Part shown: piece by piece, positions 1 to 36,581 of the stretch | Layout of the letters: each line of letters begins with the position of its first letter | How positions within the stretch are numbered: the stretch's first letter is position 1 | Origin: Rhodospirillales bacterium | GTDB taxonomy: Bacteria; Pseudomonadota; Alphaproteobacteria; UBA828 | Reading direction: 5' to 3' | Assembly (NCBI GenBank): GCA_028820995.1 | Contig: JAPPHR010000069.1 | Span: forward strand, 1 to 36,581 | Length of the DNA stretch: 36,581 bases | Notes under the pieces: generated by a model | Seen by the model: only the letters and a program-made list of their open reading frames with translations | The model's database searches: none | What the model was told of the DNA's origin: nothing | Translations under genes and position numbers: made by a program

Positions 1-2
1 AC

Positions 3-314
3 CCCGCCGCAGCGCCGACGTTCGGCGACTACGGGGCACGCGAGGCCTCGATCGCCTGGTTCACGACCCCGGAGGGTTATCCGCAGATCAATCCGCTGGG
101 TAACATCATCGGGGCCATCATCATGTTCTGGGTGCTGGGCTTTATCCCCTGCTACATCGTCGCAAGGGTCCTGCAGCACTTCAAGATGCTGCGGGTGCCG
201 CGCGAGGTCGAGCTGGCGGGTCTGGATACGCATCAACTCGGCGATGCGTATCCCTACCATGCACACCAGGAGACGGCGTTCGAGAAGATCGAGCGCACCT
301 ACGCCAAGGAATAG
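3..314 (+). CDS. amt: Ammonium transporter (Amt family), C-terminal fragment (5' truncated by window)
   Basis: Open frame from position 3; last TM helix followed by cytosolic tail 'VPREVELAGLDTHQLGDAYPY', resembling the Amt C-terminal 'E..GLD...HGE.AY' motif. Confidence 0.8.
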   Translation, partial: PAAAPTFGDYGAREASIAWFTTPEGYPQINPLGNIIGAIIMFWVLGFIPCYIVARVLQHFKMLRVPREVELAGLDTHQLGDAYPYHAHQETAFEKIERTYAKE

Positions 315-323
315 GAGGCAAAG

Positions 324-581
324 ATGGCATCCACAGGCTTGGACTCTTTCGCCAATCCTGCCGACATCGGCGCCATGTATCCAGGCGTGGGCGCCGAGAC
401 GGCGATGGTCGGGATCCTCGTGGCTCTCTGGGTGGGCTGGCACTTCTACCAGGCCCACCAGGAGGAGAGCGAGTATCGCGAAGCGTTGAAACTTTACCGC
501 GAGGTCGGCATGGAGCGCGCCATGCACCATGCCACCGGCACCATCGCGACGGAGGACGAGGTCAAGATTTCGAGTGGCTGA
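324..581 (+). CDS. Small single-TM hypothetical protein in operon with amt
   Basis: 85 aa; strong RBS (AGGAGG, 'aataggaggcaaagATG') 9 nt after the amt stop; one hydrophobic segment (ETAMVGILVALWVGWHFY); followed by a perfect terminator hairpin. Confidence 0.8.
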   Translation: MASTGLDSFANPADIGAMYPGVGAETAMVGILVALWVGWHFYQAHQEESEYREALKLYREVGMERAMHHATGTIATEDEVKISSG

Positions 582-606
582 CCTCTCGCCACCGTCGATC
601 TGTTAC

Positions 607-636
607 GGGGCGGGCCTTCGGGCCCGCCCCTTTCTT
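607..636. terminator. Rho-independent terminator, 10-bp perfect stem with TTCG loop
   Basis: GGGGCGGGCC-TTCG-GGCCCGCCCC followed by TTTCTT, located between convergent genes. Confidence 0.9.
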
Positions 637-641
637 ATCGG

Positions 642-1505
642 CTACTGGGTGCCGGAGCCTTCGGTCAGCGCCCGCCGCGCGTCGGCGATGGCGACGCGGA
701 AACGCTCCAGCGGCAGCGCGCCGCCGATCAGGCGATCGCCGATGACGAAGGCCGGCGTCCCGCCGATGCCGAGCGCATTGGCGAGCGCGGCGTTCTGCTC
801 TAGGAGCGAATCCAGGGCGGGATCCTCCATGTCGCGTGCAAGCTGCTGGTCGTCGAGGCCGACGGAACGGGCGACCCCGAGGATATGGTCGCGGTCGAAC
901 GAGCCGTCGGACTCCATCAGCGCCCAGTGAAACGCCTCGTAGTGGCCCTGGTTCCGGGCTGCCAGCGCCGCGCGTGCCGCCTCCGTCGATTCCGGCCCGA
1001 GAATGGGGAACTCCTTGAAGACGAAGCGCAGGTCGTCGTTCTCCGCGAGCAGGGTTTCTACGGTCGGCTTGACGCGCCGGCAGTAGCCGCAGCGATAGTC
1101 GAAGAACTCGACCAGCGTGATCGCGCCGTCGGGGTTGCCGGCGACCGGCGCCTCCGGATCGAAGAGGAGCTCGTCGCGGTAGAGGTGTATGACCTGCCGT
1201 GCCTGTTCCGCCTCCTGCGCGGCCCGCTTGGCCTGCAGCGCCTGCTGGGCCTCGATCAGCACCTCGGGGTGCTCGATCAGGTATTCCCGGATGATCTGGC
1301 GGATCGCATCGACCGGCAGATCGCCGGCCGAGACGGCGGATGCCCCGGAGCCATCGCCACCGGTCCCGGCGGCGCCGGGATCGCACGTGCCGTCTTCTAT
1401 GCTCTTGGTGTCGCAGACGACCTCGGCATGCCCAGGCGCAGCGGCGGTGAAGGTGATGGCCAGCGCGAGCGCGAGCCCGGTTGCGGCAAGGGTGCGGGCG
1501 AGCAT
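642..1505 (-). CDS. DsbA family protein (periplasmic thiol:disulfide oxidoreductase, thioredoxin fold)
   Basis: Signal peptide; 'FFDYRCGYCRRVKP' CxxC active site; 'FKEFPILGPES' and 'GIGGTPAFVIGDRLIGGA' cis-Pro region. Confidence 0.9.
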   Translation of the reverse strand: MLARTLAATGLALALAITFTAAAPGHAEVVCDTKSIEDGTCDPGAAGTGGDGSGASAVSAGDLPVDAIRQIIREYLIEHPEVLIEAQQALQAKRAAQEAEQARQVIHLYRDELLFDPEAPVAGNPDGAITLVEFFDYRCGYCRRVKPTVETLLAENDDLRFVFKEFPILGPESTEAARAALAARNQGHYEAFHWALMESDGSFDRDHILGVARSVGLDDQQLARDMEDPALDSLLEQNAALANALGIGGTPAFVIGDRLIGGALPLERFRVAIADARRALTEGSGTQ

Positions 1506-1587
1506 GTCGTGTCTCCTTCGTCTGACGAAGACGGAGAGTACCTGCCCGGTGCCCGCCCCGCCAACTCACGAAGACGTCAAGCCGACG

Positions 1588-2463
1588 CTACAGACGCACC
1601 GTGCGCCGCGCGCGGAAGCGGAGCGTCGCCAGAACGAGGCCGACGAAGACAAGCCCCACGCCCGCGAGCCGTTGCGACCCCAAGGTCTCGTCCAGCAGCA
1701 GCGCCGTGCTGATGAGGCCGGAGATGGGAATAACGAGGGAGAAAGGCGTCACCAGGTAGGCCGGATAGCGGCGCAGCAGGTAGCTCCACAGCATGAAGCC
1801 GAAGCAGGTGGCAATCAGCCCGAGGAAGAACAGCTCGCCGATGGTCACCCAGGTCATGTCCGTGAGCGCGGTGAAGGCCGCCGCCCCTCCTTCGAAGACG
1901 TAGGAGAGGCCGAGCAGCGGCACCACGCCGATCAGGTGAGCCCAGGCGATCAGGCGAAGCAGGTCGTCGGTGCCCGCGAGCTTGATGATCATGTTGGAGC
2001 AGGCCCAGCACACCGAGGCCGCGAGCACGAAGCCGAGGCCCACAAGCGTCGGCCCGCCCGGCAGCGTGAGGCCGATGATCGCGATGCCCGCGCCGGAGAC
2101 GGCGATCCCCGCGTACTGGGCGCGCCCAGGCCTCTCGTCCAGGATCGCGAAGGCGAAGAGCGTGGTGAAGAAGACCTGGGATTGCAGCAGCAGGGAGCTG
2201 AGCCCCGCCGGCATGCCGAACTCCATACCGAAGATCACCAGCGACATCTGGATCGTGCCCTGGGTGAGCCCGATTCCCAGGGTCCAGTACCAGGCGATTG
2301 CCGGCGGGCGAATGAGGATGAGCACCGGCAGCGCGGCGGTGGCGACGCGGAGCCCGGCCATCATGAGCGGCGGGAGCGCATCGAGCAGCTCCCGCATCAC
2401 CACGAAGGAGAAGCCCCAGAGGCCGGTCACGGCGAGAGCGAGCGCGATGTGGGGAATGGACAT
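1588..2463 (-). CDS. EamA/DMT-family transporter
   Basis: 291 aa, about 10 TM segments, EamA-type repeats (ALAVTGLWGFSFVVMRELLD...). Confidence 0.85.
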   Translation of the reverse strand: MSIPHIALALAVTGLWGFSFVVMRELLDALPPLMMAGLRVATAALPVLILIRPPAIAWYWTLGIGLTQGTIQMSLVIFGMEFGMPAGLSSLLLQSQVFFTTLFAFAILDERPGRAQYAGIAVSGAGIAIIGLTLPGGPTLVGLGFVLAASVCWACSNMIIKLAGTDDLLRLIAWAHLIGVVPLLGLSYVFEGGAAAFTALTDMTWVTIGELFFLGLIATCFGFMLWSYLLRRYPAYLVTPFSLVIPISGLISTALLLDETLGSQRLAGVGLVFVGLVLATLRFRARRTVRL

Positions 2464-2517
2464 GGGTCAACTGAGTCGCGGCAGGGCTAGGGGCGGCGTT
2501 GTGCCCGCACGGATCCG

Positions 2518-3507
2518 CTAGCCCGGCTCGGCCTCTGCCGGGCTCTCGCGGCGCCGCTGGATGACGAAAATCACCCCCAGAATGAGGCAGACGAGCGCGA
2601 GCCAGACCCAGTGGCTGTGGGTCTCGCCGAAGAACAGGAAGCCCCAGCCGATGCCCGCGAGGGCAACGATGAAGTTCACCGTCGAGAAGAAGACGGGGCC
2701 CAAGAAGCGGATCAGCTCGACGAACAGGTAGATGCCGAGCGTCTGGACGAATACGCAGGTGATCAGCGCCCAGTCGCCGGGGTCCATCCTGCCGTCGAAC
2801 CACCACCACCCGTCCGTCGCCGCCACCAGCGCCAGGATCGGCAGCGTGCCGAAAAAGAAGTAGCCGAACGCGAAGTGGAGCGATTCGGTCGCCGGCGGGC
2901 GCATGAGCGCGGTGGCGAGGCTGGTCGTCGCGTAGCCGATCGGCAGCAGCAGCGCGAGCAAGATCCAGGGCACCAGGTCCCGCGACGGCAGGCTGGTCTC
3001 GGGCACGACCAGAAGCGCGACCCCCACGATGCCGACGCCGAGGCCGAGGACCCGCGGCCACCAGATTTTCTCGAGCCGGAACGCGACCGCGCCCGCATAG
3101 GTCAGGATGGGCGAGAGCACCACGAGCATGCTGATGATACCGGCGGGCACGCCCTCGCCGCTGACGTAGCCCACGGTGAGGTACGGCACGCCCTGCCCGC
3201 TGATGCCGGCGACCGCGTAGGAGACCACGTGCCGGAGCGAGAGCGGCGGCAGGCGCCCCTGGCTGAGAGAGAGCAGCAGGGCCACAGCGGCCCCGCCCAT
3301 GCCCATCAACAGGACGAAGCTGGTAAACGGGATGCCGTTCGCGATTCCGACGCCGGTGAGCGAATAGCTCAGCCCGTAGAGTACGCCGGTAAGGAAGAGC
3401 AGCGAGACCGCGATCCAGAACCCGGCCGGGCGCGCGGCCCAGCGCCGGGCACGGCCCGAGCGGATTGCGGAGAAATCGCTAGCGGACGAGGCGTCCTGGT
3501 CTGCCAA
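2518..3507 (-). CDS. EamA/DMT-family transporter
   Basis: 329 aa, about 10 TM segments; second EamA-like paralog upstream of 1588..2463 on the same strand. Confidence 0.82.
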   Translation of the reverse strand: MADQDASSASDFSAIRSGRARRWAARPAGFWIAVSLLFLTGVLYGLSYSLTGVGIANGIPFTSFVLLMGMGGAAVALLLSLSQGRLPPLSLRHVVSYAVAGISGQGVPYLTVGYVSGEGVPAGIISMLVVLSPILTYAGAVAFRLEKIWWPRVLGLGVGIVGVALLVVPETSLPSRDLVPWILLALLLPIGYATTSLATALMRPPATESLHFAFGYFFFGTLPILALVAATDGWWWFDGRMDPGDWALITCVFVQTLGIYLFVELIRFLGPVFFSTVNFIVALAGIGWGFLFFGETHSHWVWLALVCLILGVIFVIQRRRESPAEAEPG

Positions 3508-3546
3508 GGGATGCGGGCCGGACGGCCGGCGGCACCGCGCCGGGCC

Positions 3547-3825
3547 TTAGCCCGCGTCGTTGCTCCCGGTGCGGGACTTCTCCCACATGTGCATGGCCGG
3601 CCTGATCATCATCTTGAAGATGCCGCCTGCCAGGACGAAGACCGTGATGTAGATGAACAGAACTCCGGCAATGCCGTAGCCGTCCTCCGCAGGAAGAAGC
3701 TCCGCGTTCACCATCAGGAAGGCGGTGACGACACAGAAGACCAGCGCCGCCAGCAACGCAGGCGCTTCGCCGGAGCGCCAGAGCTGGCGCAGGCGGCGCA
3801 TTCGATGCTCGTCCAAGATAGCCAC
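3547..3825 (-). CDS. Small hypothetical membrane protein (2 TM)
   Basis: 92 aa, GTG start; two hydrophobic segments (ALLAALVFCVVTAFLMV; GIAGVLFIYITVFVLAGGIF). Confidence 0.65.
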   Translation of the reverse strand: MAILDEHRMRRLRQLWRSGEAPALLAALVFCVVTAFLMVNAELLPAEDGYGIAGVLFIYITVFVLAGGIFKMMIRPAMHMWEKSRTGSNDAG

Positions 3826-3947
3826 GGCCGTTCCCCGTCAGTTGTCGCCCGGCATGTTAGTCGAAGCCGGCTGCGGGGCAAGCCCTTCCTGCCGGCGGCG
3901 GCGCGATATCGTGCGATAATCCTGGCGCAGAACCGCGGAAACAGCCG

Positions 3948-5003
3948 TCACGCAGAGAGCCGCATTTCCGCCGCCTGCTCGAGCAGGCCGCTCCGCGCCG
4001 CAAGCTCCATCGCCCGGGGGATTTCGACGGTAAGCGGCCCGTCGGGCTCCAGCACCACCGCCACCCGGTCCTCGGGCCCGAAAGTGACCTCCCGCTCGCC
4101 GTCGAGCGCCAGCACGCCGCGCGCGAGCCGGATGGGGTGCGAGACGCCAGCCTCCAGGTCGAACACCCGCTCGACCCCGATGTCCGCCATCAGGCCCGGC
4201 GCGAGCGGGGCAGAGACCGTCCGCGCCGCGCCCGGTACGGAGCCCAGATCGACGGCCACGCCGGTGGGTGCGTCGCGCGAGACCGGGCGCACAAGGCCGG
4301 CAATGGAGGAGAGCCCGATGGCGTCGGCCTCGGCGAAGGTCACGAACAATTGGTCGAGAGCCTCGGCCCGCCAGAGCGCCTTCGCCCCGGTCCACGCCGC
4401 GCCGCTGACGCAGACGTCGACGAGCGCGATGTCGCGCGGTGCGCCGTTGACCGTGACCCGGAGCACCTTGTTGCGGCGCGACGCCTCCTCACGCTGCAGC
4501 GCCCCGGTGGCCACCAGCCCGGCCGCGAGGCCCGCGATGGTCGCTTCGCGCATCATCGGGAAGACGTTGTTCGTGCCCGTGGAGAGCGAGGTCAGCGGCA
4601 CGCCGTCGCAGGCCTGAGCGACCAGCCGATTGGTGCCGTCGCCGCCCAGCACCATGATGCCGCCGACCCCGCGTTCCACCATGCGGGCGGTGGCCTCGAG
4701 CGTATCGGCAGCCGATTCCTCGATCGGCATGTCGATGAACTCGACCTCGGGCCAGACCTGGCCCTCGGGCGGGCCGAGCCCGATCGCCCGCTTCACCCGG
4801 TCGGCGATGCCGCTCTCGTCGGGAATCATGTAGCAGGTGTCGACGCCGACTGCGCCCAGGGCCGAGAAGATGCGCGTGATCATGTTGCGCTTCTCGGCGA
4901 TCGGGAACACCGATGCCTGGGCGACGAGGCGTCTGATATCGCGGCCGGCGGCGGGATTGGCGATGATGCCGATCGACGCGCGGCCTGGGATTTCGCTTGC
5001 CAT
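3948..5003 (-). CDS. ATP-NAD kinase family protein (AcoX-like)
   Basis: 'IGIIANPAAGRDIRRLVA' N-terminus; 'GGIMVLGGDGTNRLVAQA' GGDGT motif; 'STGTNNVFP'. Confidence 0.85.
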   Translation of the reverse strand: MASEIPGRASIGIIANPAAGRDIRRLVAQASVFPIAEKRNMITRIFSALGAVGVDTCYMIPDESGIADRVKRAIGLGPPEGQVWPEVEFIDMPIEESAADTLEATARMVERGVGGIMVLGGDGTNRLVAQACDGVPLTSLSTGTNNVFPMMREATIAGLAAGLVATGALQREEASRRNKVLRVTVNGAPRDIALVDVCVSGAAWTGAKALWRAEALDQLFVTFAEADAIGLSSIAGLVRPVSRDAPTGVAVDLGSVPGAARTVSAPLAPGLMADIGVERVFDLEAGVSHPIRLARGVLALDGEREVTFGPEDRVAVVLEPDGPLTVEIPRAMELAARSGLLEQAAEMRLSA

Positions 5004-5162
5004 ATGGCCTCCGCGAGGGCTTATAGCCCGGCCAGCGGCATGGCGCTATGTGTCTCTCGCCATTGCCCGATGTTGTGACCGGCGCATCTGCTTCGTGTAG
5101 AAACGGCTGGTGGCAGAGCCCGCAGGGTGGGCCGCACAACGCACGATAAGGGAAGAAGCAAC

Positions 5163-5576
5163 GTGACTCAGCGAGGCCCGGCGAACCTGCGCGTCTATGG
5201 CGTGCTGCTGCGCGGCGGGCGGGTGCTGATCGCGGCGGAGGAGGTGGGGGGCCGCGACGTGCTCAAGCTCCCCGGCGGCGCGGTCGAGGCCGGCGAGACG
5301 CCGGAACAGGCGCTCAGGCGCGAGTTCATGGAGGAGGGGAGCCTGAACATCGAGCCGACCTGCCTGCTTCATGCGCCGGGAACCCTCTACAGTCACTGGA
5401 TTCACGGGCCCTACACGCCGATGTACTACGCGGTGGACGGTGGCGGAGAGCCGGTAACGCCGGCGGACGAGCCGGTCGAGCTGCTCTTCATGTGGCCCGA
5501 TGAGGCGGTCGCGAGCGGGCGCATGGCCCGGCCCGAGATCGTCGCGCTGGAACGCGCGCTGGCAGCCGCTCTATGA
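5163..5576 (+). CDS. Nudix hydrolase
   Basis: Nudix box-like 'GGAVEAGETPEQALRREFMEEGSL'; GTG at 5163 preceded by 'gggaagaag' (longer GTG start at 5127 also possible). Confidence 0.82.
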   Translation: MTQRGPANLRVYGVLLRGGRVLIAAEEVGGRDVLKLPGGAVEAGETPEQALRREFMEEGSLNIEPTCLLHAPGTLYSHWIHGPYTPMYYAVDGGGEPVTPADEPVELLFMWPDEAVASGRMARPEIVALERALAAAL

Positions 5577-6760
5577 CGATGCGAGGGCCGCAACAGGGGA
5601 AACGGGGGCCGGTGTACGCACGCCGCCACGAACTCCGGTGCTTTCGGCAGGGTCTGAGGGGCTTTGCCGCCATCGCCGCTGTTCTTGCACTCTGGCTCGG
5701 CGCGGATGTGCCGGAAGCGGCGGCCCAGCAGCCGCCGGCCGTGGTCTCCGTCGACCAGGTGCGCATGGAGGCGACGGCGCAGACCGTGCCGGTGATCGGG
5801 CGACTGGTCGCACGCCGCGCAGGCGACGTCGCCGCACGCACGGCGGGCCCGGTGGCGGAGCTCCATGTCGAGGTCGGCGATCGCGTGGAGACGGGCGATC
5901 CGCTCGCCGTTCTCGACAGGGTCCGGCTCCGGGCCGAGCGCGACCGGCTGGCGGCGGTGGTCAACCAGGCACAGGCGCAGGTAGAGCGGCTGACGGCCCA
6001 GGCGGCACTTCGACGCCAGGAGCTAAGCCGGCTGGAGGGGCTTCGGGATTCGGCGGCGTTCGGCCAGGGCCGCTACGACGACGCCAGGCAGGAGGTGATC
6101 ATCGCCGAGAGCGCCATCGGCACGGCGGAGGCGACCCGTGTCAGTGCCGCCGCGAGCCTCTCGCTTGCCCAGATCGATCTCTCCTGGGCCACGATCGAGG
6201 CGCCCTATCCCGGCGTCGTCACCACTGTTCACACCGAGGTCGGCGCCTGGCTCGCCGTCGGCCAGCCGGTGGTGTCCATGATCAACGACCTCGATCTCGA
6301 GGTCGAAGCCGACGTGCCGTCGAGCCGTGTCGCGGCGTTGACAGATGGCACTGCGGTCGCGCTAGCCCTCGACGACGGCAGCGAGCACACGGCGGTCGTG
6401 CGCACCGTGGTGCCGGCGGAGAACGCGCTCACCCGCACGCGCCAGGTTCGCTTCACCCCGCGCTTCGGGCCCGTGAGCAAGCCGCTCGCGATCAATCAGT
6501 CGGCGACGGTGATGGTGCCCACCGGGGCCGGACGCGAGGTGCTCACCGTGCACAAGGACGCCATCGTCCGCAACCAGGGGCAGGCGTTCGTCTACGTCGC
6601 CTCGGACGGGACGGCGCAGATCCGGCCGGTGCAGCTGGGCGCGGCCGTGGGCGGGCGCTTCGAGGTGCTGGGCGGCCTCGGCCCCGGCGAGCCGGTCGTG
6701 GTGCGCGGCAATGAGCGCCTGCGGCCAGGCCAAGCCATCACGGTCGGCGGCGCCGGCTAG
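5573..6760 (+). CDS. RND efflux periplasmic adaptor (membrane fusion protein, HlyD/AcrA type)
   Basis: ATGA overlap with nudix gene; signal segment; 'GPVAELHVEVGDRVETGDPLAVLD' lipoyl-like motif; coiled coil; 'IEAPYPGVVTTVHTEVGAWLAVGQPVVSMI'. Confidence 0.9.
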   Translation: MTMRGPQQGKRGPVYARRHELRCFRQGLRGFAAIAAVLALWLGADVPEAAAQQPPAVVSVDQVRMEATAQTVPVIGRLVARRAGDVAARTAGPVAELHVEVGDRVETGDPLAVLDRVRLRAERDRLAAVVNQAQAQVERLTAQAALRRQELSRLEGLRDSAAFGQGRYDDARQEVIIAESAIGTAEATRVSAAASLSLAQIDLSWATIEAPYPGVVTTVHTEVGAWLAVGQPVVSMINDLDLEVEADVPSSRVAALTDGTAVALALDDGSEHTAVVRTVVPAENALTRTRQVRFTPRFGPVSKPLAINQSATVMVPTGAGREVLTVHKDAIVRNQGQAFVYVASDGTAQIRPVQLGAAVGGRFEVLGGLGPGEPVVVRGNERLRPGQAITVGGAG

Positions 6761-6774
6761 CGGCGCCCCTTGCG

Positions 6775-9700
6775 ATGAACCTGATCAGGCTGGCCATCGA
6801 CAGGCCGATCGCGGTGATCGCCGCGATCCTGATGGTGGTCATGTTCGGCCTCGTCGCGCTGCAGACGATCCCGATCCAGCTCACGCCCGATGTCCGCAAG
6901 CCGCTTCTCACCGTCGAGACCTACTGGCCGGGCGCAGCGCCGGCCGAGGTCGAGCGCGAGATCATCACGCAGCAGGAGGAGGTGTTCAAAGGCCTCGAAG
7001 GGCTGAACCGCATGGTCGGATCGGCCGACGACGGCGTCGGCGAGATCGAGCTGGAGTTCGCGGTCGGCACCGACATGGACAAGGCGCTCGTGCTGGTGGC
7101 CAACCGGCTGGACCGCGTGCCCAACAGGCCGAGCGACTCCGTCGAGCCGATCATCAGCGCCGCCGGCTCCGAGGACCAGCCTATCGCCTGGTTCATCCTC
7201 TCCCGCCAGCCCGGCAACGACCGCCCGATCCACACCTACGGCGACTTCGTGGAGGACGTGATCCAGGAGCGCCTGGAGCGGGTGCCGGGTGTGGCCCGCG
7301 TGAACATGTTCGGCGGCACCACGCGGGAGCTGCGCATCACGGTCGATCCCGAGCGCATGGCCCGCTACGGCCTGACGGTAACCGAGATCGCGGACGCGCT
7401 CAGGCGGTCCAATGCCTCGATCTCCGCCGGCGACATCGACGAGGGAAAGCGCCGCTACGTGGTCCGCACCGACGGCGAGCTCAACACGCCGGAGCGGGTC
7501 GCCGGCGTGGTGCTGCGCTCGGACAGCGACCCGCTCTCGGGCCGGGTCGGCCGGGTCACCATGGGCGATATCGCCACGATCGCCTACCGCCACAAGGAGC
7601 CCGTCGCCCGCATTCGCCAGCTCGGGCATCCGGCGCTCGCCGTCAACGCGGTGCGCGAGACCGGCGCCAACGTGATCGAGACCATGGAGCGCGTGAAGAC
7701 GGCCGTGGCGGAGCTGAACGCAGGCGCGATTCCGCAGGCCGGGCTCGTCTTCGAGCAGGTCTACGACGAGACCGTCTACATCGAGTCCTCCATCGATCTC
7801 GTGCAGCAGAACATCTTCGTCGGCGGCGTCCTGGCGGCGCTGATCCTGCTGCTCTTCCTGCGCTCCTTCTCGGCCACCCTCATCGTCTCGATCGCCATCC
7901 CCGTCTCGGTGGTGGGCTCCTTCGTCGCGATGGCGATTCTCGGGCGCTCGATCAACGTGATCTCGCTTGCGGGCCTCGCGTTCGCCGTCGGCATGGTGGT
8001 GGACGCGGCGATCGTGGTGCTGGAGAACATCTACCGCCTCAGGCAGAGCGGCTACGGCCGGCTGCAGGCCGCCTATCACGGCGCGCGGCAGGTCTGGGGC
8101 GCGGTGTTCGTCTCGGCCGCGACCACGGTGCTCGTCTTCGTGCCGATCCTGGTGATGGAGCTGGAGGCCGGCCAGCTCTTCCGCGACATCGCCGTCGCGA
8201 TCTCGGTCTCGGTCGTCCTCTCGCTCATCGTGGCGAGCACCGTGATCCCCTCGCTCGCGAGCCGGATCCTGGGCCGCAGACGCAGGCGCGACGCGGGCGC
8301 GTCGGGGATGCACGCCGCCCAGGAGGAAGCGCCTTACCGGCTTCGCCTTCCCGTCATCGACGATGCCGCGGGGTTCTTCGTCCGCGTCATCCTGGGCTTC
8401 ACCGGCTGGGTCGTGCGCCGCCGCGCGCGCGCCGCGGCCGTGGCGGTCGTGGTGTGCGGGGGCGCGCTCTTCGTCTCGTGGCTGCTGCTGCCCCGGCTCG
8501 ACTACCTGCCGACCGGCAACCGCAACCTGGTGTTCGGCGTCCTCCTGCCGCCGCCCGGCTACAACCTCGAGACCACCATGGGCATCGCGCGCTCGGTCGA
8601 GGATGCCGTGAAGCCTCTCTGGCAATCGGAGACCGGGCCGGACGCGGCACCCGGCGAGCCGCCCAAGATGGAGCGCTTCTTCTTCGTGACCTTCCGCGAC
8701 CAAGCCTTCGTTGGCGCGGTTGCGGTGGAAGCCGACCGGGCCGGCGAGCTGATCGACCCGATTCGCCGGCCGGTGTTCTTCGAGCCCGGCACCTTCGGCT
8801 TCGTGAGCCAGGCCTCGCTCTTCGGCCGCGGGATCGGCGGCGGGCGCAAGATCGACGTCGACATCTCCGGCCCGGACCTCGAGACCGTGCTCGGCATCGC
8901 CCTCCAGGCGACCGGCCTCGTCGCGCAAGCGCTCCCCTTCGACCAGGGCAACCAGTTCCGCCCCAAGCCCGGGCTCGAGCTCGGAGCGCCCGAAGTGCGC
9001 CTCCTCCCCGACCCCATCAAGCTCGGCGACAACGGGGTCTCCGCGCGCGAACTCGGCGCCACCATCGAGGCCTACAACGACGGGCTCAAGGTCGACGAGG
9101 TGACCATCGATGCCAAGCGGTACGACCTGGTGCTGGCGGGACCGGACGCCAACGTCGACCGCACCCAGGGCATCGAGAGCCTGCCGGTGGTGACGCGCGC
9201 GGGCGCGACGGTGCCGGCAAGCTCGCTCGCCGATATCGTGGTCACCGCGGGTCCCACCAAAATTCGCCACGTCGAGCGCGAGCGCACGATCACGCTGGAG
9301 ATCCGCCCCGCTGCAGACATTCCCCTCGAAGTCGCGATGGAGAGACTGGAGAGTGGCGTCGTGCAGGCGCTGGAGGGTCGCGGGCTGCCGCCGGGTGTGA
9401 AGATCCGGCTGTCCGGCACCGCCGACGACCTTGAGGCCACGTGGGATGCGATGGCGATCAATCTGGTGGTCGCCATCGCGATCGTCTACCTCATCATGGC
9501 CGTGCTCTTCGAGAGCTTCGTCTATCCGCTGGTGATCATGCTCTCGGTTCCGCTCGCTGCCGCCGGCGGCGTGCTCGGGCTCGCGGCGGTCAACACCTAT
9601 CAGTTCCAGCCGCTCGACATGCTGACCCTCTTGGGCTTCGTTATCCTGGTCGGCATCGTCGTCAACAACGCGATTCTGCTCGTCCACCAGACCCTGTTCC

Positions 9701-10014
9701 ACATGCGCGAAGAAGAGATGGCGGTTGCCGACGCGATCACGACGGCGACCAGGAACCGGATCCGGCCGATCTTCATGTCGACGCTCACCAGCGTGTTCGG
9801 GATGCTGCCGCTGGTGCTGTTCCCCGGCGCAGGCTCGGAGCTCTACCGCGGGCTGGGCTCCGTCGTGATCGGCGGGCTGGCGCTCTCGGCCGTGCTCACG
9901 CTGCTGATCGTCCCGCCGCTGCTGGCCGTGGTGGCGACCCGCAAGCAGGGCAAGCGCGAACGGCTGAGCACGGCCCTGGACGGTCCTTCGTTCGGCGGCA
10001 CCAGCGCGGAATGA
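6775..10014 (+). CDS. RND family efflux permease (AcrB/HAE-type)
   Basis: 1079 aa; N-terminus 'MNLIRLAIDRPIAVIAAILMVVMFGLVAL'; 'GMVVDAAIVVLENIYR' TM4 acidic motif; two TM clusters with large periplasmic loops. Confidence 0.95.
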   Translation: MNLIRLAIDRPIAVIAAILMVVMFGLVALQTIPIQLTPDVRKPLLTVETYWPGAAPAEVEREIITQQEEVFKGLEGLNRMVGSADDGVGEIELEFAVGTDMDKALVLVANRLDRVPNRPSDSVEPIISAAGSEDQPIAWFILSRQPGNDRPIHTYGDFVEDVIQERLERVPGVARVNMFGGTTRELRITVDPERMARYGLTVTEIADALRRSNASISAGDIDEGKRRYVVRTDGELNTPERVAGVVLRSDSDPLSGRVGRVTMGDIATIAYRHKEPVARIRQLGHPALAVNAVRETGANVIETMERVKTAVAELNAGAIPQAGLVFEQVYDETVYIESSIDLVQQNIFVGGVLAALILLLFLRSFSATLIVSIAIPVSVVGSFVAMAILGRSINVISLAGLAFAVGMVVDAAIVVLENIYRLRQSGYGRLQAAYHGARQVWGAVFVSAATTVLVFVPILVMELEAGQLFRDIAVAISVSVVLSLIVASTVIPSLASRILGRRRRRDAGASGMHAAQEEAPYRLRLPVIDDAAGFFVRVILGFTGWVVRRRARAAAVAVVVCGGALFVSWLLLPRLDYLPTGNRNLVFGVLLPPPGYNLETTMGIARSVEDAVKPLWQSETGPDAAPGEPPKMERFFFVTFRDQAFVGAVAVEADRAGELIDPIRRPVFFEPGTFGFVSQASLFGRGIGGGRKIDVDISGPDLETVLGIALQATGLVAQALPFDQGNQFRPKPGLELGAPEVRLLPDPIKLGDNGVSARELGATIEAYNDGLKVDEVTIDAKRYDLVLAGPDANVDRTQGIESLPVVTRAGATVPASSLADIVVTAGPTKIRHVERERTITLEIRPAADIPLEVAMERLESGVVQALEGRGLPPGVKIRLSGTADDLEATWDAMAINLVVAIAIVYLIMAVLFESFVYPLVIMLSVPLAAAGGVLGLAAVNTYQFQPLDMLTLLGFVILVGIVVNNAILLVHQTLFHMREEEMAVADAITTATRNRIRPIFMSTLTSVFGMLPLVLFPGAGSELYRGLGSVVIGGLALSAVLTLLIVPPLLAVVATRKQGKRERLSTALDGPSFGGTSAE

Positions 10015-10724
10015 GGCCGGACGAAGGCCCGCCGCTTCACGCGTGGGACCTGTCGCCTGCCGAGGCGATTGCGTTGCAGAAGAGGCTGGCCGGCGACGTG
10101 GTACGCAGGGATCGCTTCGGGCCCGGCGGCCGGCGGGCGATCAGGCGGGTGGCCGGCGTCGACGCTGCCTTCGGTGACGGCGGGCGGACGATCCGGGCGG
10201 CGGCGGTGATGCTCTCCTATCCCGAACTGGCACCGACCGACCGGGCTCTTATCGAGCGCCCGACAGCCTTCCCTTACGTGCCGGGGCTGCTCTCCTTCCG
10301 CGAAGTGCCGGCCCTGCTGGAGGCCCTGGGGAAGCTGTCGGCGGCACCCGACCTGATCCTCTGCGACGGCCACGGCTATGCCCATCCGCGCCGCTTCGGG
10401 CTCGCCTGCCATCTGGGCCTCTGGCTGGAGACGCCCGCCATCGGGGTGGCGAAGTCGAGGCTCACCGGCTCTCACGACGAGCCTGGGCCTGCGAGGGGCG
10501 ACGCCGTCTGGCTCCTCGCCGGCAAGGGCGAAAAGCCCCTCGAGCGCCTCGGCACGGTACTGCGGACCCGCGAGCGGGTGAAACCGGTCTACGTCTCGGC
10601 CGGCCACCGGATTTCGCTGAAGACCGCCGTGGCCCTGACCCTCGCCTGCACGACACGCTATCGGCTGCCCGAACCGACCCGCCTCGCCGACAGGCTCTCC
10701 AAGGCCCACCGGGGCGGGGGCTGA
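10011..10724 (+). CDS. nfi: Endonuclease V (deoxyinosine 3' endonuclease)
   Basis: 'VAGVDAAFGDGG...AAAVMLSYPEL', 'YVPGLLSFREVPALLEAL', 'DLILCDGHGYAHPRRFGLACHLGLWLETPAIGVAKSRL'; ATGA overlap with the RND gene. Confidence 0.93.
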   Translation: MRPDEGPPLHAWDLSPAEAIALQKRLAGDVVRRDRFGPGGRRAIRRVAGVDAAFGDGGRTIRAAAVMLSYPELAPTDRALIERPTAFPYVPGLLSFREVPALLEALGKLSAAPDLILCDGHGYAHPRRFGLACHLGLWLETPAIGVAKSRLTGSHDEPGPARGDAVWLLAGKGEKPLERLGTVLRTRERVKPVYVSAGHRISLKTAVALTLACTTRYRLPEPTRLADRLSKAHRGGG

Positions 10725-10840
10725 TTGGAGCAAGAGCAGGGATCGAGGCTCAGACACGACGGTTCCCGCCTAGAACTACACGCAACCGTCTCGCTCCAGT
10801 ATCCTATGTCTTCCTCACAACTCCGTTCGAGGAGTACGGC

Positions 10841-11083
10841 ATGACCACGGTGAACGACCCGGAGGTCCGCACCCGAATCCACGTCGATACGTCAATCTGT
10901 GGCGGTCGGCCGCATATTCGTGGCACACGCGTTAGGGTGGCTGACATCCTGGAGATGCTGGCCGAGGGCGTTCCACAGGAGGACATCCTCGCCGACTATC
11001 CCTACCTCAGCGAAGCAGACCTAAGAGCGGCGTTGGCCTTCGGAGCGGCTGCGAGCGCGCATCGCATCATCCTCGCAGCCTGA
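10841..11083 (+). CDS. DUF433 domain protein (antitoxin-like)
   Basis: 'ICGGRPHIRGTRVRVADILEMLAEGVPQEDILADYPYLSEADLRAALAFGAA' resembles the DUF433 domain. Confidence 0.85.
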   Translation: MTTVNDPEVRTRIHVDTSICGGRPHIRGTRVRVADILEMLAEGVPQEDILADYPYLSEADLRAALAFGAAASAHRIILAA

Positions 11084-11205
11084 CAGTGCTATTTCTGATC
11101 GAAGTCCGGTGACGGGCAAGAGAGTTCAGCGCCCGAGCTACGGAGAATGCTCCAACCGCTTGGGCGATCTCTACAGTCCGCGCTGAAGGTGGTGCGGGAT
11201 CGCGA

Positions 11206-11436
11206 TCAGGCGGGCTCCCCGTCTTGCGCTCTTGCGGAAGCAGGGTCGTCCGAAGCACTGTCGGACGTGTCCACCGCTGTCTCGTCGGCGTCCTCGCCCT
11301 CGACCACCTGGCCGGATTTCTCCTGCCGTCTGAGCTCCGCCCGCTCGGCCTTCAGCTTGGCGCGGGCGGCCTTCCTCGCGGCCTTGTTGCGCTCGCGCTC
11401 GAGGCGAGCAAAGCGATAGTTGGGCTTGCGTGCCAT
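11206..11436 (-). CDS. Small highly charged hypothetical protein
   Basis: 76 aa from ATG 'MARKPNYRFARLERERNKAARKAARAKLKAERAELRRQEK', RBS AAGGA upstream; downstream of csp on the same strand. Confidence 0.75.
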   Translation of the reverse strand: MARKPNYRFARLERERNKAARKAARAKLKAERAELRRQEKSGQVVEGEDADETAVDTSDSASDDPASARAQDGEPA

Positions 11437-11533
11437 TCGATTCCTTCTGACTTGGCGGCGGTGGCCGCAGGGCGCAACCGGCCGCCTGCGCGGCGCGGAC
11501 TTCCCCGTCGCGCGCGCATACAGACAACGCCGC

Positions 11534-11561
11534 ATCGCCGGCGGCGCCTGCCGCCGGCGAT
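11534..11561. terminator. Perfect 12-bp hairpin downstream of csp (terminator or attenuator-like)
   Basis: ATCGCCGGCGGC-GCCT-GCCGCCGGCGAT; no strong T-tract on the minus strand, so function is uncertain. Confidence 0.5.
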
Positions 11562-11584
11562 TCTTGGGGGAGGTCTGCCGGGAC

Positions 11585-11794
11585 TCAGTCCAGAACGACC
11601 AGATTCTCGGCCGACGCTCTGCCGTCGCGGCCCGGTGTCAGCTCGTACTCGACCTTCTGGCCTTCCCGCAGGTTGGTGAGTCCCGCCCTCTCGACGGCGG
11701 AGATGTGGACGAACGCGTCCTTGGACCCATCGCTCGGCTGAATGAAGCCGTAGCCTTTGACCGAGTTGAACCACTTCACCGTTCCAGTCGCCAT
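11585..11794 (-). CDS. Cold shock protein (CspA family)
   Basis: 'GTVKWFNSVKGYGFIQPSDGSKDAFVHISAVERAGL' with RNP1/RNP2 motifs; RBS AAAGGAG upstream of ATG. Confidence 0.97.
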   Translation of the reverse strand: MATGTVKWFNSVKGYGFIQPSDGSKDAFVHISAVERAGLTNLREGQKVEYELTPGRDGRASAENLVVLD

Positions 11795-11820
11795 GACTAC
11801 TCCTTTCGCAAAGTTACACG

Positions 11821-11847
11821 CCCGCGCCGCAACTTGCGGCGTCGCGG
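11821..11847 (-). promoter_or_regulatory. Hairpin in presumed 5' UTR of csp
   Basis: CCCGCG-CCGC-AACTT-GCGG-CGT-CGCGGG: bulged stem upstream of the csp RBS. Confidence 0.4.
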
Positions 11848-12007
11848 GAGTTCGGGGCGCAGCGTGTCTCTAGAGTAGCTTGGCCCGGCTGGAGCCAGTC
11901 AGCGAAGATACATCAAGGTCACGTGCAACCGACCGGCCCCTTGTTGGTCCATTGTTGCCTTATTTGCAAGGGGGTTTCGCGTTTCCGGAGTCGTGCGGCC
12001 GGGTCCG

Positions 12008-13675
12008 TCAGCCGCCCTTCGGCAGGAACTTGAACGCCCATTTGAGCGTGATTGCATCCTCGATCGGCCCCGTCAGCGCGATCTGCGAGGTGTGCCGCCG
12101 TGTCGCGCCGTCACCGGCGTAGACGCTCTCGTCGATGCTCATGGATGCGCCGGCGGCACGCATCTGCCATATCGCGCCGCTGCGGAGCCGCAGCAGAACC
12201 GAGCGGCGGTCCTCGGTCATCGCGCAGAGCACGTCGGGGTGCAGGTGAAAGCGCAGCGCGAACTCTCGCCCGCGCCGCCGACGCTTCCTGAGGTGCGTGA
12301 GCGAATCCTCGCCGCGCACGTCGGCGCCAGCGGCGCCCACATAGAGCCTGCGCTTGTGGATCAGGCCGAGCGTGTCCAGATAGCCGTCGTGGCTGGCGTC
12401 GATCCAGGTTGCGCCGTCGCGATCGCGCCGCTCGACCCTCACCGTGTTCGGGCCGTCCGCGATGGTGCCGTCGGCGCCGAGAGTCGCGCTGTTGGTGTCG
12501 TCGACGACGAGCGTGCTGTGGGCCGCCGTGGCGCGCAAGGCCTCCTGCCATGCATCGTCGCTTCCACGCCAACCGCCGCAATTGACGATGAGGCGCTCCG
12601 GCCCGGCGCTCAGCTCCAGGCTCAACGTTCCGGCATGAGCCCAGCGTCCGGTGACTGCCGGTGCGCCCGTGTCCGCGATCAGGCTGGTGTGTTTGTTCTC
12701 GATCCGCATGAACCCGGTATCGGGCGCGTCGCGCGGGGCGGCGGTGCCATCCGCCGGCACCAGGCTGAGGGCGAGATCGATGAGGCCCCGTTCTTCCTCG
12801 ACCCCGCCGTTGAAGAGCGCGAGCCCCCCGTCGCCGTGGCGGAAAAGGCGCAGTGCCGATGCGAGCCGGACAATCCCCTCCGAGAGCGCTTGCGAAGCCG
12901 GGTGCCCGCCCTCGTCGAGGGTCGTTCGCAACCCCGCGAGGCACCAGAGTGCCGCGAGGTGCGCCGACGGATTCCGGCCGAATTGATCGCCGTTGCCTGC
13001 CCCCTGCCTCGCCAGCGCCGCTTCGAGGAGCTTGAGGCCTTGGGCAAACCGCCGCTCGCCGCCCGCAAGGCAGAGCCCGCTTTCGATCAGCCCTCTGGCC
13101 GCGACGAGCTGCGGCAGCCCTGCATCCGCGCTGCGTGCGGTACGCGCCAGGTGGCTGGCCTGGAGTTCGAGCCCCCGATGGAAGCGCCGGGCGAACTCGT
13201 CGTCCGCGCCTTCAAGCAGAAACCCGCTGTGGGCGAGCCAGGCCGAGAGGCGCCGCCCCAGAGCCTCGGGCCCCCAGGCCGCCATCGCGGCGCTCTCGAT
13301 GCTGCGGTGCTGCCGCAGCCAGTCGAGCGCCACCGCCCGGCCGCGCTCTGCCGCCTGGGCCGTGCCGGCCGCGCGCAGATCGCGCAGCCAGGCAAAGCCG
13401 TGGAGCTCGGCGAGCCAGTATTCGCCGGCACCCCTGTGCCGCCAGGGCACCGCGCCGCGCTCGCCGACCTCGCCGGCGCGAACGACGTGGCCGCCGAAGT
13501 CGAAGAGGCCGGAGGCCAGCGCCTCGCCGCGCCCGGTAACGCCCGGCACGAGGTCGAGCGGCCGGTGCAGCAGTTGCGGAACTTCGTCCGTTCTGCCCCG
13601 TCCGGACACGCGACGGCCCAGCCGCCGCAGGGCACCGAGAAAGCCTCCCGAGACCTGCTCGTCCCTCGCGTCCAT
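12008..13675 (-). CDS. Heparinase II/III family protein
   Basis: 555 aa; 'FNGGVEEERGLIDLAL', 'FMRIENKHTSLIADTGAP', 'STLVVDDTNSATLG', 'HDGYLDTLGLIHKRRLYV' typical of alphaproteobacterial heparinase II/III-like proteins next to rpe/rsmB. Confidence 0.85.
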   Translation of the reverse strand: MDARDEQVSGGFLGALRRLGRRVSGRGRTDEVPQLLHRPLDLVPGVTGRGEALASGLFDFGGHVVRAGEVGERGAVPWRHRGAGEYWLAELHGFAWLRDLRAAGTAQAAERGRAVALDWLRQHRSIESAAMAAWGPEALGRRLSAWLAHSGFLLEGADDEFARRFHRGLELQASHLARTARSADAGLPQLVAARGLIESGLCLAGGERRFAQGLKLLEAALARQGAGNGDQFGRNPSAHLAALWCLAGLRTTLDEGGHPASQALSEGIVRLASALRLFRHGDGGLALFNGGVEEERGLIDLALSLVPADGTAAPRDAPDTGFMRIENKHTSLIADTGAPAVTGRWAHAGTLSLELSAGPERLIVNCGGWRGSDDAWQEALRATAAHSTLVVDDTNSATLGADGTIADGPNTVRVERRDRDGATWIDASHDGYLDTLGLIHKRRLYVGAAGADVRGEDSLTHLRKRRRRGREFALRFHLHPDVLCAMTEDRRSVLLRLRSGAIWQMRAAGASMSIDESVYAGDGATRRHTSQIALTGPIEDAITLKWAFKFLPKGG

Positions 13676-13689
13676 GGAAATGGGTGAGG

Positions 13690-14421
<732 letters not shown>

Positions 14422-14440
14422 GGCGTGGTCTGGTACCAGC

Positions 14441-15787
14441 TTAGCCAAGGTGCCGCAAGCGGGCGGCGTAGAAGCCGTCCATTCCGCCGGCTTCCGCCCA
14501 ATGGCAGGGAAGGGTGCGCAGATCGCCGGCCGCCGTGATGGCCTCGCTGAAGCCCGCAAGCTCGCCGGCGCGCACCGGCACGCGCGCGAATTCCGGCGCC
14601 ACCGCGAGGAATGCGCTCACCTGGCGCTCGCATTCCTCCGGCTGAAGCGAGCAGCTCGCGTAAACGAAGAGCCCCCCACGCGCCAGCATCCCGGCGGCGC
14701 GCGCCAACAGCCGGCCCTGCAATGCGGCGAGTCGCTCCACATCGGCGGGCTTGCGGCCGTGCGGAATATCGGGGTGGCGCCTGATCGTGCCGGTCGCCGT
14801 GCACGGCACGTCGAGCAGCACGGCGTCGGCAAGCGCTGGCGGGTGCCAGTCCAGCGCATCGGCCTCGACGATCTCGGCCTCCAGGCCGAGTCGCGCCAAA
14901 TTCTCCCTGAACCGGGCAAGACGGGCGGCGGAGCGGTCGACGGCGGTGACGCGTGCGCCCGCGGCGGCGAGCTGCGCGGTCTTGCCGCCGGGGGCCGCGC
15001 CGATCTCCAAGACGTGCTTGCCGGCGACGGGGCCGAGCAGGCGGACCGGCAGGGCCGCCGCCGCGTCCTGCACCCACCAGGCGCCCGCCTCGTAGCCCTT
15101 GAGCCGTGTCACCGCGCCGGCGCCCCGCAGCCGGAGCGTGCCGCCGGGCAGGCGCTCGGCGGCCAGCGCGGCGCGGAGCGCCTCGGCTCGGTCCTCCGGG
15201 CCGGAGGCCAGCGAGAGGTCGAGCGGCGGCTCCTGGAGGTGGGATTCGGCGATGGCGCGGCAGCGCTCCTCGCCGTAGGCCCGAGCCCAGCTCTGCCAGA
15301 GCCAGTCGGGTGTGTTGAGGCGGGGCCCGTCGAGTGCCGCGATCGCCCCATGCTCGCGGGAGGCCCGGCGCAGCACTGCGTTGACGAACCCGCGATAGGG
15401 CGCAAGACGTTGGCCCTGCGTCAGTGCGACAGTGCTCGCCACCGCAGCGTGCGCGGGCGTCTCGAGAAATGCGAGTTGGGCAACCCCGAGCCGCAATACG
15501 TCCTGCACCGCCCCGCGGCGCGCAGGCAGCGGGCGCTCCATGAGCCCGGCCAAGAAGGCGTCGATCTGGCCGAGGCGGCGGAGCGTCGTCAGCAGCAGCA
15601 GACGCGCGAAGGCAGCGTCGCGTGGCGAGAGCGCATCCAGCCCCGGTGCGTCGGCAAGCGCCTGGTCGAGGGCGCGGCCCCGGCGCAGAATCGCCCCCAG
15701 CGCATGGGCCGCAGCCGCGCGTGCATCGCGCGGCTGGCTCGAGCGTTCCCGTTTCACGCGGAAACGCTCTGACTCTTTGTCGCTCAC
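14441..15787 (-). CDS. rsmB: 16S rRNA (cytosine-C5) methyltransferase RsmB
   Basis: NusB-like N-domain plus SAM-MTase '[28 protein letters not shown]', '[18 protein letters not shown]', '[12 protein letters not shown]'; GTG start lies inside the 145-bp repeat. Confidence 0.92.
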
Positions 15788-15885
15788 GGCAGCCGGCCTG
15801 CGGCGGGCGCCTCCGCGAGGGCGTTGCAGTTGCGGCGGGCCGCGGTCGCGGCCTGTCGCGCGTCCGTCGATGACGGACGCGCTCT
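15741..15885. repeat. 145-bp dispersed structured repeat, copy 1
   Basis: Ungapped alignment with 32587..32731 (about 20 mismatches by hand count). Right-end hairpin GCGTCCGTC-GAT-GACGGACGC; right terminus CGCTCTA. Confidence 0.9.
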
Positions 15886-17047
15886 ACTGATCGACGACAA
15901 AGCCGTCGCGATGGGGGCGCATGGTGACCGGGCGCTGGAACGGCGGGCGGCGCTCGGCCGCGTCCGGCGCGATCGCGACGCCGAGGCCCGGCACGTCGGG
16001 GATGGCGACGAAGCCGTCCTCCATCGGCGGCACACCCGTCACCACGTCCGAGCCGAGGAGGGCGAGGCTGGTCTCCATCTTCAGCGCCTCGAAGCCGGTG
16101 GTGTACTCCTGGATCGCGAAGTTCGGGATCGCCGCGGCGAGGTGAAGGCAGGCGGCGAGACCCAATGGCGAGAGCGGGTTGTGCGGCCCCACCATGACGT
16201 GGTGGGCCTCGGCCATCGCCGCTACCTTGCGCGCGCCGGTGATGCCGCCGCAGAGCGCCACGTCGACGCGGGCAAAGCCCGCGCCGTTGCGCGCGAAGAG
16301 GGCGCGGAAGTCGTGGAGAGAGGCGTAGCGCTCGCCGGTCGCAATGGGGGCGTTCACGCGGCGCGCCACCTCGGCCATGGCGTCCGGGTTCTCCGGCCGG
16401 ATCGGGTCCTCGCACCAGTAGGGCAGATAGCGCTCGATGCGCGGGATGAAGTCGATGGCCTCGGCGGGCGTGAGCCTGCGGTGGAGCTCCAGCAGCATGT
16501 CGACCTCGTCGCCCAGCGCCTCGCGCACGCGTCGTACGGTCTCCACGGCCCGGTTCATGTGGCTCACGTGGGAAGCGAAGAACGGCTCGTCCTCGCGCTC
16601 GTCGAGGAAGGGGTTGATGTGGCCCACCGCATTGAAGCCGGCGTCCTTCAGCGCGACGCAGTTCTCCACCAGCTCGTCGGTGGTCTTGCCGTAGGCATGG
16701 CCGTAGACCCTGGCGTGGCTCCGGCACGGCCCGCCGAGGAGGGAATGGACCGGGACGCCCAGCGCCTTGCCCTTGATGTCCCAGAGCGCGATGTCGATTG
16801 CCGCGATGGCGCCGTTGATCGCCGCGCCCTGGAAGTGGCTGAAGCGGTGCATGAGGTTCCAGTGGCGCTCGATGGGCCCCGGGTCCTGGCCCACGAGGTG
16901 GCCGGCGAAGGTCTCGATGGCCGCGCGCGAGGCCGCGAGATGCCCCCAGGTGCCGGATTCGCCGAGCCCCGTGATGCCGGCGTCGGTCTCGACACGCACG
17001 AACAGGAACTGGCCGATCGAGACCGGCGTGACTGCGGTGATTTTCAT
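15884..17047 (-). CDS. Mandelate racemase/muconate lactonizing enzyme (enolase superfamily), sugar-acid dehydratase-like
   Basis: 'ETDAGITGLGESG', 'AAIDIALWDIKGKALGVPVHSLLGG', 'WCEDPIRPENPDAMAEVARRVNAPIATGER', 'HNPLSPLGLAA'. Confidence 0.9.
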   Translation of the reverse strand: MKITAVTPVSIGQFLFVRVETDAGITGLGESGTWGHLAASRAAIETFAGHLVGQDPGPIERHWNLMHRFSHFQGAAINGAIAAIDIALWDIKGKALGVPVHSLLGGPCRSHARVYGHAYGKTTDELVENCVALKDAGFNAVGHINPFLDEREDEPFFASHVSHMNRAVETVRRVREALGDEVDMLLELHRRLTPAEAIDFIPRIERYLPYWCEDPIRPENPDAMAEVARRVNAPIATGERYASLHDFRALFARNGAGFARVDVALCGGITGARKVAAMAEAHHVMVGPHNPLSPLGLAACLHLAAAIPNFAIQEYTTGFEALKMETSLALLGSDVVTGVPPMEDGFVAIPDVPGLGVAIAPDAAERRPPFQRPVTMRPHRDGFVVDQ

Positions 17048-17056
17048 GGACGCTCC

Positions 17057-18226
17057 CTAATCGGCCGGTTCGAGCCGGAGCAGCATTCCGTCGGGGTGAT
17101 CGGTGAGCAGGTAGATAAGGCCGTCGGGCCCCTGGCGCACGTCGCGGATGCGCTCCTCCAGGTCTTCCAGCATGCGCTCCTCCACCACGGCCTTGCCGCC
17201 CGCGACCTCCAGACGCACCAGCAGCTCGCCCGAGAGCGCGCCGGCGAAGAAGCTCCCCCGCCACGCGGGGAAGCGCTCCCCATCGTAGATCATCAGCCCC
17301 GACGGCGAGATCGACGGCACCCAGTAATGCACCGGCTGGGCCATGCCCTCCTTGTGGGTGCCTTCGCCGATCTTGAAGCCCATGTAGCTCTTGCCATGGG
17401 TGATCACCGGCCAGCCGTAGTTCACGCCCGTCTCGATCAGGTTCAGCTCGTCGCCGCCCTTGGGCCCGTGCTCGATGGCGTAGATCCGCCCCGTCGAAGC
17501 CTCGCGCGCCATGCCCTGCGGGTTGCGGTGGCCGATGGAGTAGAGCTCGGGCCGCGCGCCCGTCTGCCCCACGAAGGGGTTGTCGTCTGGCACGCTCCCG
17601 TCGTCGTGGAGGCGGATGACGCTGCCCGCCGGGTCGCCCAGGTCCTGGGCGCGGTCGGTTTCGCCGCGCTCGCCGGCGGTGACGAAGAGGTAGCCGTCGG
17701 CGAACACGAGGCGCGAGCCGAAGTGGCGCCCGCCGTCGTCGCGGGGCAGGGCGACGTAGATCTCCTCGACATCCTCAAGGCGCCCGCCCGCGAGCCTGCC
17801 GCGCGCGACTCCGGTCGCCGCATCGTCGCCGTCGTCGCTCGGGCTCGCGTAAGAGAGGTAGACCAGGCCGTTCTCGGCGAAGTCGGGGTGCAGCGCCACG
17901 TCGAGCAGCCCGCCCTGGCCGTCCGCCCACACCTCTGGCACGCCCGCCACCGGCTCGGGCACGAGCCAGCCGTCCGCGACGATGCGGAGCCGGCCGGGGC
18001 GCTCGGTCACCAGCATGCGACCGTCCGGCAGGAAGGCGAGGCCCCAGGGATGCTCCAGCCCTTCCACGAGCCTGACCAGATGGAAGCGGTGCTCGGCGCT
18101 CTCGAAAGTGCCGAGCCGCTCGGCCGCCGCAAGCGGATAGGCCGTGCCCAGGAGAGCCGCCGCCATCGTGAGCAGCGCCCACGCAATACGAATGGTTCGC
18201 GCTCCATTGCCGTGAGCCTCAGGCAT
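17057..18226 (-). CDS. PQQ-dependent sugar dehydrogenase (glucose/sorbosone dehydrogenase-like), secreted
   Basis: Signal peptide; 'GLEHPWGLAFLPDGRMLVTERPGRLRIV', 'GHRNPQGMAREASTGRIYAIEHGPKGGDELNLIETGVNYGWPVITHGKSY'. Internal ATG at 18226 chosen. Confidence 0.92.
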   Translation of the reverse strand: MPEAHGNGARTIRIAWALLTMAAALLGTAYPLAAAERLGTFESAEHRFHLVRLVEGLEHPWGLAFLPDGRMLVTERPGRLRIVADGWLVPEPVAGVPEVWADGQGGLLDVALHPDFAENGLVYLSYASPSDDGDDAATGVARGRLAGGRLEDVEEIYVALPRDDGGRHFGSRLVFADGYLFVTAGERGETDRAQDLGDPAGSVIRLHDDGSVPDDNPFVGQTGARPELYSIGHRNPQGMAREASTGRIYAIEHGPKGGDELNLIETGVNYGWPVITHGKSYMGFKIGEGTHKEGMAQPVHYWVPSISPSGLMIYDGERFPAWRGSFFAGALSGELLVRLEVAGGKAVVEERMLEDLEERIRDVRQGPDGLIYLLTDHPDGMLLRLEPAD

Positions 18227-18357
18227 AACCCGCTCTCTTCGCCAGTGCGTGGACCCTATCACCGCGCGCCGCAGCCGTGCCAGTGGTCGCAGGGTTGCGG
18301 CTGCCGGCAGCTTGGGCCACCGTGCCTTGCCCGGACGAAGCGACAGGATTGCCCACC

Positions 18358-18933
18358 ATGACACGGCAGCTCAGCCCCGCCCTGCTGCAACGGGAGCGTT
18401 CGGCCCTCGTCGTCATCGACATGCAGGAGCGGCTCATGCCCGCCATCGCCGACGCGGACGCGGTGACCCGCGCGGCCGGCATCCTGATCGAGGCATCGCG
18501 GCAGCTCGACGTGCCCGTGGTCGTCACCGAGCAGTATCCCAAGGGGCTTGGTCCCACCGTCGATGCCATTGCAAGCCGGCTCCCCAACGACGCGGCGGTG
18601 GTCGAGAAGATGACTTTCAGCGCCGCGCGCAATTTCGATTTCGCGTCTCGGATCGATGGATTCAAGGCCGAGGGGCGCGATCACATCGTGGTTTGCGGCG
18701 TCGAGAGTCACGTCTGCGTGATGCAGACGGCCGCCGATCTCGACGCGCAGGGCTGCACCGTTCATGTCGTCGCCGACGCCTGCAGCTCGCGCGCGCCCGC
18801 CAGCAAGAAGGCGGCGCTGGCGCGGTTCGGGGCGTTGGGACTCTCGCGTGTGACCACCGAGATGGTGGTGTTCGAATGGCTGGAGGCGGCCGGCACGCCC
18901 GAGTTCAAGGCCGTCTCCCGCCTCGTCAGGTAG
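18358..18933 (+). CDS. Isochorismatase/cysteine hydrolase family protein
   Basis: 'SALVVIDMQERLMPAI'; 'VVTEQYPKGLGPT'; 'IVVCGVESHVCVMQTAADL'. Confidence 0.92.
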   Translation: MTRQLSPALLQRERSALVVIDMQERLMPAIADADAVTRAAGILIEASRQLDVPVVVTEQYPKGLGPTVDAIASRLPNDAAVVEKMTFSAARNFDFASRIDGFKAEGRDHIVVCGVESHVCVMQTAADLDAQGCTVHVVADACSSRAPASKKAALARFGALGLSRVTTEMVVFEWLEAAGTPEFKAVSRLVR

Positions 18934-18987
18934 GCCCGCGCCAGTGACCGCCCGGCCGCCATGCGCCCCGTGGAGAGGGAGCGGACC

Positions 18988-19548
18988 GTGCTGACGCGCC
19001 GCATCGCGCTCGGCGCGTTCGCTGCCGCAGCGCTTCTGCTCACGGCTGCCGCGCCCTCGGCAAAGGCGACGCAGATTGTCCTGATCGGCGCCGGCGCGGC
19101 GGACGGAGTCGAGACCCTGGCGGCCCGCCAAATTTGCTCACTGGTGGACGAGCACGCCGGCCACAAGTACGGCTGCATTCCCCGCACCGCGCCGGGCTCC
19201 GACTTCAACATCCGCGCCATCGAGATCGGCCTGATGGAGTTCGCCTTCGTACGATCCGAGCGCGCGCACGAGACCGTCGCAGGCTCAGGCGCGGGGGAGG
19301 ACGAGCCGGCGGCAGGCCTGCGGAGCGCTTTCGGTCTGCGCCCCGACGGCCTGCTGCTCGTGACCGGCGCCGATGTCGCCGACGATCTCGTCTACGACGT
19401 GGTGAGGATCGTCTTCGAAAGTCTCGGCGTGTTGCAGGGCGCGCACCCGTCGTTCGGCGCTCTCGAGCCTGCGGCGATGGTGCAGGGCTTGGCGGCGCCC
19501 CTTCATCCCGGCGCCGCACGCTACTATCGGGAGCAGGGATGGTTGTGA
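18988..19548 (+). CDS. Shortened TAXI-family (TRAP-type) solute-binding-like protein
   Basis: Signal peptide; N-part 'TQIVLIGAGAADGV...ICSLVDEH...DFNIRAIEIGLMEFAFVRSE' and C-part 'LLVTGADVADDLVYDVVRIVFESLGVLQGAHPSF...GLAAPLHPGAARYYREQG' match TAXI ends; central region absent. GTG 18988 or ATG 18961 start. Confidence 0.75.
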   Translation: MLTRRIALGAFAAAALLLTAAAPSAKATQIVLIGAGAADGVETLAARQICSLVDEHAGHKYGCIPRTAPGSDFNIRAIEIGLMEFAFVRSERAHETVAGSGAGEDEPAAGLRSAFGLRPDGLLLVTGADVADDLVYDVVRIVFESLGVLQGAHPSFGALEPAAMVQGLAAPLHPGAARYYREQGWL

Positions 19549-19564
19549 GGGCAGGCACGTGGTC

Positions 19565-20344
19565 ATGCGCCTATTCATGAGGCAACGGGAGCCGTCCATC
19601 CGGCGCACCGAGTGGAGCCCTGCGCCTGCACAAGCGCCCAAAGCCGAGCGGCTCTATGCCATCGGCGACATCCACGGCCGGCTCGACCTGCTCAAGATGC
19701 TGGCCGCCGCGATCGAGGAGGAGCAGCGCGTACTGCCGCCGGCGCACCCGACGATCGTGTTCGTCGGCGACTACGTGGACCGCGGTCCCGATTCGCACGG
19801 GGTCATCGACTGGCTATGCGCGCGCCCGTTGCCCCAGTTCGAGCGGGTGCACCTGCGCGGCAACCACGAGGAGTGGTTCGAGGAATTCCTCACCGACATA
19901 AGCGTCGGGCCGAGCTGGCTCTACTGCGGCGGGGCGGCGACGCTGGCGAGCTACGGCATCAGGGCGGGACTCGGCGAGGACAATCCGGCGCGGCTGCGGG
20001 CGATGCAGGTGGACTTGGCGGCGGCGTTGCCCGCGTCGCACCGGGCCTTCCTGCGCACCCTCGATCTCTATCACGAGGCCGGCGGCTATCTCTTCGTCCA
20101 TGCCGGCGTCAGGCCCGGCGTTCCGCTCGCCGAGCAGACGCCCGACGATCTGATCTGGATCCGCGACGACTTTCTGTATGCGACTGCCGACCACGGCCAT
20201 GTCGTCGTGCACGGCCACACCATCGTGAACGAGGCGCAGGTCTGCCCCAACCGCATCGGCATCGACACCGGCGCCTTCGCCACCAACGTGCTGACCTGCC
20301 TCGTTCTGGAGGCGGACCGCTATCGTCTGATTCAGACGGGGTGA
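19565..20344 (+). CDS. Metallophosphoesterase (serine/threonine protein phosphatase / ApaH-like)
   Basis: 'YAIGDIHGRLDLL', 'VFVGDYVDRGPDSHGVIDWL', 'LRGNHEEW', 'VVVHGHT'. Confidence 0.93.
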   Translation: MRLFMRQREPSIRRTEWSPAPAQAPKAERLYAIGDIHGRLDLLKMLAAAIEEEQRVLPPAHPTIVFVGDYVDRGPDSHGVIDWLCARPLPQFERVHLRGNHEEWFEEFLTDISVGPSWLYCGGAATLASYGIRAGLGEDNPARLRAMQVDLAAALPASHRAFLRTLDLYHEAGGYLFVHAGVRPGVPLAEQTPDDLIWIRDDFLYATADHGHVVVHGHTIVNEAQVCPNRIGIDTGAFATNVLTCLVLEADRYRLIQTG

Positions 20345-20366
20345 GAACGGGGCCGCGGCGCGCGGG

Positions 20367-20933
20367 CTATTCGGTCGGCAGGTCCGCCGGCGCCGCGCTG
20401 AGGGTGCGAAGGTAGGCGAGGACGTTGGCGCGGTCGCCGTCCTTGGAGACGCCCTTGAAGGCCATCTTGGTGCCCGGCACGGTGCCTTTCGGGTCGGCGG
20501 TGAACTGGTCCAGGCGCTCGAAGTCCCAGGTGCCCTCCAACGCCGCCATGGCGTCGGAGTAGCTGAAGCCCTCGTGCGTCGCGATGGGCCGGTTCACGAT
20601 GTTCCAGAGATTAGGCCCGACCTTGTTCTTTCCGCCTTCGTCCACGGTGTGGCAGGCGGCGCACTTCTTGAACACCTTCTGCCCCTTGGCGACGTCGGCG
20701 TCGGCCAGCAGCTCCGCGAGCGACATCGCCGGCATCTCGGGCTCGCCCGTCGCCGCTTCGTCGTGCATGGCGTCGTCCTGCTCCAGCCCCTCCACCACGT
20801 AGTGGATCACCCGCTCGTGGTGGCTGTGCTCGAGCTTGCCGAAGGCCGCGAGCGAGATGAGCCACGCCGTCATCGCGGTCAAACCCGCAAAGAGGATCGC
20901 GCCGAAGACCTTGTTCAGCTCGTAGGTGTTCAT
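20367..20933 (-). CDS. Membrane-anchored cytochrome c (CycM-like)
   Basis: N-terminal TM helix; 'GQKVFKKCAACHTVDEGGKNKVGPNLWNIVNRP'; distal Met 'PGTKMAFKGVSKDGDRANVLAYL'. Confidence 0.93.
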   Translation of the reverse strand: MNTYELNKVFGAILFAGLTAMTAWLISLAAFGKLEHSHHERVIHYVVEGLEQDDAMHDEAATGEPEMPAMSLAELLADADVAKGQKVFKKCAACHTVDEGGKNKVGPNLWNIVNRPIATHEGFSYSDAMAALEGTWDFERLDQFTADPKGTVPGTKMAFKGVSKDGDRANVLAYLRTLSAAPADLPTE

Positions 20934-21123
20934 GCCGCCCGTTGGAGTGGGTGGAACCGGAGCGTCGGGAGCCGACAGGCCGCGAGATTAGCCCCTTCGA
21001 CCGGCCATGTCCAACCATCCGGTGCCCTCTCGTCGATCCTCCTCGACAAGCGCGGCCCGGCGCCTTATCTGGCAGGGCGATGATGGAGAATCGCGGCATG
21101 ATGACGCGGGCGAGAGGTGTCGG

Positions 21124-21897
21124 ATGAGCGCGTCCGCCGCAACCCGGCCGCCGCCCCGCAACCCGATCGTGCTCGTTCCGGCGCGCATGGCCTCGCGGCG
21201 GCTGCCCGGCAAGCCGCTCGCCGTGATCGAAGGCCGGCCCATGATCGTGCACGTGCTGGAGCGCGCCGAGGCCGCGGCCATCGGCCCCGTGGTCGTCGCC
21301 TGCGCCGAGCCCGCCATCGCCGATGCGGTCGAGCGCGCAGGCGGGCGCGCGGTGCTCACCCGCCCCGATCACGCCTCGGGCTCCGACCGCATCTACGAGG
21401 CGCTGCAGGCAGTCGATCCGGGGGTTGAGCACGATGCCGTCGTCAACCTGCAGGGGGACCTGCCCACCATCGACCCGGCACTGCCGGCGCAAGCGCTGGC
21501 GCTCCTGGCCGACCCTGCGGTCGACGTCGGCACGCTCGCGGCCGAGATCGCCGATCCGGCAGAGCGCGACGATCCGAACGTGGTCAAGGCTGTGGTCTCG
21601 TGCCAGCCGGGCGGCGCCCAGGGCCGCGCGCTCTATTTCACCCGCGCGGCCGCGCCCACGGGCGACGGGCCGCTCTGGCACCACATCGGCCTCTATGCTT
21701 ACAGGCGGGACGCGCTCGCCCGCTTCGTCTCGCTTCCGCCCAGCCCGCTGGAGCGGCGCGAACGGCTGGAGCAGCTCCGCGTGCTCGAGGACGGAATGCG
21801 CATCGAGGTCGCGTTCGTGGAGACGGTCCCGCTCGGCGTCGATACGCCGGCACAGCTCGAGCAGGCGCGGGTGCTGATCGCAGGCAACGCGGAGTGA
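21124..21897 (+). CDS. kdsB: 3-deoxy-manno-octulosonate cytidylyltransferase
   Basis: '[33 protein letters not shown]', '[12 protein letters not shown]', '[13 protein letters not shown]', '[34 protein letters not shown]'. Confidence 0.95.
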
Positions 21898-21904
21898 GGC
21901 AGGG

Positions 21905-22441
21905 ATGATAGAGCAGGTTCTCTCGTTCTGGTTCGAACGCCACGGCCCCGATGACTGGTGGGCCAAGGAGCCCGCCTTCGACGCGGCGATCCGCAGCGAG
22001 TTCGGCGCTCTCCACGCCAGCGCCGCGCTCGGCGAGCTCCACGACTGGCGTGAGGGGCCCGACGGCCGCCTCGCCGAGATCGTCGTGCTCGACCAGTTCT
22101 CCCGGAACCTCTACCGCGAGGACCCCAGAGCCTTCGCCTGCGACGGCATGGCGCTGGCGCTCGCGCAGGAGGCCTTGCGTGCGGGCGCCGACCATGCGGT
22201 GCTGCCGGAGCAGCGCAAGTTCTTCTACATGCCCTACGAGCACAGCGAATCGCCCCGCATCCACGAGATCGCCGTGGCCCTCTTCGAATCGCTGGACGAT
22301 CCCAGGAGCCTCGACTACGAGCTGCAGCACAAGGCGATCATCGACCGCTTCGGGCGCTATCCGCACCGCAACAAGGCGCTCGGGCGGGCCTCGACGGCGG
22401 AGGAAATCGCCTTCCTCAATACGCCCAACTCGTCGTTCTGA
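21905..22441 (+). CDS. DUF924 family protein
   Basis: 'VLSFWFE...WWAKEPAFDAAIRSEFG', 'IVVLDQFSRNLYRE', 'RKFFYMPYEHSES'. Confidence 0.88.
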   Translation: MIEQVLSFWFERHGPDDWWAKEPAFDAAIRSEFGALHASAALGELHDWREGPDGRLAEIVVLDQFSRNLYREDPRAFACDGMALALAQEALRAGADHAVLPEQRKFFYMPYEHSESPRIHEIAVALFESLDDPRSLDYELQHKAIIDRFGRYPHRNKALGRASTAEEIAFLNTPNSSF

Positions 22442-22532
22442 AGCGGCGTTCCAGCGCGGTTGACGCCTACCCCGGCGGGGGGCATGGTGCGCCCACTTCC
22501 CGGCGCGACGGCGCGGCACAGGACGGGGCCCC

Positions 22533-24554
22533 ATGCCTTCCACATCGGCTGAAGGGCGCGCACCGCGCGTCGCTCACACGGATATGGCGAACGCGATCCG
22601 CGCGCTCTCGATGGACGCGGTGGAGCAGGCGCGCTCCGGCCATCCCGGCATGCCCATGGGCCTCGCCGATGTCGCGACCGTGCTCTTCGGCCGCTTCCTC
22701 AAGTTCGACCCGGCGTGCCCCGACTGGCCCGACCGGGACCGCTTCGTGCTCTCCAACGGGCACGGCTCGATGCTGCTCTATGCGCTGCTCTACCTGACCG
22801 GCTATCCGGATATCGATATCGGCGAGATCCGCAACTTCCGCCAGCTCGGGAGCCGCACCGCCGGCCATCCGGAGTACGGGCACGCCGCCGGGATCGAGAC
22901 CACCACCGGCCCGCTCGGCCAGGGCCTTGCCAACGCGGTCGGCATGGCGCTGGCGGAGCGCAGCATGGCCGCCCGCTTTGGCGCAGGCCTCGTGGACCAC
23001 CACACCTACGTGGCGTGCGGCGACGGCTGCCTGATGGAGGGCATCAGCCAGGAGGCGATTTCGCTTGCCGGCCATCTATCGCTGGATCGCCTGATCGTGC
23101 TCTACGATTCCAACGACATCTCCATCGACGGGCCCACCAGCCTCGCGTTCTCCGACGACGCGCGCACGCGATTCGAGTCCGCCGGCTGGCACACGCAGCG
23201 CGTCGACGGCCACGATCCGGAGGCGGTGGCGGCGGCGATCGCTGCGGCCAAGGCCGAGCCCCGGCCCTCGATGATCGAATGCCGCACGGTGATCGGCTAC
23301 GGCGCGCCGACGAAGGCCGGGACCGCCGCGAGCCACGGCGCGCCGCTCGGTGCCGACGAGATCGCGGGCACCCGCGACGGGCTGGGCTGGCCCCACGCGC
23401 CCTTCACGGTGCCTGACGCGATCCTTACCGCCTGGCGCGCCGTCGGCGAACGGGGCAGGGACGCGAGAGCGGCCTGGGAGGCGCGCCATGCCGTGCTCGA
23501 CGAGCGCCGCCGGGCGGATTTCGACGCCGCCGTGGCGGGCGATCTCCCGGCCGGCCTCACGGAGGCGCTCGCGGGCCTGAAGCGAACCCTCGCCGAGGAG
23601 GCGCCCACCATCGCGACGCGGGTGGCGAACAAGCGGACGATCGGCGCGATTGCCGCTGCGCTGCCGTGCCTCATCGGTGGCTCGGCGGACCTCACGGGCT
23701 CCAACGGCACGAAGACCGACGAACTTGCGCCGATCACGCCCGGCGACTACGGCGGCCGCTACCTCTATTACGGCGTGCGCGAGCATGCCATGGGCGCGGT
23801 AATGAACGGCATGGCGCTCCACGGCGGCGTCATTCCCTTCGGCGGCACCTTCCTCACCTTCACCGACTACTGCCGGCCGGCGCTGCGCCTCTCCGCGCTC
23901 ATGGGGCTACGCGTCATCTACGTGATGACCCACGATTCCATCGGTCTCGGCGAGGACGGCCCGACTCATCAGCCGATCGAGCATCTGGCGAGCCTGCGGG
24001 CGATGCCCAACCTCCTGCTGTTCCGGCCGGCCGACGCCGTCGAGACCGCCGAGTGCTGGGAGCTCGCGCTGGGCAGCGCCGGGCGCCCCTCGGTGCTGGC
24101 GCTCACGCGGCAGGGCGTGCCGTGCCTGCGCGCGGGCGGGGGCGGCGACGGCTCAGGAAACGCCTCCGCGCGGGGCGGCTACGTGCTGCGCGAGGCTAGC
24201 GGCGAGGCACCCCGTGTCGTCCTGCTCGCCACCGGCTCGGAATGCGCGATCGCCGACGAGGCGCGGCAGACGCTGGAGGCGGACGGCGTGCCGACGCGGC
24301 TGGTCTCGCTCCCCTGCTGGGCGCTCTTCGACGAGCAGGAGCCCGCCTATCGCGAAGGCGTGCTGGGCGGCGCCGATACCGTGCGGATCGCGATCGAGGC
24401 CGCGAGCCCCCTCGGCTGGGAGCGCTACGTGGGCCCCGCCGGCGCCATCGTCGGAATGCAGGGATTCGGGGCCTCTGCGCCCGCCAAGGACCTCTACGCC
24501 CACTTCGGCATCACGGCCGACGCCGTCGTCGCCGCAGCCAAGGCCCGGCTGTAG
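22533..24554 (+). CDS. tkt: Transketolase
   Basis: '[35 protein letters not shown]', '[14 protein letters not shown]', '[20 protein letters not shown]', '[20 protein letters not shown]'. Confidence 0.97.
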
Positions 24555-24596
24555 AGTGCTCCGAACGACCGCAGCATCTCAGTAATCGGAGGGAGC

Positions 24597-25601
24597 ATGA
24601 CGGTTCGCATCGCCATCAACGGATTCGGGCGGATCGGCCGCAACGTTCTGCGCGCCATTCACGAATCCGGCCGCACCGATCTCGCCGTCGTCGCCCTCAA
24701 CGACCTGGGCGACGTGGAGACCAATGCGCACCTGCTGCGCTACGACTCCGTCCACGGGCGCTTCCCCGGCACGATCGAGGTGGCGGACGGCTCCATCGAT
24801 ATCGGCGCGGGGCCGATCCAGGTGTTGAACGAGCGCGACCCCGCGAAGCTGCCCTGGGCCGGTCTCGGCATCGACGTGGCGCTGGAATGCACCGGGATCT
24901 TCACGGCGCGGGAGAAGGCGGCGGCGCATCTGGAGGCGGGCGCGCGGGCGGTGCTGATCTCGGCGCCCGGCACGGATTCCGACCTCACCGTGGTCTACGG
25001 CGTCAACCACCGGGCGCTCACGGCGGAGCACCGCATCGTCTCCAACGCGTCCTGCACCACCAACTGCCTGGCGCCGGTCGCCTCGGTGCTGCACGACGCC
25101 ATCGGGATCGAGAGCGGCTTCATGACCACGGTCCACGCCTACACGCTGGATCAGCCGGTGCTCGACACCTTGCACAAGGACCTGCGGCGCGCGCGGGGCG
25201 CGGCGGGCTCGATGATCCCCACCTCCACCGGCGCTGCGCGGGCCGTGGGCCTCGTGCTGCCCGCGCTCGCCGGCAAGCTCGACGGCACCGCGGTCCGCGT
25301 ACCCACCGCCAACGTCTCGATGGTCGATCTCAACTTCGTCGCCAAGCGGCCGACCTCGGTGAATGAGATCAACGAGGCGGTGGCGAGCGCCGCCGCCGGC
25401 GCCATGGCAGGCGTGCTGGCCTTCAGCGAGGAGCCGCTGGTCTCGGTCGACTTCAACCATCGGCCGGAAAGCTCGATCGTCGATGCGGGACAGACCGCCG
25501 TGGTCGACGGCACGCTCGGCCGCGTGCTCTCGTGGTACGACAACGAATGGGGTTTTTCGAACCGGATGGGCGATGTCGCCGCCCATCTGGGATCGCTGTG
25601 A
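24597..25601 (+). CDS. gap: Glyceraldehyde-3-phosphate dehydrogenase, type I
   Basis: '[20 protein letters not shown]', '[19 protein letters not shown]', '[15 protein letters not shown]'. Confidence 0.98.
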
Positions 25602-25626
25602 CGGAGCCGGCCCCGCCGCGAGCGCC

Positions 25627-26832
<1,206 letters not shown>

Positions 26833-26839
26833 GTGGGCC

Positions 26840-27274
26840 ATGAGCGCGCGCCGGCCCGCTATCGTCGTACACGATTTGAGCCACGCCATCGGTGCGCTCA
26901 GGACGGCTGCGGCAGCAGGGATTCCGGTGACTCTCTGGTCGGCGCCGGGTGCCGCGTCTTACGCTGGACTGGGCTTCCTCGGCACGGTCTTCGAGAAGGC
27001 TGCTGAGGCGGTGCCGGAGGCCGACCACGACGTGGTCATCGACTGCGGCGGCAGCGGCGTGCTCGCCCACGAGGCGCTGAGCCGGGGCTTCCCCGGCGTG
27101 GCCTTCACCGGCCGCGGCGCCATGCGCAAGACGCTCCAGACCATCGCCGCTGCGGAGGGACGGCGGCTCGTCACCGCCGGGCCGGGCCGGAGAGCGCTCG
27201 ATCTCGCCCGTTGCAGCGACCCTGAGCGGGAGAGCGCGGATTATCTGGCGAATCGACGCGCCAGCCAGCTATAA
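26840..27274 (+). CDS. Hypothetical protein between pgk and fba
   Basis: 144 aa ORF 7 nt downstream of pgk; no domain recognised; Rossmann-like alternation ('DHDVVIDCGGSGVLAHEALSRGFPGVAFTGRGAMRKTLQTIAAAEGRRLV'). Confidence 0.8.
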   Translation: MSARRPAIVVHDLSHAIGALRTAAAAGIPVTLWSAPGAASYAGLGFLGTVFEKAAEAVPEADHDVVIDCGGSGVLAHEALSRGFPGVAFTGRGAMRKTLQTIAAAEGRRLVTAGPGRRALDLARCSDPERESADYLANRRASQL

Positions 27275-27313
27275 ACGAGGCTCAATGAGCCACGCTTCGG
27301 TCAGGATGCGGTC

Positions 27314-28234
27314 ATGCGAATCACGCGGCGAGTCAGAGAGATTCTCTCCTGGTACGAGAGTGACAATCCGGGCACGAAGGCCAACCTCGCCCGCATCCTG
27401 ATGCATGGCCGCCTCGGCGGCACCGGGCGCATGGTGATCCTGCCGGTGGATCAGGGTTTTGAGCACGGGCCGGCCCGCAGCTTCGCGCCCAACCCGCCGG
27501 CCTACGATCCGCACTACCACTGGCGGCTCGCCATCGACGCCGGTCTGAACGCGTTCGCGAGCCCGCTCGGCATGATCGAGTCGGGCGCCGACAGCTTCGC
27601 CGGCGCGATCCCGACCATCCTCAAGGTCAACAACGCCAACTCGCTGGGCTCGGCCAAGGATCAGGCGGTGACCGGGTCGGTGCGCGACGCGCTCAGGCTG
27701 GGCTGCTCGGCGATCGGCTTCACCATCTATCCCGCCTCCGACCATCAGTACGAGATGATGGAGGAGATCCGCGCGCTCGCGGCGGAGGCGAAGGCGCACG
27801 GGCTCGCGGTGGTCGTCTGGTCTTACCCGCGGGGCGGCGCGCTCTCGAAGGAGGGCGAGACCGCGCTCGATGTGGTGGCCTATGCCGCCCACATGGCCGC
27901 GCTCGCCGGCGCTCACATCATCAAGGTCAAGCCGCCGGCCGCGCATCTGGAGCAGGAGGCCGCGGCCAAGGCCTACCGCGCCGCCGGCGTGGAAGCGGAG
28001 ACGCTGGAGAAGCGCATCGCTCACGTCATGCAGGCGGCGTTCGCCGGCCGCCGGCTCGTGGTCTTCTCCGGCGGTGCCGCCAAGGGGCTGGAGGGGCTCT
28101 TCGGCGAGGTCCGCGCCATCCACGCGGGCGGCGGCAGCGGCTCGATCATCGGCCGCAACAGCTTCCAGCGCCCGCGCGGCGACGCGCTCTCCATGCTGGA
28201 CACGGTCATCGGCATCTACCGCGGCAAGAGTTAG
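27314..28234 (+). CDS. fbaB: Class I fructose-bisphosphate aldolase (DhnA/FbaB type)
   Basis: 'MVILPVDQGFEHGPARSFAPNPPAYDP', 'TILKVNNANSLG', 'HIIKVKPP', 'VVFSGGAAKGLEGLF'. Confidence 0.93.
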   Translation: MRITRRVREILSWYESDNPGTKANLARILMHGRLGGTGRMVILPVDQGFEHGPARSFAPNPPAYDPHYHWRLAIDAGLNAFASPLGMIESGADSFAGAIPTILKVNNANSLGSAKDQAVTGSVRDALRLGCSAIGFTIYPASDHQYEMMEEIRALAAEAKAHGLAVVVWSYPRGGALSKEGETALDVVAYAAHMAALAGAHIIKVKPPAAHLEQEAAAKAYRAAGVEAETLEKRIAHVMQAAFAGRRLVVFSGGAAKGLEGLFGEVRAIHAGGGSGSIIGRNSFQRPRGDALSMLDTVIGIYRGKS

Positions 28235-28257
28235 GGGTCAGGCGCTGCGCACCCGCC

Positions 28258-30024
28258 CTACGCCACTCCGCGGCCGCTTGACGATAACCCGCCGAGGGCC
28301 GGATTGCCGTTGTCTTGCCGAGCGGCGGTCCCGTTGTCCAGTTGGTAGACGACGGTCGCAGCCTCCTGCATCGCCGGCTGATGCGAGATCGAGAGCACCG
28401 TGAGCTTGCCGGTCAGGCGTTTGACAGTGGCCACGATGCCGGCTTCCGTTTCCGGGTCCAGCGCGGTGGTGGCCTCATCCAGGATCAGCAGAGCGGGATG
28501 GCGGACCAGCGCCCGGGCGATGGCGATGCGTTGGCGCTGGCCCCCGGAAAGCCGCGCGCCGCGCTCACCAACCACCGTGTCCATGCCGTCCGGCAACGCA
28601 GCGACGAAGTCCCACGCCTCGGCGCGGCGTAGCGCTGTCTCCACGTCGTCTCCGGAAATGCCGGGTTCGCCGAGCGTCACGTTGGCCATCACCGTGTCGT
28701 GGAAGAGAAAGGTCTCCTGGGGCACGTAGCCGATCATGCGGCGCCACGCGCGCGCGTCGACCTCTCCGAGCGCCACGTCATCGATCCACACGTCGCCGCT
28801 CTGGGGCCGCAGCAGCCCGATGATCAGATCGGCGACGGTGGTCTTGCCCGCGCCCGAAGCGCCGGCAACGGCGATGAATGCCCCGGCAGGCAGCGTCATC
28901 GAGACGTTCTCCAGGACATTCTCGCGGCCGTAGGAGAAGCTCAGGTCCCGGAATGAGATGGCGGAAGCGAGCTGTGGCGCCGTGCTCCCCAGGCGTGGCT
29001 CCTCCGCCTCTTCCGCCGCCGCGATCGTGGACTGCAGGAATGCGAACGCCGGCTGGTTGGCCGCCGCGACTTGATACTCGCCGTGCGCGGTGCTCACCTT
29101 TTGCATGACGCGCACGAAGAGCAGCGCGAGCACCAGCAATCCATCCACCGGTTGGTCCCATACCGCTACGAAGAGATAGAGACCCCCAGCCACCGCGAAG
29201 GCACGGATGAGCTCGTACGACTCTACCAAAGCCTCCTGGCTGACGACGATGGTTCGCTGTGCCCTGTTGAGGCCGCGAATGTCTCCTTCGAACAGGGGCC
29301 GCATGCTTCCCTCGCGCCCCATGGCCTTCAGCGGCTTCATGCCGTCCAAGCCCTGCAGGAGGCGCGACATGAAGGATTTCTGCAGGTCGGTCTGATTCTG
29401 GCCGGCGCGACGGCCTATGGTGACGAGCCGGTTCAGTACGATCATGCCGAAGGTGCCGGCGGCGAGGGCGAGCAGCGAAACTTCCCAAGATATCGCCATG
29501 CAAACTGCCAAGAAAATCACGACTTGAATCGCGCCCGACAGAACGTGACAGGCGCCGACGTAGGCGTCGGCCGTGCGCGTCGGCTCGATGCTGACCGCGC
29601 TTGCCAGGTCGCCCGTCCGCCGGTCGATGAAGTGCAGCCAGCGCGCCCGCAGAATCGCGCGGATGAACGCGAGCCGCAGTTTCATCGCGACGTGGGCCGC
29701 GGAGTAGCCGACCTGCGTCATGGCGAGCAGCATCAGCAGCGCCTTGAGCGCCATGGCGGCGACGATCAGGACCAGCAGCCCGCCGAGGGACACGTCCCGG
29801 CCGGCGAAAGCGAAGACCTGCTCGACGTACCGCGTGAGCATGCCGCCCGCGCCCTCGGCCTCGATCACCAGGCCGATCATCGGCAGCAACGCCGCGATCC
29901 CCACGCCCTCGGCGAGAGCCGCCGCCGTGATCGCCAGCAGCATGAGCGTGCTGCGCGCCGGATAGGCCACGAAGAAGTGCCGGAAGAGCCGGGCGGTGTC
30001 CCTCGCAGTCTTCCCGACAATCAT
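28258..30024 (-). CDS. ABC transporter, fused permease/ATPase (exporter type)
   Basis: N-terminal 6-TM domain; Walker A 'GASGAGKTT', signature 'LSGGQRQRIAIARALVRHPALLILDEATTALD'. Confidence 0.95.
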   Translation of the reverse strand: MIVGKTARDTARLFRHFFVAYPARSTLMLLAITAAALAEGVGIAALLPMIGLVIEAEGAGGMLTRYVEQVFAFAGRDVSLGGLLVLIVAAMALKALLMLLAMTQVGYSAAHVAMKLRLAFIRAILRARWLHFIDRRTGDLASAVSIEPTRTADAYVGACHVLSGAIQVVIFLAVCMAISWEVSLLALAAGTFGMIVLNRLVTIGRRAGQNQTDLQKSFMSRLLQGLDGMKPLKAMGREGSMRPLFEGDIRGLNRAQRTIVVSQEALVESYELIRAFAVAGGLYLFVAVWDQPVDGLLVLALLFVRVMQKVSTAHGEYQVAAANQPAFAFLQSTIAAAEEAEEPRLGSTAPQLASAISFRDLSFSYGRENVLENVSMTLPAGAFIAVAGASGAGKTTVADLIIGLLRPQSGDVWIDDVALGEVDARAWRRMIGYVPQETFLFHDTVMANVTLGEPGISGDDVETALRRAEAWDFVAALPDGMDTVVGERGARLSGGQRQRIAIARALVRHPALLILDEATTALDPETEAGIVATVKRLTGKLTVLSISHQPAMQEAATVVYQLDNGTAARQDNGNPALGGLSSSGRGVA

Positions 30025-30069
30025 GGCCGCGTTCGTTCCGCTACAGCGCCCGGCGCGCCGGCCGTTCGC

Positions 30070-30570
30070 TCAGGCGGCGGAGACGACGGCCCGTTTGGGA
30101 AGACGCGTCGGAACCCGGCCGCCCAGCACATCCAGCAGCACCTCGACCCGTTCACGCGGCGCGAGACGCAGCACGACCGCCGCGCACTCCACGAAGGGGC
30201 CGGCAGCGATCGTGACGGCATCGCCCGGCTGCAAGTCGGGGACTGCCGGCGTGCTCAGGCCGTCGGTGCCGGTCGCCTCGCGCAGCGCTGTGACGAACTC
30301 CTCCGGCAGCGGCTGCGGGCGCGGGCCGTCTGCGAGAAGCCGCTTCACTCCGAAGGTGCCGTTGATCGCGCGCCACGGCTCGAGCGTTACGTCGAGTTCG
30401 ACGAACAGATAGCCGGGAAACAGCGGTGCGTGCCCCGTCTCGATGCGCTTCGCCCGCCTGCGCGAGCGCTCCATCACGGGCAGCCAGACCCGATATCCTT
30501 GGCGCACCATGTTTACTTCGGCTCGCTGCTCCTGATGGGGCCGCGTATGGACCACGTACCATTGCTTCAT
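30070..30570 (-). CDS. NusG/RfaH-like transcription antitermination paralog
   Basis: 'MKQWYVVHTRPHQEQRAEVNMVRQGYRVWLPVMERSRRRAKRIETGHAPLFPGYLFVELD' NGN domain plus C-terminal 'LQPGDAVTIAAGPFVECAAVV' KOW-like segment; internal ATG start chosen. Confidence 0.9.
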   Translation of the reverse strand: MKQWYVVHTRPHQEQRAEVNMVRQGYRVWLPVMERSRRRAKRIETGHAPLFPGYLFVELDVTLEPWRAINGTFGVKRLLADGPRPQPLPEEFVTALREATGTDGLSTPAVPDLQPGDAVTIAAGPFVECAAVVLRLAPRERVEVLLDVLGGRVPTRLPKRAVVSAA

Positions 30571-30806
30571 CGGGACTCCCGTTCGCCTCGGCGTGTATCT
30601 GCACGATGCCCGGAGCCTCGTGCTCGATGCGCAGCAGGTCAGGGCCGGCAACTGCCGCTGCGGCACCCCCCACCTTATCTGCGGAGGGCGCCTGGCGAAA
30701 CAAGGGGGCAGGTGCAGACTCCCACTGAGACGACGAGGATAGCCGCCCGGCCCGCCCTCAACTAACATCTGCGACCGCCTTCAAGTAAGAGTCTGCCGGA
30801 GAGACG

Positions 30807-31739
30807 ATGAGCACGATCAAGGAGACCGAGTGGATCTGGCGCGACGGGGAATTCGTTCGCTGGCAGGACGCCACGGTCCATATCCTGTCCACCGCCGTTC
30901 AATTCGGCTCCTCGGTCTTCGAGGGCGTCCGCTGCTACGACACCGCGCGCGGACCCGCCGTCTTCCGGCTGCCGGAGCACCTGAAGCGGCTCCGCAATTC
31001 GGCGCGCATCTACCGCATGGAGGTCGCCTACAGCGACGCGGAGCTGACGGAGGCCTGCTTCGCCCTGATCCGGCGCAACGGGCTCCGCCACTGCTACATC
31101 CGGCCGGTGATCATGCGCGGCTACGGCGCGATCGGGATGGACGGCATCGGCAGCCCGATCGAGACCTGGATTCCGGCCTGGGAGTGGGGCGCCTATCTCG
31201 GCGACGACGCGCTGGAGAAGGGCGTCGACGTCTGCGTGTCGTCGTGGAGCCGGGCTGCGCCCAACACCTTTCCCGGCATGGCCAAGGCGACCGGGCACTA
31301 CAACAACGCGCAGCTCATCAAGCTGGAGGCGATGACCAACGGCTTCGTCGAGGCGATCGCGCTCACCCACGACGGGCTCATCAGCGAGGGCAGCGGCCAG
31401 AACCTCTTCGCGGTGATGGACGGCACCGTGCTGACACCGCCCATCGACGGCAGCAACCTCTCGGGCGTGACGCGGAATGCAGTGCTGACGATCGCGGCCG
31501 ATCTCGACATAGCGGTTCGCGAAGGCCCGATGCCGCGCGAGCTGCTCTACTGCGCCGACGAGCTGTTCTTCTCGGGCACCGCAGCAGAGATCACGCCGGT
31601 CCGCTCCGTCGACCGCATCGAGATCGGCCCTGGCGGGATCGGCCCGGTCACGCGGCGCATACAGCGGCGGTTCGTCGATATCGTGAACGGCCGCTCCAAC
31701 GACGACCACGGCTGGTTGACTCCGGTCCTGCCCGGCTGA
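30807..31739 (+). CDS. ilvE: Branched-chain amino acid aminotransferase (class IV)
   Basis: 'VQFGSSVFEGVRCYDT', 'FPGMAKATGHYNNAQLIKLEA', 'LISEGSGQNLFAVMDGTVLTPP', 'FFSGTAAEITPVRSVD'. Confidence 0.94.
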   Translation: MSTIKETEWIWRDGEFVRWQDATVHILSTAVQFGSSVFEGVRCYDTARGPAVFRLPEHLKRLRNSARIYRMEVAYSDAELTEACFALIRRNGLRHCYIRPVIMRGYGAIGMDGIGSPIETWIPAWEWGAYLGDDALEKGVDVCVSSWSRAAPNTFPGMAKATGHYNNAQLIKLEAMTNGFVEAIALTHDGLISEGSGQNLFAVMDGTVLTPPIDGSNLSGVTRNAVLTIAADLDIAVREGPMPRELLYCADELFFSGTAAEITPVRSVDRIEIGPGGIGPVTRRIQRRFVDIVNGRSNDDHGWLTPVLPG

Positions 31740-31786
31740 GCGGGATCGCGGCGCCCTGTGCGCCCGGAACGACGGGGAGCATCTGC

Positions 31787-32587
31787 ATGAGCCAGAGCCA
31801 TGAGTCGGCGGCTGCGCTTGCCGAGCGGCTCTTCGCCGAGCACGCCGAAGGCCGGCCCTTCCGCCGCCTGCGGGGCGCCGACCGGCCCTCTTCGCTCGCC
31901 GAAGGCTATCGCGTGCAAGAGCTGCTCGTCCGGCGCTGGGTCGAGGCCGGGCGGGGCAGGCCCGCCGGCTACAAGGTGGGCCTCACCTCGGAGGCCATCC
32001 AGACGATGTACGGGAGCGACCAGCCGATCAGCGGGGTGGTTTTCGAGAGCGGGGTGCACCGCTCGCCCGCCCGGATCGCGCTTAGCCATTACGGCCGCCT
32101 CGGGATCGAGTTCGAGCTTGCGGTGGAGATCGGCACCGACTTCCGGCCCGAGGATGCGCCGTTCTCCCTCGACGATGCGGTTGCCCGTGTTGCGGCCTGC
32201 ATGCCCGCATTCGAGCTGATCGAGGACCGCCATGCGGACCACGACGACGTCGACGCTCCCTCCATCCTCGTGGACAATGCATGGTGCGCCGGGGTCGTGC
32301 TGGGGCCGCGCCGCGCCGACTGGCGCACGCTGGATCTCGCCAGCACTGCGGTTTCGCTGCGGGTCAACGACGCCCTTCCGTCCTCGGCGGTCACCGGTGC
32401 CGCCATGGGAAATCCGCTGCACTCGCTGGTCTGGCTCGCGGGCCAGCTTGCCTCGAGGGGGACCGCGCTCGCGGCCGGCACGATCGTGATGACCGGGAGC
32501 ACGCTGGCGACGCAGTTCCCCGATGCGGGCGATCGCTTCGTCTACGAGATCGAGGGGCTGGGCGGCGTGGAGGCCACCGTCGTCTAG
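31787..32587 (+). CDS. 2-keto-4-pentenoate hydratase / FAH-family protein
   Basis: 'GRPAGYKVGLTSEAIQTMYG', 'GIEFELAVEIGTDF', 'PAFELIEDRHADHD', 'SLVWLAGQLASRGTALAAGTIVMTGSTLATQFPDAGD'. Confidence 0.9.
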   Translation: MSQSHESAAALAERLFAEHAEGRPFRRLRGADRPSSLAEGYRVQELLVRRWVEAGRGRPAGYKVGLTSEAIQTMYGSDQPISGVVFESGVHRSPARIALSHYGRLGIEFELAVEIGTDFRPEDAPFSLDDAVARVAACMPAFELIEDRHADHDDVDAPSILVDNAWCAGVVLGPRRADWRTLDLASTAVSLRVNDALPSSAVTGAAMGNPLHSLVWLAGQLASRGTALAAGTIVMTGSTLATQFPDAGDRFVYEIEGLGGVEATVV

Positions 32588-32731
32588 AGCGTTTCCGTTT
32601 TAGACGGAAACGCTCCGATTCTTTGTCGCTCACGGCAGCCGGCCTGCGGCCGGCGCCTGCGCGGGCGCGCCGCATTCGCGGCGGGCCGCTGTCGCGGCCT
32701 GCCGCGTGTCCGTCAAGAACGGACGCGCTCT
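32587..32731. repeat. 145-bp dispersed structured repeat, copy 2 (intact hairpins)
   Basis: Hairpins: GAGCGTTTCCGT-TTTAG-ACGGAAACGCTC (32587-32615); GCCGGC-CTGCG-GCCGGC (32638-32654); CGCGGCGGGCCG-CTGTCG-CGGCCTGCCGCG (32677-32706, one G-T); GTCCGT-CAAGA-ACGGAC (32708-32724). Same length as copy 1. Confidence 0.92.
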
Positions 32732-32757
32732 CACGCGACCCGAGGTGGCCGGCGGAC

Positions 32758-33909
32758 CTACGACGAGGCGGCGCCGGGGCGGCGCGTGATGACCTCGTCG
32801 CGGTGGACGCCGACGCAGAGCAACAGCCCGAGACCCAGCATCAGGCTCAGCATGGCGCTTCCGCCATAGGAGATGAGCGGCAGCGGCAGGCCGACGATGG
32901 GGATCAGTCCGATCACCATGGCGACGTTGAAGAAGACGTGGAAGAAGAACGTGACCGTGATCCCCATGCCGAGCATGCGGCCGAAATGGTTGTTGCTTCG
33001 GGTCGAGATCACCACGCCATAGGTGGCGATCCCCAGGTACAGCAGCAGGACGCCGGCCACGCCGAAGAACCCCAGTTCCTCCGCCATCATCGTGAAGATG
33101 AAGTCGGTCTGCTTCTCCGGCAGGAAATTGAGGTGGCTCTGGGTCCCCTGCAGATACCCCTTGCCGAAGAGGCCGCCGGAGCCCAGCGCGATTTTCGATT
33201 GCAGGATGTGATACCCCGCGCCCAGAGGGTCCGCTTCCGGATCGAAGAACGTGAGGACGCGCTCCTTCTGATAGTCGTGCAGAAACTGCCAGGCGACCGG
33301 GCCGGAGCCGAGCGCGAGCACGATGCCCACGCCGATCTTCCACGCCTTGATCCCGGCCAGGAACAGCATGATTCCGCCGCCGAGCGCGACCAGCAGCGCG
33401 GTCCCGAGGTCGGGCTGGCGCAGGATCAGCGCAGCGGGTGCGAGGATCATCAGCAGCGGCGGAATGTAGGTCCGAATGTGGCCGAGCGAGTCCAGGGCGA
33501 CACCGTGGAAGTAGCGCGCAAGCGCCAGCACCATCGCGATCTTCATGAGCTCCGACGGCTGAAGCTGGATGACGCCGATGTCGATCCAGCGCTGCGCGCC
33601 CTTGCCAGCCGCGCCGAGCAGCTCGACGCTGACCAGCAGGGCGAAAGCGATACCGTAGATCGTGTACGCGGCGCGCAGCCAGAAGCCGATGTCGACGATG
33701 GCCACCGCGAGCATCACGATGAGGCCCGCGCCGAACCACACCATCTGGCGCGACGCCCACGGCTCGGTCGAGCCGCCCGAGGCGGAAATCAGCATCCCGA
33801 TGCCGACCGCGCTGATCGTGCAGACGAGGACGACCAGGAACCAGTCGAGCTTGAGCAGCCGCTCGGCGATGCGAAGGCCCTGTTGCCTGCCGATCTCCAG
33901 CTGTGCCAT
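32758..33909 (-). CDS. rodA: Rod shape-determining protein RodA (SEDS family)
   Basis: 'LQPSELMKIAMVLALARYFH', 'RQPDLGTALLVALGG', 'EKQTDFIFTMMAEELGFFG', 'GLPLPLISYGGSAML'. Confidence 0.97.
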   Translation of the reverse strand: MAQLEIGRQQGLRIAERLLKLDWFLVVLVCTISAVGIGMLISASGGSTEPWASRQMVWFGAGLIVMLAVAIVDIGFWLRAAYTIYGIAFALLVSVELLGAAGKGAQRWIDIGVIQLQPSELMKIAMVLALARYFHGVALDSLGHIRTYIPPLLMILAPAALILRQPDLGTALLVALGGGIMLFLAGIKAWKIGVGIVLALGSGPVAWQFLHDYQKERVLTFFDPEADPLGAGYHILQSKIALGSGGLFGKGYLQGTQSHLNFLPEKQTDFIFTMMAEELGFFGVAGVLLLYLGIATYGVVISTRSNNHFGRMLGMGITVTFFFHVFFNVAMVIGLIPIVGLPLPLISYGGSAMLSLMLGLGLLLCVGVHRDEVITRRPGAASS

Positions 33910-35792
33910 CAGGCGTTCTCTTTGAATCGTGGCACGGGCGCCGGCGAAGGAGGGCGCGCCGACGGATCGCGACGCTGCACCTCGCGCAGGATGTCGCGTG
34001 CGATGGGCGCTGCCACGGAGCCGCCGCTGCCGCCGTGCTCCACGACGACGGCGACACCGTACCGCGGCCGCTCCAGCGGCGCGTAAGCGACGAAGAGCGC
34101 GTGGTCGCGATCCTCCCACGGGCGGTCCTCGTTCTTGATCACGCCCGTGCGGTGCTCACGCTCGGAAATCCGCTTGACCTGCACGCTGCCGGTCTTGCCG
34201 GCCATGGCGAGCGTCGGCTCCTCGATGCGCGCGCGATAGGCCGTGCCCTTGGGGTCGTTCACGACCTTGAGCATGCCCTCGCGGACGATGTCGAGATGAG
34301 TGGGCGAGAATCCCATCGCGGGGAAGGTCTTCGGTTCCCGAGCCAGCGGTTGCCCGTCGCGGATGGCCTCTCCCAGGATGCGCGGCTCGACCGCGATGCC
34401 GCCGTTGGCGATGCGCGCCACCATGACCGCAAGCTGGAGCGGCGTGGTGAGCAGATAGCCCTGGCCGATACCGACAACCAGCGTTTCGCCGCCTTGCCAG
34501 GGCTCGCCGATCATGGCGAGCTTCCACTCGCGCGTCGGCACGAGGCCGGGTTTCTCCCCCGGCAGCTCGATGTCGAGCTTGTGGCCGAAGCCGAACCGCT
34601 CCGACATCGCGGCGATCCGGTCGATCCCGACGCGCTTGGCGACCTCGTAAAAGTACACGTCGCACGATTCCATCAGGCCCCTCACCATGTCGACGTGGCC
34701 GTGGCCGTGGCGCCGCCAGCAGCGGAACCGGCGCTTCCCGAGCTTGAGGGACCCGTTGCAAAAGAATCTGTGATGCGGGCTCAGCTCCCCGCTCTCCAGC
34801 GCAGCGAGCGCCACGATCATCTTGAACGTGGACCCCGGCGAGTACTGGCCGGTGATCGACTTGTTGGTGAGCGGAAAGCGCGGATGGCCGATCAGCTCGC
34901 GCCACTGCCGCTGGCTGATGCCGGAGGTGAACAGGTTGGGGTCGTAGCTCGGCATCGACGCCAGGGCCAGAATCTCGCCGGAATGAACGTCGAGGACCAC
35001 GGCCGAGCCGCTTTCCTCGCCGAAGCGTGCCGAGACGTATTGCTGGAGCCCGAGGTCGATGGTCAGCGTGTGGTCGTCGCCGGGCCGGCCGGTGCGGCGG
35101 CTGAGCTCGCGGATCACGCGGCCATAGGCGTTCACCTCGACCTGCCGGGAGCCGGCCTCGCCGCGCAGCGAGGTCTCCAGCACCTTCTCGGCGCCGTTCT
35201 TTCCGATGCGGAAATCGGGGAGCGTGAGCAGCGGATCGTCCGTCAACTCCAAATCGGATTCGTTGACGGCGCCGACGTAGCCCACGATGTGGACCGTGTC
35301 GGGTCCGAATGAATAGAGGCGGCGGCGGCCGACGTCGATCATCACGCCGGGCAGATCGGGCGCGTTGACCTCGATCTGCGAGACCTCCTCCCAGGTCAGG
35401 TGTTCGCGGACCGTGATGGGGACGAACTTCTGCTTGCGCCTGGCCTCGCGCAGGACCCGCTCGCGATCGTGCGCCTCGATCGGCACCAGCCGGGCGATTT
35501 CGTCCAGCGCCCTGTCGAGGTCCAGGGCCGCCTCGGGCACCAGGATCAGCCGATAGTTGAGCCGGTTCTCGGCAAGGACCTGGCCGAAGCGGTCGAAGAT
35601 GCGGCCCCGTGCCGGCGGCAGGAGCTGCATGTTGATGCGGTTCTCGTCGGCCAGAACCTGATAGCGCTCCGAGTCGACGACCTGAAGCTGATAGAGCCGC
35701 CCGGCGAGGCCGGCTGTCAGCAGCGCCTGCGCGCCGCCCACGATGATGGCGCGGCGCGTGAAGAGGTTGGCGCGTCCCGTCTCGCCCCGCAT
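33909..35792 (-). CDS. mrdA: Penicillin-binding protein 2
   Basis: 'PPARGRIFDRFGQVLAENR', 'GQYSPGSTFKMIVALAALE' (SxxK), 'MAGKTGSVQVKR' (KTG); TGATG junction with rodA. Confidence 0.96.
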   Translation of the reverse strand: MRGETGRANLFTRRAIIVGGAQALLTAGLAGRLYQLQVVDSERYQVLADENRINMQLLPPARGRIFDRFGQVLAENRLNYRLILVPEAALDLDRALDEIARLVPIEAHDRERVLREARRKQKFVPITVREHLTWEEVSQIEVNAPDLPGVMIDVGRRRLYSFGPDTVHIVGYVGAVNESDLELTDDPLLTLPDFRIGKNGAEKVLETSLRGEAGSRQVEVNAYGRVIRELSRRTGRPGDDHTLTIDLGLQQYVSARFGEESGSAVVLDVHSGEILALASMPSYDPNLFTSGISQRQWRELIGHPRFPLTNKSITGQYSPGSTFKMIVALAALESGELSPHHRFFCNGSLKLGKRRFRCWRRHGHGHVDMVRGLMESCDVYFYEVAKRVGIDRIAAMSERFGFGHKLDIELPGEKPGLVPTREWKLAMIGEPWQGGETLVVGIGQGYLLTTPLQLAVMVARIANGGIAVEPRILGEAIRDGQPLAREPKTFPAMGFSPTHLDIVREGMLKVVNDPKGTAYRARIEEPTLAMAGKTGSVQVKRISEREHRTGVIKNEDRPWEDRDHALFVAYAPLERPRYGVAVVVEHGGSGGSVAAPIARDILREVQRRDPSARPPSPAPVPRFKENA

Positions 35793-35793
35793 C

Positions 35794-36309
35794 TCACTCG
35801 GGCCGTGCGGCGGCGAGCGCGCCGAGAGGACGGAAGAACAGCACGAAGACGGGGAAGAGCAGAACCGTCAGGCCGACCTGCACCATGATCGGCAGCAGTG
35901 GAATCACCGTGCCGAAGCAGGCGGAGCCGATGATCCAGCTGAGCAGCCCGATCGCCGGCATGGTGAGAGAGAAGCCCCACCAGACGACGAGGAACGGCTT
36001 GCCGCGGAAGAAGGTGCGTTGCGAGGCGACGACTCCCTGCACGATCAGGAGCACCAGCGCCGTCATGCCGAGCGGCGTGCCGGCCAGCAGGTCCTGCAGC
36101 AGGCCGATGGCGAAGGTCGCCACGTAGGGGAGCCGCTCCGGCCGGTAGATGGTCCAGTAGAAGATCGCCATCGCCGCAAGGGCCGGCGACACCTCGTCGA
36201 AACCGGGCAGCCGCCAGGGCAGCGAGCCGGCGAAGACGAACACCACCGTGACCGTCACCGGGATCAGGCCGCGCAGCCAGCGATCGGCCGAATGCAGCCA
36301 TTCGCCCAT
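35794..36309 (-). CDS. mreD: Rod shape-determining protein MreD
   Basis: 171 aa membrane protein between mreC and mrdA; 'YRPERLPYVATFAIGLLQDLLAGTPLGMTALVLLIVQG'. Confidence 0.93.
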   Translation of the reverse strand: MGEWLHSADRWLRGLIPVTVTVVFVFAGSLPWRLPGFDEVSPALAAMAIFYWTIYRPERLPYVATFAIGLLQDLLAGTPLGMTALVLLIVQGVVASQRTFFRGKPFLVVWWGFSLTMPAIGLLSWIIGSACFGTVIPLLPIMVQVGLTVLLFPVFVLFFRPLGALAAARPE

Positions 36310-36581
36310 TACTGGAGGCTCCCGGTGCGGGCGGCCCGGCGCGTCTCGGGGAAGACGCCCGGCACCACGTAGTCCAGCACGGTGACGAAATCGAGCCGCT
36401 CCCAGACCACGAAGGGCTGCACCGTCGCGCGATCCTTGTCCACCGCCGATACGATACCGACATCTAGGGCCGGCGGGAACATCCCGCCCTCGCCCGAGGT
36501 CACGATGCGGTCGCCAGGCTTGACCCTGGCGTCGGTCGCGAGGAAGGCGAGGTAGGGATGCGGGCTGTTGTCGCCGCGCAG
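36309..36581 (-). CDS. mreC: Rod shape-determining protein MreC (C-terminal part; truncated by window edge)
   Basis: 'VKPGDRIVTSGEGGMFPPALDVGIVSAVDKDRATVQPFVVWERLDFVTVLDYV' matches the MreC C-terminal domain; open to window end. Confidence 0.9.
   Translation of the reverse strand: MRGDNSPHPYLAFLATDARVKPGDRIVTSGEGGMFPPALDVGIVSAVDKDRATVQPFVVWERLDFVTVLDYVVPGVFPETRRAARTGSLQ

Follow-up and report, generated by a model that had tools for sequence, protein, structure and literature searches.

A TA-flanked palindromic element as the probable source of the rsmB start codon in a Rhodospirillales bacterium

The predicted start codon and N-terminal 16 residues of RsmB derive from a mobile-type element in a Rhodospirillales bacterium. 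Very probably, a TA-targeting, MITE-like element hit the TAG stop codon of the upstream MR/enolase-superfamily dehydratase-like gene (hereafter the MR gene) and replaced the rsmB start. The window, meaning the whole stretch of 36,581 nucleotides analyzed, is contig C25 of a draft genome (G000; 2.87 Mb, 67% complete). It was compared with seven congeners (G001–G007), so that the set comprises eight draft genomes of one genus, several of them fragmented. The relevant features of the window are as follows.

14441–15787, minus strand: rsmB, 448 aa, with a predicted GTG start within the element and residues 1–16 element-encoded.
15884–17047, minus strand: MR/enolase-superfamily dehydratase-like gene, upstream of rsmB; its TAG stop is formed by the element boundary and its Phe codon TTT contains the ancestral rsmB TTG.
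15741–15884, minus strand: element copy 1 (short subtype, 144 bp), between the MR gene and rsmB, with ends GAGCG...CGCTC; the site is empty in six congeners.
15885–15886: TA, right target-site copy, which with 15884 makes the regenerated MR stop TAG.
15739–15740: left copy of the target site, which is TA in G001 and has decayed to TC in the window.
15784–15900, minus strand: old rsmB start TTG (15900–15898) and the frame it opens through the element, 38 codons (48 in G001), ending at TGA 15786–15784, which overlaps GTG 15787–15785 (GTGA).
15755–15757, minus strand: second in-frame GTG (codon 11), in a hairpin loop and predicted 99% unpaired; an alternative start.
15741–15769: left terminal hairpin, part of the element, which encodes RsmB residues 7–16 on the minus strand.
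32587–32730, plus strand: element copy 2, whose boundary supplies the TAG (32585–32587) of a hydratase-like gene at 31787–32587.

The initial annotation placed the beginning of the rsmB frame inside the repeat, and the longest minus-strand frame does start there, at GTG 15787. The gene is real by Pfam (RsmB/F PF01189, 7e-41; PF01029, 4e-21), with an N-terminal NusB domain from residue 21. NCBIfam RsmB models match the window protein over nearly its full length, with scores under the curated cut-offs, and dN/dS values of 0.19–0.27 (about 0.2 against G007) indicate purifying selection. The rsmB frame becomes open behind the MR stop TAG. Near the 5′ end, the only in-frame ATG, GTG, or TTG codons are GTG 15787 and GTG 15757, both in the repeat; no further one occurs until about 60 codons on, in keeping with the earlier remark that none follows soon after the repeat. 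Whichever of the two GTG codons is used, the predicted start belongs to the element, and without residues 1–16 no ordinary rsmB start would remain. Loss of these residues would cost no known domain, because the NusB domain begins right after the repeat-coded part. No Shine-Dalgarno-like sequence was read at the usual distance before either GTG. The repeat at this site is not a chance resemblance, since copies 1 and 2 share 86% identity over 145 bp (E = 7e-44) and belong to a family with about 22 members in this genome. Copy 2 encodes a corresponding peptide in this frame, which upholds the original assignment of the peptide to the element. An assembly artifact was rejected: the MR gene and rsmB are adjacent in all eight genomes, and G001 carries the element at the same place.

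The remaining six congeners (G002–G007) lack the element at this site and preserve what appears to be the ancestral arrangement. In all six, the MR gene ends GGC TTT GTC GTC GAY CAR TAG and continues directly into rsmB, so that the MR stop sits within the first codons of the overlapping rsmB frame. The sole plausible rsmB start common to them is a TTG located out of frame in the MR Phe codon TTT, giving (M)SSTSSPPQGARAAAA and similar sequences. From this codon, RsmB measures 437 aa in five of the six and 440 aa in G004, and the N-termini read SSTSSPPQ-, SSTNSPPS-, SSTSSPSR-, SSTSSPPH-, SSINSPSS-, and SSTSSAQA-. A comparison with relatives lacking the repeat had been proposed as a check on the element origin of the peptide, and it came out in favor of that origin, with all six encoding a different peptide from a TTG in the upstream gene. 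When the G000 flanks were joined without the insert, the frame from TTG gave a 437-aa RsmB with an ancestral-type N-terminus. The start and N-terminus are attributed to the element on these two grounds, namely that congeners without the repeat differ at the N-terminus and that joined flanks restore the ancestral form. The putative ancestral TTG is under constraint, because the Phe codon that overlaps it is invariably TTT across the eight genomes despite a strong preference for TTC (236 TTC vs. 19 TTT in the window genes); other well-conserved MR Phe positions are nearly all TTC.

The filled site in G001 reads CAG-TA-[GAGCG...CGCTC]-TA-GCC, against CAG-TA-GCC in the empty type of G002–G007; the site in G000 is the same as in G001 except for a decayed second TA. 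Comparison of filled and empty sites shows that insertion duplicated the TA and re-created the TAG stop of the MR gene. The insertion cuts the rsmB frame behind the old TTG, and the element offers in its place a GTG followed by 15 codons in phase with rsmB and open through the terminal hairpin. In the proposed sequence of events, a MITE-like, TA-targeting palindromic element entered the TA of the MR TAG stop; duplication of the TA remade that stop, and the rsmB frame was severed from its TTG. The conserved element core, GCCGTGAGCGA, provides the GTG that opens into rsmB, so that 16 element residues now lead the RsmB frame, and GTG 15757 in the hairpin loop may serve as a second start.

A start past the element was also considered, in which RsmB initiates at a non-canonical codon (for example, the CTG at residue 30 or 34 in G000) and the element frame is open by chance. 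GC-rich element frames are indeed often open, with all 16 codons free of stops in 87 of 104 copies. Initiation at these positions would, however, cut the NusB domain; CTG30 is not kept in G003, G004, and G007; and the congeners protect a TTG further upstream. Such a downstream start is considered very improbable. In the favored reading, ribosomes still starting at the old TTG would translate 38 codons into the element, terminate at the TGA in GTGA, and reinitiate at the GTG. Stop-start overlaps of 4 nt are a known setting for termination-reinitiation (PMC6728339), and we infer that translation may be coupled in this way across the GTGA at rsmB. The overlap and the open leader are kept in both filled genomes, G000 and G001. 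An open leader frame is found in 84 of 104 element copies and cannot by itself be taken as a sign of selection.

The element is abundant in this genus: G000 has about 22 sizeable copies, and each of the seven congeners has many; a number occur in one other genus of the same family and few or none beyond. Its copies are dispersed, measure about 145–178 bp, encode no transposase, and carry short terminal inverted repeats (GAGCG...CGCTC) at both ends. In an alignment of 50 copies, five hairpins are predicted, arranged in a row around a near-invariant core. The conservation of this core is biased by the survey design, in which copies were found by a core-sequence pattern and the best-scoring ones were taken. 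Pairing is kept by two-sided changes in 16 of 50 predicted stem pairs, mostly in the two terminal hairpins, where such changes (alignment A1, columns 11–36 and 152–186) reach the flanking CTAG. They may reflect either selection on an RNA or DNA hairpin or template-switch repair of imperfect palindromes. A known structured RNA family was rejected, as Rfam covariance models gave no match to positions 15600–16000 up to E = 1. The left hairpin of copy 1 contains the mismatch and G-T pair first described. The accompanying suggestion that copy 1 had gained GTG 15757 was not borne out: GTG is the commonest state of codon 11, a variable loop position (25 of 104 copies; 5 of 16 in G000), it is also present in the rsmB copy of G001, and the CTA of copy 2 is the departure.

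The flanks of the surveyed copies point to a TA target. Of the right ends, 70 of 105 are bordered by TA, as are 59 of 104 left ends; TA makes up about 1% of dinucleotides in the window. A TA target-site duplication with empty alleles was found at two sites, rsmB and a locus in G005 (L208). The latter has a clean empty site in six congeners and the same TA duplication; its target is the TA shared by a pair of convergent stops, which read TTAG or CTAG in most congeners, and both stops survive. Gene ends in the survey were judged by codon usage, and neighboring genes mostly aim at the element (132 of 156 scored sides around 110 copies). A TAG stands exactly at the boundary in 66 of the 132 gene ends pointing to the element (counting sides that scored 25 or more for coding), and, with all sides counted, 66 of 110 elements (60%) have at least one boundary TAG stop. 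By comparison, 17 of 73 non-coding or stop TAs in the window lie in stop codons, so boundary stops are in excess; the corresponding binomial p, about 2e-16, ignores selection against other sites and the relatedness of copies. At five loci (L161, L186, L196, L208, and L213), both stops of a convergent gene pair are TAG codons made by the two ends of one element; a clean empty site was not obtained for L186, where the intergenic DNA is too diverged. The hydratase-like gene at 31787–32587 has its TAG at the copy 2 boundary, at a point where five of the six congeners with the junction have TGA. The element is absent from the junction in all six, and divergence of their intergenic DNA prevents a TA from being located.

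The orientation of neighboring genes and the compensatory changes in the stems would also be expected of a functional 3′-end module (a terminator or RNA stabilizer) that is not a transposon; its siting at gene ends would be due to selection and the rsmB arrangement a by-product. This interpretation is judged unlikely. The TA duplication and clean empty sites show insertion as a unit, no T run was read after the hairpins, and siting at gene ends also fits a TA target combined with purging of harmful inserts. A RAYT/REP origin (REP/BIME) was rejected, as no Y1 transposase (Y1_Tnp, PF01797) was found in any of the eight genomes; the controls were positive. IS630-family transposases are present in six of the eight; no DDE_3 was found in G003 and G006. 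It is plausible that an IS630-family transposase moves the element. IS630-like DDE_3 elements in G000 (C64, L268) and G001 (C365, L269) have a 326-aa open frame and the ends TA-GAGCGCGATCC and TA-GAGCACGATCC, which resemble TA-GAGCGCGTCC of the repeat over about ten bases only; they are a candidate parent.

The occurrence of the element at rsmB in both G000 and G001 raises the question of one insertion or two. Trees of rsmB and the MR gene group G000 with G007 and G001 with G002, and a sister relationship of G000 and G001 was rejected (AU p = 0.0002 for DNA, 0.0007 for protein). The G001 site holds a long subtype, also found elsewhere in that genome, and the G000 site holds a short subtype. 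Because the two are not sister species and the subtypes differ, independent insertions appear likelier than one, a conclusion held with moderate confidence. A single ancestral insertion, later lost precisely in G002, G003, G005, and G007 or carried by recombination from one of the two lineages, G000 and G001, to the other, would account for the same base, orientation, and loop codon GTG in both genomes, and the long subtype is present once in G000 as well (L018). On the rsmB and MR tree, however, it would require at least three or four exact excisions, and the two elements are 89% alike, each closer to copies at other sites. No window near the junction has raised similarity between G000 and G001, and a recombination tract carrying the junction was rejected on this ground. 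A single origin is considered the less probable of the two. A broader proposition, advanced tentatively and held to be somewhat less probable than its negation, is that this family replaces gene punctuation: insertion into the TA of a stop would always remake TAG, and in one orientation and phase the near-invariant GTGA core would add a coupled restart. At rsmB, two independent insertions would have struck the same base pair, each swapping the start while the gene was kept.

Among the surveyed genes, only rsmB was found to depend on an element start. Start donation as a general habit was rejected, since the other recognizable in-frame genes have their own downstream ATG; these are ribosomal protein S6-like, hydrolase-like, enoyl-CoA hydratase-like, and oxidoreductase-like ORFs (labels read from sequence). 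The copy upstream of the S6-like ORF (L007; G000:C100:825–969) is in frame with it; no ATG, GTG, or TTG occurs for about 26 codons past the element, and the downstream ATG is the likely start. Another copy directly precedes an alpha/beta-hydrolase-like gene, in frame with it, in G000 (C20, L002) and G007 (C41, L169). Its GTG frame is still open (278 aa), and the gene, which has its own ATG, could gain an extension of 17–21 residues. Occupying the same place in these sister genomes, this copy looks inherited.

Small hairpin elements with a TA target (ERIC, Correia, RUP) are already known (PMC2229807), and the present element is a TA-flanked, MITE-like unit of this kind, built as a row of hairpins and plausibly mobilized by IS630. 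RUP, Correia/NEMIS, and ERIC/RU-1 share its size class (about 100–200 bp), lack of a transposase gene, TA ends with duplication, and stable hairpins (PMC2229807, PMC3049150), and RUP is thought to be moved by IS630-Spn1 (PMC2229807, PMC3049150). Compared by description, it differs from RUP, Correia, and ERIC in having a hairpin row in place of one long fold-back and in its terminal repeats, which are very short (GAGCG). CIR elements of Caulobacter and Brucella are likewise alphaproteobacterial, with TA ends and arms folding as separate hairpins (PMC2229807), but their GANTC mark occurs in only 29 of 108 copies here. CIR have not been found inside genes (PMC2229807). The initial annotation likened the repeat to Rickettsia palindromic elements, which are palindromic, about 100–150 bp, and translated in a host protein (PMC2229807, PMC10969869). 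The likeness extends to palindromy and translation but is otherwise loose, and they are not the closest analogue: Rickettsia elements sit in frame inside coding sequences, whereas this element lies at gene ends, often at the stop codon (boundary TAG in 66 of 110 copies), and replaces a start.

Precedents exist for parts of this behavior. ERIC/RU units are capable of in-frame fusion with genes (PMC2759123). In pneumococcus, 36 genes take their stop codon from a BOX repeat, and expressed ORFs that lack a good Shine-Dalgarno sequence can have their start codon supplied by boxC (PMC3049150). The BOX-started ORFs are hypothetical, whereas rsmB encodes an rRNA methyltransferase that is conserved, and both its empty-site ancestor and its former start are known. 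A literature search for stop-remaking or start-donating elements returned only these RU- and BOX-type precedents, which is weak evidence of absence. The new features are a conserved gene with a replaced start, an empty-site ancestor with a protected former start, stop-remaking as a family trait, and, probably, repetition of the insertion event at rsmB.

Claims of mobile DNA in proteins usually come without the ancestral state. For rsmB, the filled and empty alleles, the former start, and codon-level constraint are all known, so the path can be read: an overlapping gene pair was split, a stop was remade, a start was replaced, and the gene survived. The findings suggest a route by which such elements settle in gene-dense genomes, because ends beginning with G after a TA target would be nearly harmless to the upstream gene when they land at its stop codon. 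They also carry a warning for annotation: in this genus, a repeat may be the source of a start site or an N-terminus.
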